From contig NZ_JAUAOA010000001.1 of the NCBI RefSeq assembly GCF_030542965.1, forward strand, positions 310,001-374,000: 64,000 bases of DNA, read 5' to 3'. The notes below the pieces were generated by a model, which worked only from the letters and a program-made list of their open reading frames with translations, was not told the DNA's origin and ran no database searches. A program made the position numbers and the translations under genes. The stretch is from Azotosporobacter soli. Its GTDB lineage: Bacteria > Bacillota > Negativicutes > SG130. Below, in pieces: positions 1-64,000 of this stretch; within the stretch, counting starts at the first letter, position 1; each line of letters starts with the position of its first letter.

Positions 1-142
1 TCCACGTTGCAATCGCAGCAGGCAAACGACGCTTTGCCGCAAGAAGACGCCCACCGCTTCTACCAAGCAAAAGAAGCGTGGGATACTGCGTTGCCAATGC
101 GCCTTTGACCGACTGCTGCCGTTCACTCATCCAGCCATTCAT
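1..142 (-). CDS. Hypothetical protein, N-terminal fragment cut by the window edge
   Basis: An open frame on the minus strand begins with ATG at 142 and is still open at base 1, giving 47 residues. A good ribosome binding site (GGAGTGAGGGG) lies a base or so upstream of the ATG. The visible part starts MNGWMSERQQ, has a short hydrophobic run (TLLLLG) and a basic tail. I do not recognise the family. It is divergent from the diguanylate cyclase gene, with about 250 bases of AT-rich intergenic DNA between them in which I see no structured element. Confidence 0.5.
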   Translation of the reverse strand, partial: MNGWMSERQQSVKGALATQYPTLLLLGRSGGRLLAAKRRLPAAIATW

Positions 143-396
143 ACCCCTCACTCCTTTGCACTATAATCTAATAAAACACATTTTACTCTTACCTATGTTA
201 AATTATAGATTCCTGTACAGGATTCCTGCTTTTTTAACTATTTAAACATAGGAAAGTAATTTAGCAGCATCGTCCGCCTTTCTTTTTTCGCACAAATTCG
301 GCATCTTACAAAAACGAGCAGGAGCTTTGCAGCGCAGCCAGAATACAGTCTATAAGAACATGGCTTGCATCTTGAACAAAAAGGAAGGCGCGCATT

Positions 397-1902
397 ATGG
401 ATTATGCTGAAAAAAATCTTCTTCCCTCCTTCCCTGGCGCAAGCACGGACGAGCAGCTGCACTTTTTACAGACACTGATCAATTCCATCGCCAGTCCTGT
501 TTTTTATAAAGATTGCACCGGAATATACCAGGGCTGCAACAAAGCTTTTGAAGAATATCTCGGCAAACGCAAAGAGGAAATCATCGGCAAGTCGGTCTAC
601 GACTTAGCGCCGCCCGATCTTGCCGCCCAGTACGAAGAAATGGATCGCGCACTCTTCGAACAGGGCGGCCAACAAACCTACGAAGCCTCGGTCCTTTATG
701 CCGACGGCAGCCGCCGCGACGTCGTTTTCAACAAATCGCTTTATTATACGAAAGACGGCGTCTTGGCCGGATTAGTCGGCATCATTTGGGATATCACCGA
801 ACGCAAGCAGCTCGAGCAGGTCTATCTGGACACGCAAAACACGCTGCAGGAAAAAGTCGTGCAGCGCACCTTTGAACTGCAAAAAGCCAATGAAACATTG
901 CACGAGAAAATACTCGAACTCGAACAGATGACCGCCGCCCTATCCAGTTCCGAAGAAAAATTTTCCAAAGCGTTTCACTACTGTTCCGACGCCATCGGCC
1001 TGTTTCGTCTGCACGACGAACGTTACATCGAGGTCAACGACGCTTTTATCGAGCTCTTCGGTTACAGCCGCGAAGAAATCATCGACCATAAGTCTACCGA
1101 ATTCGGCCTCTGGCTTTATCCCGAAGAACGCGCCAACGCCTTTAAACTCGCACGTGAGCAGGGCTCGTTTCGCGATCTTGAATCCGCCTGGCTCAATAAG
1201 AACGGCGATGTTCGCATCGGTCTTTGCTCCGCGGCGTCGGTCGAGATCGACGGCGAAACCTGCATCTTATTCATCGTGCATGATTTCACCGAACGCAAAC
1301 GCATCGAAAACGAGCTGCGCGCCACGCGCGACGACCTGGAACGGCAAGTCAAGCGGCGCACGCAGGAGTTATACGATCTGAACAGCGCTCTTTTGCAGCT
1401 CTCGTCCTCGGACGGCCTGACCGGCCTGGCCAACCGCCGCGCACTCGATGACTTTCTCGAACGGCAATGGCAGCAATGCAAACGCCGTCAGACGCCTCTA
1501 GCATTCATCATGATCGACGTCGACTTCTTCAAGGAATATAATGATCTCTACGGCCATCTCTCCGGCGACGAATGCCTGAAAAAAGTCGCTCGCACATTGC
1601 AAAACTCCTTAAAACGTTCCAGCGATTTTGCCGCCCGCTTCGGCGGCGAGGAATTCGCCGCCGTTTTGCCCGACACCGACCTGAGCGGCGCGACCTTGCT
1701 CGCCGAAGAGCTTCGCGCAGCAATCGAGGCGCTCGGCATCGCCCATCACGCTTCCGCAGTCAGCACGGTCCTGACGATCAGCTTGGGCGTGACCGCGCTC
1801 ATCCCCCAGAAGAGAGATGTACTCTCCTCGCTGCTCGCCGCAGCCGATCAGGCGCTCTACAAGGCCAAACGAGCCGGACGCAATCGGGTGGAACGCGCAT
1901 AA
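397..1902 (+). CDS. PAS-PAS-GGDEF diguanylate cyclase
   Basis: A 501-residue soluble protein that should make cyclic di-GMP from two GTP. Two PAS domains lie at about 20-150 and 185-310, each followed by a coiled-coil linker, and the GGDEF domain fills about 335-498. The active-site motif is GGEEF at 416-420, an accepted variant. An RxxD inhibitory site (RSSD, 407-410) sits exactly five residues before it, so product feedback inhibition is expected. There is no signal peptide or membrane segment, so the sensing is cytoplasmic. The start is supported by GGAAGG upstream. The ligand of the PAS domains cannot be read from sequence. An HD-GYP protein and a c-di-GMP riboswitch occur elsewhere in the window. 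Confidence 0.93.
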   Translation: MDYAEKNLLPSFPGASTDEQLHFLQTLINSIASPVFYKDCTGIYQGCNKAFEEYLGKRKEEIIGKSVYDLAPPDLAAQYEEMDRALFEQGGQQTYEASVLYADGSRRDVVFNKSLYYTKDGVLAGLVGIIWDITERKQLEQVYLDTQNTLQEKVVQRTFELQKANETLHEKILELEQMTAALSSSEEKFSKAFHYCSDAIGLFRLHDERYIEVNDAFIELFGYSREEIIDHKSTEFGLWLYPEERANAFKLAREQGSFRDLESAWLNKNGDVRIGLCSAASVEIDGETCILFIVHDFTERKRIENELRATRDDLERQVKRRTQELYDLNSALLQLSSSDGLTGLANRRALDDFLERQWQQCKRRQTPLAFIMIDVDFFKEYNDLYGHLSGDECLKKVARTLQNSLKRSSDFAARFGGEEFAAVLPDTDLSGATLLAEELRAAIEALGIAHHASAVSTVLTISLGVTALIPQKRDVLSSLLAAADQALYKAKRAGRNRVERA

Positions 1903-1933
1903 AACTTGTTTTTTAAAACGTGTGCCGCCAAAG

Positions 1934-2015
1934 CGAAATCAAGCGGGACGTTTTTTTACACAAAGAGCCGAAGCGGGTCGATACAATCGACCCGCTTCGG
2001 CTCTTCGTGTTATCG
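1934..2015 (+). repeat. Dispersed 3'-UTR repeat, copy A (short form)
   Basis: An 82-bp element starting CGAAATCAAGCGGGACG and ending CTTCGTGTTATCG. Its core is a perfect 20-bp stem (1963-1982 with 1986-2005) closed by a 3-nt loop. It begins 31 bases after the GGDEF stop codon, in that gene's orientation, and lies between convergent genes. Copies B (28298-28421) and C (40624-40747, minus) share both ends but carry about 40 bp more in the middle. The hairpin may also end transcription from both sides. Confidence 0.75.
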
Positions 2016-2025
2016 CATTCTATTT

Positions 2026-5000
2026 TTATCCACGCCCCTTTCTGCCGAACAGTTCGAAGTACAGCAGTGGTACGATTAGCAGCGTCAGACCTGTCGCGGC
2101 CACCGCGCCGAAGATCATCGCAATCGCCAGTCCCTGAAAAATCGGATCGAACAGCATCACGAAGGAACCGACCACCACCGCGGCCGCGGTCAAAAGAATC
2201 GGACGCATTCTGATCGCTCCGGCTTCCGTCAGCGCATCTTCCAACGCTTTCCCGTCTTTGATTTCCGCTTGAACGAAGTCAACCAACAAAATGGAATTGC
2301 GCACGATAATTCCCGACAAGGCAATAAAGCCGATCATCGAGGTGGCGGTAAAGAACGCACCAAATAGCCAATGCCCCGGTAAAATGCCGATCAGCGTAAG
2401 CGGAATCGGCGCCATGATCACGAGCGGCACAAAAAAGTTCTTGAACCAGGCCACCACCAAAATGTAAATCAGCACCAGCACCGCCGCAAACGCAATGCCC
2501 AAATCACGAAACACTTCATACGTGATATGCCATTCGCCGTCCCATTTCAGCGCATAACGGTCTTCCAACCAAGGCTGCGTCGCCGTATATTGCGTCATCG
2601 CATAGCCTTCCGGCAGTTTCAGCTCGGCGATGCGCTCTTTCATTTTCATGATCGCATAGACCGGACTTTCTTCTCCGCCGGCCACGTCGCCAATCACATA
2701 CGTGACCCGTTTCAAATTCTTATGATAAATCGTCTTTTCTTCGCTCTCCCGCTGCGGTTTTGTCAACTCAGCCAGTGAAATCAAATTCCCCTTGGCATCC
2801 GGCAAACGGATCGAAGCAAGATTCATTTCCACAAGCGAAGAGCGCTGCACCGGCGCAAGGCGAAGAAACAGTTCCACCGCTTCTTTTTCCTGCGGAAAGT
2901 GAACCATGCCCACGCTGCCGCCGCTTAACGCAAGATTAACCGCCTGTGCAATCCGCTTGCTGTCCATGCCGTGATAGGCGGCTTTTTCCTGATCCACCAG
3001 ATAGCGCACTTTCGGCTGGTCTTCTTCCACATACCAATCGACATCGACTACGCTGGGCGTCTGATTAAAAATATCTTTTACCTGTCGCGCAATCGCAAGT
3101 TGACGTTTATCGTTCGGCCCGTAAATTTCCGCAACCAAGGTGCTGAGCACAGGCGGCCCCGGCGGAATTTCAACCAACTTGATTCTCGCATTGTACACTT
3201 TGCCAATATCCTGCAGCGGCGCTCGTAATCGTTTGGCAATCGCATGGCTCTGCGCCGAACGCTCCCCTTTCGCGACGAAATTCACCTGAATATCGGCGCT
3301 GCTCGGAGCAAAGCGCAGGAAATAATGGCGCACCAATCCATTGAAATTATAAGGCGAGGCCGTACCAATATACGTTTGAAAGTCCGTCACTTCCGGAACG
3401 GATTTCAAATATTCACCCAAGGCTCTGCTCAGCGCAGCCGTCTCTTCAAGCGGCGCATCCTCCGGCATGTCGATCACGACCTGCAGCTCGCTTTTGTTGT
3501 CAAACGGCAGCATCTTTACCGCGACCGCTTTCAGCGGCAGCAGCAAGACGACGAGCAATAAAAGCACTACGATGCCGCCGATCGCAGCGCGGCGCTGTTT
3601 CTTATTTTCAATCAAGCGACGCAGTAAATTCCGATAGCGCTTTTGCAAATCTCCTTCTTTCATTCCAGTAGAAGCATGCGCAAATACGACTTTGCCCAAG
3701 AGACGATAGCCCAGCCATGGACTGACGATAAAAGCCACCAGTAAGGAGAAAAGCATGGCCGCTGCAGCGCCTACCGGAATCGGCCGCATATACGGCCCCA
3801 TCAAACCGGAAACAAACGCCATCGGCAGCAATGCCGCAATCACGGTAAAGGTAGCCAAAATTGTCGGATTGCCGACTTCGTCCACCGCAGCGGCAGCAGT
3901 TTCTTCGTCCGCTTTTCCGGCTAAGACAAAACGGCGATGCAGATTTTCTACAACCACAATCGCGTCATCCACCAGAATGCCGATGGAGAAAATCAGCGCG
4001 AATAACGTGACCCTGTTCAGCGTGTAGCCAAGCAGATAGCTGGTCAGCAGCGTCAACGCCAATGTCACCGGAACTGCAACGCCGACGACGCCGGCCTCCC
4101 GCCAGCCAAGCGTCAAACCGATCAGCAACACCACCGACAGCGTAGCGATCAGCATATGCTGCAGCAGTTCATTCGATTTGTCCTTCGCGCTCTCGCCATA
4201 ATCGCGCGTCACCGTCAGCTTAATATCCTGCGGCAGTACATCGCCGCGCAACGCTTCCGCTTTGGCCAAGGCCCGCTCGGCTATGCTGGCCGCATTTGCG
4301 CCCTTTTTCTTTGCCAATGACAGCGTCACCGCTTCATGCGGCCCCGCTGAGACGCTCTTACTTACTTTCTCCGGCGCTGTTGCCGCGCCAAGTTCCATAA
4401 AGACATAGCTGTCGGCTTCCCTTGGCCCGTCCTTGATCGCCGCAACCTCGCGCAAATAAATCGGGCGACCATCTCTCACGCCAATTACCAATCCAGCTAC
4501 GTCGGACGGACTGTTTAAAAATGCGCCGCTTTCCAAGCGAATTTCCTTATTGCCAGCCTGCAAACTGCCCGACGCCAGATTACCATTACCGCGTTGCAGC
4601 GCTTCCGCCAGCTGTTCGAGGCTCAGACCGAAAGCAGCCAAACGCGCAGGGTCGGGTTCGATGCGGATCTGACGCCGCTGTCCACCGATCAAATTGATCT
4701 CCGAAACATCTTCATCTTTTTTCAGCTGTTCCGCTAATTCTGCCGCCACCCGCCGCAGTTCGTAACCGCTATAAGCGGAATTCTCGCTCCAAAGCGTCAA
4801 CGCCAGAATCGGCACATCGTCGATTGAGCGCGCCTTGACCAGCGGTTGCGACACGCCGGGCGGAATGCGATCATAATTGGACATCAGTTTATTGTACAAA
4901 CGCACCAAGCTGTCTTCCTGACTTTCGCCCACTTTAAAACGTACGATCGTCAGATTATTGCCCGGTTTAACGATGGAATAGACATATTCGACCCCCTGCA

Positions 5001-5238
5001 GTTCCCAAAGCAATTGCTCCATCGGCTTCGTAACCCGGTTTTCGACTTCCGCCGCACTCGCACCGGGATAGGCGACCTGCACGTCAAGCATCGGCACGAC
5101 AATCTGCGGTTCCTCCTCGCGCGGCGTCAGGCCGACTGCAAAAAGTCCGAGCAACAGCGCTGCCAGCACGAGAATCGGCGTCAGTTTGGAGTTGATGAAA
5201 CTTTGCGCCAGGCGGCCTGACAGTCCGATTTTCTTCAT
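2026..5238 (-). CDS. RND-family efflux transporter, inner-membrane permease
   Basis: A 1070-residue proton-driven RND pump of the AcrB/HAE-like superfamily. It exports small molecules or metals across the envelope together with the adaptor encoded just upstream. The N-terminal membrane segment follows the SGRLAQSFI stretch. The motif IVVPMLDVQVAYPGAS typical of the family comes next, and the transmembrane helix 4 proton-relay pair Asp424-Asp425 sits in GILVDDAIVVVENL. Two large periplasmic loops and a second helix cluster (about 890-1060) complete the usual architecture. The ATG overlaps the adaptor stop in ATGA, indicating translational coupling. No TolC-like outer-membrane gene is adjacent, so one is presumably supplied from elsewhere. 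Substrate unknown. Confidence 0.93.
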   Translation of the reverse strand: MKKIGLSGRLAQSFINSKLTPILVLAALLLGLFAVGLTPREEEPQIVVPMLDVQVAYPGASAAEVENRVTKPMEQLLWELQGVEYVYSIVKPGNNLTIVRFKVGESQEDSLVRLYNKLMSNYDRIPPGVSQPLVKARSIDDVPILALTLWSENSAYSGYELRRVAAELAEQLKKDEDVSEINLIGGQRRQIRIEPDPARLAAFGLSLEQLAEALQRGNGNLASGSLQAGNKEIRLESGAFLNSPSDVAGLVIGVRDGRPIYLREVAAIKDGPREADSYVFMELGAATAPEKVSKSVSAGPHEAVTLSLAKKKGANAASIAERALAKAEALRGDVLPQDIKLTVTRDYGESAKDKSNELLQHMLIATLSVVLLIGLTLGWREAGVVGVAVPVTLALTLLTSYLLGYTLNRVTLFALIFSIGILVDDAIVVVENLHRRFVLAGKADEETAAAAVDEVGNPTILATFTVIAALLPMAFVSGLMGPYMRPIPVGAAAAMLFSLLVAFIVSPWLGYRLLGKVVFAHASTGMKEGDLQKRYRNLLRRLIENKKQRRAAIGGIVVLLLLVVLLLPLKAVAVKMLPFDNKSELQVVIDMPEDAPLEETAALSRALGEYLKSVPEVTDFQTYIGTASPYNFNGLVRHYFLRFAPSSADIQVNFVAKGERSAQSHAIAKRLRAPLQDIGKVYNARIKLVEIPPGPPVLSTLVAEIYGPNDKRQLAIARQVKDIFNQTPSVVDVDWYVEEDQPKVRYLVDQEKAAYHGMDSKRIAQAVNLALSGGSVGMVHFPQEKEAVELFLRLAPVQRSSLVEMNLASIRLPDAKGNLISLAELTKPQRESEEKTIYHKNLKRVTYVIGDVAGGEESPVYAIMKMKERIAELKLPEGYAMTQYTATQPWLEDRYALKWDGEWHITYEVFRDLGIAFAAVLVLIYILVVAWFKNFFVPLVIMAPIPLTLIGILPGHWLFGAFFTATSMIGFIALSGIIVRNSILLVDFVQAEIKDGKALEDALTEAGAIRMRPILLTAAAVVVGSFVMLFDPIFQGLAIAMIFGAVAATGLTLLIVPLLYFELFGRKGRG

Positions 5239-6407
5239 TGAAGATTCACCTCCCGGACCACGCCGCCATCTGCCGCCTCTTCCACTCCTTTCACCACTAC
5301 TTGTTCGCCGTTTTTCAATCCGGCAAGGACTTCTACCTGCCCATCTTGCTTATTTCCCAGACGCACCATCCTGTACCAGATGCGCTTATCCGCATCCACT
5401 ACATAGACGCCCGTCAGTTCCCCTTTGTTGACAACCGCCTCCAGCGGAACCTGCATCGCCTGTCGCTCCGCCAACGCGATTTGCAGCTTGGCGTACAGAC
5501 CTGTATGAATCGCAGGATCTGCGGCCAACGCCACTTTCAGCAAAAATGAGCGACTGGCGCTGTCCACCGCCGGAACGATTTCACTGACTGTCCCGCCAAA
5601 GATCTTTTCCTCCCGCTCCGTGCCAAGCAGCACGCGCACCGGCATCCCTACGGCAACCTTGCCAAGCTGGTTTTCTTCCATATAGGCTTCCACCAGAAAA
5701 GAAGAAGCGTCTTCCACCGTGATCGCCGCCGCCCCCGGCTGCAGCATGCCGCCCACTTCCAAACGTTTTTCCGTCACGATCCCATCCGTCGGCGCGAGCA
5801 AACGCGTATAGCCGTCATACGCTCTGGCTTCCTCCCGCGTCGCTGCCGCCCGGTTCATTCCTTCAGCGGCCTTTTCATATTCCAAGCGGGCAATTTGAGC
5901 TTGCGTTTGTATTTGATCCAATTGTTGACGCGCAATCGCTTCCGATTCAAATAACCGTCGATACCGCTCATAGGTGATTTCCTGCAGTTCAAGATTGCGG
6001 GCTGCCGCTTCCATTCCCTTGCCTGCTTCCCGGTAACCAGCTTCCGCAGCCGCCAGTTTTTGACGGCTATCACTATTTTCCAGCGTAGCCAGCAGTTGCC
6101 CGGCTTTCACTCGCTCGCCGGACTTGACCAACAGCTGCGTCACCATCCCCATGACCTTCGGCGCCACCTGACTGACGGTATGCGCTTTTACTGTGCCGGA
6201 TGTTTCATAATAGTACGGCGTCGCTTGCAATTTCACGCTTTGCACGGTCAGAGACGAAACCGTCTGCGGCGTACTCGCTTCTTTGTTCGTTGCTTTGCCG
6301 CAGCCTATTGCCAATAGCAACATGATGAGGATTCCGCTTAGTAATAAAATTCCTCTTCCCGTTCTCAGCATAGCCAGCCACATCCTTTGCCTTGTTTTTT
6401 CGCGCAA
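5235..6407 (-). CDS. RND periplasmic adaptor (membrane fusion protein), lipoprotein
   Basis: A 390-residue HlyD/AcrA-like adaptor that should link the RND pump to an outer-membrane channel. The N terminus has a basic region, a hydrophobic stretch (about 19-34) and a lipobox-like LAIGC with Cys36, so it is probably lipid-anchored. The first biotinyl-lipoyl half-motif follows at about 75-105 (VKSGERVKAGQLLATLEN), then a coiled-coil hairpin (about 105-195), the second lipoyl half and a beta-barrel (VEAYMEENQLGKVAVG). It is the first gene of a two-gene operon and overlaps the pump gene by four bases. It is divergent from an ArsR gene. An internal ATG at codon 9 is an alternative start. Confidence 0.9.
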   Translation of the reverse strand: MREKTRQRMWLAMLRTGRGILLLSGILIMLLLAIGCGKATNKEASTPQTVSSLTVQSVKLQATPYYYETSGTVKAHTVSQVAPKVMGMVTQLLVKSGERVKAGQLLATLENSDSRQKLAAAEAGYREAGKGMEAAARNLELQEITYERYRRLFESEAIARQQLDQIQTQAQIARLEYEKAAEGMNRAAATREEARAYDGYTRLLAPTDGIVTEKRLEVGGMLQPGAAAITVEDASSFLVEAYMEENQLGKVAVGMPVRVLLGTEREEKIFGGTVSEIVPAVDSASRSFLLKVALAADPAIHTGLYAKLQIALAERQAMQVPLEAVVNKGELTGVYVVDADKRIWYRMVRLGNKQDGQVEVLAGLKNGEQVVVKGVEEAADGGVVREVNLQ

Positions 6408-6494
6408 AGCATTTTATCTTTGCTCTCATCGTAGACTGTTTCTCTTTTATTTTCAATATTTTTCCATCAGAAGGCACTTTTTCAACATCTTGCA

Positions 6495-6523
6495 TTGACA
6501 CGGAATTCAGATCCTTGTATTAT
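6495..6523 (+). promoter_or_regulatory. Sigma-A-type promoter of the ArsR/CoA-disulfide-reductase operon
   Basis: TTGACA at 6495-6500 and TATTAT at 6518-6523 with an exact 17-bp spacer. Just downstream an AT-rich imperfect inverted repeat (TATAT and ATATA, 12 bases apart, from about 6523) overlaps the expected start site and is a candidate autoregulatory ArsR operator. Confidence 0.75.
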
Positions 6524-6567
6524 TATATCGTAATAGTTGAATATATCAATGCAAGGAAGTGTTTTTT

Positions 6568-6861
6568 ATGGCGCCCGATGAAAAAAAATATACTGAACTG
6601 GCCGAGCTGCTTAAGGCGCTCGCGCATCCGCTGCGACTTTGCATCGTGCGCGGCTTGATTGAAAACGGCGGTTGCAACGTCACGCACATGCAGGAATGCC
6701 TCGGTGCACCACAGTCTACGATTTCACAGCAGCTGCAAAAATTGCGCGCGGTCGGCATCGTCGAAGGCGCACGCAGCGGCCTTGAGATTCGCTATCGCGT
6801 CTGCGATCCCCGTGTGATCGAACTGATTCGCATTCTCTTTGCCGAAACGGAAGAAAAATAA
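6568..6861 (+). CDS. ArsR-family regulator, probable thiol/persulfide sensor
   Basis: A 97-residue winged-helix repressor. I start it at ATG 6568, where AAGGAAG lies 8 bases upstream; an upstream GTG at 6559 would fall inside that ribosome binding site. The recognition helix region reads APQSTISQQLQKLR. The ELCVCD metal motif of CadC/ArsR is absent; cysteines are Cys25, Cys36, Cys44 and Cys79, so heavy-metal binding through the classical site is unlikely. It is followed 19 bases later by a persulfide-handling fusion protein. Known sulfide-responsive members (SqrR, BigR, YgaV) sit in the same context and use a cysteine pair. A reactive-sulfur sensing role is therefore inferred, not shown. Confidence 0.85.
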   Translation: MAPDEKKYTELAELLKALAHPLRLCIVRGLIENGGCNVTHMQECLGAPQSTISQQLQKLRAVGIVEGARSGLEIRYRVCDPRVIELIRILFAETEEK

Positions 6862-6880
6862 ACCAAGGGAGCTGTTTCTT

Positions 6881-9325
6881 ATGCAGAAAAAAATCGTAAT
6901 CGTCGGCGGCGTTGCCGGCGGCGCATCTGCCGCCGCTCGCATGCGACGCCTCGATGAACAAGCCGAGATCATTATGCTGGAACGCGACGAGCACATCTCG
7001 TTCGCCAACTGCGGTCTGCCCTACTATATCGGCGAAACAATCCAGGAACGGGACAAATTGTTGGTGCAAACACCGGAAGCAATGAAAGCTCGCTTTGCGA
7101 TCGACGTTCGCGTCCACAGCGAAGTCACCGCGATCAATGCCGCTGCCAAGAGCATCACAATCGCCAGCCGCGACAAAGGCGTTTACGAAGAGACTTACGA
7201 TGCGCTGATCCTCTCGCCCGGCGCGAAACCGATCCGGCCGAACATCCCCGGCATCGACAGTCCTCGTATTTTCACACTGCGCAACATTCCCGATACCGAC
7301 CGGATCAAGGCCATCGTCGACCAAGCGGACAGCAAGCGCGCCGTCGTGATCGGCGGCGGCTTCATCGGCGTCGAAATGGCGGAAAACCTGCGCGAACGCG
7401 GCCTTGCAGTCAGCCTCGCCGAAGCCGCACCACACATCCTGCCGCCGTTTGACAGCGACATGGCGCTGCTCGTAGAAAAAGAGCTGCGCGAAAACGGCGT
7501 GGCGCTGCATCTCGGCGACGGCGTAAGCAGTTTCAGCGAGAACGAAAACGAAATCACGGTCACGCTGCAAAGCGGCGTCACACTGACTGCCGACCTTGTA
7601 ATCCTGGCGATCGGCGTGACGCCGGAAACCGGTTTTCTCAAAGACAGCGGCATCGCGCTCGGCAGCCGCGGCCATATCCTGGTCGACGAGCACATGGCCA
7701 CCAATCAGCCGGGGATTTACGCGGTCGGTGACGCCATCGAGGTCAAAGACTTCATCAGTAGCCAAACCACTGCCATCCCTTTGGCCGGACCGGCCAACAA
7801 GCAGGGCCGCATCGCCGCCGATAACATCGCTGGCATCCCCAGTCGTTACAACGGAACGCAGGGCACGTCGATTCTCAAAGTCTTCAGTCTTACCGCCGCC
7901 TCGACCGGCAACAACGAACGCGGCCTGCAGCGCTTAGGCCAGGCATATCAAACAGCCTACATTCATCCGAACTCGCATGCCGCCTATTATCCCGGCGCTT
8001 TGCCGCTGACTTTAAAGCTGCTCTTTGACGGCAACGGTCGCATCCTGGGCGCACAGGCGGTCGGCATTGACGGCGTCGATAAACGGATCGACGTGATCGC
8101 GACGACCATTCGCCTCAAGGGTACGGTCGCCGACCTGACGGAACTCGAATTGTCCTACGCGCCGCCTTACTCTTCGGCGAAAGATCCGGTCAATATGATC
8201 GGCTTTGTCGCGGAAAACATTCTCTCCGGCCGTAGCGACGTCTTCACTTATGAACAATTGGCCTCCTTTGATCGCAGCAAGACGACGCTGCTCGACGTCC
8301 GCTCCGAATTGGAATTTTCCAACGGCCATCTGCCGGGCGCCTTGAACATTCCGGTCGACGAACTGCGGCAGCGCCTGCCCGAACTGAACAAAGAGCAGCT
8401 GATTCTTGCCTATTGCCAGGTCGGCCTGCGCGGTTATATTGCCTCGCGCATCCTCACGCAACACGGCTTCCGCGTGAAAAATCTGACCGGCGGCTACAAG
8501 TCGGCCTCCGTTCAGTTGCCGCAAAAGACGACAGCGCCGCCCGGCATGACGCTTGACGCCGAAACACAGACGGTTCATGTCGCAGCGCAGGAAAGCGCGG
8601 CGCGCACGCTCAACGCCTGCGGCCTTTCCTGCCCTGGCCCCTTGATGCAGGTCAAGGCCGCGCTCGATGAAATGAGCGATGGTCAGATTTTGGAGGTCAC
8701 TGCCTCCGATCCCGGTTTTCCGGAAGACATCCGTGCCTGGTGCCATCGCACCGGCAATCGTCTCCTGGAAACAAAAAAAGAGAAAAGCCATGTCCTCGTC
8801 CGCATCCAAAAGGGCGACGCGTCCGCCAGTGCGGTTCCCGCGGGCGAAAACAGCAAAGACAACAAAACGATCGTCGTCTTCAGCGGCGATCTTGACAAAG
8901 CCTTAGCCGCTTTTGTCATCGCCAACGGCGCCGCCGCGATGGGCAAAAAAGTGACGATGTTCTTCACCTTCTGGGGGCTCAACATCTTGCGCAAACCCGA
9001 AGGCGCGCCTGTTGCCAAAGGCATCATCGACCGCATGTTCGGCTGGATGATGCCGCGCGGCAGCACAAACTTGAAGCTCTCCAACATGCACATGCTGGGC
9101 ATGGGTACCCAGATGATGCGCATGGTCATGAAAGATAAGAACATTTCTTCGCTGGAAGATCTGATGCAAGCCGCGCAAAAATCCGGCATCGAAATCGTCG
9201 CCTGCCAAATGTCGATGGACGTGATGGGGCTAAAACAGGAAGAACTGCTGGACGGCGTCAAAATCGGCGGCGTCGGCTACTACCTCAACGAAGCCGAAGA
9301 CGCCAACGTGAATCTGTTTATTTAA
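6881..9325 (+). CDS. CoA-disulfide reductase / rhodanese / TusA / DsrE fusion
   Basis: An 814-residue four-domain protein for sulfane-sulfur chemistry. Residues 1-450 are an FAD/NAD(P)H pyridine-nucleotide disulfide oxidoreductase with VGGVAGG near the start and the CoA-disulfide-reductase Cys44 in SFANCGLPY. A rhodanese domain follows (about 460-550) with active-site Cys512 in CQVGLRG. A TusA domain (about 575-645) carries Cys584 in the CPGP motif. A DsrE2-like domain (about 660-814) has Cys775 in VACQMSMD. All four catalytic cysteines are present, so sulfur could be relayed within one chain. The start at 6881 is set by AAGGGAG nine bases upstream; a longer in-frame extension overlaps arsR and has no better site. 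Confidence 0.92.
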   Translation: MQKKIVIVGGVAGGASAAARMRRLDEQAEIIMLERDEHISFANCGLPYYIGETIQERDKLLVQTPEAMKARFAIDVRVHSEVTAINAAAKSITIASRDKGVYEETYDALILSPGAKPIRPNIPGIDSPRIFTLRNIPDTDRIKAIVDQADSKRAVVIGGGFIGVEMAENLRERGLAVSLAEAAPHILPPFDSDMALLVEKELRENGVALHLGDGVSSFSENENEITVTLQSGVTLTADLVILAIGVTPETGFLKDSGIALGSRGHILVDEHMATNQPGIYAVGDAIEVKDFISSQTTAIPLAGPANKQGRIAADNIAGIPSRYNGTQGTSILKVFSLTAASTGNNERGLQRLGQAYQTAYIHPNSHAAYYPGALPLTLKLLFDGNGRILGAQAVGIDGVDKRIDVIATTIRLKGTVADLTELELSYAPPYSSAKDPVNMIGFVAENILSGRSDVFTYEQLASFDRSKTTLLDVRSELEFSNGHLPGALNIPVDELRQRLPELNKEQLILAYCQVGLRGYIASRILTQHGFRVKNLTGGYKSASVQLPQKTTAPPGMTLDAETQTVHVAAQESAARTLNACGLSCPGPLMQVKAALDEMSDGQILEVTASDPGFPEDIRAWCHRTGNRLLETKKEKSHVLVRIQKGDASASAVPAGENSKDNKTIVVFSGDLDKALAAFVIANGAAAMGKKVTMFFTFWGLNILRKPEGAPVAKGIIDRMFGWMMPRGSTNLKLSNMHMLGMGTQMMRMVMKDKNISSLEDLMQAAQKSGIEIVACQMSMDVMGLKQEELLDGVKIGGVGYYLNEAEDANVNLFI

Positions 9326-9343
9326 AAAGGAGCTGTTTTTACT

Positions 9344-9592
9344 ATGGAACGTTATATCCCGCAGGGCGTTTGCCCGAATGAAATTCAATTCGATATTGAA
9401 AACGGAGCTGTTAAAAACGTCAACTTTGTCGGCGGCTGCCCCGGCAACCTGAAGGCGATCAGCAGCCTGATCGACGGCATGCCGGTCGAAGACGTCATCT
9501 CCAAGTTCAAAGGCAATATCTGCCGCAACCAGACGTCCTGCGCCGATCAGTTGGCCAGAGCGCTGGAAGCGCGGACAACGAAAAACACATAA
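9344..9592 (+). CDS. TSCPD-domain (TIGR03905-like) protein
   Basis: An 82-residue protein that is nearly all one TSCPD domain. It contains conserved-looking cysteines in GVCPNEI, GGCPGNL, NICRNQ and TSCADQ; the last matches the TSCPD signature. This domain also occurs at the C terminus of some vitamin-B12-dependent ribonucleotide reductases, and the stand-alone form has no established function. It begins 18 bases after the fusion protein with its own AAAAGGAG site, so it is the third gene of the sulfur operon. A role in metal or sulfur handling is only suggested by its company and its cysteines. Confidence 0.85.
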   Translation: MERYIPQGVCPNEIQFDIENGAVKNVNFVGGCPGNLKAISSLIDGMPVEDVISKFKGNICRNQTSCADQLARALEARTTKNT

Positions 9593-9606
9593 AGGGAGGT
9601 CATGTA

Positions 9607-9918
9607 GTGAACATCCTTTTTGAGCCGGCGGTGCTTGATTATCTGCGCCGCAAGGAACCTTCCACCTGCCTGACGCTAAAACTGGCGCAGCAGCCACGCA
9701 GCCTTTGAAGCGGCGGCAGTTGCGGGACTTCTTCTCCCGCCTACCCGTCCGTGCGACGGGGCATGCCGGATAGCGCGTCAGGCTTTGAGAAAACGACCGT
9801 GGATGGCATCACGATCTACTACACCGCAAGCCTCGCCAGAGAATTTAAAACGGTGACCATCGTTTTGGAACGCTTCTTGTTCGTGAAATCCCTGCTGGCC
9901 AGCGGCGAGCGCTATTAA
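9607..9918 (+). CDS. Probable selenoprotein with in-frame TGA (HesB-like / CC-Se motif type)
   Basis: A GTG at 9607 with AAGGGAGGT six bases upstream opens a frame of 104 codons ending in TAA at 9916-9918. It is interrupted only by TGA at codon 34 (9706-9708). Both sides read as one protein: 33 residues before and 69 after, in the same frame, the second half ending in a convincing sequence (VDGITIYY, then ERFLFVKSLLASG). The TGA is followed by SGGSCG, giving a Sec34/Cys39 pair. Length and C-terminal pattern resemble, from memory, the small HesB-like selenoproteins. Hairpins just after the TGA could act as a bacterial SECIS. It closes a sulfur/selenium-type operon. The alternative is a pseudogene with a single nonsense mutation. 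Confidence 0.6.
9722..9760 (+). promoter_or_regulatory. Candidate bacterial SECIS hairpins after the TGA codon
   Basis: Two stem-loops follow the TGA at 9706-9708. The first pairs GCGGGA (9722-9727) with TCCCGC (9735-9740) around a 7-nt loop lacking G. The second pairs CCCGTC (9744-9749) with GACGGG (9755-9760) around the loop CGTGC. The first has suitable spacing but an atypical loop; the second has G and U in the loop but lies somewhat far. Only tentative. Confidence 0.35.
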
Positions 9919-9922
9919 ATGA

Positions 9923-9975
9923 TAGAGGGGCTGTCTCAACGGCATTTTAATCGCCTGTTTGAGACAGCCCCTCTA
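9923..9975. terminator. Bidirectional hairpin terminator between the sulfur operon and cbiK
   Basis: A 17-bp perfect stem (9923-9939 with 9959-9975) around a 19-nt loop, between convergent genes. There is no long T-run on either side, so efficiency is uncertain. The stem contains GGCTGTCTC, shared with the hairpin at 58006-58037. Confidence 0.6.
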
Positions 9976-9995
9976 CGCGTCTTTAGCAAATTCAA

Positions 9996-10949
9996 TTATT
10001 CGACAACCGGAATCGCGGGACGATCCGCGCCTCGCTTCGTCTTGTCGTACGTGTTCTCGATCGCATCTTTCACATGCTGCACATAAATGTCCTGAATACC
10101 GCTATTTTCGCCGAGGCCATGCAAATAGGCGTCAACCTTGAAACCGGCTTTGATCAATTGGGACTTGTAAGAGTTCGGTTCATCCCCGGCCATATCATTG
10201 TTCGCATGGTCGCCCGCCACCACCATCAGCGGCATCAGCGTGATCTTTTCCACCTTGTTGGCTTTCGCCTTCGCGATGACGTTCTCAATCGTCGGGTAGC
10301 CATCCACCGTGAAGACATAGACGTTTTTCAGCCCGGCATCCTGCATCTTCAACTGCAGCGCCGCATATGCGGTGTTGGAAGGATGCACGCCGCCGTGTCC
10401 CATAAAGGCGACCGCTTCTTTTTCCGTCAGCTTCGGCAACTGCAGCTTAAGCGCATTGATCGCCAGCGCATAATCATCCGGTTTTTCTTCCTGACCGGTA
10501 AAATAGAAGATCGGACGGCCGAGCGTGAGACGCTCGAAGGATTTCGCTTTCACATGGCTGTCAACAATCTTCAATACTTTGTCGTATTCGTCGCCCGCTT
10601 CCATGTGCAGCGTCTGCACGATGACCTCACTATAGCCTTCCTCTTTCAGTTTTTCGAGCGCCTGTTTTTCCGTGTCCACCTGTCGGTTATCGCGATCCAT
10701 CAGTTTCTTGATGATGATCCGGGAGGTATACGCCTGACGCACTTCATAGTCGGGAAAGGCCGCCTTAACCTTATCGGTTACCGCATCGATCGTCACTTTT
10801 CTGGTATCGTTAAAAGTGGTGCCGAAGCTAACCATCAGTATCGCCTTCTTGCCTGCTTCAGGCGCAGCCAATGCCTGCCCCTGCCCGAACAGGCCGAAAG
10901 ACAGCGTCAGCAATAATAACGTCATTACAAAACAATTTTTCTTCTTCAT
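9996..10949 (-). CDS. cbiK: Exported sirohydrochlorin cobaltochelatase, CbiK family
   Basis: A 317-residue chelatase that inserts cobalt (or another divalent metal) into sirohydrochlorin, a step of anaerobic cobalamin synthesis. The CbiK fold is recognisable from LMVSFGTTFNDTR near the start, the VQTLHMEAGDEY segment, FMGHGGVHPSN and the metal-region motif VVAGDHANNDMAGDE. Unlike the usual cytosolic enzyme it begins with a clear signal peptide (MKKKNC, a hydrophobic stretch, then a site near QALAAPEAG, about residue 29), so it should be periplasmic, as for the Desulfovibrio CbiKP form. GAGGAG lies eight bases upstream of the ATG. It is preceded by a cobalamin riboswitch and leader terminator, so B12 should repress it. 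Confidence 0.93.
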   Translation of the reverse strand: MKKKNCFVMTLLLLTLSFGLFGQGQALAAPEAGKKAILMVSFGTTFNDTRKVTIDAVTDKVKAAFPDYEVRQAYTSRIIIKKLMDRDNRQVDTEKQALEKLKEEGYSEVIVQTLHMEAGDEYDKVLKIVDSHVKAKSFERLTLGRPIFYFTGQEEKPDDYALAINALKLQLPKLTEKEAVAFMGHGGVHPSNTAYAALQLKMQDAGLKNVYVFTVDGYPTIENVIAKAKANKVEKITLMPLMVVAGDHANNDMAGDEPNSYKSQLIKAGFKVDAYLHGLGENSGIQDIYVQHVKDAIENTYDKTKRGADRPAIPVVE

Positions 10950-11030
10950 TCATTTCACTCCTCTTTTTTAACCTGGCAGTTGCCGAAACCATTTTCACCT
11001 CCTAAAACCATTTTTATCGTAAAAAGTCGT

Positions 11031-11082
11031 TTTAAAAAGCGGTCCCGTTGCCGGGACCCTGCCGCGTCTACACTCGCGGCAG
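11031..11082 (-). terminator. Leader terminator and adjoining hairpin of the cobalamin riboswitch
   Basis: On the minus strand GGTCCC-GGCAAC-GGGACC (11041-11058) is followed by GCTTTTT, a standard intrinsic terminator. It is immediately preceded by a second hairpin pairing CTGCCGCG with CGCGGCAG (11059-11082). Both lie about 180-200 bases downstream of the riboswitch aptamer and 80 bases before cbiK, so this is the likely expression platform or a processed leader end. Confidence 0.65.
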
Positions 11083-11258
11083 TCATCACACACATAGTTC
11101 CATGAGCATTAGAACCTGTGAAGGAAAACAAAAAACTCCCTCCCGCAGCGCACGGAAAGGAGACGTATCACAAGAGGACCTTACGACCGACAATCGGTCG
11201 GCAAAAAGAAGCTCTCATAATCCCCTCCCCATCGCTCGCAGGTAAAAACGGTGATTGT

Positions 11259-11418
11259 CAAACAGGCAGTTCTCCTGGCTCTGAATCATCGCTCGCCCAA
11301 GCCTTCCCAAAGCATTCGCTCCAGTGGCATCTTTCAGGTTCGCTCCTCATTACAGTGGCGGGACCGCGCCGGTATTACACCGGACTTCCCTATTAAGCCC
11401 TCACGGGCACCTGTCTCA
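11259..11418 (-). ncRNA. Cobalamin (AdoCbl) riboswitch
   Basis: The minus strand carries the class hallmarks in order: GGTGCC near the 5' end, TTAATAGGGAA, a CCGGTG/CACCGG-type hairpin, GCGGTCCCGCCACTGTAA (the B12 box region), GCCACTG, GGGAAGG, and the closing GCCAGGAGAACTGCCTG which pairs with ACAGG at the 5' end to form P1. It points towards cbiK. High B12 is expected to lower cbiK expression. Confidence 0.93.
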
Positions 11419-11597
11419 CTATATGCTTTTGTCAACGTTTTGATAGTAACATAGATGGTTGGATGCGTCAAGCGGGGCTGTCTTGATTGAATAAGCTGAT
11501 GTTTATTCCCCTTAAAACAAAGGTTTTGTAAACTCCGATCAAATAATGCTGCAAATTTAAGCCCCTATTATTACCATCATAGAACCTGCCCAAAATA

Positions 11598-11640
11598 AAT
11601 AAGCAATCCTCCTGCCATTTTGGCAAGGGGATTGCTTATT
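11598..11640 (-). terminator. Intrinsic terminator downstream of the HxlR gene
   Basis: AATAAGCAATCC (11598-11609) pairs with GGATTGCTTATT (11629-11640), with an inner TGCCA/TGGCA stem. On the minus strand it is followed by ATTTATTTTGGG, so it probably ends transcripts from the HxlR-type gene. The rest of 11419-11779 shows nothing recognisable. Confidence 0.55.
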
Positions 11641-11779
11641 GTTATCTGACTTACAATATATCTTTGAAAATGATGGGGATATGATTTGGATTTATTTTTC
11701 ACCCAAATAACAAACCAACCATTGCTGATATATTTCTACACCTATATGGGCACTCATGCTGAGATTAGCAGCTAGTTAA

Positions 11780-12136
11780 TTACTCTAGTCCCTGACTGCT
11801 TTTTCTTACTCTTCTCGGGTTAGTTGCCATATAATTCAACCCCCAATCCTCTATTTGGCAAAGTATAGCGTGAAGATCCTTCCCGGTCTCTGAAAGTGAA
11901 TACTCTACCTTGGGTGGAATTTCAGAATATACTTTCCGAATAAGCAACCCATCACTTTCAAGCTCACGCAGTTGGCGTGTGAGTGTACGCTGCGTAATAT
12001 TGGGAAGTTGCCTTTGTAATTCATTAAACCGCCTGACCCCATGAATCGAAAGCTGGTGCAAAATGGCCAGCTTATACTTGCCGCCGACTAAATTGACCGT
12101 AAGCTCAACCGGACATTGAGTGTGCTGCTTATCCAA
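11780..12136 (-). CDS. HxlR-family transcriptional regulator
   Basis: A 118-residue winged-helix regulator. It starts near MDKQHTQCPVELTVNLVGGKY, placing a cysteine at position 8 in the CPVE motif where redox-sensing members such as YodB and HypR have their reactive cysteine. The helix-turn-helix spans about 35-75 (ITQRTLTRQLRELESDGL), and the family motif PPKVEYSLSETG follows. It is divergent from an NmrA-type oxidoreductase gene with TACT/AGTA half-sites between them, so it most likely represses that gene and itself in response to electrophiles or oxidants. The stimulus is inferred from family knowledge. Confidence 0.88.
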   Translation of the reverse strand: MDKQHTQCPVELTVNLVGGKYKLAILHQLSIHGVRRFNELQRQLPNITQRTLTRQLRELESDGLLIRKVYSEIPPKVEYSLSETGKDLHAILCQIEDWGLNYMATNPRRVRKSSQGLE

Positions 12137-12167
12137 CTTTTCCCCTCCTTTTAGATATCCTCAAGGA

Positions 12168-12220
12168 TACTATATATCCCGAATGTGCGTACTAGTAATT
12201 TCACCATTAACCTTATAGTA
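12168..12220. promoter_or_regulatory. Candidate HxlR operator region
   Basis: The divergent promoter region contains TACTATA (12168-12174) and its inverse TATAGTA (12214-12220), plus the palindrome TACTAGTA (12190-12197). YodB-type regulators recognise TACT-N7-AGTA sites, which these half-sites resemble. Confidence 0.4.
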
Positions 12221-12269
12221 TAAATTATGAGCATGAAATGAAACTACTTAAACGAAGGGATGATGAATC

Positions 12270-13163
12270 ATGGCAAATAAAGAAAAAATATTGGTCTATG
12301 GAGCCAGCGGCGTACAAGGTGGAGCAGTTGCCCGCAAGCTTTTGAAAGAAGGATACACCGTTCATACGGTTGTAAGAAATCCGGACAAGGCGGCTCAGCT
12401 TCAAAAGGAAGGATTTACAGCCTTTGTCGGCGATTTGTCAGATGCCGGAAGTCTTACTTTAGCTCATGAAGGAGTCGATAAGGTATTCTTGCTATTGCCA
12501 GTTGATTATAATCTGGATCGTAACCGCCAATTCATCCGCAATACCATTGCCGCCGCCAAACATGCCAATATTAAGCTTATCGTTTTTAATACCAGCGGTT
12601 TTATTCCTGATGATGCGACAGGTGTCACTGCCTTTGATATTAAGAGAGAATCAGTTGCTTATGTGAAGGAAAGCGGCATTGCGTCTATTATCCTTCAACC
12701 TATATTTTACATGGAAAATTTCCTTATCCCCGGTGTTGTCGGCAACCAAACACTAGCTTATCCTGTGCCATCCGATGGTGCAATACCCTGGATCAGTATG
12801 GATGATGCAGCTGCTTTTGGCGTATATGCGCTTAAACATCCAGAGCTGGCAGGGCAGACATTGCCGATCTTAGGACCTGAGACACTGACTGGAAATCAAC
12901 TGGCTGAACAATTCAGTGCCGCATTGGGCCGAGAAATACAGTTTTACTCTCTCCCGGCGGAAGCGTTCGAAGAAGCGTTATCTGCAGTAATGGACAAGGC
13001 AACTGCAAAGGATCTTGCTGACTCGTATAGATGGACTGGAACAAATACTCATTTACTGCCTAATCCGGAACAAGTAATCGCCGAGATGCGAGCCGCGGTT
13101 CCTAGCACTCCGCTCCTAAAGTGGATAAAGCAAGCTATACAGCATGGTTTTTTCGCATCGTAA
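12270..13163 (+). CDS. NmrA-like NAD(P)-binding oxidoreductase
   Basis: A 297-residue atypical short-chain dehydrogenase fold protein. The nucleotide-binding glycine motif GASGVQGGA lies at about 11-19, followed by RNPDKA at the end of beta-2, which favours NADPH. The segment HANIKLIVFNTSGFIPDD corresponds to the family's NmrA core, and a C-terminal substrate domain follows. Members act as quinone or azo reductases or as redox sensors; the substrate cannot be told from sequence. It is divergently paired with the HxlR regulator, an arrangement common for quinone/aldehyde detoxification. It has a good ribosome binding site (GAAGGGATGATGA). Codon use is AT-richer than in the flanking core genes. 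Confidence 0.85.
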   Translation: MANKEKILVYGASGVQGGAVARKLLKEGYTVHTVVRNPDKAAQLQKEGFTAFVGDLSDAGSLTLAHEGVDKVFLLLPVDYNLDRNRQFIRNTIAAAKHANIKLIVFNTSGFIPDDATGVTAFDIKRESVAYVKESGIASIILQPIFYMENFLIPGVVGNQTLAYPVPSDGAIPWISMDDAAAFGVYALKHPELAGQTLPILGPETLTGNQLAEQFSAALGREIQFYSLPAEAFEEALSAVMDKATAKDLADSYRWTGTNTHLLPNPEQVIAEMRAAVPSTPLLKWIKQAIQHGFFAS

Positions 13164-13197
13164 CTGAGGTAAACTCAAATAATTAATCGAATAACAG

Positions 13198-13237
13198 AAG
13201 AACCTTTAGCCAGACACTGTCGCGGTTGAAGGTTCTT
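13198..13237 (+). terminator. Intrinsic terminator after the NmrA-like gene
   Basis: AAGAACCTT (13198-13206) pairs with AAGGTTCTT (13229-13237), followed by GTTATTT. It lies between convergent genes. Confidence 0.6.
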
Positions 13238-13279
13238 GTTATTTACCTTGCATGGATAGTAACTTAGCCGTGAAGTCTA

Positions 13280-13909
13280 CTATGAGCTTGGAGACAAGGC
13301 ATCCATCCCACCTAGAATAAAGCGAAGCAAATTCCCTTGTATTGCGTACCATTCTTCATCCTTTTTCCACCCAAGCTTTTTATTGACAGCAAACGAGCCA
13401 TAAATTGCAAACAGAAAAATCATTTCGGCTTTCTTTGGTGATAGCTGACAATACTGCATCAATAATGGAACCATTTTATCCTTTTCAGACTGAAACATCT
13501 TGTTAATAATATAATTTGATAAGCTCTCATCCAGAAACAACACACGATATTTGGGTAAGTCTGCTATTCGTTGACATGCCGGCAGTAAAGAACCATACTC
13601 TTTCAACTTTTCCAGATCCTTTTCACCCTTCGTAATCAAATAAAGTATCTGCCGCATGTTTTCATTAGAAGTCACTGAAACGTTTTCTGTTATCTGCAGA
13701 GCTTCTTCCAAAATTTCATCTAAAACTGCCATCAGATCGTCAAAATGTAGATAAAAGGTAGCTCTGGTGACCTCCGCGTGCTTACAAACCGACGTAACCG
13801 TGATTTTTGTAAAGCGTCGTTTTTGCATGAGTTCTAACAGAGCATCCTTAATGACAGTTTTTGTATATATTGTCCGTCGATCCGTTTTGCGCAGTGTCTT
13901 TTCTACCAA
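13280..13909 (-). CDS. TetR/AcrR-family regulator
   Basis: A 209-residue repressor-type protein with an N-terminal helix-turn-helix (about 20-65: KDALLELMQKRRFTKITV, then CKHAEVTRATFYLHF) typical of TetR. The helical C-terminal half has no recognisable ligand signature. It is divergent from the metallo-beta-lactamase-fold hydrolase at 14093, with about 180 AT-rich bases between, so control of that gene and autoregulation are likely. An adjacent target is common in the family, but nothing in the sequence identifies the inducer. Confidence 0.87.
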   Translation of the reverse strand: MVEKTLRKTDRRTIYTKTVIKDALLELMQKRRFTKITVTSVCKHAEVTRATFYLHFDDLMAVLDEILEEALQITENVSVTSNENMRQILYLITKGEKDLEKLKEYGSLLPACQRIADLPKYRVLFLDESLSNYIINKMFQSEKDKMVPLLMQYCQLSPKKAEMIFLFAIYGSFAVNKKLGWKKDEEWYAIQGNLLRFILGGMDALSPSS

Positions 13910-14092
13910 AATCAGTCCTCCTCATCAAATTTCTTGACACTTTTATTATTTTGTCAGGAAATGTATCTTATTTAAAAAGCTGTAGTTTAACCTTTTCTTG
14001 TCCTTCAGTATAATAAGTTTAATACAGCGTGTAAATAACTTTTCATATGGTTTACTAATGAAAATAAATAAAAATTGCGAGGAGATTTTAAC

Positions 14093-14887
14093 ATGAAAAT
14101 TGAACAAATCCGTAATGCCACTATTCGTATTGAATATGCTGGGAAGAATTTTTTGGTAGATCCATGGTTAGCTGATAAAGATACCCTGGGTTCCTTTAAT
14201 GACATCAAAGCTTTTCAGGTTCCAGATCCAACAAAGGCTAGCATCAAAATGCCAATGTGTGATCTGCCAAAATCGGCAGAAGAAATTCTTGCCGGTATTG
14301 ATATCTATCTTTTGACTCATCTGCACCCAGATCATTTTGATATAGATCTAGCAACAGGCACGGGGGGCAGATTTCTTGATAAAAACGTACCAATTTTTGT
14401 CCAAAATGAGGAAGAAGCCTCATTTATGAAGGGTTCCGGCTTTCAGCATATTAGCGTTCTATCAGAGGATTCTTTATCAATTGGCCAAATCAAAATTACA
14501 AAGACTCCGGCCCTGCACGGTACAGAAAAACCATGCGGCCCATCCTGTGGTTTAATTTTACAAAGTTCAGGAGAAAAAACTCTTTACATAGCTGGTGATA
14601 CCATATGGTATCCTGAAGTCAAAAAAACACTTGAAACCTATCAGCCAGATATCATCATCCTCAATACCTGCGCAGCAGAACTCCTTGAATTTGGCCGCCT
14701 GATTATGGATGACAATGATATCTATGAAGTCTACAAAACCTGTCCAAATACCACTATTATTGCTAGCCACATGGACACTGTCAGTCATGCCACTCTCAAT
14801 CGTGAAACGCTGCAGCAAAAACTTACTGAAAAAAGAATTGCGGAAAACATTTTAATTCCAGCCGATGGTGAGTCTTATCAATTCTAA
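14093..14887 (+). CDS. MBL-fold metal-dependent hydrolase (UlaG-like)
   Basis: A 264-residue metallo-beta-lactamase-fold protein. Motif HxHxDH is present as THLHPDHFD near residue 75-83, the ALHGTEKPCGPSCG loop follows, GDTIWY supplies the next ligand and ASHMDTVSH the last. The closest recognisable subgroup is the UlaG/YtnP-type hydrolases that act on lactones or phosphodiesters; the substrate is unknown. I begin at ATG 14093 because GAGGAG lies eight bases upstream; a TTG six codons earlier would overlap that site. It is divergent from a TetR regulator and ends at a strong terminator. Confidence 0.85.
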   Translation: MKIEQIRNATIRIEYAGKNFLVDPWLADKDTLGSFNDIKAFQVPDPTKASIKMPMCDLPKSAEEILAGIDIYLLTHLHPDHFDIDLATGTGGRFLDKNVPIFVQNEEEASFMKGSGFQHISVLSEDSLSIGQIKITKTPALHGTEKPCGPSCGLILQSSGEKTLYIAGDTIWYPEVKKTLETYQPDIIILNTCAAELLEFGRLIMDDNDIYEVYKTCPNTTIIASHMDTVSHATLNRETLQQKLTEKRIAENILIPADGESYQF

Positions 14888-14894
14888 AAAACCT

Positions 14895-14933
14895 CTGGAT
14901 TATTGCATCATTGTGCAATAATCCAGTTTTTTT
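14895..14933 (+). terminator. Strong intrinsic terminator after the MBL hydrolase
   Basis: CTGGATTATTGCA (14895-14907) pairs perfectly with TGCAATAATCCAG (14914-14926), followed by seven T. Confidence 0.85.
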
Positions 14934-14974
14934 ATGTACCTCACAAAACCGACAAGCAATAGATTTTCCACCTT

Positions 14975-15277
14975 TTACTCATTCTCCTTTGGCAACGAAT
15001 ATAGCCTCATCAGCTGGCATAATAATTTCCTTGCCTTGATCATTCCATACCGTTGTCCTTGCTGTACTTCGTCTCCCAATGCAACCCAAGAAACAATACT
15101 CCTTGCAAGAACACCTGTAACTTGAGTGATCATAATTTTAGTCTTCTCATTCTCCAAACCGATAGTGTGTCGTTCGCTTTCTATGAGAGCTGATTTTTTA
15201 TCTGCTGGTTTTAACTTACCACAAGTGTATTTCTGGTATTTCACAAGCAAGTCTACTATATGTTCAGTTTGTTGCAA
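14975..15277 (-). pseudogene. psd: Decayed phosphatidylserine decarboxylase fragment
   Basis: The minus-strand frame encodes about 80 residues that match the C-terminal half of phosphatidylserine decarboxylase-like proteins: GKLKPADKKSALIESERHT, then ITQVTGVLARSIVSWV and GDEVQQGQRYGMIK. The frame then shifts: in the next frame the DNA reads QGKEIIMPADEAIFVAKGE and stops at 14979-14981. The first half of the enzyme is missing. It therefore looks like a truncated, frameshifted relic, not a functional membrane-lipid gene. It sits in the AT-rich accessory block between two unrelated functions, consistent with gene decay after transfer. Confidence 0.7.
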
Positions 15278-15303
15278 ATACCCCTCTCCTTTTTTATTGC
15301 CAT

Positions 15304-15362
15304 GTTAAAAAACAGCATGCTGCAATTTTGTTTCTGTGTCAACAAAATCACAGTATGCTGTC
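15304..15362 (-). terminator. Intrinsic terminator of the Zn/Cd ATPase region
   Basis: On the minus strand ACAGCATACTG...TTTTGTT pairs with AACAAAA...CAGCATGCTGT, followed by TTTTTTAAC. It lies after the P-type ATPase gene and before the psd relic, so it ends the ATPase operon. Confidence 0.7.
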
Positions 15363-15419
15363 TCCTTACCAATAATAAACCTTGTAAGCTCAGTTATATT
15401 TTAGCAAAGCCCATTTACT

Positions 15420-17333
15420 TCAAGCATTGCTTAAGGCCTCAACGTTCCCTTCCCATGCAGGTACTGTGGAGTTATGAATACTTTGCGTATTTAAAACACG
15501 CATCGCATTAAGAATGGCAATAACCGAAACACCCACGTCAGCAAAAACAGCCGTCCACATATTGGCGATCCCCATTGCTCCTAAGACTAAAACTATGCCC
15601 TTGACCCCTAAGGCAAAAACAATATTCTGCTTTACAATCGATAACGTTTTCTTTGAAGCTCTTATCGCTGTTGCAATTTTCGAAGGTTCATCGGTCATAA
15701 TTACTACATCCGCAGCCTCAATAGCTGCATCAGACCCCACTCCGCCCATAGCAATACCAATATCCGCTCTTGCCAAAACAGGAGCATCATTAACGCCGTC
15801 GCCAACAAAAACCAGCTTGCCCTTTTCTGTTTTCTTTGCAAATAGTTCTTCTAATTTTTCCACTTTATCAGCTGGCAACAGTTCTGTATAAGCCTTATCA
15901 AGCCCTAATTTTTTCGCAACATGCTCCCCTATAGATTTTGAGTCGCCTGTCAACATTACAGTCTGCTTAACTTTTTCTGTTTTTAAATCCTGGATGGCTA
16001 TTGCTGCATCATTTTTAATTTCATCAGCAATAACAATATAGCCAACATATTCTCCACCAACTGCCACATGGACAACAGTCCCCATAATTTCGCCTTTGAA
16101 ATAAGCAATTTTCATCTTCTTCATTAGCTTATAATTACCAGCCAATACCTCCTTACCATGGACAAAAGCTTGAACTCCATGTCCGGGAAGTTCTTTAACA
16201 TTTGTAATCGCAGCATTATCAATTGCTTTGCCATACGCTCTCTTTAGAGAAAGAGATATTGGATGATTAGAGTAATTTTCCGCATATGCTGTTAGTTCTA
16301 TCAGTTCCTCTCGGCTCATTACTTCCGAATGAATCTCTTGTACATTAAAGACGCCTTTTGTTAATGTTCCAGTTTTATCAAAAACGACAATCTCTGTTTG
16401 CGCTAATGCTTCTAAGTAGTTACTTCCTTTTACCAGAACGCCTAACTTAGAAGCCCCTCCAATTCCACCGAAGAAACTAAGTGGAATAGAAATTACTAAA
16501 GCACAAGGACAAGAGATTACCAAGAAAGTAAGTGCTCTAACCAACCATTTTGTAAATTCTTGATCACTATACATTAAAGGAGGAACCACCGCGAGCAATA
16601 CCGCTAATATCACTACGCCAGGGGTATAGTACCTTGCAAACTTTGTAATGAAATTTTCCGAATTAGACTTTTTATTACTCGCATTTTCAACTAAATCAAG
16701 GATTTTACTTACTGTCGAATCACCAAATTCCTTGGTAACTCGTGCCGTAAGGACTCCGTTAATGTTAACGCACCCACTAAGAAGTTCCGAGCCAACAGTA
16801 ACTTCTCTAGGAACAGATTCACCAGTTAATGAAGATGTATCAACCATTGATTCACCTTCAATGACAATTGCATCTAACGGTATTTTCTCCCCTGTTTTAA
16901 CGATGATCTCGTCTCCTACCATTACCTCATCTGGATCTACTTTTACAATTTCACTACCTCGCCGCAAATTAGCATAATCAGGACGAATATCCATTAAGCC
17001 AGCTATTGATTTCCTGGATTGATCGACGGCATAACTTTGGAATAATTCTCCTACTTGAAAAAACAGCATAACCCCTACTGCTTCCTCATAATCTCCAATG
17101 GCAAACGCTCCAATTGTTGCAATAAACATCAGGAAGTTTTCATCAAAGACTTGACCGCGCAGTATATTTTTCACGGCTTTCCATACTATATCACCGCCGA
17201 TGATAAAATAACCTAGAAGAAACATAGCAATATTCAATATCTCATTGTCAAAGTCAAAAAAGAACGTGGCGGCATAGAGCGCGCCGCCACCAAGTACTCT
17301 CATGAGCCGCTTTTTGTTCTGCATTGTTACCAC
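15420..17333 (-). CDS. Heavy-metal P1B-type ATPase (CadA/ZntA type)
   Basis: A 637-residue ATP-driven exporter of Zn, Cd or Pb. The membrane CPC motif is in FLVISCPCALVIS, the actuator loop has SLTGES, the phosphorylation motif is DKTGTLTKG, HP is in NHPIS and the hinge is GDGVNDAPVLA. It lacks the usual N-terminal heavy-metal-associated domain; that domain is instead a separate gene four bases upstream (17338-17562). The two form an operon read from a promoter embedded in three inverted repeats that the divergent SmtB/CadC-like repressor should bind. The metal specificity (Zn/Cd/Pb rather than Cu) is inferred from the CPC context and the repressor. Confidence 0.93.
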   Translation of the reverse strand: MVTMQNKKRLMRVLGGGALYAATFFFDFDNEILNIAMFLLGYFIIGGDIVWKAVKNILRGQVFDENFLMFIATIGAFAIGDYEEAVGVMLFFQVGELFQSYAVDQSRKSIAGLMDIRPDYANLRRGSEIVKVDPDEVMVGDEIIVKTGEKIPLDAIVIEGESMVDTSSLTGESVPREVTVGSELLSGCVNINGVLTARVTKEFGDSTVSKILDLVENASNKKSNSENFITKFARYYTPGVVILAVLLAVVPPLMYSDQEFTKWLVRALTFLVISCPCALVISIPLSFFGGIGGASKLGVLVKGSNYLEALAQTEIVVFDKTGTLTKGVFNVQEIHSEVMSREELIELTAYAENYSNHPISLSLKRAYGKAIDNAAITNVKELPGHGVQAFVHGKEVLAGNYKLMKKMKIAYFKGEIMGTVVHVAVGGEYVGYIVIADEIKNDAAIAIQDLKTEKVKQTVMLTGDSKSIGEHVAKKLGLDKAYTELLPADKVEKLEELFAKKTEKGKLVFVGDGVNDAPVLARADIGIAMGGVGSDAAIEAADVVIMTDEPSKIATAIRASKKTLSIVKQNIVFALGVKGIVLVLGAMGIANMWTAVFADVGVSVIAILNAMRVLNTQSIHNSTVPAWEGNVEALSNA

Positions 17334-17337
17334 CTCA

Positions 17338-17562
17338 CTAAGCTTTTTCGATCTTTACATCTGGTTCAATGTTTTTGACAATCTTCATAGCTGCTTCAAC
17401 AACTCTTTCCATCTTTTCCCGCTCTGCTTCAATATTCATTTTGGTTGTCATGAAATTTACTGTAACTGATACTACATCCGGCAAATCACTAACCGCATTT
17501 TCGATTTTCGCAGCGCAGTTAGCACAATCAAGACCGATTAATTTAAACGTTTTTTTCATCAT
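17338..17562 (-). CDS. Stand-alone heavy-metal-associated (HMA) domain protein
   Basis: A 74-residue metallochaperone-like protein with the metal site in GLDCANCAAKIE (CxxC). It ends four bases before the ATPase gene and replaces the missing N-terminal HMA domain of that pump, so it probably delivers metal to it. The ribosome binding site GGAGG lies five bases before ATG 17562 and eight before ATG 17559; either may be used. A longer open frame upstream runs through the operator repeats and is not credible. Confidence 0.88.
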   Translation of the reverse strand: MMKKTFKLIGLDCANCAAKIENAVSDLPDVVSVTVNFMTTKMNIEAEREKMERVVEAAMKIVKNIEPDVKIEKA

Positions 17563-17579
17563 TACTTCCTCCATTTTTT

Positions 17580-17668
17580 GTTGAACATTGTTCAACGTTC
17601 TTTTTACAGTTGAACGATTGCTCAACTGTTGTTTTTTTATTATAGTTGAACAACCATTCAACTGTCAA
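17580..17668 (-). promoter_or_regulatory. Promoter with three tandem ArsR/SmtB operator palindromes
   Basis: Minus-strand promoter: TTGACA (17663-17668) and TATAAT (17639-17644) with an 18-bp spacer. Three inverted repeats follow a common pattern: GTTGAAC-ATT-GTTCAAC (17580-17596), ACAGTTGA...TCAACTGT (17606-17629) and AGTTGAA...TTCAACT (17644-17663). The third fills the spacer, so binding there should block RNA polymerase; the first touches the HMA leader. Confidence 0.8.
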
Positions 17669-17683
17669 TTATTTTTTTGTATT

Positions 17684-17712
17684 TTGACAAAGCTTTATAA
17701 GCCACCTATAAT
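17684..17712 (+). promoter_or_regulatory. Consensus promoter of the SmtB/CadC-like regulator
   Basis: TTGACA at 17684-17689 and TATAAT at 17707-17712 with an exact 17-bp spacer, 40 bases before the regulator's ATG. The operator repeats lie immediately upstream. Confidence 0.85.
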
Positions 17713-17751
17713 ACAATTAAAACACAAAGCAACCGTAAAGGATGATATTCT

Positions 17752-18111
17752 ATGGAACATAAAGATACTGACTGCGAGATTATTCATGCAGATGTTGTTG
17801 ATAGAGTCCGCGCGAAAATGCCTAAAGATATGATTTTAAATGAGGTATCTACTTTATTCAAAATTATGGGTGACAAAACGAGAAGTCATATACTCTGGGC
17901 ATTAGACCAAAATGAAATGTGTGTTTGTGACTTGGCGGCTTTACTTAACATGACCAAATCTGCAATATCCCATCAATTACGAATCCTTCGAGACGCGCAC
18001 CTAGTTCGATTTCATCGTGAAGGAAAAAATGTTTTTTATGTCCTTGATGATGATCACGTCAAAAACATTTTTGAAAAAGCATTCGAACATACCGTTGAAA
18101 AAAAACAATAA
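17752..18111 (+). CDS. ArsR/SmtB-family metal-responsive repressor
   Basis: A 119-residue winged-helix repressor carrying two known metal-site signatures. The alpha-3N type is represented by Cys57 and Cys59 in MCVCDL, with Cys8 in the N-terminal arm as in CadC. The alpha-5 type is complete: Asp100, His102, His113 and Glu116 in the spacing D-x-H-x10-H-x2-E. It should therefore sense Cd/Pb and Zn. The DNA-binding helix reads TKSAISHQLRILR. It is divergent from the HMA/ATPase operon, with three palindromic operators between. It ends at a 24-bp hairpin terminator. Confidence 0.92.
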   Translation: MEHKDTDCEIIHADVVDRVRAKMPKDMILNEVSTLFKIMGDKTRSHILWALDQNEMCVCDLAALLNMTKSAISHQLRILRDAHLVRFHREGKNVFYVLDDDHVKNIFEKAFEHTVEKKQ

Positions 18112-18112
18112 T

Positions 18113-18165
18113 CCTACATAAAATAAGTACGCGAACTATCTGTTCGCGTACTTATTTTATGTAGG
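18113..18165. terminator. 24-bp perfect hairpin terminator
   Basis: Bases 18113-18136 pair perfectly with 18142-18165 around a 5-nt loop. The stem is AT-rich at its base and GC-rich at the tip, and it follows the metal repressor stop codon by one base. Confidence 0.8.
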
Positions 18166-18183
18166 GAGTAAAACTTCTATAAA

Positions 18184-18250
18184 ATCGAGTAGGAGCTGAA
18201 TAATTAATTATTCAACGACCTCTCACACCACCCGGCATGCGACGAATAGT
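18184..18250 (-). mobile_element. Probable group II intron 3'-end relic
   Basis: Read on the minus strand the segment gives GCATGCCGGGTGGTGTGAGAG, then a TTGAATAATTAATTATTCA hairpin and CTCCTACTCGAT. This order resembles the end of domain V, domain VI and the 3' terminus of bacterial group II introns. The 5' half of domain V and any reverse transcriptase are absent, so at most a scar remains. The surrounding 18166-18445 shows no gene. Assignment is from memory of the motif. Confidence 0.45.
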
Positions 18251-18445
18251 TTAAGTGCAATATCCAGCTATCGGCAATACGCCACTCGCCTAGACGAGAA
18301 TTCGTCCATTCCCTGGCTTTTGGTTTTGGTATGACTTCTTTAAATTGAATTTTTCCCCTTTACGATCCTATATTTAGCATATGCTATAATAACCACAATG
18401 AACAAATTTCAAGTCCAACATTTCTTTTAAGTAACTCAAAAAATC

Positions 18446-18484
18446 AAATCAAACTCCCAACATTATCAAGGAGCTTGATTTTTT
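18446..18484 (+). terminator. Terminator-like hairpin upstream of the LysR gene
   Basis: ATCAAACTCC pairs with GGAGCTTGAT (one mismatch) and is followed by a run of T to 18484. It points in the direction of the LysR gene and ends 47 bases before its ATG, so it could be an attenuator or the end of a short RNA begun near the TATAAT at 18385-18390. Confidence 0.5.
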
Positions 18485-18531
18485 CGCTAATTTCTCTTCA
18501 AAACATAGTGAAACATTAAAGGAGAATATCT

Positions 18532-19452
18532 ATGAATCAACGCCAATTATTATATTTTTTAGAAGTATATCACCTAAAAAGCATAAAAAAAGCTGCTACT
18601 AAACTAATTATCTCGCCTCAAGGCATTAGCAAAACTATTTTGGCTTTAGAGCAAGAGCTTGATATATCATTGTTCACGCGTACTAAAAACGGTCTTGAAC
18701 CAACAAAACAAGCTATGGCCTTAAAACCACATGCCGAAAAAATTTTAGAAGAATTCTCTACTTTACAGGAAAAATCGTTCTTCACTCATACAAAAAAAGA
18801 TTTTCTAAAAATTCTTTCTACGCCAGGGGTACTAGAATATTTAACTGCAAATTTTATAAAAGATTTTCAAACGGCCCACCCTAAAATATTGCTAAATTTC
18901 ACTGAAACAACAGATAAAGCTGCTATCGCCGAATTAAACAACGGGGAAATAGATATGGCTATCCTCTCTGGCACTGTTGATACTACCATATTTTCTTGCC
19001 AATATCTTTTTAAGAATTATCATTGTTTCATTGTTAGTACAAAAAATCCACTTGCAAAAAAAGAAAAACTTTCTTTGCAAGATTTGAAAAATCAAGCCTT
19101 AATATTAAAAGGACGTGAACAGCCTTTTTATAATACTTATCAAAATCAGTTAATCAAAAACGGCATCCAGCCGAACATAATACTTGAAACAACCGTCAAC
19201 TCCATAATTGCCGACATTGCAGAACAGAATCTAGCAATTGGCGGTTCACTTGACTATATCGCCTTCAAAAACAAACGCCCGCATACTGTAATTCTCCCAA
19301 TGGATGACATTGATAATGTACATACAGTCTATCTTGCGGAAAAATACAATACCACTTTAAGTCCTCAATCACTTATTTTTAAAAATTTCTTATTAACTTG
19401 GCTCGAAAAACATCGTTCCAAATTATTTCATTGGAATATATTTACCCAATAA
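18532..19452 (+). CDS. LysR-family transcriptional regulator
   Basis: A 306-residue LysR protein. The N-terminal helix-turn-helix (about 1-60) reads YFLEVYHLKSIKKAATKL, then SPQGISKTILALEQEL and LFTRTKNGLEPT, close to the family consensus. The C-terminal half is a periplasmic-binding-like effector domain (about 90-300). The start is supported by AAAGGAG. It converges on a SnoaL-like gene that ends 17 bases away, so that gene is not in its operon. No divergent partner exists, hence the target is unclear. Codon use is strongly AT-rich relative to core genes, consistent with acquisition. Confidence 0.88.
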   Translation: MNQRQLLYFLEVYHLKSIKKAATKLIISPQGISKTILALEQELDISLFTRTKNGLEPTKQAMALKPHAEKILEEFSTLQEKSFFTHTKKDFLKILSTPGVLEYLTANFIKDFQTAHPKILLNFTETTDKAAIAELNNGEIDMAILSGTVDTTIFSCQYLFKNYHCFIVSTKNPLAKKEKLSLQDLKNQALILKGREQPFYNTYQNQLIKNGIQPNIILETTVNSIIADIAEQNLAIGGSLDYIAFKNKRPHTVILPMDDIDNVHTVYLAEKYNTTLSPQSLIFKNFLLTWLEKHRSKLFHWNIFTQ

Positions 19453-19469
19453 CTTATCTCTTTATAACT

Positions 19470-19895
19470 TTATTGTAGTGACAGTTCCTTTATGCCAAGC
19501 TGTTTGTAAATATCAAAACGATCATATTTAGCACGCTTTTCAATAATTTTACCATCTTTAAATTGCAACCAGGTCATAAACCCCATCCGCAGATGTTTAT
19601 TAGTTACTGTCATGCCGTGATACTTTTCGGTCTGCAAATCACCTTCAACAATAAGATATACTGCTACTCGATCACTTTCACCGATCATAAATTCAACTTC
19701 CATTTTAAAGTCGCCAAAGGGATCCATGTTAAGCCGTTCCAAATCTACAAATGATTTTGCACCAGACAAAACATTATCCACTTGCGGATAATAAACGAAG
19801 TCTCTATGGCACAGTTTTTCCACCTCATCATATTGTTTAGCTGCAATAGAATCATAAAACTTCTGCGCTATCTTTTTATTTTCTTCAACTGACAT
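19470..19895 (-). CDS. SnoaL-like (NTF2-fold) protein
   Basis: A 141-residue protein with the cone-shaped NTF2/SnoaL fold signature: an N-terminal helix pair (NKKIAQKFYDSIAAKQYDEV), then HRDFVYYPQ, and late strands in GMTVTNKHLRMGFMTWLQF and DGKIIEKRAKYD. Related proteins include ester cyclases and carboxymethyl-isomerase-like or binding proteins; no catalytic residues can be assigned with confidence. It lies tail-to-tail with the LysR regulator. It has an AGAGGA-type ribosome binding site. The physiological role is unknown. Confidence 0.75.
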   Translation of the reverse strand: MSVEENKKIAQKFYDSIAAKQYDEVEKLCHRDFVYYPQVDNVLSGAKSFVDLERLNMDPFGDFKMEVEFMIGESDRVAVYLIVEGDLQTEKYHGMTVTNKHLRMGFMTWLQFKDGKIIEKRAKYDRFDIYKQLGIKELSLQ

Positions 19896-20160
19896 AAAAA
19901 TCGTCCTCTCAAATCAATATTGTTATTTCTGTGGCCACATTTAATTTATACACCCAATCAATATCAACCAGCAAGCATATCTTTATATGATCAAAACAAC
20001 TAAATAGTTGCGGCAGACCGTATGCAAACTTTCACTCCATCACAAACCGTTCCATTCACTATCACTAGTGTAAACATCTCCTTTTCTCAGCCTCAGAACT
20101 TCGTAACATTTCAATTGTTTCGGTTACGATCTTGCTTTCATGTATTTCGGCCGAAATTCA

Positions 20161-20189
20161 TTGCTCGAAAACCTCTTTTCGGCTATAAT
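20161..20189 (+). promoter_or_regulatory. Promoter of the DUF4143 ATPase gene
   Basis: TTGCTC (20161-20166) and TATAAT (20184-20189) with 17 bp between. Just downstream lies the palindrome AAAGTTAAACTTT (about 20195-20207), a possible operator. This promoter is one reason to place the start codon at 20238 and not in the longer frame that runs upstream through it. Confidence 0.6.
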
Positions 20190-20237
20190 GTACAAAAGTT
20201 AAACTTTGGCCGACAAAAAAAAGAGGGGGGTGATCTC

Positions 20238-21467
20238 ATGAATTATATACATAGAGCAATGGAGCGTACTTTCCTTCGACTTAACAAGGAATTCCCAGCG
20301 TTGCTGCTTACCGGCCCAAGGCAGGTTGGCAAGACAACCATGCTAAAAAAACTAGCCGAAGAAGAGAACATCGGACGCGAGTATGTCACGCTGGACGATT
20401 TGACGGAGCGCCAGATGGCGAAGAATGATCCAAAGTTGTTCCTGCAAATTCATAAACCACCCGTTTTTATCGATGAGGTACAGTATGCACCGGAGCTGTT
20501 TACCTATATCAAAATACACGTTGATCAAAATCGACAGGCTGGCGACTTTTGGCTGACCGGTTCGCAGGTCTTCAAATTGATGGGTGGAATACAGGAATCG
20601 CTAGCCGGACGTGTCTGTCTGCTACATATGGCTCCCATGTCACAAGCGGAAATCTACGGTACTGCCACCGAGCCTTTTGTAGTCGATCTGGAACAATTGT
20701 CTCAGCGAATTAAGCGCCGCACTCCGGTTGATACGCCTGCACTATATGAGCGTATTTTCAAAGGCGGCATGCCCGCCCTTATCAGCGAACAGCACAGCGA
20801 CTTTCGCGCAGTGTATTCCAGCTATATCAGCACCTATATCGACCGGGACGTAAAAGAGCTTTCTGGCTCTATCGATTCGCTCAAGTTTATGGATTTCATC
20901 ACGGCAGCAGCCGCCCTGTGCAGTCAGATGCTTAACTACAAGACGATTGCTGACGCTGCTGGCATTGACCAGATTACCGCCAAAAACTGGCTGATGATTT
21001 TAGAAAAACTGGGGATCGTGTTTTATCTCCACCCTTATTCCAACAATATGCTGAAACGTATGGTAACGAAGCCCAAGCTTTATTTCTACGACTGCGGCTT
21101 GGTAGCCTACCTAACCAAATGGGGTAGCAGCGATACCCTGATGAACGGAGCCATGAGCGGTGCAATCCTCGAAAACTTTGTTGTCTCGGAGATTGTTAAG
21201 AGCTATCAGAATTGTGGCCGGGAAGCTTTTATTTACTACTACCGCGATAAAGACACTAAGGAAATTGATATTATCCTTGAAGACAGCGGCAAGCTATACC
21301 CTATGGAAATCAAAAAAACCGCCACTCCTCAACAGCAGCTTACTCGTGTGTTTGGCGTGATTGAAAAGGCCAGTTTAGAACGCGGCACAAGCGCCGTACT
21401 TTGTACAACTGATAGGCTGTCGGCATTTGACAGCCAAAATTTGATTGTTCCTATTTGGGGCATATAA
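20238..21467 (+). CDS. AAA-type ATPase with DUF4143 C-terminal domain
   Basis: A 409-residue ATPase of the AAA_14/DUF4143 group. The Walker A motif GPRQVGKT lies at 26-33, Walker B is in PPVFIDEVQ, and sensor-like TGSQ follows. The C-terminal DUF4143 part includes a winged-helix-like section (about 225-260) and a nuclease-like fold section with YYRDKDTKEIDIIL and PMEIKKT, resembling PD-(D/E)XK ends. The family is widespread, often horizontally transferred, and functionally undefined. The start is chosen for GAGGGGGGTGA just upstream. The gene is more GC-balanced than its neighbours and stands alone between a promoter and a terminator. Confidence 0.88.
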   Translation: MNYIHRAMERTFLRLNKEFPALLLTGPRQVGKTTMLKKLAEEENIGREYVTLDDLTERQMAKNDPKLFLQIHKPPVFIDEVQYAPELFTYIKIHVDQNRQAGDFWLTGSQVFKLMGGIQESLAGRVCLLHMAPMSQAEIYGTATEPFVVDLEQLSQRIKRRTPVDTPALYERIFKGGMPALISEQHSDFRAVYSSYISTYIDRDVKELSGSIDSLKFMDFITAAAALCSQMLNYKTIADAAGIDQITAKNWLMILEKLGIVFYLHPYSNNMLKRMVTKPKLYFYDCGLVAYLTKWGSSDTLMNGAMSGAILENFVVSEIVKSYQNCGREAFIYYYRDKDTKEIDIILEDSGKLYPMEIKKTATPQQQLTRVFGVIEKASLERGTSAVLCTTDRLSAFDSQNLIVPIWGI

Positions 21468-21472
21468 GCTAA

Positions 21473-21516
21473 AAATCCTTTGGTCATTGCTCCGTCAATG
21501 ATAAAAGGATTTTTTT
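21473..21516 (+). terminator. Intrinsic terminator of the DUF4143 gene
   Basis: AAATCCTTT (21473-21481) pairs with AAAGGATTT (21504-21512), with an inner TCATTG/CAATGA stem, followed by a run of T. Confidence 0.8.
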
Positions 21517-21550
21517 CTACCACCAACTAACACCAATAGACAACAAAAAA

Positions 21551-21607
21551 CCGAGACAAGGAAATTTCTTCCCGTCTCGGATGTCTTGTAAATGGCGGAG
21601 TGGGTGG
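21551..21607 (-). pseudogene. tRNA-Ser 3'-end remnant with its terminator
   Basis: On the minus strand CCACCCACTCCGCCA (21593-21607) equals the last 15 bases of tRNA-Ser(GCT) at 26026-26040. It is followed by a hairpin (CCGAGAC 21551-21557 with GTCTCGG 21574-21580) and TTTTTT, the same layout as the terminator after the intact tRNA. No tRNA body precedes it. It is either a lost tRNA-Ser gene or one half of an integration-generated repeat. Confidence 0.6.
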
Positions 21608-21669
21608 AAACGCCACTATTACCAGAATAACAACTTATTGAACATGCGTTTATGTTAGGAATGCCAATT

Positions 21670-22884
21670 TTACATTTTCAGTTTTTTCTTTACATGAAGT
21701 AACGCTTGATCCAAGTCACTGATAAGTTCTTCTGCCTCCTCAATTCCCACTGACAACCTAACCTGACCTTCGGCAATACCAACTGCCGCTCGTTCCTCTT
21801 TAGTCATAGAGGCATGGCTCATTGAAGCCGAGTGTTGAATAAGAGAGTCAACATTGCCGAGAGAAGTGGCTAGACTAATTAAATTAACATTGTCTATTAA
21901 CATGCGCCCTGCTTCAAAGCCTCCTCGAATGTTGAAACTCATCATCCCACCGAAATTTCTCATTTGCTTTTTAGCAATATCATAGCCTGGATGAGACCTT
22001 AATCCTGGGTATAATACTTTTTCAACCATATCATGATTATCTAAGAACTCAGCAATTTTTCTTGCATTAGCGCAATGCACGTCCATTCTGACACCTAACG
22101 TTTTAATTCCTTTAGACAGCGTCGCTGCATCTGATGGTGACATAATTCCACCCATCCATTTTAAAAAGTCATTATCCATGCTATGGATTAATTTCTTATT
22201 TCCAACGATCGCACCACCCAAAACGTCTCCATGACCGTTTAAGTATTTAGTTGTCGAATGTAAGACAATATCAGCCCCCAAAGACAGCGGCTGTTGCAAA
22301 TACGGTGTTGCAAAAGTGTTGTCAATGAAGAGTAGCGCACCTCTTTCGTGTGCTATTTCAGCTGCCCTTTTAATATCTGTAACTCCTAAAATCGGATTAC
22401 ATGGAGTTTCAATATAAATGACTTTTGTATTCCCTTTAATGAATTTTTTAATATTTTCAACACTTTCGCCAATCGTTGGCACCATTGTAGCTTCAATACC
22501 AAAGCGTGGTAAAATCTTTTTAATAAATCCATGGGTTCCTCCATAAATTGTATCTGCAGCAACTAAATGATCACCTGCACTTAATACTGCAAGCAGAGCC
22601 GTAGTGATAGCCCCCATTCCTGATGCCGCTACTAAACAGGCTTCTGCATTTTCTAGAGAAGCGATTTTCTCTTGCACTGCATGTACTGTTGGATTTCCAT
22701 ACCTTGTATACGCATAAACATTTTCTCTGTCACCATATCCCGCAAGAATTGCTTCATCTGCATTTTTCATGACAAATGTTGATGTCCGATAAACTGGTGC
22801 AACATGGGCTCCAGTAGTAGGGTCTGGTTTACTTCCGACATGAATTGCTCTTGCATTGAAACTCAGCTCTTTTTGACTCATCAT
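21670..22884 (-). CDS. Trans-sulfuration PLP enzyme (methionine gamma-lyase / cystathionine enzyme family)
   Basis: A 404-residue Cys/Met-metabolism PLP enzyme. The cofactor lysine is Lys213 in HSTTKYLNGHGD, the AASGMGAI stretch binds the phosphate, and the RYGNPT motif is present. Overall sequence resembles methionine gamma-lyases, which release methanethiol and 2-oxobutyrate. The cysteine characteristic of true methionine gamma-lyases, in YGCT, is glycine here (YGGTHGF, about 114-120). Cystathionine gamma-lyase or O-acetylhomoserine sulfhydrylase activity is therefore equally possible. It is preceded by GGAGGGG and divergent from an AraC-type regulator 255 bases away, which may control it. 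Confidence 0.85.
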   Translation of the reverse strand: MMSQKELSFNARAIHVGSKPDPTTGAHVAPVYRTSTFVMKNADEAILAGYGDRENVYAYTRYGNPTVHAVQEKIASLENAEACLVAASGMGAITTALLAVLSAGDHLVAADTIYGGTHGFIKKILPRFGIEATMVPTIGESVENIKKFIKGNTKVIYIETPCNPILGVTDIKRAAEIAHERGALLFIDNTFATPYLQQPLSLGADIVLHSTTKYLNGHGDVLGGAIVGNKKLIHSMDNDFLKWMGGIMSPSDAATLSKGIKTLGVRMDVHCANARKIAEFLDNHDMVEKVLYPGLRSHPGYDIAKKQMRNFGGMMSFNIRGGFEAGRMLIDNVNLISLATSLGNVDSLIQHSASMSHASMTKEERAAVGIAEGQVRLSVGIEEAEELISDLDQALLHVKKKLKM

Positions 22885-23139
22885 AACCCCTCCAAAAGAT
22901 ATTTACTCGCACAAACACAATGGCTACTCCTACTTTCAATCTACCTTTTTATAGTGTTCTATTAAGCAACATAAATTAACAGCTCTCCTTTTTTCGCATA
23001 TTTAGTTTTGTGTTTTTGTTATATTCATGAAAAATCAATCAAAAAGTTTTGCACATTCGTTGACCGCGATGAATTTTATTCTTAAAGTCAGTATAATTAA
23101 CTCAGAGTTATATTTGTTCCTTGAAAGGAGGAAAGTACT

Positions 23140-24390
23140 ATGTCTCCACGGAAAGTGGTGAACACAGTTTCAACTGATTTGAGTTCTTCCAAAATTCTGT
23201 CCGGCCTTTTTTTAGCAGAGAGTGGCTATTTCACTAAAAGAAAGACGTTTCAAGAGATTCTAGAAACAACTCATGAAATGCGTCTTTATTACTTAGTAAG
23301 TGGAAAAGGAGTTATTCACCTAGCTGGAAAAACGCATACTATTCAACAACATGATGTATTCTTTCAGCCAAAGTTCACACCGCTGCAATTAACGATTAAT
23401 TCTTCAGTTCCCGCCGAAATATGGTGGATTGACTTTTACGGGCCAGCAGTAGACAGTCTTATGAATAAATTGTCTATAACCAATACCCATCCCTTAATTA
23501 ACGGCATCTGTGAACCACGTTTTTTCCAGGAACTAAAAACCATCGTGATACACTATGATTATTTATCTGCTGCCGATGAACTTCACATTGCCAGTGGATT
23601 AAACAAAATCTTCGCCCTCTTGCTTGAATCGTGTTCATCTTCGCAATGGATAGCGGTACCTCATGATAATGAAAACATTTTATATACAGGCCACTGGAAA
23701 CCATGGCCAGCCCCTATTGGCGATGCACATGAAGAATATTATACGGCTATGCCTAAAGCATATGCTGAATACAATTTTTATGGCTCAGGTATTAAATGGC
23801 TTGGCACCGTGAATCACGATTGCGGTAAAGCAGATGTATTGATTGATGGAATCTACCAGACCACCGTAGATACATACAGTCCGGTGCGACTAACAAAACA
23901 ATTACTTTATATAAACAGTAAATTGAACTATGGACACCATATAATCAAAATTTTTTGCACTGGCACTAAAAATGATAAGTCCATCAATTGCGATATTGTT
24001 ATCGAAAGTTTTCAATACTTCTTGTCTTCCAGTTCTTTTGAAGGAAATGAAGGCGATTTGAATACAAGCACGCAGATGTGTCGAAAAGCTGTAGAACTTA
24101 TGAGATCCAGTGCACATAACATGACTGTAGATAAGTTAGCAAAAACATTGGGAGTAAGTCGTTCTTATCTCACAGTAAAATTCACCAATGAAGTCGGAGT
24201 TTCACCCTCGCAATTTTTAATTCAGATCCGTATGGAAAATGCTAAAAAGCTTTTAGCCGAAACAGACATGAATGTCAGTCAAGTAGCAAGCACCTTAGGC
24301 TATACTGATGTCTTTTACTTTTCCCGTTTATTCCGAAAGCGAGAAAATCTTACGCCCACTCAATATAAGAAGTTAACTCACAAAAAATAA
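23140..24390 (+). CDS. AraC-family regulator with inserted carbohydrate-binding-like domain
   Basis: A 416-residue AraC protein with three parts. Residues about 20-165 are a cupin-like arm (LVSGKGVIHLAGKTHTI). Residues about 315-412 are the double helix-turn-helix (LAKTLGVSRSYLTVKF, then VASTLGYTDVFYFSRLFRK). Between them, about 178-293, is a jelly-roll segment with YTGHWKPW, FYGSGIKWLGTV, KADVLIDGIYQTTVDTYS and YGHHIIKI. That pattern is normally seen in secreted galactose-binding-like modules of glycoside hydrolases. The regulator may therefore sense a sugar or glycan fragment through this module. It is divergent from the PLP lyase. GAAAGGAGG supports the start. Confidence 0.88.
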   Translation: MSPRKVVNTVSTDLSSSKILSGLFLAESGYFTKRKTFQEILETTHEMRLYYLVSGKGVIHLAGKTHTIQQHDVFFQPKFTPLQLTINSSVPAEIWWIDFYGPAVDSLMNKLSITNTHPLINGICEPRFFQELKTIVIHYDYLSAADELHIASGLNKIFALLLESCSSSQWIAVPHDNENILYTGHWKPWPAPIGDAHEEYYTAMPKAYAEYNFYGSGIKWLGTVNHDCGKADVLIDGIYQTTVDTYSPVRLTKQLLYINSKLNYGHHIIKIFCTGTKNDKSINCDIVIESFQYFLSSSSFEGNEGDLNTSTQMCRKAVELMRSSAHNMTVDKLAKTLGVSRSYLTVKFTNEVGVSPSQFLIQIRMENAKKLLAETDMNVSQVASTLGYTDVFYFSRLFRKRENLTPTQYKKLTHKK

Positions 24391-24524
24391 TCCCCTGTTC
24401 TCAAACTATAAATTCTGCTTTTCTTGCAGTATAGCAACCGCTTAGAATATTCTCCATAGAGCGATTGCTGATGCCATAGGTATATGTTTTGCAGTAATTG
24501 ATCCCATTAAGTCTTTTACGCACA

Positions 24525-24556
24525 AAATAGCCGTCTTCAATTGAAGATGGCTATTT
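24525..24556. terminator. Bidirectional hairpin terminator between AraC and the FMN-binding protein
   Basis: AAATAGCCGTCTTCAA pairs with TTGAAGATGGCTATTT (one non-Watson-Crick pair). It lies between convergent genes. Confidence 0.6.
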
Positions 24557-24588
24557 CTGTGTATTATTTCATAACGGAAATTTGTCTA

Positions 24589-25074
24589 TTATTTTTTAGC
24601 ATTAACGTATTCAATCGCTTCTTTGCCTGTCATATGTTCAATGTCAATGGCAATGACATATGTTTGCGTGCATCCGTTTATTTCTTCTTGTTTTCCTTCT
24701 TCAGGCTGGTCGCCTGCATACTTTTCAACTAAAGCTTTTAAACCGTCTCGCCATTCATTCCCTTCTGCGATTCTTGCTTTGCCAAAAACAATTACGCTAC
24801 GAAAATAAGTAGTGTACTTTTCACTTACTATCGTATCTTCATCGATTACTGAAAAAGACACCTTGGAATGCTTGTTAATCGAATCGATTTTATGTCCCGC
24901 TTTTGCTGAATGAAAATAAATTTTGCCATTGAAATAAACATAACTAACTGGAATGGCATAAGGATAATCTTCATCTCCTAAGCACGCTAAGACTCCATTT
25001 GTACACCGACCCAGCACAGCAATCGTGTCTTCCATAGATAACAATTGCTTCCCTCTTCTCATTGTTCTAAACAC
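24589..25074 (-). CDS. Pyridoxamine 5'-phosphate oxidase-fold (NimA-like) flavoprotein
   Basis: A 161-residue FMN-binding split-barrel protein related to nitroimidazole-resistance NimA proteins. The start is set at GTG 25074, giving MFRTMRRGKQ, which matches the usual FREMRR-type beginning; GGGAGG lies nine bases upstream. The core motif YPYAIPVSYVYFNGKIYFHSA is typical, as is SVIVFGKARI. It is the third gene after two SMR transporters controlled by a guanidine riboswitch and starts about 30 bases after the second one, so it is probably cotranscribed. Its substrate is unknown; a flavin reductase or binding role is likely. Confidence 0.85.
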   Translation of the reverse strand: MFRTMRRGKQLLSMEDTIAVLGRCTNGVLACLGDEDYPYAIPVSYVYFNGKIYFHSAKAGHKIDSINKHSKVSFSVIDEDTIVSEKYTTYFRSVIVFGKARIAEGNEWRDGLKALVEKYAGDQPEEGKQEEINGCTQTYVIAIDIEHMTGKEAIEYVNAKK

Positions 25075-25103
25075 TTTTCGTTTCCTCCCTTTCATCATAG
25101 CCA

Positions 25104-25418
25104 CTATTCGATTAGTTTTAGGCCAACAGCAGCACCAAGCACAACGGAAATAGAAATAATTCTTAATAAGCTTTTCGGTTCATCATATACAACCATCCCA
25201 AGTAGCGCTCCTCCAGAAGCACCAATCCCTGTCCACACCGCATAAGTAGTTCCCATAGATAATGTCTTCATCGTAAGTGATAGAAAGAAAAAGCTCAACC
25301 CAAAACTTATAATCAACAGCACTATTGCTTTTCTGTTGCGATCATGGTGCAGCTTATTAATCATCGCTACCCCTATCATCTCAAAGACACCTGCCAGTAT
25401 TAACAGTAGCCAATCCAT
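25104..25418 (-). CDS. SMR-family transporter, second subunit of a guanidinium exporter pair
   Basis: A 104-residue four-helix small multidrug resistance protein (helices about 3-22, 31-50, 57-79, 84-103). The membrane glutamate expected in helix 1 appears in AGVFEMIGV, and GTTYAVWTGIGASGG is the family signature in helix 3. It follows its partner with only one base between stop and start, an arrangement typical of heterodimeric YkkCD pairs. The upstream guanidine-I riboswitch points to guanidinium as the exported ion. The stop codon overlaps a possible upstream GTG of the next gene. Confidence 0.92.
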   Translation of the reverse strand: MDWLLLILAGVFEMIGVAMINKLHHDRNRKAIVLLIISFGLSFFFLSLTMKTLSMGTTYAVWTGIGASGGALLGMVVYDEPKSLLRIISISVVLGAAVGLKLIE

Positions 25419-25419
25419 A

Positions 25420-25743
25420 TCATCGCACCTGATTGCTTAGCATTTTAAGACTGATTACACCGCTTAACAGTAGTATGATCAACGCGAGCTTAGTCACAAA
25501 GAATGGCGCATCAAACAATATACTTTCTGCCAGTACGGTTCCCACTGTTCCAATTCCAACGAAAACAGCATATACCGTCCCAACAGCAAGATCACGTCCC
25601 GCCATAATCATCAGATAAAAACTGATGATTATGGCACATAATGTCCAGCCCCATTCCAATGCACTGCCTGCATGCTTCAACCCAATTACCCAAGCGACTT
25701 CAAAAAAAGCAGCGATAACAACCCTTAACCAAACCTTGTTCAT
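25420..25743 (-). CDS. SMR-family transporter, first subunit of a guanidinium exporter pair
   Basis: A 107-residue four-helix SMR protein. Helix 1 carries the essential glutamate in AAFFEVAWVIGLKHAG, and the WVIGLKHA stretch is characteristic of the Gdx/SugE-YkkC side of the family. Helix 3 has GTVYAVFVGIGTVG. The ATG follows GAGGTGATAAAACAAT. It is the first gene after a guanidine-I riboswitch, so it is predicted to export guanidinium with the next SMR subunit when guanidine accumulates. Confidence 0.93.
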   Translation of the reverse strand: MNKVWLRVVIAAFFEVAWVIGLKHAGSALEWGWTLCAIIISFYLMIMAGRDLAVGTVYAVFVGIGTVGTVLAESILFDAPFFVTKLALIILLLSGVISLKMLSNQVR

Positions 25744-25778
25744 ATTGTTTTATCACCTCTATTAGCAAAGCACCAATT

Positions 25779-25832
25779 AAAAAAGCCCGAGAAAATAGGC
25801 TGTATATTACAGCTATTCTCCCGGGCTTTTCT
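25779..25832 (-). terminator. Riboswitch-controlled terminator of the guanidine exporter operon
   Basis: On the minus strand AAAAGCCCGGGAGAATAG pairs with CTATTTTCTCGGGCTTTT around CTG/CAG and a short loop, followed by TTTTTTAA. Its 5' arm is the 3' conserved part of the guanidine-I aptamer, so ligand binding should prevent terminator formation and turn the operon on. Confidence 0.85.
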
Positions 25833-25900
25833 CCCTCCGTGTTACAGTTCAAAGACTGTCGTTTTCTCTCGGACCAGACCAGCGAACTGCGGAACCCTAG
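25815..25900 (-). ncRNA. Guanidine-I (ykkC) riboswitch
   Basis: The minus strand holds the ykkC-motif landmarks in order: CTAGGGTTCCG, GGTCTGGTCCGAGAGAAAACG, ACACGGAGGGA and AAAGCCCGGGAGA. It lies directly upstream of an SMR pair of the type it commonly controls. Free guanidine should activate expression. Confidence 0.95.
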
Positions 25901-25925
25901 AAAACTATTTATTGTATTGAATAGT

Positions 25926-25954
25926 ATTATACTCAATTGTTTTACAAATTACAA
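25926..25954 (-). promoter_or_regulatory. Promoter of the guanidine riboswitch operon
   Basis: On the minus strand TTGTAA (25949-25954) and TATAAT (25926-25931) are separated by exactly 17 bp, about 25 bases before the aptamer. Confidence 0.75.
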
Positions 25955-26025
25955 CGACAAGTTAAATATAGATAAAGAAAAACCGGAGCCTGGAAATTCA
26001 TTCCCAGCCCCGGAACCATTGCTTG

Positions 26026-26116
26026 TGGCGGAGTGGGTGGGATTTGAACCCACGCACGAGTTACCCCGTCTAACGATTTAGCAAACCGTCCTCTTCAGCC
26101 ACTTGAGTACCACTCC
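26026..26116 (-). tRNA. tRNA-Ser (anticodon GCT)
   Basis: The minus strand starts GGAGTGGTACTCAAGTGG, has anticodon stem ACGGT/ATCGT with loop TTGCTAA (anticodon GCT), a long serine-type variable arm, T arm GTGGGTTCAAATCCCAC, acceptor CCACTCC, discriminator G and an encoded CCA. A terminator hairpin (CCGGGGCTGG...CCAGGCTCCGG, then TTTTTC) follows at about 25978-26018. Confidence 0.96.
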
Positions 26117-26146
26117 ATATTGAATTGTATAGCCCGCGGAACGTTT

Positions 26147-26235
26147 TGGCGGAGGGGGTGGGATTCGAACCCACGGTCCCTTGCGGGATCACTGGTTTTC
26201 AAGACCAGCTCCTTAAACCACTCGGACACCCCTCC
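26147..26235 (-). tRNA. tRNA-Ser (anticodon TGA)
   Basis: The minus strand starts GGAGGGGTGTCCGAGTGG, has anticodon stem CTGGT/ACCAG with loop CTTGAAA (anticodon TGA), a serine-type long variable arm, T arm GTGGGTTCGAATCCCAC, and ends CTCCGCCA with CCA encoded. It lies 30 bases upstream of tRNA-Ser(GCT), so the two are probably cotranscribed. Confidence 0.96.
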
Positions 26236-26309
26236 GTGCCCGGTAACACATTTATGATTATAGCAACATATCATCAAGTTGTCAACAAAACATACTATGT
26301 AAATTTTTA

Positions 26310-27122
26310 TCAGCCGACCCCAAGTCCGGCGCGCTTGCGCAGGATCTGGCGCAGGTTCCCGTCAAAACGGAAGACCGGTATCCGGCTCAGTTCGAAATCG
26401 GGCGAATGTTTGATGCAGGTGCCTTCCTTGACCGTGAAGCCGGCATTGTAGCCGCAGCTCTTGCCGATCGCTATCGTCTCTTCGCTGTAGCTGCCGCGCG
26501 GATAGGCGATCGCCGAGACTTCCGCGCCGAGCAGGTCTTCGAGCGTCGCCTTCGACATCGTCAATTCGAGGCTCGCTTCCTCCGCCGACAGTTCGGCCAG
26601 CGCACGATGACTCACCGTATGCGAGCCGATCGACATCCCGTGTCTCGCCATCTCCTTGACCTGTTCCGGCGTCACCCGCTCCGGCTGTCCCAGCATGCCG
26701 GTGATGACGAAGAACGAGCCGACCATGCCGAACTGTTCCAGAATCGGGAACGCATGTTCATAATTGTCCTGATACCCGTCGTCAAACGTGATCAGGACCG
26801 GTTTTTCCGGTAATTCCACGTTTTTGTCGTCGATGAAGCGCATGAAATCCTGCAGCGTGATGCTGGTGTAGCCATCCGCCTTCAGCTGCTGCAAATCGTT
26901 CTTGAAACGCTGCAGCGAGACCGTCAGGTCGCTCGTTGTGAAACCGACGCGATGGTACGCCAAAACGGGCACCAGGCGTTCTCCCAAACCGCTGCTGGTT
27001 CCCAGAGTCATTAGCAATTGTGATCCGCTTACGGCCACCGCCGTGCTGACGCACATCTTCAAAAAGCGCCGCCTCGACAGCGTCATCTCGCCCCAATCCT
27101 GCTGCATCATCGCTACATCCAT
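26310..27122 (-). CDS. Polysaccharide deacetylase (NodB fold) with Tat signal
   Basis: A 270-residue secreted NodB-type deacetylase. The N terminus has a twin-arginine motif (SRRRFLK, 16-22) and a hydrophobic stretch, suggesting Tat export. The catalytic motif TFDDGY lies at 112-117, with metal-binding histidines His168 and His172 in SHTVSH, and AYPRGSYS for motif 3. It should remove N-acetyl groups from a cell-wall or surface polysaccharide. Length and single-domain layout are like those of PgaB/IcaB-type or peptidoglycan deacetylases; no second domain points to either. The ribosome binding site is weak, and an ATG four codons later is an alternative start. Confidence 0.88.
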   Translation of the reverse strand: MDVAMMQQDWGEMTLSRRRFLKMCVSTAVAVSGSQLLMTLGTSSGLGERLVPVLAYHRVGFTTSDLTVSLQRFKNDLQQLKADGYTSITLQDFMRFIDDKNVELPEKPVLITFDDGYQDNYEHAFPILEQFGMVGSFFVITGMLGQPERVTPEQVKEMARHGMSIGSHTVSHRALAELSAEEASLELTMSKATLEDLLGAEVSAIAYPRGSYSEETIAIGKSCGYNAGFTVKEGTCIKHSPDFELSRIPVFRFDGNLRQILRKRAGLGVG

Positions 27123-27149
27123 TCATTTCGTCATAATTCCGTAATAAAT

Positions 27150-27350
27150 TCATTTTACCCTGTAGTACGTCCAAATGCAATAGAATCCTCGCGCGCTTCC
27201 GCCGCAGCGGCAGGCGCTAGAACCACAAAGCTGGCTGCAGATGTCCGCGCCGCTTTCTTTCGCCTTTTCCTCCGCCGCCAGACAGATCACGTCCTTTTTC
27301 TTTTCTTTGCTTTGCCGTCCCAATTGGCAGAACCATTGCCACAGCCTCAT
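27150..27350 (-). CDS. Possible small Cys-rich protein
   Basis: A 66-codon frame with six cysteines (FCQLG, VICLAAEE, DICSQLCG, ACRCGG and YCIW regions) preceded by AGGTGAGG five bases before ATG. It sits alone in the roughly 365-base gap between the deacetylase and menG. I recognise no family, and an overlapping frame (start near 27423) is equally long. It could be noise. Confidence 0.25.
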   Translation of the reverse strand: MRLWQWFCQLGRQSKEKKKDVICLAAEEKAKESGADICSQLCGSSACRCGGSARGFYCIWTYYRVK

Positions 27351-27488
27351 ATCGCCTCACCTCACGCACACTCTTTCCTCCAGTATACGCAAGCGATAAT
27401 TTTCCTGCCGTGACCCTGGTCACAACCGCGCGAAAAAGAGGTATAATAGTTCATAGGGATTATTTCCCAACAAAACATGGGGGCGATC

Positions 27489-28244
27489 ATGATGAAAACC
27501 ACGGAGCGGCATCGCGACGAAACTTTCGTTCGACAAATGTTTGCCGCCGTAGCTGATCGTTATGACCTGATGAACACCCTGTTGACACTGAATCTCGATG
27601 CGTATTGGCGAAGGCGCGCGGTCTTCCATTCCGGCCTGCAGCGCGGCCAGATCGCGCTCGACGTCTGCTGCGGTACCGGTAAGCTCACGCTGCAGTTGGC
27701 CCGCAAGGTGGGGCCGGAAGGATCGGTCGTCGGCGTCGACTTTTCGTCGGCGATGTTGGCGAGGGCGCAGGCGAATCTGCACGGCACGCCGTATCTGCCA
27801 GTCGTGCAGTATCTGGAAGCCAACGCGCTGCATCTGCCGTTTCCCGACCACCGTTTTCACTGCAGCACGATCGGTTTCGGTCTGCGCAACGTTTCCGACA
27901 TCGCGCAGACGCTCAAGGAAATGATCCGCGTCACCAAACCGGGCGGCACGATTGTGATCCTGGAACTGGCCAAGCCGCGCCTGCCGATTTTGAAACAATG
28001 CTATCATCTCTACGCCAATTACTGGCTTCCCGCGATCGGCAACCTGGGCCCGCAGCGACATCGTCTCTACCAGATGGTGCCCGAGTCGCTGAAGACGCTG
28101 CCCGAACCGGAAGAGATCTGCCTGCTGCTGCGCAATCTCAATCTCAGCGCGGTTCGCTGCCGCCGTCTCAGCGGCGGATTGGTCGCCGTTTATACCGGTT
28201 ATAAAGACCCTGCGCCTTTTTCTTCGGTGCGTACTGCGACGTAA
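27489..28244 (+). CDS. menG: Demethylmenaquinone / ubiquinone-type C-methyltransferase (MenG/UbiE)
   Basis: A roughly 251-residue SAM-dependent methyltransferase that performs the last methylation in menaquinone synthesis. The SAM-binding motif is LDVCCGTGKLT, the second motif VVGVDFSSAML, the family signature YDLMN and the late GFGLRNVSD and KPGGTIVILE stretches are all present. Two adjacent ATG codons (27489 and 27492) follow GGGGGCG; a further ATG at 27477 overlaps that site. It is a single gene here; the rest of the men pathway is not in the window. It is followed by hairpins and repeat copy B. Confidence 0.92.
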   Translation: MMKTTERHRDETFVRQMFAAVADRYDLMNTLLTLNLDAYWRRRAVFHSGLQRGQIALDVCCGTGKLTLQLARKVGPEGSVVGVDFSSAMLARAQANLHGTPYLPVVQYLEANALHLPFPDHRFHCSTIGFGLRNVSDIAQTLKEMIRVTKPGGTIVILELAKPRLPILKQCYHLYANYWLPAIGNLGPQRHRLYQMVPESLKTLPEPEEICLLLRNLNLSAVRCRRLSGGLVAVYTGYKDPAPFSSVRTAT

Positions 28245-28252
28245 AAAAAAGA

Positions 28253-28281
28253 AACCGATAAGATCGTAGCTCTTATCGGTT
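28253..28281 (+). terminator. Hairpin directly after menG
   Basis: AACCGATAAGA (28253-28263) pairs with TCTTATCGGTT (28271-28281). No T-run follows, so it may protect the mRNA end and not terminate. It is 8 bases after the stop codon. Confidence 0.45.
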
Positions 28282-28297
28282 GAGACTCTCGACAAAA

Positions 28298-28421
28298 CGA
28301 AATCAAGTGAGACGTTTTTACACGAAGAGTCGAAGAAGGGAAGGTCGGAAGAGATTTTAACTTCTTCCTTTCTTCTCGCCGGGCCGATAGGATCGGCCCG
28401 CTTCGCTTCTTCGTGTTATCG
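28298..28421 (+). repeat. Dispersed 3'-UTR repeat, copy B
   Basis: A 124-bp element beginning CGAAATCAAGTGAGACG, then TTTTTACACGAAGAGTCGAAG, and ending in a CGGGCCGAT/ATCGGCCCG hairpin followed by CTTCG...CTTCGTGTTATCG. The outer ACACGAAGAG and its inverse CTTCGTGT give a stem of about 20 pairs closing the whole element. It lies 53 bases after menG in the same orientation. Copies A and C share both ends; the middle differs. Confidence 0.8.
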
Positions 28422-28483
28422 TTTTTTTAATCCTTCTATTCGTTCCTGTTATCGTATTCTGTTTTTTCAATTGTCTACACTCT

Positions 28484-28521
28484 GAAGCGATAAGATCGTG
28501 TGATCTTATCGCTTCTTTTTT
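28484..28521 (+). terminator. Intrinsic terminator following repeat B
   Basis: GAAGCGATAAGATC (28484-28497) pairs perfectly with GATCTTATCGCTTC (28502-28515), followed by TTTTTTAT. It reads in the menG direction, placing repeat B inside the menG 3' untranslated region. Confidence 0.85.
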
Positions 28522-29095
28522 ATAAGCGGCTGGCAACTTCGTGCCAGTTTATGTTGCGGAAGAAAGCGTCCACGTACTCGTAGCGGTTAAAGCCGTAATC
28601 ATCTTTGTAGGCATGTTCCCAGGCATCCATCACCAAGAGCGGACGGCCGTCAATATCGCTCAGTCCCTGATGCTCGTCCAGCCAGAGATTGTTCAGGTTG
28701 CCGCTGACATTGTCGCGGTACAGAATCGCCCAGCCAAGCCCCGGCATGTTCGCAGTCGTTTGAAAGTCCTTGCGCCAGGCCTCAAAACTGCCGAAGTGCT
28801 CCGATAAAAGCGCCGCAAGGGTCGTCCCTTTCGGCAACTGCCCGTCGCCGCCCAGATTCTTGAAATACAATTCATGGAGGCGGACCTGATCGGCGCCGCT
28901 GGCCAGATGGTGCTGCAAATTGCTGTAATTCGGCGTTTCCACCTGTCCGCGTTTGATCATGCCGGCTACGCTGGTGCGCACTTGATTCAGCTGCGCGATG
29001 TGCTTGCGGTAATACTCCAAATGTCCTTCCAATTGCGTGTCGCTAAGGCCTGTTAATGTCGTCGGGAATTCAAATTCTTTCGCTACATAAGTCAT
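28520..29095 (-). CDS. Fe/Mn-type superoxide dismutase, divergent active-site region
   Basis: A 191-residue member of the iron/manganese superoxide dismutase family. The C-terminal ligands are in MDAWEHAYKDDYG (Asp and His), a third ligand is the His of RLHELYFKNLGG, and the first is the His of LEGHLEYYRKH. The usual YHHxxHH stretch is altered to GHLEYYRKH, so second-shell residues differ although all four metal ligands are present. ATG 29095 has AAGGAGG upstream; an earlier in-frame ATG would overlap it. It is a single gene. The choice of Fe or Mn cannot be made by eye. Confidence 0.85.
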   Translation of the reverse strand: MTYVAKEFEFPTTLTGLSDTQLEGHLEYYRKHIAQLNQVRTSVAGMIKRGQVETPNYSNLQHHLASGADQVRLHELYFKNLGGDGQLPKGTTLAALLSEHFGSFEAWRKDFQTTANMPGLGWAILYRDNVSGNLNNLWLDEHQGLSDIDGRPLLVMDAWEHAYKDDYGFNRYEYVDAFFRNINWHEVASRL

Positions 29096-29284
29096 CGTGG
29101 CACCAACCTCCTTTTGTTTTCCTTGCACGTACGAGAGTCCTCTTTTGTCTTTGTTATAATGTAACTTTTATATATTTTTTCTCCTCATACGTCCAACACT
29201 GTTCCAATTATAACATCAAGTCTCTCTTTTTTCTCTAGCCAAGAGACGAAAATATTGTATACATGCACAAGCCCCCGCTCCCAG

Positions 29285-29340
29285 AGAAAAAGACTGTCGC
29301 AAAAGGCAGGAAAAATCGCCTTTTCACGACAGTCTTTTTT
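29285..29340 (-). terminator. Intrinsic terminator of the addBA operon
   Basis: On the minus strand AAAGACTGTCG...AAAGGC pairs with GCCTTTTGCGACAGTCTTT, followed by TTTTCTC. It starts at the addA stop codon. Confidence 0.8.
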
Positions 29341-32300
29341 CTAGCCGCAGCGTACGACTTCTTGCGCAGCAAAGGCATAGACGTAGGTTTCTTTCACCGG
29401 CTTTTTAAGGATGCGGCTCACCGCTTCCGCATACAGCGAGAGCTGCAGCGCGTATTTTTCCCGCAGCGCCTGCGCGTCTTTGACCTGGTCGGTCTTATAA
29501 TCGAGCAGCACCAGACCGTCCTCTTCGAAGAACAGTGCGTCAATCACGCCCTGAACAAAAATCGTCTCCGCCGGATCCTTCACTTCCGGATAAAAACGCT
29601 GCGCGGGCAAGACGATGCTGAACGGCAACTCGCGTTCGACCTGTTTTGCTGCGAGCAGACGGTGTCCGAGCGGCGAGGCGAAGAAGGCGGCGACGCTTGC
29701 GGCATCGACCTGCGCCGCCTGCTCTTCGCTGAGCAGCTGACGCAGCGTCATCTCTTCGAGCTGTGTGGCGATCACGTTCGCGTCAAGCTTTTCTTCCAGA
29801 CGCAGGTTCTGCATCACGCTATGCATCATGATGCCGTATTCGACCGCGCTCATTTTTCGTACCGCCTGCACGAAGGCAGGCCGTTTGGCCACACTTTTCG
29901 CCTTGAAGAGTTTTTCGGCATCCGCCTGCTGTTCAAGATCATAGCGCCGCTTAATTTCGGTAACCGACAATTTCGCCGGTTTGTCAACGACAAGCGCCTG
30001 CGCATATTCCCAGTCCAGCGCCCGGGCCACCTCAGATTCAAAACCTCCGGGGCGCAGCGCCTGTCCCGCCTTGATCACCGCGATCTGGTCGATCCCGTCC
30101 GCCGCGTCGTCTCTTGCGTCCGCGAGGATCCGTTCGGGCAGTAAGACTTGCCAGTATTCATCGCTGAATGCTTTCAAGCCAAAGGCACGACGACTCAAAA
30201 TGGGTCCGAGCCAGTCGAGAAAGCAGCCCGCCCCTGCCAGTACGCCGTCCGAAAGGAGTACGCCCGGCTGTCTGCCCTGTCGGCTCCAAAGATCGAGACG
30301 TTCCGCCAGCTTTTTCACGCTGCCGATCAGGATCAGCTTTTCCCGCGCCCGCGTCATCGCGACATAGAGAATTCTAAGCTCCTCTGCCTTGGTTTCGAGC
30401 ACCAGTTTATGCGCAATCGCAAGACGCGCCAGATTGGTATATTTATAGCGCAGCTCCGGCTGCGTGACATAGGGCCCGACGCCCAGTTTCTTATGGCAGA
30501 GCATCGTTTGACGCGTATCCATCAGATTAAAGGATTTCCCCAGATCGGCAACGATCACGACCGGGAATTCAAGCCCTTTGCTCTTATGGATGCTCATGAC
30601 GCGCACGACGTTCTCGCTTTCGCCAAGCGTCCTCGCCACCGCAAGATCTGCACCGCTTTCTTGCATGCGCTGAATGAAACGCAAAAAGCGAAACAGACCG
30701 CGAAAATTCGTCGTTTCATACTGCCTCGCCCGGTCGTAAAGGGCGCGCAGGTTCGCCTGCCGCAGCGCACCGCCCGGCATGCCCGCCACCACATCATAGT
30801 AGCCGGTGTCGCGATAGATCTGCCAGATCAGATCCGGTACACCCTGGCAGCGCGAGAGATTCCGCCAGGCATCGATGCGTGCGACCAGGTCATGCGCCCG
30901 TGCCCCGAGAACGTCATGCGGCGCTTTGCCCGCCTCAAGCAGCGCCGCCCATAATGGCTCGCCGGGTTTGAGCAGACGGATCGCCGCCAATTCTTCGGCC
31001 GTGAAGTTGGCCAGCGGCGAGCGCAGCACCGCTGCCAGCGCGATATCCTGGCGCGGGTTGTCGATCACATTGAGCAATGCGAGCATGATCTTTATCTCCG
31101 GTTCGGCAAAATAGCCGCCTGCCTGATCGGCATAGACCGGTATGCCCGCTTCGCGCAGCGCCTCCTGCAGGACTTCGACCTTGCCGCGCACCGAACGGAG
31201 CAGCACCACGATATCGCGCCAGGCCAGCGGCCGGTACTCTTTGCTCTCTTTATCGAAGACCCAGTGTTCCTGGGCCATCAGCTGACTGATGCGCCGTGCG
31301 ATCGTGCGCGCCTCCGCAGCGAAGGCGTCGTCCTCCTCTTCCGCCTCCGGCGAAGACTGCAGCGCGCGTTCGAGCAGCATCACTTCCACCGGCCCGGCAA
31401 GCCCTTTGCCGGGCGGTTCGGGATAGGACGCGCCCGGATTGAGATGTTCCGCCGGGCCATATTCGAGTTCCGTCACCGCAGGCGTCAAAAGCTGCGAAAA
31501 GACCTGGTTCACCGCCGCCAGTACGCCGTCGCGGCTGCGGAAATTCTGCGCCAGATCAATCCGTTTGCCATCGGTGCGTCCCGGATAACCGCGATATTTT
31601 TCCAGAAACAGTTCCGGTTCCGCGAGTCGGAAGCGGTAGATGCTCTGTTTTACATCGCCGACCGCAAAAAGATTCGGCGCGTCGCGCCGCACCAGAAGTT
31701 GCAGGATGCCTTCCTGCACGCCATTCGTGTCCTGGTACTCGTCGACCATGACCTCTTCATATTTCTCCTGTAATGCCAGCGCGACTGCGGACGGCGTCTC
31801 GTCCTGCGGCGAAGCGCCGTCTTGGCGGAGCACCTGCAGGCAAAGATGTTCGAGATCGCTGAAATCGACCAGTCCTTTTTCCTGTTTCACACGACTGAAC
31901 GCGACGGAAAAATCAATCACGAGCGTCGAAAGCGCGCTTACCTGCGGTTCGACCAAAGCCAGATCCGCCAACAGTTCTTCCTGACTGCGCCCAAAGAGCT
32001 GCGTCTTCCATTCTTCCAGCTTGTCCTTGCAGCGCTTGCGCTGCTGCTGGACGAGCTTCTTATCTTCTTCTGCCGCCTCTTTGACGCTCGGCAGCCGCGC
32101 GAACGAGACCGCCTTCAGCCCCTGTTCCAATGCACGCCAACTGCCAAGGGACTCTCTCAGTTCATCGAGCGCCTTACCGTCCTCTTCGAGGATCCGCACA
32201 TACCCTTCCGGCAATTGCGGCTCGTCGGCCAGCGCCGCGCCCGCTTCGCGCAGTGCGCCCAGTTCAAGCGCCACCTTCTCCCTGAGCAACGCCCCCCAGG

Positions 32301-32925
32301 GCGTATCGTCGACGCCCTGTCCCGCGTCGCTATGAAATGCGCGCGGCAGGTTTTCCAGCCACTCCTTCGGCCAGGCATGGCTACGCGAGAATTCGTACAG
32401 ATCGAGAACCAGACGATAAAGCGGTTCATCATCGCGTTCGCCGCCATAATGCTCGACCAGCGTGAGGAAACCTTCTTCCGCCGCCGCGTATTTTTCTTCA
32501 CACAACGCCTCTAAGACATCCTGGCGCAGTAGTTCCATCTCCGCTTCACTGCCGACACGGAACGACGGATCGAGGTCGAGTCGATGAAAATGCTGGCGGA
32601 TCACGCTTTGGCAAAATCCGTGCAGCGTGGAAATAGAAGCCGAACCGAGCAGCGCCAACTGACGCTCGACGTGACGATCGCCGCCTTTTTCCTGCAGCAC
32701 GCGCTGCAGCGCCGCGCCAATCCGTTCGCGCATCTCCGCGGCCGCGGCACTGGTGAACGTCACCACCAGGAGGCGATCGACGTCTAGCGGTTCTTTTTCA
32801 TCGAGCAGACGTTGGATGATACGTTCCACCAAGACCGACGTCTTGCCGGATCCGGCAGCAGCCGCCACCAGAATGTTGCAGCCGCGCGTCTCAATCGCCG
32901 CGCGCTGCGCTTTTGACCAGCTCAT
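29341..32925 (-). CDS. addA: ATP-dependent helicase/nuclease subunit A (AddA)
   Basis: A 1194-residue UvrD-like helicase with a C-terminal RecB-type nuclease, the AddA half of the Firmicute recombinational-repair enzyme. Walker A is AAAAGSGKT at 21-29, motif II VDEYQDTNGVQ, motif III SIYRFR, motif IV near AQNFRSRDGV and motif VI near LYVAMTRARE. The nuclease core LVLLDYKTDQV lies near 1148-1158. It resects double-strand breaks to Chi sites with AddB. Its ATG overlaps the addB stop by four bases, and a terminator follows. Length is standard. Confidence 0.96.
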   Translation of the reverse strand: MSWSKAQRAAIETRGCNILVAAAAGSGKTSVLVERIIQRLLDEKEPLDVDRLLVVTFTSAAAAEMRERIGAALQRVLQEKGGDRHVERQLALLGSASISTLHGFCQSVIRQHFHRLDLDPSFRVGSEAEMELLRQDVLEALCEEKYAAAEEGFLTLVEHYGGERDDEPLYRLVLDLYEFSRSHAWPKEWLENLPRAFHSDAGQGVDDTPWGALLREKVALELGALREAGAALADEPQLPEGYVRILEEDGKALDELRESLGSWRALEQGLKAVSFARLPSVKEAAEEDKKLVQQQRKRCKDKLEEWKTQLFGRSQEELLADLALVEPQVSALSTLVIDFSVAFSRVKQEKGLVDFSDLEHLCLQVLRQDGASPQDETPSAVALALQEKYEEVMVDEYQDTNGVQEGILQLLVRRDAPNLFAVGDVKQSIYRFRLAEPELFLEKYRGYPGRTDGKRIDLAQNFRSRDGVLAAVNQVFSQLLTPAVTELEYGPAEHLNPGASYPEPPGKGLAGPVEVMLLERALQSSPEAEEEDDAFAAEARTIARRISQLMAQEHWVFDKESKEYRPLAWRDIVVLLRSVRGKVEVLQEALREAGIPVYADQAGGYFAEPEIKIMLALLNVIDNPRQDIALAAVLRSPLANFTAEELAAIRLLKPGEPLWAALLEAGKAPHDVLGARAHDLVARIDAWRNLSRCQGVPDLIWQIYRDTGYYDVVAGMPGGALRQANLRALYDRARQYETTNFRGLFRFLRFIQRMQESGADLAVARTLGESENVVRVMSIHKSKGLEFPVVIVADLGKSFNLMDTRQTMLCHKKLGVGPYVTQPELRYKYTNLARLAIAHKLVLETKAEELRILYVAMTRAREKLILIGSVKKLAERLDLWSRQGRQPGVLLSDGVLAGAGCFLDWLGPILSRRAFGLKAFSDEYWQVLLPERILADARDDAADGIDQIAVIKAGQALRPGGFESEVARALDWEYAQALVVDKPAKLSVTEIKRRYDLEQQADAEKLFKAKSVAKRPAFVQAVRKMSAVEYGIMMHSVMQNLRLEEKLDANVIATQLEEMTLRQLLSEEQAAQVDAASVAAFFASPLGHRLLAAKQVERELPFSIVLPAQRFYPEVKDPAETIFVQGVIDALFFEEDGLVLLDYKTDQVKDAQALREKYALQLSLYAEAVSRILKKPVKETYVYAFAAQEVVRCG

Positions 32926-35900
32926 CGGTCTTCACCGTCCTTTTCTTCCATCTCTTTCCCTGCTGCTGCCGGCGTCGGGACCTGTTCGGCCAAACGGCGG
33001 TAGCGATTTTCCGGCAGACGCTGATCGAACTGGCAGACGCTGTCGTAAGGGCAATAGCCGCACGGCGTCGCATCGCCCAACTGATAAGGACTGATCGCGA
33101 TATCTCCCTGCAGAATCTGCTGGGCGGTCTCCACCACCAGGCTCTCGACATGCGCCAACCAGGCGGTGAATTCTTCCTCGCTCTTCACATATGGCAGGCA
33201 GTCGGCATAAAAGCTGCCGTCCGCTTTCAGCGCAAGCTTTAAGAATTCGGAGCGTCCCTGCATCGCGCCGTCCAGCAAATTGACCACCTCGGGCTCCGCC
33301 ACGACCCAACCCGGCATCTTCAGCATCTGATTGAGCTGGCGTTCGATTTCCGCCGCCGCCAGCGGGCCGTCGCCGCTGAGCGACGGGCTGCGCAGAAAAT
33401 AATAGAGCACGCCCGCAGGCAGACTCTCCGGATAGGCGCGCAAGGCGACCAGCAAGTAGGTCAGGAGCTGCAGGCGCAGGCCATGATAAACATCCGCAGG
33501 CTTGATCCACGCGCCGCCGGATTTATAATCGATGACTAGCAGAAATTGCTGCCCGTCGGTCTTCGCTCGGGCCACGTCCAAACGGTCGATCTGCCCGACG
33601 ACCTCGAGCGCCACATCGCCGGAGAGCATGTAAACGAGCGGCGGAAAGCTGTCCGGCCCCGAGCCGAATGATTTTTCCAGCGCCGCCGGTTTGAAGCTGC
33701 TGACCCGGTCGAATTCGACCAGGCGGCGGACGGCGCGTTCGACGGTGCGCGTCAGGCGCTGCAGCAAATGACGGTGCCGCCCGCTGCTGAAGAGAATCTC
33801 ATTTTGCAGGCGCGGCGCAAGCTCTTCCACGATTTTGCCGACCAGCGCGCCGCATTCCTCTTCCTGCACGCTGCCCCAATCGCGCTTTTCCGCCTGGAGC
33901 TGTAAGCCGAAATTCTTCAGCGCGGCATGGAAGAACTGCCCGAGATCGGGCGCTGCCAGCTTGAAGACCTGGCGTTCCTTCAATTTAAGTCCATAGCGGG
34001 CAAAATGCTGGAATGGACAGCTGCGGAACGACTCGAAGCGGGTAACGCTGCCGCGCAGGCGACGCCCGCTTTCCATATAGAGCGGCCGCGCCTGCTCTTT
34101 TGTCAGCGCCTCCGCCTCATTGCGGTAGAACAAACCCGCCAGGGCCTGACGCAGCGGGCGCTGCATCTCTTGCTTCGGAAGCGCCCAATTATAAACATCG
34201 CGCCACAGTGCGCCGAGTTCTTCGCCTTCCAGGCAGGCGCGCAGTGCGCCGCCCATCGCGGATATCGCGCGCTGCGGCTGTTCGACATAGCTAAGCGCCG
34301 CTTCCCCTATCGCTTCGGCAGGCAACGCTAAGAGCGGCACACCGCTTATTTGACGCAGGCGAGCGATCAGCGGCGACGGAGCAAGACCTTTGCCCTCTTC
34401 ATCAGAAAGCGGATAACTGAGGCAGACGCGATGGCTGGCTCGCGTCAATGCGGTATAAACCAGAAACTGCTCGGCAAACACATCGCCCTGAACGCCCGTC
34501 CCCAGTTCCAGCCCCGCATCGAGCAGCACGGCGCGCTCGGCATCGCTGAGCAGACCTTCCCCCTTGCTGCGCATCGGCAGGACCCCTTCGTTGACACCCG
34601 GCACATAAGCGACCTTCAGGTTGGTCAGGCTCGTTTCTTCGAGCGAAACGACGGTCACATAATCAAGGCCCGGCGGGATCAGACTGAGGCGCATCGCCTC
34701 CAAGCCGTCACCGACCAGCGCCGCGTATTCTTCAAGGTTCATCGCCTGTTCGCCGCAGGTCTCGACCAATTGCTCGAGCAATTCCACGACATGTTCCCAA
34801 AGTTGCCGGTGTTCGAGCGCTTCTTCCAACCGCCCGTCACTTTCGGCGCGATCGGCCCATGCGATAAGCGTTTCCGCAACATTGAGCGTTTCCAGCAAAC
34901 CGTACAGCGCCTCCGTCCGTTCCGCGACTGTGGCCGCTTTGCCCATCGCCGCGTCGAAACGTCCGAGCGGCGCAGCCGCCAGAAGGCGAATCCGGTTCAG
35001 TTCCAACAAGTATTCCGCACGATCTTCGTCCAGTTCCCGATCCTCGTCAAGCGAAAGACGACGCCAAAACGTCCAGCCCTCTTCCCCCAGCCAACGCTGC
35101 CGACCCTGGATGCCAAATTCCAGGACATAATTTTCGAGCCGGTCGATCTCATCGCGACACGGCGCAAAGAAATCGGTCTTAAAGCAGCGAAACAGCGCTT
35201 CATAGTGCCAGCGCCCCACCGCTTCAAGCGCCGAACGCAGCAATTCCGCAAGCGGATGATGCACCGGACAGCGCTTGCGGTCGCTGAAGAAAGGGATCTC
35301 AAAATCGCCCAGCACGCGTTCCACGAGATCGCCGTATGCGTTGCTGTCGCGCAGCAAGATGCCAATTTCGCGCCAGCGCAGGTTTTCTTCGCGGCACAAA
35401 CGCCGGATATCGCGCGCCATCGCCTCGACTTCGCCGCGCCGGTTCACCGCTTCGCTCAGCCTCAGGGCGTCAAGCCCGCCTCCTGTCCATTTTTCGAGCG
35501 GCATTTGCCAGAAACGGCGCTCCAGATGCGCCAAAAGCGGCGCTGCCGCGAAGCGCCCTGCCGACGTCAGCTCGATTTCTTCGACTTCGCAGCCGATGCG
35601 CGCGGCCAGCATTCTTAGCTTGCGCCGCGTATTCCACTGCCGGTGAAAGAGCGACGTTTCCGACGCATGCTCGGGCGAATCCGCCTGATCGAGGCATAGC
35701 GTGACCGTCACCTGGCGCGCGGTCTTCAGCATCGCTTCGATTACCGCCATCTCCTGCGGGTTGAACCAAGTCAGGCCGTCCAGCCATACTTCACTCTCAC
35801 GCAGCAACGTCGAGCGATCGATATTCTCGGCTACCAGCGTCAGATAATCTTCCGGATCGCTGTAACTCTCCCGGAGAAAATCGCGCAGTTCACCATAGAG

Positions 35901-36383
35901 CAGCGCCAGATCCTGCAACTTATCACCCAGCGGATGGCCGTCCCATTTTTCCGCCGCTGCACCAAGCGCTTCCGGCGTCAGGTTGTACGACTTCATTTCG
36001 CGAATCAGGCCAAGCAGCGTATCCGGAAAACTGCGCTGTGCAGCCGCCTGCTGAAAGACCTTGAGACGCGCCCTTTCTTCGCGCAGCAGACGCCCGACGA
36101 TCAAGCGCTTGCCGAGCTCGGTGACCTGCGGTCGTACGATGCCGCCCGCTTCCTGCAGCACACGATGCGCCAGACGGCGAAAGCCAAACACATAGGCGCG
36201 GACAAAACCGCCGAGGTCCGGCGTCGCCGCCAGTTCTTTCTCTACCTGGAAGGTGGCATGTTCCGGCAGGATCAATAAGAGCGGATAACCTTGCGGCTCT
36301 CGCCGCAAACGTTCGCGTATCTCTTCCAGGCAGCGTTCGGTCTTTCCCGCGCCGGCCCGGCCCATGACAATGCGTAATTTCAT
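32922..36383 (-). CDS. addB: ATP-dependent helicase/nuclease subunit B (AddB)
   Basis: A 1153-residue AddB subunit. It keeps the nucleotide-binding GRAGAGKT at 8-15, and the middle is a degenerate helicase used for Chi recognition. The C-terminal nuclease includes LLVIDYKSGG and the four cysteines of a 4Fe-4S cluster: one in FRSCPFQHF and three in CGYCPYDSVC. It is the first gene of addBA and translationally coupled to addA. The start at 36383 has GAGGAAAC upstream. A second long frame on the opposite strand at 34350-35618 is a shadow of its GC-rich codons. Confidence 0.96.
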   Translation of the reverse strand: MKLRIVMGRAGAGKTERCLEEIRERLRREPQGYPLLLILPEHATFQVEKELAATPDLGGFVRAYVFGFRRLAHRVLQEAGGIVRPQVTELGKRLIVGRLLREERARLKVFQQAAAQRSFPDTLLGLIREMKSYNLTPEALGAAAEKWDGHPLGDKLQDLALLYGELRDFLRESYSDPEDYLTLVAENIDRSTLLRESEVWLDGLTWFNPQEMAVIEAMLKTARQVTVTLCLDQADSPEHASETSLFHRQWNTRRKLRMLAARIGCEVEEIELTSAGRFAAAPLLAHLERRFWQMPLEKWTGGGLDALRLSEAVNRRGEVEAMARDIRRLCREENLRWREIGILLRDSNAYGDLVERVLGDFEIPFFSDRKRCPVHHPLAELLRSALEAVGRWHYEALFRCFKTDFFAPCRDEIDRLENYVLEFGIQGRQRWLGEEGWTFWRRLSLDEDRELDEDRAEYLLELNRIRLLAAAPLGRFDAAMGKAATVAERTEALYGLLETLNVAETLIAWADRAESDGRLEEALEHRQLWEHVVELLEQLVETCGEQAMNLEEYAALVGDGLEAMRLSLIPPGLDYVTVVSLEETSLTNLKVAYVPGVNEGVLPMRSKGEGLLSDAERAVLLDAGLELGTGVQGDVFAEQFLVYTALTRASHRVCLSYPLSDEEGKGLAPSPLIARLRQISGVPLLALPAEAIGEAALSYVEQPQRAISAMGGALRACLEGEELGALWRDVYNWALPKQEMQRPLRQALAGLFYRNEAEALTKEQARPLYMESGRRLRGSVTRFESFRSCPFQHFARYGLKLKERQVFKLAAPDLGQFFHAALKNFGLQLQAEKRDWGSVQEEECGALVGKIVEELAPRLQNEILFSSGRHRHLLQRLTRTVERAVRRLVEFDRVSSFKPAALEKSFGSGPDSFPPLVYMLSGDVALEVVGQIDRLDVARAKTDGQQFLLVIDYKSGGAWIKPADVYHGLRLQLLTYLLVALRAYPESLPAGVLYYFLRSPSLSGDGPLAAAEIERQLNQMLKMPGWVVAEPEVVNLLDGAMQGRSEFLKLALKADGSFYADCLPYVKSEEEFTAWLAHVESLVVETAQQILQGDIAISPYQLGDATPCGYCPYDSVCQFDQRLPENRYRRLAEQVPTPAAAGKEMEEKDGEDR

Positions 36384-36524
36384 TCTCGTTTCCTCCCCAC
36401 ACGACTACAAAGGATTCTATGTAGCATTCGCGTTAAGCGCGGCAAATTCCTTGCTCCTCCCCGGCGCAGCGAAGCAGTGTGCGTCTTATTTAACTTCTTT
36501 CTAATTAATGTTCCTTTTTTAACC

Positions 36525-36553
36525 TTGACTCTTTCCACTCACGGCACTATAAT
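36525..36553 (+). promoter_or_regulatory. Promoter of the c-di-GMP-riboswitch chemoreceptor
   Basis: TTGACT (36525-36530) and TATAAT (36548-36553) separated by 17 bp, about 24 bases upstream of the aptamer. Confidence 0.8.
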
Positions 36554-36576
36554 TTACTGGCAGATACTATTTAAAT

Positions 36577-36710
36577 AAACAAAAGGCAAACTGCCCGAAA
36601 GAGCAGGACGCAAAGCTATGGGTCTACGGACGTACGTCTACGACTGCCAAGCCGCCGTAACTGCGCACGTAACGCAAGATCAGACAGGCCTCGGCGTGTC
36701 TTTATTTATA
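36577..36710 (+). ncRNA. c-di-GMP-I (GEMM) riboswitch with terminator-like platform
   Basis: The aptamer reads AAAAGGCAAACTGCCCGAAAG, then GGACGCAAAGCTATGGG and GACTGCCAAGCCGCC, the hallmark order of the GEMM-I class including GCAAAGC-type tetraloop-receptor elements. Downstream AGACAGGCC pairs with GGCGTGTCT (one mismatch; about 36682-36701) before TTTATTTAT, a likely expression platform. It precedes a chemoreceptor gene by about 50 bases. Confidence 0.92.
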
Positions 36711-36754
36711 TTTCTGCGACAAGATTCCGATTCCATATTTTTAGGAGGCAAGAC

Positions 36755-38743
36755 ATGTTTTTAAACAAACTGACCGATTCACTGCAGCGAAGACTGATTT
36801 TACTGCTGGTACTCTTCGCGCTGCTGCCGGCTGCCGTAACCGGCATCGCAGCCAGCTACCTCAGCGCCAGCCAGGCGCGCCAATCGTTCTCGCAAAGCAA
36901 CGCGATGGCCGCCAAACAGCTGAGCGACCAGCTCGAACAAAAACTGACCGACGCCAAGGGTCTGATGCTGACGACCGCAGCCGCGATCGGACGCGCGAAC
37001 AGCGGACGTCCTTTGGATGCCGCCGTGATTCAGGCCACGCTTTTGGAAATGCAAAAAGCGAATCCGCAGTTCGAATTGATCTATGCCAACGACACGACCG
37101 GCATGCAGATCGCGAAGACGTCCGGCCAACTGCGCAACCAATTCGGCCGTCCCGGCTTCACGACGACGATGCAGGGCAAAACCTTCTTCACCGATTCGTA
37201 CATCTCCGTGTCCACCCAATCACCGACAATCACCGTCTACACGCCGCTGCGCGATAATCGCGGCAACATCATCGGCACGCTCGGCGCCGACATCAGCCTG
37301 GCTTCCGTCGCCGAAATGGCAAGCGACATCAAGATCGGCAAGACCGGTTACGTCGATGTTGTCGACAGCAAAGGCATCTTAATCGCCCATCCTGATATGG
37401 AACGCGTCAAGAAAAGTGACGCAGTCGGCGACGCCCCCTACGTCGCCGATCTGCTGCAAGGGCACCGCGGAGAAAAGAGCGTGACCGCAACCACCGGCGT
37501 CCCGGCTTTGGCCGCGTATGCACCGGTTGAGCAATACGGCTGGGGCGTTATCACCTACCTGCCGGAAACCGAAATCCGCAAGGCCATCCTGACGTCTTTG
37601 GCCACTACCGCCTTCCTGACGCTGCTGGCCGTACTTCTGGCCGCTGCGACCGCGTATTTTGCGGCGCGCAACATCACCGTCCCCCTCGCTTCGCTGGCAA
37701 ACAGTGCCCAGCTTCTCGCCTCCGGCGACCTGAGCCACTCGATTACCATTCAAGGCGTACGTGAGATCCGTGATTTGGGAACCTCGCTGCAAGCGATGGA
37801 AAACTCCTTCCGCGCCATACTGCAGAGCATTACCGCTTCCGCCGAACAGGTCGCGGCTTCTTCGGAAGAATTGACCGCGCATGCCGAGCAGTCTTCGCAA
37901 ACCTCGCATAGCGTCGCAAACTCGATCACGCAGGTAGCCGCCGATTCCGAACGTCAGATGACGGCCGTGGAAGAAGCCTCGCGCATCGTCCAGACGATGT
38001 CGGACAACATCCGCCAGATCGCACAAAATTCGAACGATGTCGCCTCTTCGTCCGACCGCACCGCGACGCTGGCCCGCCAGGGCGGCAGCGCGGTCGACAG
38101 CGCGGTCAATCAGATGCAGTCGATTCAAAGTTCGGTCAGCGCAACCTCGCAGATCGTCACCCAGCTTGGCGCCCGTTCGCAGGAAATCGGCCAAATCGTC
38201 GATACGATCGCCGGCCTGGCCAGCCAGACCAATCTGCTGGCTCTGAACGCCGCGATCGAAGCGGCGCGCGCCGGTGAACAGGGCCGCGGTTTTGCGGTCG
38301 TCGCCGAAGAGGTGCGTAAACTGGCTGAGCAATCCGCCTTGGCTGCCAAGCAAATTTCTACGCTGATCGCCGGTATTCAGCAGGAAACCGCCGAAGCAGT
38401 CACCGCAATGGATGCCGGCACGAAAGAAGTTTCGGTCGGCACCGAAGTTGTGAGCAAAGCGGGTTCTTCCTTCCTCGAAATCGTCAACGCGGTCGATCAG
38501 ATGTCCGCTCAGGTTCAGGGCATCAGCGCCGCAATCCAGGAACTGGCCAGCGGCAGCACGCAGATGGTCCATACGATCAGCGATATCGAAAGCGCCAGCC
38601 AGGCTACTGCGAGTCAGGCGCAAAGCGTCTCGGCCGCCACGCAGCAACAGTCGGCATCGGTACAGGAAATCTCGCACGCCAGCCTCGATCTGGCCCGCAT
38701 GGCCGAAGCGCTGCAGGAAGCCGTGCACCGGTTCCGGATGTAA
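36755..38743 (+). CDS. Methyl-accepting chemotaxis protein, Cache sensor
   Basis: A 662-residue transmembrane chemoreceptor. Transmembrane helix 1 (about 13-33) and 2 (about 280-302) bracket a periplasmic Cache-type domain (about 35-275) with the motif TDSYISVSTQSPTITVYTPL and GTLGADISL. A HAMP domain (about 303-355) and a long cytoplasmic four-helix signalling domain follow, with the hairpin tip in [20 protein letters not shown]. Its mRNA starts with a c-di-GMP riboswitch, so the receptor's amount is tied to the second messenger. GGAGG supports the start. The ligand is unknown. Confidence 0.95.
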   Translation: MFLNKLTDSLQRRLILLLVLFALLPAAVTGIAASYLSASQARQSFSQSNAMAAKQLSDQLEQKLTDAKGLMLTTAAAIGRANSGRPLDAAVIQATLLEMQKANPQFELIYANDTTGMQIAKTSGQLRNQFGRPGFTTTMQGKTFFTDSYISVSTQSPTITVYTPLRDNRGNIIGTLGADISLASVAEMASDIKIGKTGYVDVVDSKGILIAHPDMERVKKSDAVGDAPYVADLLQGHRGEKSVTATTGVPALAAYAPVEQYGWGVITYLPETEIRKAILTSLATTAFLTLLAVLLAAATAYFAARNITVPLASLANSAQLLASGDLSHSITIQGVREIRDLGTSLQAMENSFRAILQSITASAEQVAASSEELTAHAEQSSQTSHSVANSITQVAADSERQMTAVEEASRIVQTMSDNIRQIAQNSNDVASSSDRTATLARQGGSAVDSAVNQMQSIQSSVSATSQIVTQLGARSQEIGQIVDTIAGLASQTNLLALNAAIEAARAGEQGRGFAVVAEEVRKLAEQSALAAKQISTLIAGIQQETAEAVTAMDAGTKEVSVGTEVVSKAGSSFLEIVNAVDQMSAQVQGISAAIQELASGSTQMVHTISDIESASQATASQAQSVSAATQQQSASVQEISHASLDLARMAEALQEAVHRFRM

Positions 38744-38751
38744 AAACGCAT

Positions 38752-38860
38752 TGAACCACAGGTGCCTTCGGCACCACAGAAGTCGCATTGCGCCTTACCA
38801 GTCTCCAAAACCATTAAATCGCGCCGCGATTTCCGTGGCGGCAAAGCCGCCTGTGGTTCA
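38752..38860. repeat. Palindromic MITE-like intergenic element
   Basis: A 109-bp stretch bounded by inverted repeats TGAACCACAGG (38752-38762) and CCTGTGGTTCA (38850-38860). Each end carries a small GC hairpin (GGTGCC-TTC-GGCACC; GGCGGC-AAA-GCCGCC). No second copy was seen in the window and no gene lies within it. Confidence 0.5.
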
Positions 38861-38891
38861 CAAGCCGCAAGCATTTCCACCCTTCCAAGAA

Positions 38892-38933
38892 AAAGAGGTC
38901 GCTTTAACCCCAACGGGTTGAAGCGACCTCTTT
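38892..38933. terminator. Bidirectional terminator between the chemoreceptor and arginase
   Basis: AAAGAGGTCGCTT (38892-38904) pairs with AAGCGACCTCTTT (38921-38933), with an inner AACCC/GGGTT stem. It lies between convergent genes, with T-rich flanks on both sides. Confidence 0.85.
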
Positions 38934-38937
38934 GTTA

Positions 38938-39882
38938 TTATGAAATGGCGCTCTGTTCTTCGCGCACCGGTTTGGCCAGTTTGGGCCGGATCGATTCACC
39001 GCAGAACGCGGCGATCAGGTCGACCGTCAGGCGAGCCGTGGCATCGCCCTGTTCTAAAAGCGGATTGACTTCGACGAATTCTGCCGAAACCAATTTTTCG
39101 CAACGCCCCAGCATTTGAACAGCCAGTAGGCTGTCGATATAAGAAATGCCTCCCGGCACCGGCGTACCAACGCCGGGAATTTCCTGCGGGTCGATGCCGT
39201 CCACATCGAAGCTGAGATGAATGCCGTCGCACTTTCGCGCCAGAAATTCAACCGCTTCTTCGATGACGCGCGCAATACCCAGGCGTTTGACGTCGGATGG
39301 GTCATAGACTCGAATGTTTCGTTCCTTGATCAGCGCAACCTCACCGGGGTCAAGATCACGCGCGCCGATCAGCACGATATTTTCTGCCTTGACTTTTTCG
39401 CGAAAACCGCCGACATTGACCAGTTCGCGGTTGCCAAGCCCCATTGAGGCCGCCAGAGGCATGCCGTGAACGTTGCCGCTCGGCGACGTTTCCGGCGTGT
39501 TCATGTCGGCATGCGCATCATACCAGATGACGCCCAAGTTTTTCACTTGGCTGGCGACTCCGGCAAGACTACCGATCGCAATGCTGTGATCGCCGCCTAA
39601 GACCAGCGGAAACCGCTCCTGCTTTAGAATATCCGAAACCTTTGCCGCCAAGCGTTCGCTCGACTTGGCAATGGTCTTCACATTTTTACTGCTTTCCCCC
39701 ACGGTTTTGAACTGACCGGCAAAACCGACAGGCACATTGCCCTCGTCTTCCACCGTCAGACCCAATTGCCGCAGCCGGTCTGCCAGACCCGCCGTACGCA
39801 TCGTCGATGGACCCAGATTGGTCCCAAATTTGGTTTGTCCCAGCCACATGGGCATGCCGAGAATCGATACATCTTTTTTCAT
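38938..39882 (-). CDS. rocF: Arginase
   Basis: A 314-residue ureohydrolase that splits arginine to ornithine and urea with a two-manganese centre. The signatures are GGDHSIAIG, WYDAHADMNTPETSPSGNVHG and SFDVDGIDP, with metal-binding His and Asp all present. The TSPSGNVHG loop is arginase-like, which separates it from agmatinase and formimidoglutamase. The start is ATG 39882, set by AGGTGGTGA; the frame stays open upstream but overlaps the promoter. It is a single gene; no arginine permease or rocD is adjacent, so the catabolic partner is elsewhere. Confidence 0.93.
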   Translation of the reverse strand: MKKDVSILGMPMWLGQTKFGTNLGPSTMRTAGLADRLRQLGLTVEDEGNVPVGFAGQFKTVGESSKNVKTIAKSSERLAAKVSDILKQERFPLVLGGDHSIAIGSLAGVASQVKNLGVIWYDAHADMNTPETSPSGNVHGMPLAASMGLGNRELVNVGGFREKVKAENIVLIGARDLDPGEVALIKERNIRVYDPSDVKRLGIARVIEEAVEFLARKCDGIHLSFDVDGIDPQEIPGVGTPVPGGISYIDSLLAVQMLGRCEKLVSAEFVEVNPLLEQGDATARLTVDLIAAFCGESIRPKLAKPVREEQSAIS

Positions 39883-39927
39883 GACTCGGAATATCACCAC
39901 CTTTATATATTTACAAGCATGGACTTT

Positions 39928-39956
39928 ATTGTACACCAATGGAAGACACGTCGCAA
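39928..39956 (-). promoter_or_regulatory. Promoter of the arginase gene
   Basis: On the minus strand TTGCGA (39951-39956) and TACAAT (39928-39933) are 17 bp apart. The rest of 39957-40205 is AT-rich and I see no gene or structured RNA there apart from a short hairpin at about 40013-40030. Confidence 0.55.
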
Positions 39957-40205
39957 TGCTTTTTTTCTGATAAAAGCATCGAATCTCCTCTTTTTTTCAC
40001 AGCTCTTTTTCCCTTGCCTCATCAAGGGGCATCTCTGTTTTTCCCCTGTTCTTTCTTTGCAGTAATCCTCCCTGAAATGCGTTTCTTTTTATCCACCCCA
40101 AACGGATTTATCTTATTTTTATGTAACACTCTTGCATAAATTCACTAACAAGACTTTTTCACTCACTCGCCCATAAGTCGCATTTCGCCCTCATACTAAC
40201 GCAAA

Positions 40206-40237
40206 CGGCGTCTGAACGCGATTTCGTTCAGACGCCG
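40206..40237 (-). terminator. Hairpin terminator after the 105-residue hypothetical gene
   Basis: CGGCGTCTGAACG (40206-40218) pairs with CGTTCAGACGCCG (40225-40237). On the minus strand it is followed by TTTGCG, a weak T-run. Confidence 0.55.
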
Positions 40238-40246
40238 ACGGTAATT

Positions 40247-40564
40247 TTATTCAAGTGCGAATGATTTTTCAAATTCTTCGGCCCAGGCGGCAAATTCTGC
40301 GATCACCTTGCGCTGCGCCTGCGTCATCTCCTGTTCCTGCAACGCGCGTAGCTGCGTGATGCCGCATCCTTCTCGCCATAGCGCGATGAACTGTTTCCTA
40401 TTTTGCCACTTCGTCTCATGCTGTGCTATCGGAACAGCCTTAGCTAGGTTCATAAAACATTTCCACTCCAACCGCTGCGGCTGCGGCCGCAGCTCGTTTG
40501 CCAAAGCCAACTCCGCCAAACAGCGCGAGACTCTGGCCGCCAACCCTTTTTCCGCCAAGGACAT
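40247..40564 (-). CDS. Hypothetical protein, 105 residues
   Basis: I start this gene at ATG 40564, where AAAGGAGGCG lies upstream. It encodes a soluble, alpha-helical protein beginning MSLAEKGLAARVSRCLAELA, rich in Ala, Glu, Gln and Trp, with QAQRKVIAEFAAWAEEFEKSF near the end. I do not recognise the family. The open frame continues upstream to 40738 but that part translates the dispersed repeat copy C and is not coding. It sits between glnS (same strand, upstream) and arginase. Confidence 0.6.
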   Translation of the reverse strand: MSLAEKGLAARVSRCLAELALANELRPQPQRLEWKCFMNLAKAVPIAQHETKWQNRKQFIALWREGCGITQLRALQEQEMTQAQRKVIAEFAAWAEEFEKSFALE

Positions 40565-40623
40565 CCACGGCGCCTCCTTTCTTTTATGAACTGACGGATA
40601 GTTATTCGAAAAATTAAAAGAAA

Positions 40624-40747
40624 CGATAACACGAAGAAACGAAGCGGGCCGATCGTATCGGCCCGGCAGGAAGAACAGCAGCAGGCTTAAAAAATTCTTC
40701 TCTTCCCCTCTTCGACTCTTCGTGTAAAAACGTCCCACTTGATTTCG
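40624..40747 (-). repeat. Dispersed 3'-UTR repeat, copy C
   Basis: On the minus strand the element runs CGAAATCAAGTGGGACG, then TTTTTACACGAAGAGTCGAAG, a variable middle, a CGGGCCGAT/ATCGGCCCG hairpin and CTTCG...CTTCGTGTTATCG. It is 124 bp, the same length as copy B, with nearly identical outer thirds and a diverged centre. It begins 46 bases downstream of glnS in the orientation of that gene. Confidence 0.8.
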
Positions 40748-40766
40748 TTTTGCCGACAGTCACGAA

Positions 40767-40788
40767 AGCCGGCCGAAAACGGCCGGCT
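40767..40788 (-). terminator. GC-rich hairpin after glnS
   Basis: AGCCGGCCG pairs with CGGCCGGCT around four bases; on the minus strand TTTCG follows. It begins 6 bases past the glnS stop and precedes repeat C. Confidence 0.65.
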
Positions 40789-40793
40789 CTTTT

Positions 40794-42479
40794 CTATTTA
40801 TTCTGTTGCTTGCCCCAGGAATCCTTGAGGCTGACGATGCGGTGAAAGACCGGCTTGCCGGGTTTGCTGACCTTCGCATCCAGGCAGAAATAACCCTGGC
40901 GCAGGAACTGATAGCGCTTCTCGGCAGTCGCGGTCGCCAACGCCGCTTCCAGCTTGCAGTTAGCAAGCACAACTTTGGAGTCCGGATTGAGATCCGACAT
41001 GAAGTCGCCGTCTTCCGTCTCTTCGTCTTCCTTTTCCTGCAGCAGATAGTCATAAAGGCGCACTTCGGCATCGATCGCATCGGCCGCGGCCACCCAGTGC
41101 AGGACGCCTTTCACTTTGCGGCCCGCGGCAATGCCGCTGCCGCTTTTCGTGTCGACGTCATACGTGCAGCGTAGTTCGACAATCTGCCCGGCAGCGTCTT
41201 TGATCAGCTCTTCGCATTTGATGATATAGGCGCTCTTTAGGCGGACTTCCTGCCCCGGCGCTAAACGGAAGAATTTCTTCGGCGGATTTTCCGCAAAATC
41301 CTCCTGCTCGATGAACAGTTCACGACCGAATTTCACTTTGCGCGTGCCCATTTCCGGTTTGTCCGGATGGTTTTCGAGTTCAAGCTCTTCCCATTGTCCT
41401 TCAGGATAATTGGTCAGCACGATCTTGAGCGGGCGCAATACCGCCATCGCACGATCGCCGCGCTCGTTCAAATCTTCGCGGATGCAATGTTCGAGCATCG
41501 CCACATCGACCGTACTGTTGCTTTTCGCCACGCCGATACGTTCGCAAAAATCGCGAATCGCTTCCGGCGTATAACCGCGCCGGCGCAGACCCGAAAGCGT
41601 CGGCATGCGGGGATCATCCCAGCCGTCGACCAGGTTCGCTTCGACCAGCGCACGCAATTTTCGTTTGCTCATCACGGTATTGGTAATGTTCAAGCGCGCG
41701 AATTCGATCTGTTGCGGCCGGTCTTCAAAGCCCAGCGCGAGCAACGTCCAGTCGTAGAGAGGACGATGATCCTCGAACTCGAGCGTGCAAATCGAATGCG
41801 TGATGCCTTCGAGCGCATCGGAAATCGGATGCGCATAGTCATACATCGGATACAGGCACCATTCGTCGCCGGTCCGGTGGTGATGCGCCCGCATGATCCG
41901 ATAGATGACCGGATCGCGCAGCGTGACATTCGGCGAAGCCATGTCGATCTTGGCACGCAGGACGCGCGAGCCGTCAGCAAATTCGCCGTCTTTCATCCGC
42001 ATGAACAGATCGAGGTTCTCCTCGACGCTGCGGCTACGGTAAGGGCTTTCTTTGCCCGGTTCGGTTAAAGTACCGCGGTATTCGCGCATCTCCTGCGGCG
42101 TCAAATCGCAGACGAACGCCTTGCCGCGCCGGATCAGTTCGCAGGCGCATTCATACAGTTTCGGAAAATAATCTGAAGCGTAGAACATGCGTCCTTCCCA
42201 GTCAAAACCAAGCCAATGGACGTCTTCCTGAATCGAGTCGACATATTCGACCTCTTCCTTGCTCGGATTCGTATCATCGAAACGCAGGTTGCACTTTCCC
42301 TGGTATTCTTTCGCCAGACCGAAATTCAAGCAGATGGACTTCGCGTGGCCGATATGCAAATAGCCGTTCGGCTCCGGCGGAAACCGGGTATGCACGCGGC
42401 TCTTATGGTTACCGGCTTTCAAATCTTCATTGATGATCGCCTGGATAAAGTTTGTGGAAACGACAGTATTTTCGGACAT
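40794..42479 (-). CDS. glnS: Glutaminyl-tRNA synthetase
   Basis: A 561-residue class I synthetase that attaches glutamine to tRNA-Gln. The HIGH motif is at 42-45 in [14 protein letters not shown], and the KMSKS-like motif is VMSKRKL. The catalytic segment FDDTNPSKE and the two C-terminal anticodon-binding beta-barrels are complete. ATG 42479 is chosen because GAGGGG lies about eight bases upstream; a longer frame begins at 42527. Many Firmicutes use the GatCAB amidotransferase instead, so a direct GlnRS is a useful lineage marker. It is followed by a hairpin and repeat C. Confidence 0.96.
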
Positions 42480-42617
42480 TGTAAAACCCCTCTTCCATTT
42501 TGGCCTCAATAGTGAACATTTCGTCACAATCCCGCTTTTTTCCTGCCGGACAGGAAAAAGAAAGGAGACGCCGCCGCCGGATCGCGCGATCCGGCGTTTG
42601 ACGCCTCTTGGTTCCTG

Positions 42618-43691
42618 TTATCCGGCGATGATCCGGACGATATCGAGCGCTTCGGGTCCGCTCAGGTTGATGAATTCGCCCTGCCGCGTCCGCAGCACTG
42701 GCGCGGGCGTGAACACGCTGCCGAAATAAAGGATTTCCGCTTCGCGCCCGTCGCTGAGTTCTACGACGTTTCCGACGAAGCAGTCCTTCAGGTTGTCGAG
42801 AAAGACCGTGCAGACGTCAGGATCGAGCCGGTCATACATTTCTTCCAGCATGATCTTGATCACCGAAAGCGGCGTCGCCTTGCTCTTGAAGACGCGATCC
42901 GACGTCATCGCATCATAGGTATCGACGACCGCGAGGATCTTCGCATAAGGATGGATTCGTTCCTTCTTGACGCCGCTCGGATAACCGCTGCCGTTCATCC
43001 GTTCATGATGTTGCAGAATCGCAAGCGACACATCGTTTGAAATCACGCCGGAGTCCTGCGCCAGTTTATAGCCGATGATCGGATGCAGACGCATGACCTT
43101 CATTTCCTCGTCCGTAAGGCGAAGCGGCTTGTTCAGTACCGGCAACGGGATCTGCGTCTTGCCCATGTCATGCAGCAGGCCCGCAAGCGTCAGTTCTTTC
43201 AGCTGCGGCGCTTTGTAACCGAGCCAGTGTCCGAGTACGCCCGCCATGATGCCTACGTTGACCGAATGGACGAAGGTGTATTCGTCGACCGAACGGTCGC
43301 GCTGCAGATAATTCAGCGCGCCCGCAGTATTGACCATCGGCAGGAGGGCTTCTTCGACCACCTGGTTCATTTCCCGTGTCGGAATCTTTTTAAAGCGGCG
43401 CACAGCATCAAAGGTTCTCTGCATCGTTTGCGTCACCGCATCATGTTTCCGCTGAAAATCAAGGCGCAGCGGCGAGGGAGGCCTGTCAAACGCCGTCAAA
43501 TCAGGTCCGCTTTCGCCTTTGATATGAATGTGCGATACGCCCTGTCCGCGCAGGCGTTGAATCAGCGTTTCCGTCAACACAGTCCCTTCGGTAAGTAAGA
43601 TCTTGCCGTTATCGCGCAAGATCGCTTTGGCAAGTTCCATGCCGGGAGTGACATCGACCAGGGAACAGGCGCCGCCTTGTTGTACTGACAT
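42618..43691 (-). CDS. HD-GYP domain cyclic-di-GMP phosphodiesterase
   Basis: A 357-residue protein with an N-terminal region of unknown fold (about 1-110) and an HD-GYP domain (about 125-315). The HD motif is in LAGLLHDMGKTQIP, followed by HHERMNGSGYP, which supplies the GYP signature, and VVDTYDAMTSDR. These are the residues expected for hydrolysis of c-di-GMP. It opposes the GGDEF cyclase at 397-1902. Start chosen at ATG 43691: AGGAGG is ten bases upstream, whereas the ATG next to it is too close. No membrane segment is visible. Preceded by about 160 bases without features. Confidence 0.92.
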   Translation of the reverse strand: MSVQQGGACSLVDVTPGMELAKAILRDNGKILLTEGTVLTETLIQRLRGQGVSHIHIKGESGPDLTAFDRPPSPLRLDFQRKHDAVTQTMQRTFDAVRRFKKIPTREMNQVVEEALLPMVNTAGALNYLQRDRSVDEYTFVHSVNVGIMAGVLGHWLGYKAPQLKELTLAGLLHDMGKTQIPLPVLNKPLRLTDEEMKVMRLHPIIGYKLAQDSGVISNDVSLAILQHHERMNGSGYPSGVKKERIHPYAKILAVVDTYDAMTSDRVFKSKATPLSVIKIMLEEMYDRLDPDVCTVFLDNLKDCFVGNVVELSDGREAEILYFGSVFTPAPVLRTRQGEFINLSGPEALDIVRIIAG

Positions 43692-43851
43692 GTACTGCAT
43701 ACCTCCTGCTGCATAACGCATATCCCGCGCTTTGAAAACGCCAGCATGCTAAAATTCCGTAATAATTTCTTAATAATTACATTTTTACAGCATTCTACAT
43801 TTTTCTCAAAACCCCTGCAGGACTTTCGTCACTATCGCGAACATTCAGCCC

Positions 43852-44670
43852 TTACGCTCGGGCATAACAGTAGAGGCAGGCCATGCTACAGGGCTGAAGA
43901 TAGCTGCCGATATCGCGACTCGCACTGCAGCCGCAGGCCGGTCGCTGCCCGGAATCTTTGGCGCGTGAGACCTTTCCGCCGAAGAGACCTTCGAGCAGTG
44001 ATCCGTCGATGCAGACGCCCGCTTGGATTCCCGGCACTTTTTCCAAAAGCGGCGTCGCGCAGGAATAGAGCGAAAAACCGTACGTGGCCGCCGTTTGCGC
44101 CATTTCTCTCGCCACGCGCAAAAGAAGTTCCGGTTCCTGCTGTACTGTCAGCTCCGCCTCTTGCAAACGTCGCGCGACTTTACCGTACGCGGCCAAGGCG
44201 GACGTCGTGATCCGGCAACCGTAAAAGTCAAGGCCCTCCAAATCGGCGCAAAGCCGCGCAAACGCGCTGAGCCGGGCTGCAGCGTCCTCCGCCCCGAGAA
44301 ATAGCAGCGGATCAAAGCGGATATTAAACTGCCGTGCGCCATAGCTGCGCCTGAGTTTTTCGAGCGTGCGCAGCGTTTGCGCATAATCCGGCGCATGCGG
44401 CTCTAAAAGACGAGGATAACGATTGATCGTGTATTGAAAATATAAAGGATAATCGGCCAATCGCCCGGGATCATCCGCCACCTTTTGATAATCCTTGCTC
44501 CAGAGGACGATGCTGTGGACTTTCTCCGGCCTCAGATCCACGCGGTAACTTTGCGCGGGTCGGGCCGGGTTCGGCACCATCAGCTCGCCTGCACGCAAAA
44601 CCTCCTGCAGCCAGGCATAGTGGCAGGCCGGCAGATCCGTGCGCCTTGACGCCGATAGAACAGGCTTCAT
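43852..44670 (-). CDS. DUF1848 protein with C-terminal cysteine cluster
   Basis: A 272-residue DUF1848-family protein of unknown activity. It starts with the family hallmark LSASRRTDLPACHYAW, has IVLWSKDYQKV and YTINRYPRLLEPH, and ends with a cysteine cluster ACGCSASRDIGSYLQPCSMACLYCYA. The last CxxCxYC part looks like a metal or iron-sulfur site, reminiscent of radical-SAM enzymes although the classical N-terminal CxxxCxxC is absent. It overlaps the YigZ gene stop by four bases and is cotranscribed with it. No function is established. Confidence 0.88.
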   Translation of the reverse strand: MKPVLSASRRTDLPACHYAWLQEVLRAGELMVPNPARPAQSYRVDLRPEKVHSIVLWSKDYQKVADDPGRLADYPLYFQYTINRYPRLLEPHAPDYAQTLRTLEKLRRSYGARQFNIRFDPLLFLGAEDAAARLSAFARLCADLEGLDFYGCRITTSALAAYGKVARRLQEAELTVQQEPELLLRVAREMAQTAATYGFSLYSCATPLLEKVPGIQAGVCIDGSLLEGLFGGKVSRAKDSGQRPACGCSASRDIGSYLQPCSMACLYCYARA

Positions 44671-45305
44671 GTCGCCAGCACCGTATCGACGTATTGCTGC
44701 CCGAGCCTGGATAATTCGACCCGCGCCGCGGTCCAGTCGAGCAGTTTGCTTTCCACTTTCTCCTCTTCGCCGCTTGGCGCGAGTACGATTAGATTGACCG
44801 CATCATCGAACTCGCGTTGGCTGATGCTGTAGCCGTGCAGGCCGAGCTGGTTCTCGAGCGTGCCCAGCAAGGAATAGTCGCAGCGAACGGCAAGCTGCGT
44901 ATGCAAACGCCGTTCGATCAAACCGCTTTCTTTGATGCCCTCGACGACCGCCTGGCCATAGGCTCTGACCAATCCGCCCGCCCCGAGCTTGATGCCGCCA
45001 AAATAACGCGTCACCACGACCAGCGTATCTTTGAGCGCTTGTTTCTTCAGCACTTCGAGCATTGGACGTCCGGCCGTGCCGGATGGTTCGCCGTCATCGT
45101 CCGCTTTCTGCAGTTCGTCGCGTTCCCCGATGATATAGGCCACGCAATTATGTGTGGCGTCCCAGTGCTCTTTGCGCAGCTTGGCGATAAAGGCCAGCGC
45201 CTCTTCCTCGCGCTCCGCCCGCGTGACATAGGCAATGAAACGGGAACGCTGTATTTCAATTTCACGGCAGCCGTAACCGGCAACCGTCCGGTAACAATCG
45301 ATCAT
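44667..45305 (-). CDS. YigZ/IMPACT-family protein
   Basis: A 212-residue member of the UPF0029/YigZ family. The IMPACT-type N-terminal domain contains RSRFIAYVTRAE, DATHNCVAYIIGE, DDDGEPSGTAGRPML and VTRYFGGIKLGAGGL, which are the strongest family motifs, and a C-terminal EF-G-like domain (about 140-205). It probably acts near translation or protein turnover; the bacterial role is unsettled. It is the first gene of a two-gene operon with DUF1848 and ends in ATG overlap with it. Confidence 0.93.
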   Translation of the reverse strand: MIDCYRTVAGYGCREIEIQRSRFIAYVTRAEREEEALAFIAKLRKEHWDATHNCVAYIIGERDELQKADDDGEPSGTAGRPMLEVLKKQALKDTLVVVTRYFGGIKLGAGGLVRAYGQAVVEGIKESGLIERRLHTQLAVRCDYSLLGTLENQLGLHGYSISQREFDDAVNLIVLAPSGEEEKVESKLLDWTAARVELSRLGQQYVDTVLAT

Positions 45306-45354
45306 CTTTCAGTTCACCTCATCCATCAGCATACCACAAAAAAGAACGAAGAAA

Positions 45355-45381
45355 AACCGGCTCTCAAGAAAGAGCCGGCAT
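45355..45381 (-). terminator. Terminator at the 3' end of the PocR kinase gene
   Basis: On the minus strand GCCGGCTCTTTC/TTGAGAGCCGG forms a stem followed by TTTTTCTTC. The 5' arm lies within the last codons of the kinase gene. Confidence 0.7.
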
Positions 45382-47214
45382 CCTGATCGTGAAACGGCTA
45401 CCCTCACCCGGCATGCTGCTGCACTCGATCCCGCCCTGCATTCGTCCGGTCACAATGTTGTAGACGATCGACATGCCAAGCCCCGAGCCGCCGCAGGATC
45501 GTTTGGTCGTGAAAAAAGGATCGAAGATCTTCTCGAGCACCTCCTCCGACATCCCCTTGCCGTCGTCACCATAAACCAGCACAAAGCCGTCCTCCTCTTT
45601 GCTGACTTCAATCCGGATGCAGCCTGCCTCATCGCCGTCATAAGCGTGCAGCAGCGAATTCATCAGCAGATTGGTCAGCACCTGCGCAAAATCGCCGGGG
45701 TAACCGTCCATTTCATAGCTGTCCTCACAAACGATTTCAATGCGGTGTTTCGTTTTTTTCAGCTTGGCATGCAGACTCAGCAAGATCTCTTCGATATATT
45801 CACGCAGTCTAAAGACGCGCCGGATCTCACCGGCCTGATCGACCGCGACTAGCTTGAAATTCTCGATCTGCCGCTTGGCACGCTCGAGGTTCATTTCCAG
45901 CATCAAGACCGCTTCGCCGCTTTGCGTGACATAGTCCTGCAGCGCGCTGCGCGTTAGCTGTCCGCTGGTAAAGTCGCGTTCCAATTTCAGCGTGCTTTGT
46001 TTCAGATGCGACGCCAGCGTTACGCCGATGCCGAGCGGCGTATTGATTTCATGCGCAGTGCCCGCCACCAAATCGCCCAGTGCCGCCATTTTTTCCATTT
46101 GCACGAGTTTGACTTGCGTCCTGGTCAACTGCGCCACCGTATTGACCAGTTCCGCATTGATCCTCTGCAATTCCTGGTTCGTCTCTCTCCACTCCTGTGT
46201 GCGCTGCTCGACCTTGCTCTCCAGCTCCTCTTTCGCCAGGCGCAATGCCTCTTCCATTTCCTTACGCTTCGTGATGTCATGCCAGACGAAGAGCGCACAT
46301 TCCTCACCGTCAAACTCGATCACATCGGCCGAATAGCTGCCGATGCGCACTGCGCCGTCCGCCGCACGCCAGGCGATTTCCTGCTGCCAAAGCGAACCGC
46401 CGCCAAGCAGGACCTCAACCACCGCTTCATATTCATTTCTCTTTTCCCAAAGACCGATTTCTTGCGAAGTGCGGCCGATGATGCTTTCCCGTTCGTAACC
46501 GAGCATGCGGGAAAAACTGTCGTTGACTTCCAGATAGCAGCGATCAGACAAGCGAACAATGCCAACCACATCGGCTATTTTGTCAAACGCCTTATGAAAA
46601 CGTTCTTCGGCCGCAACAAGGGCGTTTTGCACATACTCCTTCTCCCTGATCTCCTTTTTTAACAGCAAATTCGCATGTCCTAACTGCGAAACCAGCGTCG
46701 CCATTTTGGCGTAAAAAGACATCAGCGCCTCGACTTGCGTCTTTGTCCGGATCGGCACTTCTTCCAGCGCTGCCAGATAGTCCGCCTCCGCAAAACCATA
46801 CCGTCTGGCCTGCTGTAAGAAACAGTCCCGGTCGATTTCCTCCGTGTCAAAGAAAAACTGCCCATGGCAGATATTGCCGATCCGGCGACCGTCCACCAAA
46901 ATCGGCGTCATCAAATCCCACATGTTGTTCTTGCATTTATACGCCTTTACCTTGCCGCCTTCGGCTCCCTCGGAAAGGTTCAGATCGCTCTCCAGGCAAT
47001 TCTTCAGAGTTTCAGGATGGGCACGATGAAAGCGCGTGCAGATGTCCTGCCAGCCTGTTGCGACAAGCACCTGGCCGTCCAGATCGATTATGCCGATGCC
47101 GCAGCCCGTTAACGAATAAAAGTCATCCATAATCGTCTGCAATTCGCCGCAATCAATCAGTTCCCGCAACGTCACTTCACTTTCCGCACGCTCCGGCGCA
47201 TTCATGACCTCCAT
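45364..47214 (-). CDS. PocR-PAS sensor histidine kinase
   Basis: A 616-residue cytoplasmic sensor kinase. The N-terminal PocR ligand-binding domain (about 15-185) is seen in LQTIMDDFYSLTGCGIGIID and the C-terminal part with GQFFF; a PAS domain follows (about 205-320). After a coiled coil comes the H-box with His388 in GTAHEINTPLG, and the ATPase with LTNLLMNSLLHAY, VYGDDGKGM and GGSGLGMSIV. The PocR domain was first seen in the regulator of propanediol/cobalamin genes and often binds small carbon compounds. No response regulator gene is adjacent, so the kinase is an orphan here. Two starts (47214 and 47205) are possible. Confidence 0.9.
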   Translation of the reverse strand: MEVMNAPERAESEVTLRELIDCGELQTIMDDFYSLTGCGIGIIDLDGQVLVATGWQDICTRFHRAHPETLKNCLESDLNLSEGAEGGKVKAYKCKNNMWDLMTPILVDGRRIGNICHGQFFFDTEEIDRDCFLQQARRYGFAEADYLAALEEVPIRTKTQVEALMSFYAKMATLVSQLGHANLLLKKEIREKEYVQNALVAAEERFHKAFDKIADVVGIVRLSDRCYLEVNDSFSRMLGYERESIIGRTSQEIGLWEKRNEYEAVVEVLLGGGSLWQQEIAWRAADGAVRIGSYSADVIEFDGEECALFVWHDITKRKEMEEALRLAKEELESKVEQRTQEWRETNQELQRINAELVNTVAQLTRTQVKLVQMEKMAALGDLVAGTAHEINTPLGIGVTLASHLKQSTLKLERDFTSGQLTRSALQDYVTQSGEAVLMLEMNLERAKRQIENFKLVAVDQAGEIRRVFRLREYIEEILLSLHAKLKKTKHRIEIVCEDSYEMDGYPGDFAQVLTNLLMNSLLHAYDGDEAGCIRIEVSKEEDGFVLVYGDDGKGMSEEVLEKIFDPFFTTKRSCGGSGLGMSIVYNIVTGRMQGGIECSSMPGEGSRFTIRMPALS

Positions 47215-47324
47215 GTCCTTCCGCCTCTCTTTTCACCGTCTCTCCGCTTCCATTTTTTTCAATATTTCAATTCATTTGTACCACGCTGTTCATGTTTTGT
47301 CAATTGCAGTGCGGCAAAAAAAAG

Positions 47325-47372
47325 AAAGGCGTCGCAAAACGGCCCGCTCAGCCGTTTGCAACACCTTTCCCA
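47325..47372 (-). terminator. Terminator after the thioesterase gene
   Basis: On the minus strand AAAGGTGTTGCAAACGG pairs imperfectly with CCGTTTTGCGACGCCTTT, followed by CTTTTTTT. The loop contains GCTGAGCGGG. Confidence 0.7.
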
Positions 47373-47380
47373 TCATTTTA

Positions 47381-47803
47381 TTAGCGTTTTTTAACCAGGT
47401 TCTTGGCTTTTTCCATCAGTTCGACCTCTTCGTCGTTCGACGGCGTGATGACCAGACCATGCGGCGTCGAGTGTCCTTCGGAGTCGACATGGATGAACGT
47501 CATGAAACCGTCGAGCAAGAATTGCTCGTTATCGGCGCGAACAACCTTTACATAGACGACCATGCTGCTGCGGCCTACATAGGTGACCTTGCTTTCGTAA
47601 CGCACGATGGTTCCTTTCGGTACCGGCCGGGTAAATACCATACCGTGGATATTGAGGCAGACGGTGTTTTCCGGACAGGTCATGTTGGAGGCGGCGACAA
47701 AACCTGCTTCCACGAACCACTCTGCGCCGCGACCGGCAAACAACGTACCATGATGATTCAGGTCATTTCCTTTGACTAAGTGATGGGTGATAAAGGTTTT
47801 CAT
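47381..47803 (-). CDS. Hot-dog-fold acyl-CoA thioesterase
   Basis: A 140-residue single hot-dog protein of the YciA/4HBT acyl-CoA thioesterase type. The core motif NHHGTLFAGRGAEWFVEAGFVAA carries the catalytic-region residues, and FTRPVPKGTIVRYESKV is the long central strand pair. It would hydrolyse acyl-CoA, substrate length unknown. The ATG at 47803 has GAGGAG ten bases upstream; the frame stays open for 30 more codons but without a ribosome binding site. It is monocistronic, ending at a terminator. Confidence 0.85.
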   Translation of the reverse strand: MKTFITHHLVKGNDLNHHGTLFAGRGAEWFVEAGFVAASNMTCPENTVCLNIHGMVFTRPVPKGTIVRYESKVTYVGRSSMVVYVKVVRADNEQFLLDGFMTFIHVDSEGHSTPHGLVITPSNDEEVELMEKAKNLVKKR

Positions 47804-47973
47804 GTTTTTCTCTCCTCTACGCATCTTCCCTACAATAGCGGGCAAATCGTTTTCGATTCTTCTCTCTGTTTGTATTCTGCATACAAAAAACATTTCCTGC
47901 TAAATTAGAACAAACTTTTCATTCTTTCACTGCAAGCTCTTCGCCGCAAAAGAATGCGCTTTAAAAAGGAAAA

Positions 47974-47999
47974 AGGCCAGGGCTACCGCCGAGGCCTTT
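47974..47999 (-). terminator. Terminator after cheR
   Basis: AAAGGCC pairs with GGCCTTT around a 12-base loop; on the minus strand TTTCC... follows TTT, a weak but plausible intrinsic terminator six bases from the CheR stop. Confidence 0.5.
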
Positions 48000-48005
48000 C
48001 CTTTC

Positions 48006-48788
48006 TTATAATGGTTTGCGGTAAAAGAACGGCAGATAGCTGGTAAAGCCGATCTCACGGAAATTCAGGATCGCCTCGGTGCCGCCGACGAAAAGAACGC
48101 CGCCCGGTTTGAGCGCAGCAAGGAAACGACGATAGAGCGCATCCTTCGCCTCTTCGGTAAAGTAAATGACGACGTTGCGGCAGAGAATCAGATCAAAACC
48201 GCTTTCGAACTTATCGAGCAGCAGGTTGTTGCGTTTGAACTCGACGCGCGATTTGATGTCTTCACTCAAGACGTAATTGCTGTCCACTTTTTTAAAGTAT
48301 TTCGACTCGCGCGAATTTGAGATGTTCTTGAACTCGGTCGTCGTATAGACGCCCTGTTTCGCTTTCGCCAGGATCTCGACGTCGAGGTCGCTGGCCAGGA
48401 TGCGATGCCGCACGTTCGGCGTCAGTTCATTCAAGATGATCGCGAGCGAATATGGTTCCGCGCCGATCGAGCAGCCGGCGCTCCAGATATTGAGCTTCGG
48501 GCTGGCCTTCAAGAGTTCCGGCAGCACCTTCTGCTCGAGTTCCTGGAATTTCTCCGGCGTGCGGAAGAATTCGGTGACATTGATCGTCATATAATCGATG
48601 AAATCTTTGTACATCTTCGCGTCTTTTTCCAGCATCGCAAAGAAATCGACATAGGTCTTCGCGCCGTGGCGATTCATCAGATTGGTGATCCGTCTTTGCA
48701 TTTGCGCTGCTTTATAGTCATTTAAATTAATGCCTGCTTTGGCGTTGAATTTCTGTTTGAATTGTTCCCAGTCGCGTTCGTCGCTCAT
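48006..48788 (-). CDS. cheR: Chemotaxis protein methyltransferase CheR
   Basis: A 260-residue SAM-dependent methyltransferase that methylates glutamates of chemoreceptors. The N-terminal helical domain (about 10-70) and the C-terminal catalytic domain follow the family order: INVTEFFRTPEKF, IWSAGCSIGAEPYSLAI, ILASDLDVEILAKAKQGVY, DLILCRNVVIYF and PGGVLFVGGTEAI. It starts at ATG 48788 with GGAGGTG seven bases upstream. No cheB, cheA or cheW is close, although three chemoreceptors lie in the window. It is monocistronic. Confidence 0.95.
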   Translation of the reverse strand: MSDERDWEQFKQKFNAKAGINLNDYKAAQMQRRITNLMNRHGAKTYVDFFAMLEKDAKMYKDFIDYMTINVTEFFRTPEKFQELEQKVLPELLKASPKLNIWSAGCSIGAEPYSLAIILNELTPNVRHRILASDLDVEILAKAKQGVYTTTEFKNISNSRESKYFKKVDSNYVLSEDIKSRVEFKRNNLLLDKFESGFDLILCRNVVIYFTEEAKDALYRRFLAALKPGGVLFVGGTEAILNFREIGFTSYLPFFYRKPL

Positions 48789-48901
48789 GGTATGCACCTC
48801 CGCTTGTTTTCGCTACTAGCTAGCATTCGACAGGCCAAGAGTAAAACCCTACCGGAAAATGCATTTAAGTGAAATTAGCGCCGTCTCTTTTCTTCACTCT
48901 G

Positions 48902-50008
48902 TCACACATAGCTGCGCGGCACACGTTTGCCGATCATGCAGATCACTTCATAATGAATGGTTCCCATATGACGAGCCACTTCCTCGACCGGCAGTTCCTC
49001 GCCGCCGAACAAAAGCGCTTCGTCGCCGGCCGCAACGCCGGAAACATCGGTGACGTCGACCATGCACTGGTCCATACAGACGCGTCCGACGACGGTGGCG
49101 CGCTGGCCTTTGACCAGCACTTTGGCCCGGTTCGCGAGGGAACGGGACCAGCCGTCCGCGTAACCGACCGGCAAGGTGGCGATGCGGCTGGCCCGCTGCG
49201 TATAAAAAGCCAACCCATAACTGATCGGCGTACCGGCAGGAACCGCTTTGACGAAACCGACCTGCGCCTTTAATTTCATTGCCGGTTTGAGATTCAATTG
49301 GTGGCGGACTTCTTCCGACGGCCAAAGACCGTAAAGAATGATGCCCGGCCGGATCATATCGAGGTGCATCTCCGGCAGGTCGAGAACGGCCGCGCTATTG
49401 GCGATATGACGGATCGGAATCTCGATGCCGCGTGCTTTGACACGTTCGACCGCCGCGCTAAAGCGCCGGTATTGCTGCAGCGTAAACGCCTTGTCATTGC
49501 TGTCCGATGCGGCAAAGTGGGAATAGATGCCTTCAAGAAATATATTCGGCAATGCACTGACCGCAGCCGCAAAGTCACCGCTCTCTTGCGGCCGTATGCC
49601 GACCCGTCCCATGCCGGTGTCCACTTTGATATGAAGTTTCGCTGTCCGCCCCAACTGTACAGCTGCCGCAGACAAGGCCTGCGCTACCTCAAAGGAAAAG
49701 ACCGTCTGCGTGATATCATTGGCGATGACGACTTCCGCCTGTTCCGGCGGCGTATAACCCAGCACTAAAATCGGCACCGTGATCCCGGCCTGCCGGAGTT
49801 CGAGCGCCTCACTGACAATCGCAACAGCCAGACAGTCCGCACCGGCCGCCAGTACCGCCTTGGCGACCGGTACCGCACCGTGCCCATAGCCGTCCGCCTT
49901 GACGACCGCGCAGAGTTTTGCGCTCGGCTTCACCCATTGCCTGATTTCTTTCACATTATGTTCAATGGCGGTCAAATCGATTTCCGCCCATACGGATCGT
50001 TCCAACAT
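48902..50008 (-). CDS. alr: Alanine racemase
   Basis: A 368-residue PLP enzyme that makes D-alanine for peptidoglycan. The cofactor lysine is Lys37 in AVVKADGYGHGA. The catalytic tyrosine is in the SYGLAFYTQR stretch, and DVTDVSG and MCMDQCMVD-type segments of the C-terminal beta domain are present. The start at 50008 is set by AGGAGGCAGGAG; a further open stretch upstream to 50101 is not used. It is alone in its transcript, preceded by a terminator of the hypB/Spo0E transcript. Confidence 0.95.
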   Translation of the reverse strand: MLERSVWAEIDLTAIEHNVKEIRQWVKPSAKLCAVVKADGYGHGAVPVAKAVLAAGADCLAVAIVSEALELRQAGITVPILVLGYTPPEQAEVVIANDITQTVFSFEVAQALSAAAVQLGRTAKLHIKVDTGMGRVGIRPQESGDFAAAVSALPNIFLEGIYSHFAASDSNDKAFTLQQYRRFSAAVERVKARGIEIPIRHIANSAAVLDLPEMHLDMIRPGIILYGLWPSEEVRHQLNLKPAMKLKAQVGFVKAVPAGTPISYGLAFYTQRASRIATLPVGYADGWSRSLANRAKVLVKGQRATVVGRVCMDQCMVDVTDVSGVAAGDEALLFGGEELPVEEVARHMGTIHYEVICMIGKRVPRSYV

Positions 50009-50142
50009 AAGAATCTCCTGCCTCCTATTCACTGAAAACACGACTGAATCTATGATACTGCGTTCCGCGCTACGGCGCAAGCATTGCAGGCACTCAAACA
50101 ACTGACGAATCCCAAACAGGCGACGCTGCGACGCCGATACGC

Positions 50143-50164
50143 AAAAACAGCCCCGCTGGGCTGT
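50143..50164 (-). terminator. Terminator after the Spo0E-like gene
   Basis: On the minus strand ACAGCCC pairs with GGGCTGT around AGCG, followed by TTTTTGCG. It closes the hypA-hypB-spo0E-like transcript. Confidence 0.8.
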
Positions 50165-50199
50165 CTTTTGGCTAAACCGGCAAGTCGTCAGCCTTCCGT

Positions 50200-50373
50200 T
50201 CAGCTGCCTTGCCGCTTTTTCTCGCGTTCATATTGGACGATCAGCTCATCCAATTCCATGCTGTAGGCCGCCACTTCCGGATCAACCAGGTTGCCGCGCT
50301 TGGCCTCTACCAGAAGATGCAAGCGCTTGCGCGCTTCTTCAATCGCGATCTTCATTCCTTCCAACTTCACCAT
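50200..50373 (-). CDS. Spo0E-like aspartyl-phosphate phosphatase
   Basis: A gene of at most 57 residues that overlaps the 3' end of hypB in another frame. It encodes two helices with MKIAIEEARKRLHLLVEAK and the Spo0E signature SMELDELIVQYER (SxxLD). Spo0E proteins dephosphorylate Spo0A~P and delay sporulation. Starts at ATG 50373, GTG 50370 and ATG 50355 are possible; GGGAGG lies just upstream of the first two. It is followed by a terminator. The presence of this family supports a sporulating host. Confidence 0.75.
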   Translation of the reverse strand: MVKLEGMKIAIEEARKRLHLLVEAKRGNLVDPEVAAYSMELDELIVQYEREKKRQGS

Positions 50374-51046
50374 TTCCTCCCTTGCTCCTTACCTGTTTTC
50401 TCCGCACTTGCTCCCGCAGCCATTCATACCACGCCGTCAAGCCATCGCCTGTCTGACAGGACACCTCGATGATCGGCGCCAACGGGTTGATCCCCTTGAT
50501 GTCCCGCACCGCTTTCGTCTTGTCAAAATTTAGATGGGGCAGCAGGTCTGTCTTATTCAAAATAGCCACCGCCGCACGGCGGAAGGCCAACGGATATTTT
50601 AACGGTTTGTCTTCGCCTTCGGTAACGCTGAGCAAAACGACCTTGGCATCTTCGCCGATGTCGAATTCCGCCGGACAGACGAGATTGCCGACATTCTCAA
50701 TCACCAATATGTCAAGTTTCGCCAGAGGCAGATCGCCGAGCACCGCTTCGATCATGCCGGCGTTCAGATGGCAGCCGCCGGCGGTGTTGATCTGAACGGT
50801 CGGAATGCCGTGGCGCGCAATCCGTTCGGCGTCCTGCGCCGTGTACAAATCGCCTTCCACGACCGCGAAACGCAGTTCCTGCCCGAGAGCCTCTACCGTC
50901 TGTTCGAGCAGACTTGTCTTGCCGCAGCCAGGCGAACCCATGAGATTCAAGACCAGTATGCCGTAGTCGTCCAGTCTTTCTTTTACCGCCTTGGACATCG
51001 CTTCGTTATGTTCCAGCAAGTCTTCCATCACACGAATCTGCATCAT
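50339..51046 (-). CDS. hypB: Hydrogenase nickel incorporation GTPase HypB
   Basis: A 235-residue GTPase that inserts nickel into NiFe-hydrogenase (and sometimes urease). The P-loop GSPGCGKT lies at about 37-44, then VVEGDLYTAQDAERI and NTAGGCHLNAGMI, NVGNLVCPAEF with the metal-site cysteine, and NKTDLLPH. The histidine-rich nickel-storage region and the N-terminal CxxCGC site found in some homologues are missing, so this is the short form. Its ATG overlaps the hypA stop. The C-terminal tail of basic residues overlaps the start of the Spo0E-like gene. Confidence 0.95.
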   Translation of the reverse strand: MMQIRVMEDLLEHNEAMSKAVKERLDDYGILVLNLMGSPGCGKTSLLEQTVEALGQELRFAVVEGDLYTAQDAERIARHGIPTVQINTAGGCHLNAGMIEAVLGDLPLAKLDILVIENVGNLVCPAEFDIGEDAKVVLLSVTEGEDKPLKYPLAFRRAAVAILNKTDLLPHLNFDKTKAVRDIKGINPLAPIIEVSCQTGDGLTAWYEWLREQVRRKQVRSKGGNGEVGRNEDRD

Positions 51047-51387
51047 TCAACCTCCACATATTCCACGGCCAGTTCGCGACCGCTATGAATTTCCGTCTGA
51101 GCTGAACCACAATGGATACAGGAAAAGCGATACTCTTGCAAGGTGAAGTCGCGGCCGCAGTTGCGACAAAACACGACGAGCGGCACCGTCTCAAGAAGCA
51201 GTGTTGCGCCCTGCGCAGCCGTGCCGTTTGTCGCCGCCAAAAAACCATAACGCAGCGCCTCCGGTTCGACGTTCGTCATCTTCCCGATGCGCAATTTGAC
51301 CAGCGTCACCCGGCTTTCCTTGCTCTGCGTCGCTAACGTCCGCAGCGCGATTTCAACGATGCTTTGCGCCAGCGCCAGTTCGTGCAT
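51043..51387 (-). CDS. hypA: Hydrogenase/urease nickel chaperone HypA
   Basis: A 114-residue metallochaperone. The N-terminal Met-His2-Glu motif binds nickel, and the zinc site is formed by Cys74, Cys77, Cys90 and Cys93 in CRNCG and CIHCG. The usual 40-residue segment ends with RIGKMTNVEPEALRYGF. It hands nickel to HypB and the hydrogenase large subunit. AGGAG lies 7 bases upstream of the ATG. It is the first gene of hypA-hypB-(Spo0E-like). Structural hydrogenase genes are not in the window. Confidence 0.95.
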   Translation of the reverse strand: MHELALAQSIVEIALRTLATQSKESRVTLVKLRIGKMTNVEPEALRYGFLAATNGTAAQGATLLLETVPLVVFCRNCGRDFTLQEYRFSCIHCGSAQTEIHSGRELAVEYVEVE

Positions 51388-51471
51388 AGTGATGCTCCTT
51401 GTATTTTGTATCTTCGAATCGTATTTGTCAATAAAAAGAAAAACGCTTTTTCTTTTTCCTGCGCCAGGCTT

Positions 51472-53454
51472 CTACTCCGGTTCAAAGCGGCCTTTGATCG
51501 CGGTGCCGGGATCGACGAGATCACGCGGCGGATAATCCTGTCCGACGCAGCGTCCGCTGCCGAGCGGCACCAGAGCCAAGCCCGCCTGCGAGAGGATTTC
51601 TCCGGCCTCGCGGATACTTTTGCCGCGCAGATTCGGTACCAGCACCTTGCCGGGCGGCACAACGACCGGCGTCGCATCGCTCTCGTCGCGTTTCGGCGGC
51701 AGTGCAGCCGGCATGCTGAGCGCTTTCGTCTCCGGCAACTGTCCGGCGCTGCCCTGCGGCGCGATGTTCAGATAGCGCAAAATCTGGCCGAGAATGTCGC
51801 CGGCAATCGGCGCGGCGATCTGACCGCCGTAATAAACGCCGTTCGGATCGTCGATGATTAAGAGGATAGAAACCTGCGGATTCTCGACCGGTCCGAAACC
51901 GGCAAATGAGGCGATATAGCGTCCTTTATAATAACCGCCCTGCGGATCGAGTTTCTCGGCCGTCCCAGTCTTACCGGCGATTCGGTAGCCCTTGACCGCG
52001 GCATTCTTGCCGCCGCCTTCCGAAACGACCTTTTCCATCAGCATCGCAATCGTCCTGGCCGTCTGCGTCGAGACGACCTGGCGCACCGATTCCGGCTCCG
52101 TCTTTTTCACCAGCGTGCCGTCACTGGCGCGAATCTCTTTCACGATATGCGGTTTTAGCAGCAGGCCATCGTTCGCAATCGCTGAAATGCCCGCAATCAG
52201 CTGCAGCGGCGTAACGGCGATACTCTGTCCGATCGCCATCGTCGCCACATCGGACGGACGCATGTCTTTCGCTTCAAAGAGCAGCCCTTCCTCTTCGCCC
52301 GGCAGTTCGATCCCGGTCGAATGTCCGAAACCGAAGGCCTTCGCATAATCGCACAGTCTTTGCGCACCGACTCTTAGGCCAACTTCGACGAAACCGGTAT
52401 TGAGCGATTGTTTGAAGATATCGGTAAACGGCACATTGCCGTAGCTGTCGCCGCTCCAGTTCTGTATCCGCCGGTCGCCAACCTGGATATAGCCTTTATC
52501 GAAAAAGCGTTCATCCGGACTTACTTCGTTTTCCTGGATCGCCGCCGCCGTTACCAGCGCCTTAAACGTCGAACCCGGCTCATAAATGAAATTCACCGCC
52601 CGGTTGCGCCAGCTGGCGGAATTCGATTGCCCGAAACGGTTCGGATTGAAGGTCGGGCGGCTGGCCATCGCCAGCACTTCGCCCGTTTTCGGATTCATCA
52701 CAATCAGCGTCGCAGCCTGCGCTCCCGTTGTCGCCATCGCCTTATCCAGTCCCTGCTCCGCGAGAAACTGGATGTTGCTGTCGAGCGTAAGAAAGACATT
52801 TTGCGTCCGCTTTTGCGCCGCGAAAGTAAAGATCGATTTAAAGATCGGTATGCCGCGCACATCGGTATCGACAAGCTGTTCCGTCCACGAGCCTTTGATC
52901 GTCTTATCGAGCGACAACTCAAGCCCATCCAGTCCGGTATCGTCCGTACCGACGAAGCCGATGACCTGCGCCGCCAGAGAGCCGCTCGGATAATAACGCT
53001 TGCTTTCATCCATGAAACCGAAACCGCTCAGATGGTTTTCTTTCATCACCCGTTTGACCTGTTCCGTCATTTCCGGCTCCATCGTCCGTCGCACCCAGAC
53101 GAAGCGTCCTTTCAGACTGATCAATTCGTGCAGCTCTTCGGTCTTCATGCCGAGCACCGGCGCCAGCAAAGCCGCCGTCTGATCCGCATCCTTGATGCCT
53201 TCCGGATCGGCAAACAGCGATTTATTAACATTGCTGACCGCCAGTTCACGCCCGCCGCGGTCATAGATCGTGCCGCGCGGCGAATGCAGGCGTTTGCTTT
53301 CGCGCAATTGGCTCTGCGCCTTGGCCGCCATCAGCGGCCCTTCCCAAAATTGAATCCGCGCCAATTTTCCGAGTAGTACTAAAAAGACAAGAACCAGCAG
53401 GATCATCATCCAGGCAATCCTTTTCTGCAGTCCCTGCGCTCGTTTCAACATCAT
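51472..53454 (-). CDS. Class B penicillin-binding protein with PASTA domain (SpoVD/FtsI type)
   Basis: A 660-residue membrane-anchored peptidoglycan transpeptidase. A transmembrane helix (about 13-33) is followed by the dimerisation domain with RGTIYDRGGRELA. The catalytic triad motifs are SxxK at Ser295-Lys298 (EPGSTFK), SLN (in KQSLNTGF) and KTG in AGKTGTAEK. One PASTA domain fills about 588-655 (VPNLRGKSIREAGEILSQAG). Layout matches SpoVD or PBP2 of division; single-PASTA plus the FtsW-like gene about 2.6 kb downstream suggests septal or spore wall synthesis. The start is TATGTTCATC context ATG 53454, next to another ATG. Confidence 0.9.
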   Translation of the reverse strand: MMLKRAQGLQKRIAWMMILLVLVFLVLLGKLARIQFWEGPLMAAKAQSQLRESKRLHSPRGTIYDRGGRELAVSNVNKSLFADPEGIKDADQTAALLAPVLGMKTEELHELISLKGRFVWVRRTMEPEMTEQVKRVMKENHLSGFGFMDESKRYYPSGSLAAQVIGFVGTDDTGLDGLELSLDKTIKGSWTEQLVDTDVRGIPIFKSIFTFAAQKRTQNVFLTLDSNIQFLAEQGLDKAMATTGAQAATLIVMNPKTGEVLAMASRPTFNPNRFGQSNSASWRNRAVNFIYEPGSTFKALVTAAAIQENEVSPDERFFDKGYIQVGDRRIQNWSGDSYGNVPFTDIFKQSLNTGFVEVGLRVGAQRLCDYAKAFGFGHSTGIELPGEEEGLLFEAKDMRPSDVATMAIGQSIAVTPLQLIAGISAIANDGLLLKPHIVKEIRASDGTLVKKTEPESVRQVVSTQTARTIAMLMEKVVSEGGGKNAAVKGYRIAGKTGTAEKLDPQGGYYKGRYIASFAGFGPVENPQVSILLIIDDPNGVYYGGQIAAPIAGDILGQILRYLNIAPQGSAGQLPETKALSMPAALPPKRDESDATPVVVPPGKVLVPNLRGKSIREAGEILSQAGLALVPLGSGRCVGQDYPPRDLVDPGTAIKGRFEPE

Positions 53455-53570
53455 GATGAACTATGTTCCTTTCTTCACTTGGCAGCATCGCTCCACTTTG
53501 TCACAATCCTCTTTGATTCGTCGTTCGTTGCGCTTTTCCTGCTGCGTAGCGTGCGGCACGCGCGAGAAAA

Positions 53571-53595
53571 AACCCCCGCCGGACCGGCGGGGGTT
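53571..53595 (-). terminator. GC-rich intrinsic terminator after a 51-residue gene
   Basis: AACCCCCGCCGG (53571-53582) pairs perfectly with CCGGCGGGGGTT (53584-53595); on the minus strand a run of T follows. It lies 10 bases past the stop codon of the small gene, confirming that transcript's end. Confidence 0.85.
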
Positions 53596-53604
53596 AAAAG
53601 ACCG

Positions 53605-53760
53605 TCAGGACATTTTACGCCCGCGATCCGTTTGCTTCAATTCTTTATCCAAGAGCGTCTTGAAATCGGCTGCCGCTTTCTTGCGCTGCGCAAGTGATGT
53701 GCCGCGCGGCTCGCGCTTCGTCAACTCCGATGGATGCGTCGATGTGATGCGACCTATCAA
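53605..53760 (-). CDS. Small protein of unknown function, 51 residues
   Basis: A TTG-initiated frame on the minus strand with AAGGGGGCGG six bases upstream and a strong terminator after it. It encodes a basic, soluble protein starting MIGRITSTHPSELTKREPRG and ending in an amphipathic helix (AAADFKTLLDKELKQTDRG). I do not recognise it; the F-x-x-L-L-x-K-E-L pattern is faintly like flagellar or scaffold-type helices but that is weak. It lies between the PBP gene and the NamZ-like gene. The gap 53761-53820 holds nothing. Confidence 0.55.
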   Translation of the reverse strand: MIGRITSTHPSELTKREPRGTSLAQRKKAAADFKTLLDKELKQTDRGRKMS

Positions 53761-53820
53761 AACTACCGCCCCCTTTGCAGCTAGCTGTTATAGATAGTAT
53801 CGTACACTTTTTTTATTTAC

Positions 53821-55092
53821 TTAAGGCTTATATAAATAAAAAATCTCCGCCTGCTTTTGAAACTGTTCCGCTTCCCGCTTCCAAAACGTCTTTATTTCTT
53901 CCAGACTATAACGTCCGCTGCGCAGCCGGTCTTCGCCGCTGATCAGATCGATCATGCCTTCACCGTAACCTCGGTTGTAACGGAAGTCCACGCCGCCGCT
54001 CTCTTTGATCTGATAGAGCAGCGTAAGCGCCGTCTCGAGTGCACGATACTTTTTCGCATCCGTCACGTGGATCTGTACGCCGCCGCAGACTTCGCCCTGG
54101 TACAATCCGAAACGGGGCACAAAATACGCTGCGCGAAAATGCACACCGGGAAGTTTTTTCGCATTCATGTCATCGGCCAGGCTGTCGGCTCTCAACCACG
54201 GCGCACCAACAAGTTCGAACGGACGCGTCGTACCCACCCCTTCGGAGACGTTCGTGCCGCCGAACAGTCCGGTGCCCGAATAGACCAGTGCGCTATCGGG
54301 CGTAGGTATGTTCGGCGACGTCATGATCCAGGGCAGTCCGGTATCGGCAAACAGCATACTGCGCCGCCAGCCGGTCATCGGCACGACTTCGAGCTTGCAA
54401 TGAATGCCGAACGACTCATTGAACAGACGCGCCAATTCGCCGACGGTCATGCCATGCCGGATTGGAATCGGATACATGCCGATGAACGAAGTGAAGCCCG
54501 GTTTGAGCACCGGCCCCTCCACCATTCCGCCCGCTGGATTGGGCCGGTCAAAGACGACGAAGGTCTTCCCCTGTTCACGACAGCTCTCCATAGCATAGGC
54601 CATCGTATAAATATAAGTATAGGAACGCGAACCGACATCCTGAATGTCAAACGCCAGCACATCGATGTCGGCGAGCATCGCCGCGCTCGGTTTCTTCGTA
54701 TCGCCGTACAGGCTGTAGACCGGCAGTCCGCTGCGTAAGTCGGTATAGGAGCCGACCGCTTCGCCGGCCGGACGATCGCCCCAAAGCCCATGCTCAGGCG
54801 AGTAGAGCGTCGTCAGATTGGTCTTGGCTGCCAACACCTCGACGCTCGACTTGTAATCGCTCGTCATTCCGGTCGCGTTGGTGATCAAGCCTACGCGCTT
54901 ACCCGCAAAAAGCGGCAGGTACTGATCCAGATTATCGATGCCCAGCCTGACCACCGTTTTCTCCGGCGCTGCAGTTACTTGAACTAAGGGCGGCGCAGCC
55001 TTGGGGGGCAATTTCGCCGCTTCCGCGCCCGCCGTGAAGAAGGCCAGACTGCCAAGCAGCAACGCCAGCAAGCAACCGTTTCTCTTATCCAT
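53821..55092 (-). CDS. DUF1343 exo-N-acetylmuramidase (NamZ-like)
   Basis: A 423-residue secreted protein of the DUF1343 family, in which B. subtilis NamZ (YbbC) releases terminal N-acetylmuramic acid from peptidoglycan fragments. A signal peptide (GCLLALLLGSLAFFTAGAEA, then A) precedes the mature domain. Motifs seen are GLITNATGM, YSPEHGLWGD, FDIQDVGSRSYTYIYTM, FDRPNPAGG and TSPNIPTPDSALVYSGTGLF. It probably serves wall-fragment recycling with other wall genes nearby. It is monocistronic, with its stop near 53821 and no obvious terminator beyond the small gene. Confidence 0.9.
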   Translation of the reverse strand: MDKRNGCLLALLLGSLAFFTAGAEAAKLPPKAAPPLVQVTAAPEKTVVRLGIDNLDQYLPLFAGKRVGLITNATGMTSDYKSSVEVLAAKTNLTTLYSPEHGLWGDRPAGEAVGSYTDLRSGLPVYSLYGDTKKPSAAMLADIDVLAFDIQDVGSRSYTYIYTMAYAMESCREQGKTFVVFDRPNPAGGMVEGPVLKPGFTSFIGMYPIPIRHGMTVGELARLFNESFGIHCKLEVVPMTGWRRSMLFADTGLPWIMTSPNIPTPDSALVYSGTGLFGGTNVSEGVGTTRPFELVGAPWLRADSLADDMNAKKLPGVHFRAAYFVPRFGLYQGEVCGGVQIHVTDAKKYRALETALTLLYQIKESGGVDFRYNRGYGEGMIDLISGEDRLRSGRYSLEEIKTFWKREAEQFQKQAEIFYLYKP

Positions 55093-55126
55093 ACTCTCTT
55101 CGCCTCGCTTTCCGCCTTAAAAAGAA

Positions 55127-55152
55127 AAGCGCCCGCCTGCCGGCAGGCGCTT
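55127..55152 (-). terminator. Terminator after the Rossmann-chemoreceptor gene
   Basis: On the minus strand AAGCGCCTGCCGG/CAGGC...GCGCTT forms a GC-rich stem with a small bulge, followed by TTCTTTTT. It lies 5 bases from the stop codon. Confidence 0.7.
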
Positions 55153-55157
55153 CTCTC

Positions 55158-55844
55158 TTAGCGTATCCCTGTGATTAATTCTTCGCCAGCGTGTTTTTCG
55201 GTCACGCGGGCCGTTTCTTCGATGCCGGTGATGATGCCCTGCATTGAGTTTTCGATGTTTTGCAGGATCGTGTTGATCTTTTTGGTCGCTTCCACACTGT
55301 CTTCGGCCAGTTTGCGCACTTCATTCGCGACTACCGCGAAACCGCGTCCCTGTTCGCCTGCACGCGCCGCTTCGATCGCGGCGTTAAGGCCGAGCAGATT
55401 GGTCTGCTGCGAGACCTTATTGATGAAACCGATCACCTCATGCGTATTGCTGATATGGCCTTTCGCGTCATTGACCGACTTCGTCAGCACTTCGACCTTG
55501 CCATGCAATTCTTCCTGCATCAGCGTTTGCGATTTCACCAGATGATACATCATTTGCGCAATAAACGCGTCGACCAGTTTTACACCCTCGCCCTTATGCT
55601 CTTCGATCAGGCGATTTACTTCCTCATTGCCGGTAATATTCAGGACAACCGTAACCGCTTCCAGTTTCAGCGCCTCTTTCACATCGGCAAAGGTACGGAT
55701 GCCCAGCTTTTTCGCCAACTGGATCGCAACCGCCTCGCTTTTCGGATCTACGACCCCGACGACCGACACGTCCTTTACCTTGCGGCACAATTCAAGAATT
55801 CCCGCGCCGCCGCGGCCGCCGCCTACCAATAACACATTGATCAC
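55158..55844 (-). CDS. Rossmann-fold domain fused to a short chemoreceptor signalling domain
   Basis: A 228-residue soluble fusion. The first 100 residues are an NAD(P)-binding-like Rossmann domain: VGGGRGGAG at 7-15, Asp33 at the end of beta-2, and [13 protein letters not shown]. The rest is a truncated methyl-accepting signalling domain with the hairpin-tip sequence [18 protein letters not shown] at about 155-172. The domain has only about 110 residues, so adaptation regions are incomplete. No membrane segment is present. It begins at GTG 55844, which overlaps the stop of a 60-codon cysteine frame, and GGAGGG is six bases upstream. Likely a cytosolic receptor sensing a nucleotide or redox state. 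Confidence 0.88.
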
Positions 55845-56023
55845 GCCATACCCTCCCCATTCTCGTCAAACGCTGTAAGCAAAAGACTGCCGCAGGTTTC
55901 AAGCTGCCGCAAGAGCAGACGTTCCCGTTTTTGCAAACGATCACTCCGTCCACAGCAGTTGAAGCCTTCACAGCAGTCTCTGGCTCCGATTATGACAGCG
56001 CCGCCCTCCGGCAAATATTGCAA
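55841..56023 (-). CDS. Possible small CC-CC protein translationally coupled to the Rossmann receptor
   Basis: A 60-codon TTG-initiated frame ending in TGA that overlaps the receptor's GTG. It has a double pair of cysteines ([10 protein letters not shown], residues about 17-26) and one more Cys, followed by a charged amphipathic helix. A TATAAT about 15 bases upstream leaves almost no leader, and no clear ribosome binding site precedes the TTG. It could be a real small protein or merely leader sequence; the codons look coding-like. Confidence 0.35.
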
Positions 56024-56080
56024 ATATTGCGATGAAACCTATTATACTATATTACTGCAGCGCCGCACAGTATCTTTAAT

Positions 56081-57256
56081 TTATTTCACCCGACTAAGAC
56101 GACGTGATTGCTGCAAGCGCTCACGCACCCCACCGGGCAGAGTCGCTTCCGGTTCCGCAGGACGGACGCCCTGCCGATTGACATTCAGCAGAAGGCCGAT
56201 CGCCGTCATATTCACCAGGAGCGACGTTCCGCCGAAACTGATGAACGGCAGCGGCACGCCGACCACCGGCAAGAGGTTCGTGACCATCGCCATATTGATC
56301 ATTCCCTGTCCGACGATCAGAAAAACGACGCCCATCGCAAGGAATTTTCCGTATGCATCGCGCGCCTGTAGTGCAATCTTGATGCCATGGTAACCAAGCG
56401 CAAGAAAAAGCAGCAGCACCGCCGCCGCGCCGACAAAGCCCATTTCCTGGCAGAGTACGGCAAATGCGAAGTCGGTATGCGCTTCCGGCAGATAATCGAA
56501 CTTGCTCGCACCCATGCCGAGGCCCGAACCCCAAAAGCCGCCGGAACCGATCGCCAAGAGCCCCTGCACGGCCTGATAGCCGATGCCGTCCTTAAAATCC
56601 CAGGGATTCTGCCAGGCATAGTAGCGCTCTGCGCGGTAGGCGGCCGAAAACGTCAGATAGTAGCCCAGACCGCCGCCGATCGCGCCAAGGATCACCAAGT
56701 ACTCGAACGCCATTCCGCCCAGCACCTGCAGGCCAAGCGCGATTCCGACGATGATCACGGCCGTCCCCATGTCCGGCTGCTTCAGGACGATCCCGCCCAA
56801 CAGCAGCGCCAGTAAGAGCGGCGCCGTAAAGAGCGGTATCCTGCGCCCGCGCTCCGCCAAGCGGCCGAGATAAACCGCGCTGAACAGCATCACGGTGAAT
56901 TTTGCCAGTTCCGACGGCTGAAACTGAAAGCCGAGATTCAGCCAACGTCTTGCGCCGTTGACCTCGACGCCGATAAAATGAACGGCAACGAGCATCGCGA
57001 ACGTGACCAGGCCGAGCGGAAAAACGGCATTTTGCCAACGCTTATAATCGGTTCGGATCATGATCAGCATAAAGAGCATGCCGATCGCCGCCGATAAGAG
57101 ATGGCGCTTCAAAAAATAATAACTGTCGCCTAAATTTTGTCCCGCATGAACAAAGCTCGCACTGAAAATATTAAGCGCGCCGAACATGAAGAGCAGCAGC
57201 GTAATCCAGCCTACGGCCTCACCGTGGCTCACCCACAAACGCGGCAGCCATTTCAT
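56081..57256 (-). CDS. FtsW/RodA/SpoVE-family peptidoglycan glycosyltransferase
   Basis: A 391-residue SEDS protein with about ten transmembrane helices that polymerises lipid II. Family motifs are GVEVNGARRWLNLGF, FQPSELAKF, QPDMGTAVI, LPEAHTDFAFAVLCQEMG and GVPLPFISFGGTSL. The GARRWL loop, the conserved Asp of QPDMGTA and the last motif point to FtsW or SpoVE and not RodA. It lies downstream of the trmB gene and may pair with the class B PBP at 51472. No clear operon partner is adjacent: trmB is 22 bases upstream, so the two could be cotranscribed. Confidence 0.92.
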   Translation of the reverse strand: MKWLPRLWVSHGEAVGWITLLLFMFGALNIFSASFVHAGQNLGDSYYFLKRHLLSAAIGMLFMLIMIRTDYKRWQNAVFPLGLVTFAMLVAVHFIGVEVNGARRWLNLGFQFQPSELAKFTVMLFSAVYLGRLAERGRRIPLFTAPLLLALLLGGIVLKQPDMGTAVIIVGIALGLQVLGGMAFEYLVILGAIGGGLGYYLTFSAAYRAERYYAWQNPWDFKDGIGYQAVQGLLAIGSGGFWGSGLGMGASKFDYLPEAHTDFAFAVLCQEMGFVGAAAVLLLFLALGYHGIKIALQARDAYGKFLAMGVVFLIVGQGMINMAMVTNLLPVVGVPLPFISFGGTSLLVNMTAIGLLLNVNRQGVRPAEPEATLPGGVRERLQQSRRLSRVK

Positions 57257-57277
57257 AGCGTCCGCCTCCCCTTCTTT

Positions 57278-57925
57278 TTACTTCGCAAAGCGTGCTTCGC
57301 AGCGGTTGATCGGCGTCCCCAGCGCGCTGAACTTGCGTTCGTATTCCGTCATCACATTGTCCTGCCAATCTTCGCTGTGCAAATCATAGGAGACCTTCAC
57401 CAGTTCCAGTCCGTTCGCCGCAAATTCTTCCAAGGAAAAATCGAAGAGCGGACGGTTGTCGGTCTTGAACCAGATATCGCCCTGCGCCGCCAAAACTTCA
57501 CGATAGCGCGCCAAAAAACGCGCATGCGTCAGACGCCGTTTGGCATGGCGGACCTTCGGCCAGGGATCGCAAAAATTGATGAACAAGCGATCCATTTCCC
57601 CCGGCGCGAAGAATTCAGTCAAACGTCCGACGTCGGCCAACAGCAGGCGCAAATTGACGAGTTTTTGCTCCGCCGCCCGTTTTACCGCCTGGTAGATGAC
57701 ATCCTGCTGCCCTTCGATGCCGATGAAGAGAATATCAGGATGACGCGCCGCCATCTCGGTAATAAATGAACCTTTTCCGGTACCCACTTCGACGTGCAGC
57801 GGTCCTGCCGCGGCAAAACGCTGACGCCAGCGCCCCCGGCAATCTTTGTCCTCATGTTCGCGGACGAGAATATCGTTGAATTGATCGAGCGCTTCGCCGA
57901 TCCATGGTTTTTTTCGTAATCGCAT
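57278..57925 (-). CDS. trmB: tRNA (guanine-N7-)-methyltransferase TrmB
   Basis: A 215-residue SAM-dependent enzyme that methylates G46 of tRNA. Motifs: VEVGTGKGSFI, FIGIEGQQDVI, INFCDPWPKVRHAKRRLT and FKTDNRPLFDFSL, all characteristic. It starts at ATG 57925 with GAGCGAGGA upstream; a 14-codon extension to 57967 is not supported. It is followed after 22 bases by the FtsW-type gene on the same strand. Length matches the family. Confidence 0.95.
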   Translation of the reverse strand: MRLRKKPWIGEALDQFNDILVREHEDKDCRGRWRQRFAAAGPLHVEVGTGKGSFITEMAARHPDILFIGIEGQQDVIYQAVKRAAEQKLVNLRLLLADVGRLTEFFAPGEMDRLFINFCDPWPKVRHAKRRLTHARFLARYREVLAAQGDIWFKTDNRPLFDFSLEEFAANGLELVKVSYDLHSEDWQDNVMTEYERKFSALGTPINRCEARFAK

Positions 57926-58005
57926 AGTCATTCCTCGCTCTATTGATAATGCAGGCAGCAACGCCATAGACAGCAGAATCTTATCACAATCTTCCCTGTA
58001 AAGAC

Positions 58006-58037
58006 AAGAGGCTGTCTCGATTTTGAGACAGCCTCTT
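58006..58037. terminator. Hairpin terminator after the enhancer-binding-type regulator
   Basis: AAGAGGCTGTCTC (58006-58018) pairs with GAGACAGCCTCTT (58025-58037) around GATTTT. The T-run on either side is poor. It shares GGCTGTCTC with the hairpin at 9923-9975. Confidence 0.6.
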
Positions 58038-58041
58038 CGCT

Positions 58042-59949
58042 TTAATTCTGCTTATCCAAACCGAATTTTTTCAGATAACGGTAGAGCGTAACCCGGCTGA
58101 CGTCGAGCATATTGGCCAGACGGCTGATGTTGCCGCCGGCCGCTTTCCAGACATCGATGAAGATTTCTTTGTCTTCTTTCCATTCGTTGCCGATACCGGT
58201 ATCTCCCAGTAAACTTATATCGTTCGTGGCAATGACATTGCCGTTGGTGCTGAAGAATGCCTGTTCAACGACGCCCTGCAATTGCTTGATATTGCCCGGC
58301 CAGTCATAGGACATCAGCAGTTCGGCCGCTTCGGGCTGCAGGCGTTTTTCCGGCAGGCTGTGCTGTTCGGCCAGTTCCCCGATGATATGTTCCGCCAGCA
58401 GCGGAATATCGTCGCGCCGCGAACGCAGCGGCGGAATCCGGATCGTGCTGCGCGAGATCAGTTCATGCAGCGCGCCTTCGAACGCGCCTTTTTCCGTCAG
58501 ACGCTTTAAGTCCAGATCGCAGGCCGCGATGATGCGGATGTCAAAATGACGGCGCACCGTTTCGCCGACACGGCTCAATTCCTTGCTGCGCAAAGCTCCG
58601 GCCAGACGCTGTGCGACATGCGACGGCAGCTTCTCCACTTCATCCAAGAACAGTGTGCCGCCATTGGCCAGTTCGAGTTTGCCCGGACGCCCTTCATAGC
58701 CGTCGTCAGCGATGCCGAACAATTCGTCTTCGAGCACTTCCGGCAGCATATCGCCGCATTTCATCGAAATAAGCGGCCCTGCCGCACGTCCGCTGGCCTG
58801 ATGAATGGCATGCGCCAGACGCTGCTTGCCCGTACCGGCTTCGCCCTGCAGCAGGACGTGATTGTTGTTCTTGGCGACACGCGCTGCTTTTTCCTTCATC
58901 GTAAGGAAGACCGAGGCCTGCCCGACCATGCTGGAGAGGCTGTAGCGCGCCTTGTAGCCGACCGCATGCGCGACCAGCGTCCTTAGATCTTCAATCGGCA
59001 GCGATACCGCGACAACGCTGGCGACGCCTTTGTCCGTCTCCATCGGCACCACGGTCGTGATATCCTCGTACGTCTTTTTCGGCGTAATCCAAGTCACTTC
59101 TTTATTATAAGAAGGAATGCCTTTGAAACCTTTATAAATCGGCGTATGGCGATAATTCAGCACTACGTCGCTGAGGTTGGGCGGCCGTTCATCACTGCCC
59201 ATCGCGTCAATGCCGGCGAGGCGGCTTTGCCCTAATTTATTCGTATATACGACTTCACCGTTCGGTTCGACATGGTAGACGGCAAACGGCACGGCATCGA
59301 GGATCGCGTGACGCGCTTTCAACTGTTCCTGCACCGCCAGATGACTTTCCATACCGTACTTGATGCTGACCAGCAGCGCCACGACCGCGCTGTAAGGCAG
59401 GCTTTCCTGTTCTACCGATACGATCGTCACGATATATTTCAGTTCGCCATCGAGCATGATCGGAACCGAGCAGGCGTCTCCGTTATGACCTTCTTCCTGC
59501 CACATTTCAGCACCGAAGACGAGAAAAGGCACCTTGCGTTCACTCGCAATGCTGATGCTTGACGTCCCGATATCCTGTTCCGCCAGACGCGCGCCTTCCA
59601 ATTCGCCCGGCGTGCGCTGAAAAAACGGCATCGCATAGTTTTTCAGCACATAACTCTCGGCATCCAATAAGAGCATGCTCAAATTATATACATTGAAATG
59701 CTCCCGCGTCTCGTGGTACATGCCTTCCAGATAGGTCATCGCCGGCTGATGCTGCCGTCGTCTGCGCTCCAGTTCATCGCGGCTCAAACGGACGTTGACC
59801 TTGAAGCGATCCGCCTTGACGCCCAGGCGTCGGCTTTGTTGCCAGGACTGAGCGATCCAGGGGTGGACATTCGGGTCCAACACTCCGTCCTCCATGAATT
59901 TCCGATAATAAATTTCCAGTTTTTCTTTACTCCGCCGTTCTCGAATCAT
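58042..59949 (-). CDS. Enhancer-binding-type regulator lacking the sigma-54 GAFTGA loop
   Basis: A 635-residue AcoR-like regulator. It has an N-terminal GAF-like sensing domain (about 75-235), a PAS domain (about 240-340), an AAA+ domain (about 365-590) and a Fis-type helix-turn-helix (about 595-632, NISRLANMLDVSRVTLYRYL). Walker A is GEAGTGKQ and Walker B LFLDEVEK. The GAFTGA loop that contacts sigma-54 is missing: the sequence goes from LFG (410-412) through IADDGYEGRPGKLELANGG. It probably cannot activate sigma-54 promoters and may act on sigma-A ones, like TyrR. ATG 59949 has GGAGG seven bases upstream. Confidence 0.9.
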   Translation of the reverse strand: MIRERRSKEKLEIYYRKFMEDGVLDPNVHPWIAQSWQQSRRLGVKADRFKVNVRLSRDELERRRRQHQPAMTYLEGMYHETREHFNVYNLSMLLLDAESYVLKNYAMPFFQRTPGELEGARLAEQDIGTSSISIASERKVPFLVFGAEMWQEEGHNGDACSVPIMLDGELKYIVTIVSVEQESLPYSAVVALLVSIKYGMESHLAVQEQLKARHAILDAVPFAVYHVEPNGEVVYTNKLGQSRLAGIDAMGSDERPPNLSDVVLNYRHTPIYKGFKGIPSYNKEVTWITPKKTYEDITTVVPMETDKGVASVVAVSLPIEDLRTLVAHAVGYKARYSLSSMVGQASVFLTMKEKAARVAKNNNHVLLQGEAGTGKQRLAHAIHQASGRAAGPLISMKCGDMLPEVLEDELFGIADDGYEGRPGKLELANGGTLFLDEVEKLPSHVAQRLAGALRSKELSRVGETVRRHFDIRIIAACDLDLKRLTEKGAFEGALHELISRSTIRIPPLRSRRDDIPLLAEHIIGELAEQHSLPEKRLQPEAAELLMSYDWPGNIKQLQGVVEQAFFSTNGNVIATNDISLLGDTGIGNEWKEDKEIFIDVWKAAGGNISRLANMLDVSRVTLYRYLKKFGLDKQN

Positions 59950-60116
59950 GCACAATCCTCCATCTGACACAATCATGATGAATGTTTCAAAAAAATCATA
60001 CCACAAAACCTCGTAAATGCCTATACCAGAAAATCCAGTACTCCCATATATCCGCTTGAGAAAGATGGTCGCAGCGCGGCGCTTGCCTTCGCTTTAATTT
60101 TTGTAAACCCGGACGA

Positions 60117-60148
60117 GAAAAAAGGCCGCCGTCAAAAATGACGACAGC
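60117..60148 (-). terminator. Terminator after the H-NOX chemoreceptor
   Basis: On the minus strand AGGCTGTCGTC pairs imperfectly with GACGGCGGCCT around ATTTTT, followed by TTTTTCTCG. It lies about 10 bases past the stop codon. Confidence 0.6.
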
Positions 60149-60158
60149 CTCTCGCGAC

Positions 60159-61955
60159 TCAAGTCCGATACTGGTTGATATCTTCGCTGAAATGCTGGAT
60201 GACGACTTTGAATTCGCCGATCTTGCCCATCATGTCATGCAGCTTCTTGTTGTAGTCCTGAACGGCGGCGCTGACTTCTTCGCTCGAAGCGGAATTCTCT
60301 TCCGAGATCGCCGCCAGCGATTCGATCTTGCCGTAAACCTGCCCAAGGCCGCTCATTTCGCGCTCCAGTTTGTCGATCATATCGACGATGTTCTCCGAAA
60401 CCAAGTGCACATTTTCCACATGACGGCTGTTGTTGCGGACGACTTCGCCCATCTGGCGGCTTTCCGCCTCCAACACGCCGTATTCCTCTTCGATCATGCC
60501 GACGACCTGACCGATGATGTCGGTCAGGATTTTGAGGTCAGACGTGATGCTTTCCGAATGGCCGTGCGACTGCTCGGCCAGTTTGCGTACTTCTTCGGCG
60601 ACGACCGCGAAGCCGCGGCCCTGTTCGCCGGCTCGCGCCGCTTCAATCGCGGCGTTGAGCGCCAGTAGATTCGTCTGTCCGGCAATCGCCGCCACCATGC
60701 CGGTGATCTCACTGATTTTCTCCGCCTGATTCTGCAGCGCATCGGCCGACTCACGCACCGTGGAAAACTGCGCCAGACTATGCTCGAGTTTCGCGCTTGA
60801 CGATTCGACCTCGCCGAAACCGCGGCTGATTTCAGCCACCGCGTCTTCCAGGCGCTGCTTATTGCGATTTTGCTCGACCAGCACCGTCTTCAGCGTTTCC
60901 AGATTGCCGCTTAGGATCCCGACCGCATCGGTCGTTTCCTGCGCCTGACTGGTGGCGGCATCGGCCACGTCATACATCACGCGGCTGATTTCATCCGATG
61001 TCGTGCTCATGTTGGCCGCCAGCGCGTTAAAACCGTCCGCATAACGGTTCATTTCGTCCGTAATCCCTTTAAAGCCGACAAACTCACGCTTCAAACGCTT
61101 CTTGTACGCCGCAAGGCCTTGCATGATCTCTTCCAGTTCATCGCCGCTCGACAATTTGACGTCGACGAAATACTGCCGTTCCTGCAAGCGTTGCAGTTCT
61201 TCATTGACCGCCGTTAGCGGACGCAAAAGCAGGCTCACGCCGCCCCAGGCCAAGAGGCCGCTAAGCGGCGCGCTCCAAAGCGGCACGCTTACGCCGAGTA
61301 CGAGCAGCATGCCGTCGAGCAGCAAACTGCCCAGCGTGACCAGCACGCCCGCCTTCACACCTAAGCCGGTCTTGCCGCCGAACGTCAGGAAACGGTTGAG
61401 CGCATAGCGTTTGGTGTGCGTGATCTGCGCCGGAAACGTGATCTTGACCTTGATGAAGTCGCTGCCGGATTCGAGCACCGTCGTGCTGATCTTTTCCTTG
61501 AAATGCTCCGCCGCTCCGGCAAGCAGGCCATGCATGTAATCAAACATCGCCCGTTTCGAGCGGTACGACAAGACCGCTTCGTGTTCCGACACCGCCTCAA
61601 GCAAGAGTTCCGGCGGGTTTGCGCCCGGAATCCGTTTGACCACCTGCACATGGACGTCATACATCGAACGCAGGAAGGAATATAAATTTTCCTGCTGAAA
61701 AAAAGCCGGATAGACCTTGAAAAAAGTCCCGATATTATCACGGCCGATCTGCTGCCAGATTTCAGCGCCTGTTTTCCCGAGCGCACGCGACAGCGCGGCG
61801 ATGAATTGCTCCACCTTGCTGTCCGCCACGTCTTCGGTCGGCGCAAAGATATGTCCTTCCGGCCAACCAACCTGGAGCATCGCCTGCGTTGCGACCGTTT
61901 CTCCCCATAATGAGCGCGTCGTATTGACCCAAGTTCCTACTACAGTACCTTTCAC
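60159..61955 (-). CDS. H-NOX (heme) domain chemoreceptor
   Basis: A 598-residue receptor with an N-terminal H-NOX heme domain (about 1-180) followed by two transmembrane helices (about 205-255) and a HAMP-like and signalling domain. GTG 61955 is used (GGAGTG upstream), which makes the numbering equal to the Thermoanaerobacter Tar4H protein: proximal His102 (YDVHVQV), the YxSxR heme-propionate motif Tyr131-Ser133-Arg135, and Tyr140 in FDYM. A tyrosine at 140 favours stable oxygen binding over NO selectivity. The receptor tip [20 protein letters not shown] is intact. It should steer cells away from or towards oxygen or NO. Confidence 0.93.
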
Positions 61956-62121
61956 AGTTATCACTCCAATATTATTTCATCAATTACGTCTTACTGATTC
62001 ACATAGGTATTTTAAATTCTTCGTACGGATAACGATTCCTGCTTACTTGAAAATATTATTTATTTCCTGTCGCCCGCATCGCTGACGCGCAAACGCATGG
62101 CGAAACTTCGCCCCGCGCTTT

Positions 62122-62165
62122 TGTGAGCCAGCTCACAGACAAACGCTTTGTCGCCATGTTATATT
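62122..62165 (+). promoter_or_regulatory. CRP/FNR-like box and extended -10 promoter
   Basis: TGTGA (62122-62126), GCCAGC, TCACA (62133-62137) form a perfect CRP-type palindrome. Downstream lies an extended -10, TGT then TATATT (62160-62165). The site is centred about 42 bases before the predicted start, the position for class II activation. No good -35 is present, as expected for an activator-dependent promoter. Confidence 0.65.
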
Positions 62166-62194
62166 GAGAAGAAACACACGGGGAGGTCTGCTCT

Positions 62195-62881
62195 TTGGAT
62201 ATCAGTAAGATCCCTTTCCTGAACAAGCGCATCAAATTTCCGGTCGCCCCTCATATTCCCGGCGGCATCACAACGCCCGAACAACTGCGGCAGATCGCCG
62301 CTATCGCAGCCTCACGCTCCTGTCGCATCAAGATCAGCGGCAATACGCTGACGCTGCTGGATCTTCCGGCCGCCGACGGCGCCGCGGTCTTAGAAGAACT
62401 CGGCTGCCAGGGAGAATCGTTCATCAATTCCGCCGTACGCGGCGTCAATTTTTGTCCCGGCAAAGGCGACTGCCCGCGCGGCATGCAAAACAGCAGTGAA
62501 CTGGGACTCGAACTGGACCGGATCTTTTTCGCACAGGAAACACCGGGCAAAGTTCGCATCGCCGTCAGCGGCTGCCCCAATTGCTGCGCGGAATGCTTCG
62601 TGCGCGACATCGGCCTTTTCGGTACTGCCTCAGGCTATACGCTGCTTGTCGGCGGCAGCTCCGGCCGCCAGGCCCGCATCGCCACCGAGGTCCGGCGCTC
62701 CATTGACGGCGCAGCCGTTCCTGCGCTGATCGAGGCGATCCTCGCGTATTACCGACAGCACGGTAAGGCCAAAGAACGTCTTGGCGCCATGCTCGACCGA
62801 ACCGGCTGGGCCGCCTTTCAAACTTATCTCGACCAAGCATCCGGCAACGCCGAAGAAAGAAGAGCGCAAGCGGCAGAATGA
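62195..62881 (+). CDS. Small siroheme-[4Fe-4S] sulfite/nitrite reductase-like protein
   Basis: A 228-residue single-chain reductase core, about half normal length. It has the siroheme/iron-sulfur signature CX5C (Cys87-Cys93 in FCPGKGDCP) and CX3C (Cys127-Cys131 in SGCPNCC), with GVNFCPGKGDCPRGMQNS before. The size matches the low-molecular-weight assimilatory-type sulfite reductase of Desulfovibrio. It may reduce sulfite or nitrite, or serve as a siroheme protein of unknown substrate. The start is TTG 62195, with GGGGAGGT seven bases upstream. It is preceded by a CRP/FNR-like box and followed by a Bfd-like ferredoxin gene. Confidence 0.85.
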   Translation: MDISKIPFLNKRIKFPVAPHIPGGITTPEQLRQIAAIAASRSCRIKISGNTLTLLDLPAADGAAVLEELGCQGESFINSAVRGVNFCPGKGDCPRGMQNSSELGLELDRIFFAQETPGKVRIAVSGCPNCCAECFVRDIGLFGTASGYTLLVGGSSGRQARIATEVRRSIDGAAVPALIEAILAYYRQHGKAKERLGAMLDRTGWAAFQTYLDQASGNAEERRAQAAE

Positions 62882-62914
62882 CTTTCGCCGCTTTATTTTT
62901 TCTCCGTTTCCCCT

Positions 62915-62938
62915 TATAATGGTAATTGATAATCATAC
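62915..62938 (+). promoter_or_regulatory. Candidate Fur box upstream of the Bfd-like gene
   Basis: TATAATGGTAATTGATAATCATAC resembles the Fur consensus, with the GATAATCAT half best conserved, and overlaps a possible -10 (TATAAT, 62915-62920). Iron repression of the downstream gene is plausible but untested. Confidence 0.45.
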
Positions 62939-62956
62939 GTAAGGGGGAATCGTTCC

Positions 62957-63163
62957 ATGGACGAAGAGGTCAATCCCGCGATTCTTGATAAATTGACAAA
63001 GGTCTGCCTTTGTAAAGGCATTAGCCGCGCCAGCATGAAGAAAGCGATCAGCGGTGGCGCGACTACGCTTGAAGCGGTGCAAAAAGCGACCGGCGCCGGT
63101 TCCGGTTCTTGCTGCGGACGTCGCTGCGGGCCTAAAATCGAAGAGCTGCTGCAACAACGATAA
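62957..63163 (+). CDS. Bfd-like [2Fe-2S] ferredoxin domain protein
   Basis: A 68-residue protein of the bacterioferritin-associated ferredoxin/NifU-C-type fold. Cysteines are Cys17 and Cys19 in VCLCKGI and Cys52, Cys53 and Cys57 in GSCCGRRC, giving the CxC...CxxxC-type arrangement. It probably donates electrons to release iron from bacterioferritin or to a partner enzyme such as the preceding siroheme protein. A Fur-like box lies upstream. It has AAGGGGGAAT before the ATG. It ends at a bidirectional terminator. Confidence 0.85.
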   Translation: MDEEVNPAILDKLTKVCLCKGISRASMKKAISGGATTLEAVQKATGAGSGSCCGRRCGPKIEELLQQR

Positions 63164-63207
63164 AGAAACGAGCGAATGACCTTTTGGCGTCATTCGCTCG
63201 TTTCTTT
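63162..63207. terminator. Bidirectional terminator between Bfd-like and YaiI genes
   Basis: A 19-bp perfect stem (63162-63180 with 63189-63207) around CTTTTGGC. It overlaps the stop of the YaiI-family gene. Confidence 0.85.
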
Positions 63208-63651
63208 ATTCGCTTGCACCCCTTCGAGAATCATCTCTTCGAGTACACGGCCAAAGCGTTCATCGGCCTGCGGCTCGCGTTTTTTCGGCCCTTTCGTTCT
63301 TCCGCCGCTGCGACGTAAGCGCGCTTTCGCCTCGCGCTCTTCGAGCAGGAAGCCGATCGTTTCCGTTTGATAGCGCCGTCCGTTCGGATGCAGGCATTGC
63401 GCGCCTTTGCCGAGGATCAGCGCCGCCAACCCCCAGTCCTGCGTCACGACGAGATCACCTGCCGCACTGAGATTGGCGATCTTCATGTCGGCCGCCTGTG
63501 AGTCGCCATCGACGACGATGTGACGCGGCGACTCGATCTGGTGATGATAATTCGCTACGGTGTACAGCTCGATTCCGTAACGCTCTCCCAGTCGGAAACA
63601 CTGCGCAAGCGCCCCTTTCGGGCAGGCATCGGCATCCACGATAATCTTCAC
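63190..63651 (-). CDS. YaiI/YqxD family protein (DUF188)
   Basis: A 153-residue protein of the UPF0178/YaiI family, related to the PIN-like nuclease fold. Motifs: IVDADACPKGALAQ at the start, VVDGDSQAADMKI, VVTQDWGLAALIL and GRTKGPKKR. Such proteins are widespread and of uncertain activity, possibly a metal-dependent nuclease. The start lies one base past the stop of the upstream metallophosphoesterase gene, so they are cotranscribed. Confidence 0.92.
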   Translation of the reverse strand: MKIIVDADACPKGALAQCFRLGERYGIELYTVANYHHQIESPRHIVVDGDSQAADMKIANLSAAGDLVVTQDWGLAALILGKGAQCLHPNGRRYQTETIGFLLEEREAKARLRRSGGRTKGPKKREPQADERFGRVLEEMILEGVQANKETSE

Positions 63652-63652
63652 T

Positions 63653-64000
63653 TCATCCCTCTTTCCTCAACGTGATCAGACTGACCTGCGGCGGACAATT
63701 CACGCGCAGCGGCAGCCATTGTCCGGTGCCGGTATGAACATAGCCGTAAGAGCGGCCTTCCTGGTAGAGACCCGCCAAATAACGGTAGCCGAAATTGATC
63801 AGGTAACGACCGAACAGCTTCACCTGTCCGCCGTGCGTATGTCCGGCAAGCGTCAAAGGCACCCGCTTAACGAATGCTTCTTTCAAAAAATCCGGATGGT
63901 GTGCGAGCAAGACATGAAAAGTATTCTCCGGAATCTCGGCAAGCGCTGCTTCAAGGAACGGCAACCGTTTTTCTTCGACCTCTTTTTTGTGTCCCCGAGG
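63653..64000 (-). CDS. Metallophosphoesterase, C-terminal part (runs past window edge)
   Basis: The frame enters from beyond 64000 and stops at 63653, giving about 115 residues. LLAHHPDFL and TLAGHTHGGQVKLFG are the last metal-binding motifs of calcineurin-like phosphoesterases, here of the YkuE type. The domain probably hydrolyses a phosphodiester or pyrophosphate of envelope lipid. The N terminus is outside the window, so localisation is unknown. Confidence 0.9.
   Translation of the reverse strand, partial: PRGHKKEVEEKRLPFLEAALAEIPENTFHVLLAHHPDFLKEAFVKRVPLTLAGHTHGGQVKLFGRYLINFGYRYLAGLYQEGRSYGYVHTGTGQWLPLRVNCPPQVSLITLRKEG

Follow-up and report, generated by a model that had tools for sequence, protein, structure and literature searches.

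Genomic context of a small gene with an in-frame TGA

Inspection of the window, by which we mean the whole 64,000-nucleotide stretch of Azotosporobacter soli DNA that was analyzed, places a small gene on the plus strand at 9607-9918 that begins with GTG, carries an in-frame TGA at codon 34 (9706-9708) and terminates at TAA. With the TGA translated as selenocysteine (Sec34), the predicted selenoprotein comprises 103 residues (11 kDa) and reads VNILFEPAVLDYLRRKEPSTCLTLKLAQQPRSLU-SGGSCGTSSPAYPSVRRGMPDSASGFEKTTVDGITIYYTASLAREFKTVTIVLERFLFVKSLLASGERY. The GTG aligns with the starts of homologues, and a ribosome binding site recognized from the sequence (AGGGAGG, 9593-9599, plus strand; AAAGGGAGG) ends 7 nt ahead of it. 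A first-pass annotation of this DNA had described the open frame across the TGA, the TAA end, the 103-residue length and the good ribosome binding site in the same way.

The gene is the last of a probable plus-strand operon headed by an ArsR/SmtB-family regulator (6559-6861; NF033788, 76.2 bits against a cut-off of 55), ahead of which lies a promoter-like site, TTGACA-17-TATTAT, at 6495-6523 on the same strand, a consensus match only. The regulator is followed by a gene at 6839-9325 encoding a fusion of a CoA-disulfide-reductase-like flavoprotein with rhodanese, TusA and DsrE2 domains; 6839 is a mechanical ORF start, and the true start may be an internal ATG. A TSCPD-domain protein with four cysteines (TIGR03905, 9344-9592) lies directly upstream of the selenoprotein gene, and the last two intergenic gaps measure 18 and 14 nt. 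Beyond the ArsR end, an RND pump with its adaptor occupies 2026-6407 on the minus strand. Directly 3' of the selenoprotein gene is a perfect 16-bp inverted repeat, AGAGGGGCTGTCTCAA (9924-9939 and 9959-9974), with a 19-nt loop and no T-run; it occurs once in the window and could be a terminator or the remnant of a mobile element. A putative exported CbiK-like protein, judged by eye to be of the sirohydrochlorin cobaltochelatase type, is encoded on the minus strand at 9996-10949 and faces the operon.

A divergent branch of the NF041239 family

The first-pass annotation had called the second half of the product protein-like, and residues 35-99, all behind the TGA, indeed match NCBIfam NF041239, "CC/Se motif family (seleno)protein" (36.8 bits, E 3e-9). 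This is the sole NCBIfam model matched by the window protein, which scores 36.2 bits in a genome-wide family search and in neither case reaches the curated cut-off of 40 bits. Within the branch, four homologues do pass that cut-off, with 60.5, 53.4, 51.6 and 42.0 bits. Full-length homologues share 32-47% identity and run past residue 33, with TGA or a Cys codon where the window gene has codon 34, as the first-pass annotation had anticipated. TGA occupies this position in nearly 30 homologues of the branch and Cys in others (L082, L086, L117, L072 and L055 among them). The surrounding motifs vary (GGVUSGGNCGQ, GGVUGGGNCG, GSCUGGGC, GSVUKGGRE and others) with TGA in the same column, and the only invariant columns among 24 aligned members are the start, Tyr12 and Sec/Cys34. 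A profile of the branch matches 48 of 380 genomes of the class, with exactly one TGA at most of the top-scoring places; a scan of genome contigs yielded one locus and a plasmid scan none. Because the part behind the TGA matches NF041239 and full-length homologues carry TGA or Cys at the same codon, sequence comparison confirms that the gene is real, far beyond chance.

The window protein shares with NF041239 its length, its domain, Sec or Cys at the aligned position and the PSVRLG segment. It differs in having Leu33-Sec34 rather than a C-C or C-U pair, and in an insert with Cys39 (USGGSC); Val or Ala precedes Sec in many members of the branch. A review (PMC13188914) lists NF041239 (Moor_selen_rel) among known selenoprotein families. 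Owing to this listing, to the NF041239 match and to the branch members above cut-off, the gene belongs on sequence grounds to a divergent branch of a selenoprotein family that was catalogued before, not to a wholly new one, and the proposal that it was new is not supported at family level, where NF041239 already covers close relatives. What sets it apart is that it is outside both the curated cut-off and the motif of this nearest family and has a SECIS-like hairpin at an unusual distance. Standard annotation would lose the gene at 9607-9918, and the NF041239 model just misses its product.

A redox pair of Sec34 and Cys39 had also been suggested. Both residues are present, but the motif is U34-SGGS-C39, with four residues between rather than five, and Cys39 is found in the USGGxC sub-branch and missing from several others, so the pair is no general feature of the branch. 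We also compared the protein with the HesB-like selenoprotein TIGR01911, likewise a small single-domain selenoprotein and probably of the same fold class. The window protein does not match that model, the best homologue reaches 17.4 bits against a cut-off of 66.35, and the Sec motif listed for the HesB-like selenoprotein is UxGP as opposed to USGGSC.

A conserved hairpin downstream of the TGA codon

The first-pass annotation had singled out 9700-9765 for bSECIS prediction, and a bSECIS-like hairpin lies inside that stretch at 9744-9760 on the plus strand. It consists of a 6-bp stem (CCCGUC, 9744-9749; GACGGG, 9755-9760) closed by the 5-nt loop CGUGC (9750-9754), with a folding energy of -10.6 kcal/mol. 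The 6-pair stem, the 5-nt loop and the G at loop position 2 followed by U are shared with the bacterial SECIS consensus as given in PMC13188914, where the loop rule is N-G-[G/U].

The hairpin coincides with the PSVRLG segment, and its codons are constrained at the RNA level. TGA-bearing genes keep the nucleotides CCR TCC GTG NGA YTG GG here, and the core CCR-TCC-GTG-NGA is found in 52 of 64 TGA members versus 1 of 60 Cys members, the latter encoding the same residues with TCT GTA CGC, AGC GTT CGC, TCC GTC CGG and other codons. Among 29 TGA members of the branch, Val49 is GTG in all 29 and Ser48 is TCC in 27 of 28, in contrast to the mixed codons of most remaining Val, Arg, Leu and Gly columns. 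Synonymous variation drops sharply at residues 47-51 and is also low at Gly41, unlike over most of the gene. The family consensus, CCCRUC-CGUGN-GAY(U)GGG, leaves 98.7% of cells paired, and pairing drops to 26-53% when the stem register is slid. The two arms also covary: CCG usually accompanies CTG, and CCA usually accompanies TTG, the combination of CCA and CTG being absent. There are 7 double changes among distinct rows, and the covariation score is reached by 0 of 500 shuffles.

The fixed hairpin provides a specific DNA signature, CCRTCCGTGNGANKGG, that finds the selenoprotein family directly in raw genomes. This pattern occurs at 59 places in 150 genomes, all but five of them family genes, compared to about 12 for a reversed control, and its single place in the A. 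soli genome is the window gene. General searches were less informative. Run on the TGA plus 75 nt under bSECIS limits of the published kind, a generic hairpin finder did not separate the genes from their shuffles (mean shuffle fraction 0.33), in part since the start of the conserved hairpin frequently falls outside the range of the finder; comparison of codons proved decisive. The minimum free energy of 9706-9775 as a whole is unremarkable (z -0.88), and in some minimum-energy folds the SGG codons form an outer stem with the PSV codons. Rfam SECIS_1 matched nowhere, controls included, and is therefore uninformative; an Rfam scan of the stretch returned chance matches only.

The sole Cys member with the hairpin core is L086, in which TGT replaces TGA; it is apparently a recent Sec-to-Cys conversion that retained the hairpin. 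Together with L056, L082 and L096, it belongs to a set of Cys-bearing or Cys-less genes in which all or part of the hairpin sequence is still there, apparent recent losses of Sec. A second NF041239 gene of the same genome (L005, C3:89050-89322) has CC instead of Sec; like other Cys copies it no longer keeps the hairpin codons, which have decayed to TCG GTT CGC. One homologue (L060/L127, G110:C128:200-490) contains two in-frame TGAs, the second within the hairpin (GTG TGA), where it arises from T at the N of NGA; it may be a double-Sec gene or a decaying copy.

Spacer length and a second hairpin

According to PMC13188914, the apical loop of bSECIS elements lies 16-37 nt from the UGA, a rule for most but not all known elements. 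The window hairpin departs from it, with 41 nt between TGA and loop, and the family spans 23-41 nt. Counted as the position of the first loop base after UGA, hence 23 to 41 nt between, the loop starts at 24 in the CU branch (15 genes), at 30 in 18 genes, at 33 in one, at 36 in 8, at 39 in 10 and at 42 in 3, the window gene among these. The family forms a natural series of SECIS elements whose spacers lengthen stepwise, and this series, together with the retained hairpin of L086, makes both the spacing rule and the Sec/Cys exchange directly testable.

Closer inspection of the long spacers of the family reveals a further hairpin, which likewise distinguishes the window gene from the published bacterial SECIS model. 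In the window it pairs GCGGGA with UCCCGC at 9722-9740 on the plus strand, between the TGA and the SECIS-like hairpin (z -3.5 for 9720-9743). The mean shuffle fraction is 0.82 for 24-base spacers, indicating no structure, versus 0.10-0.16 for those of 36-42, which are structured, and Gly41, in the 5' arm of the spacer hairpin, is GGG in 16 of 18 cases. Without the spacer hairpin, about 22 nt are left between UGA and loop in the window, and we infer that this shortened effective spacing matters for SelB. Taken further, the family would use a two-hairpin SECIS in which the loop sequence (UCCGUGNGA) is fixed family-wide while the UGA distance lengthens codon by codon, from 23 to 41 nt, the extra length being folded into an in-frame spacer hairpin. 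We give this model even odds; if true, it would extend the bacterial SECIS spacing rule and explain missed selenoprotein genes. Across titles, abstracts and selected passages of the open-licence literature, we found no earlier report of the family-wide hairpin or of the spacer hairpin.

Selenium machinery and decoding of codon 34

The A. soli genome was searched for selA, selB, selC and selD, as the first-pass annotation had proposed, and all are present. selA and selB are adjacent (C12:53301-54647 and 54686-56521), tRNA-Sec with anticodon UCA lies at C6:47472-47565, and selD (L001, C12:71253-72179) itself contains one in-frame TGA, which makes SelD a probable selenoprotein as well. Among the family-bearing genomes of a 150-genome set, selA is present in 24 of 27 with a TGA copy compared to 3 of 22 with Cys copies only (Fisher p 9e-8, a value that overstates independence because the family members are related by descent). 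The three exceptions (G073, G090 and G134) have a TGA copy and no selA match at E 1e-50, which may reflect an assembly gap or lost machinery.

We infer, with a probability of about 0.92, that the UGA at codon 34 is read as Sec, and the selenoprotein reading of the first-pass annotation is accordingly upheld. The possibility that the TGA is a true stop, so that the locus yields a peptide of 33 residues or is a dead gene whose downstream frame is decaying, gains some appeal from TGA being a normal stop in table 11 and from the genome-wide family match beginning only past it. This reading is largely refuted, and very improbable, given that TGA recurs at the same codon across many genera with the frame behind it still conserved, that this position holds almost only TGA or Cys, and that RNA-level constraint behind the TGA is accompanied by complete Sec machinery. 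A UGA read through without Sec, for instance by near-cognate Trp, would cast the conserved hairpin as a read-through stimulator and would suit its 41-nt distance from the UGA, past the published bSECIS range. Homologues substitute Cys, however, and not Trp; TGA copies in the family go with selA, the loop fits the N-G-[G/U] rule, and the same hairpin sits within normal range in nearer-spaced members, leaving little room for this explanation.

Nor do we give much credence to the idea that the invariant codons reflect codon bias or protein-level constraint on PSVRLG with no RNA element. The TGA branch does conserve this peptide well, as this idea would have it, yet Cys relatives use other codons for the same residues (TCT GTA CGC, AGC GTT CGC), Arg-to-Gly changes retain the GA of the stem (GGA), the CCG/CTG and CCA/TTG partners mostly stay matched, and codon use is mixed in most remaining Val, Arg, Leu and Gly columns. 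Under the preferred selenocysteine reading, the hairpin at 9744-9760, with its CGUGC loop, would direct SelB and tRNA-Sec(UCA) to decode the UGA, and the second hairpin folded from the spacer would probably shorten the effective distance of this loop to about 22 nt.

Predicted fold and possible function

An AF2 model built on the 24-member alignment has a pTM of 0.76 and a pLDDT of 87.8, which falls to 56 in the Sec loop (residues 31-40). Its ten best solved-structure matches, at Z 6.1-8.9, are IscA, SufA, DsrR and further proteins of HesB type; the next chain, an unrelated one, follows at 3.3. Pfam Fe-S_biosyn (PF01521) matches 9 of the 24 members weakly, below the gathering score in those examined; homologues reach at best 23.2 against a gathering score of 26.3, and the window protein has no match. 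A PDB sequence search with the family profile found nothing, and hhalign against one E. coli IscA sequence aligned only 14 residues. On the basis of the AF2 model and the weak Pfam matches, the protein is predicted to have an IscA/HesB fold, modeled as shared with IscA/SufA (PF01521) and with DsrR of Allochromatium vinosum at Z 8.4-8.9. The product would be a single domain of this type with Sec34 in a flexible loop, and Cys39, in the USGGxC sub-branch, is a possible partner thiol. The first-pass annotation had drawn a link to YedF from neighboring domain types only, and this does not extend to the selenoprotein itself: TusA and DsrE belong to the upstream gene, whereas the selenoprotein has a predicted IscA/HesB fold.

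The predicted IscA/SufA fold and the weak PF01521 matches in 9 of 24 members would also suit a selenoprotein serving as an iron-sulfur carrier or scaffold. We consider this role unlikely, as the protein differs from IscA/SufA in lacking the C-terminal Cys-x-Cys ligands (the window protein has no Cys near its C-terminus), in falling below the Pfam gathering score and in its operon context, and the neighbors seen are efflux and ArsR genes. Genes that recur next to homologues encode ArsR, an ArsP_1 permease, an ArsE-like Thioredoxin_3 protein, TauE, a cation-efflux protein or an RND pump. The sulfur-operon partners of the window are mostly not found beside homologues, where ArsR genes recur instead, and the fusion gene is thus no obligate partner. 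Due to these recurrent neighbors (ArsR, ArsP_1, ArsE-like, efflux), the best-supported function is defense against metal(loid) or sulfur stress by a selenol protein under an ArsR regulator, an assignment that is tentative and to which we give slightly less than an even chance. In such a role, the selenol would most likely bind or reduce a soft metal(loid) or a sulfane-sulfur or disulfide species under ArsR control, and in A. soli the selenoprotein may act together with the CoA-disulfide reductase/rhodanese/TusA/DsrE2 fusion. The neighborhood suggests that defense against metal(loid) or sulfur stress has a selenium-dependent branch.
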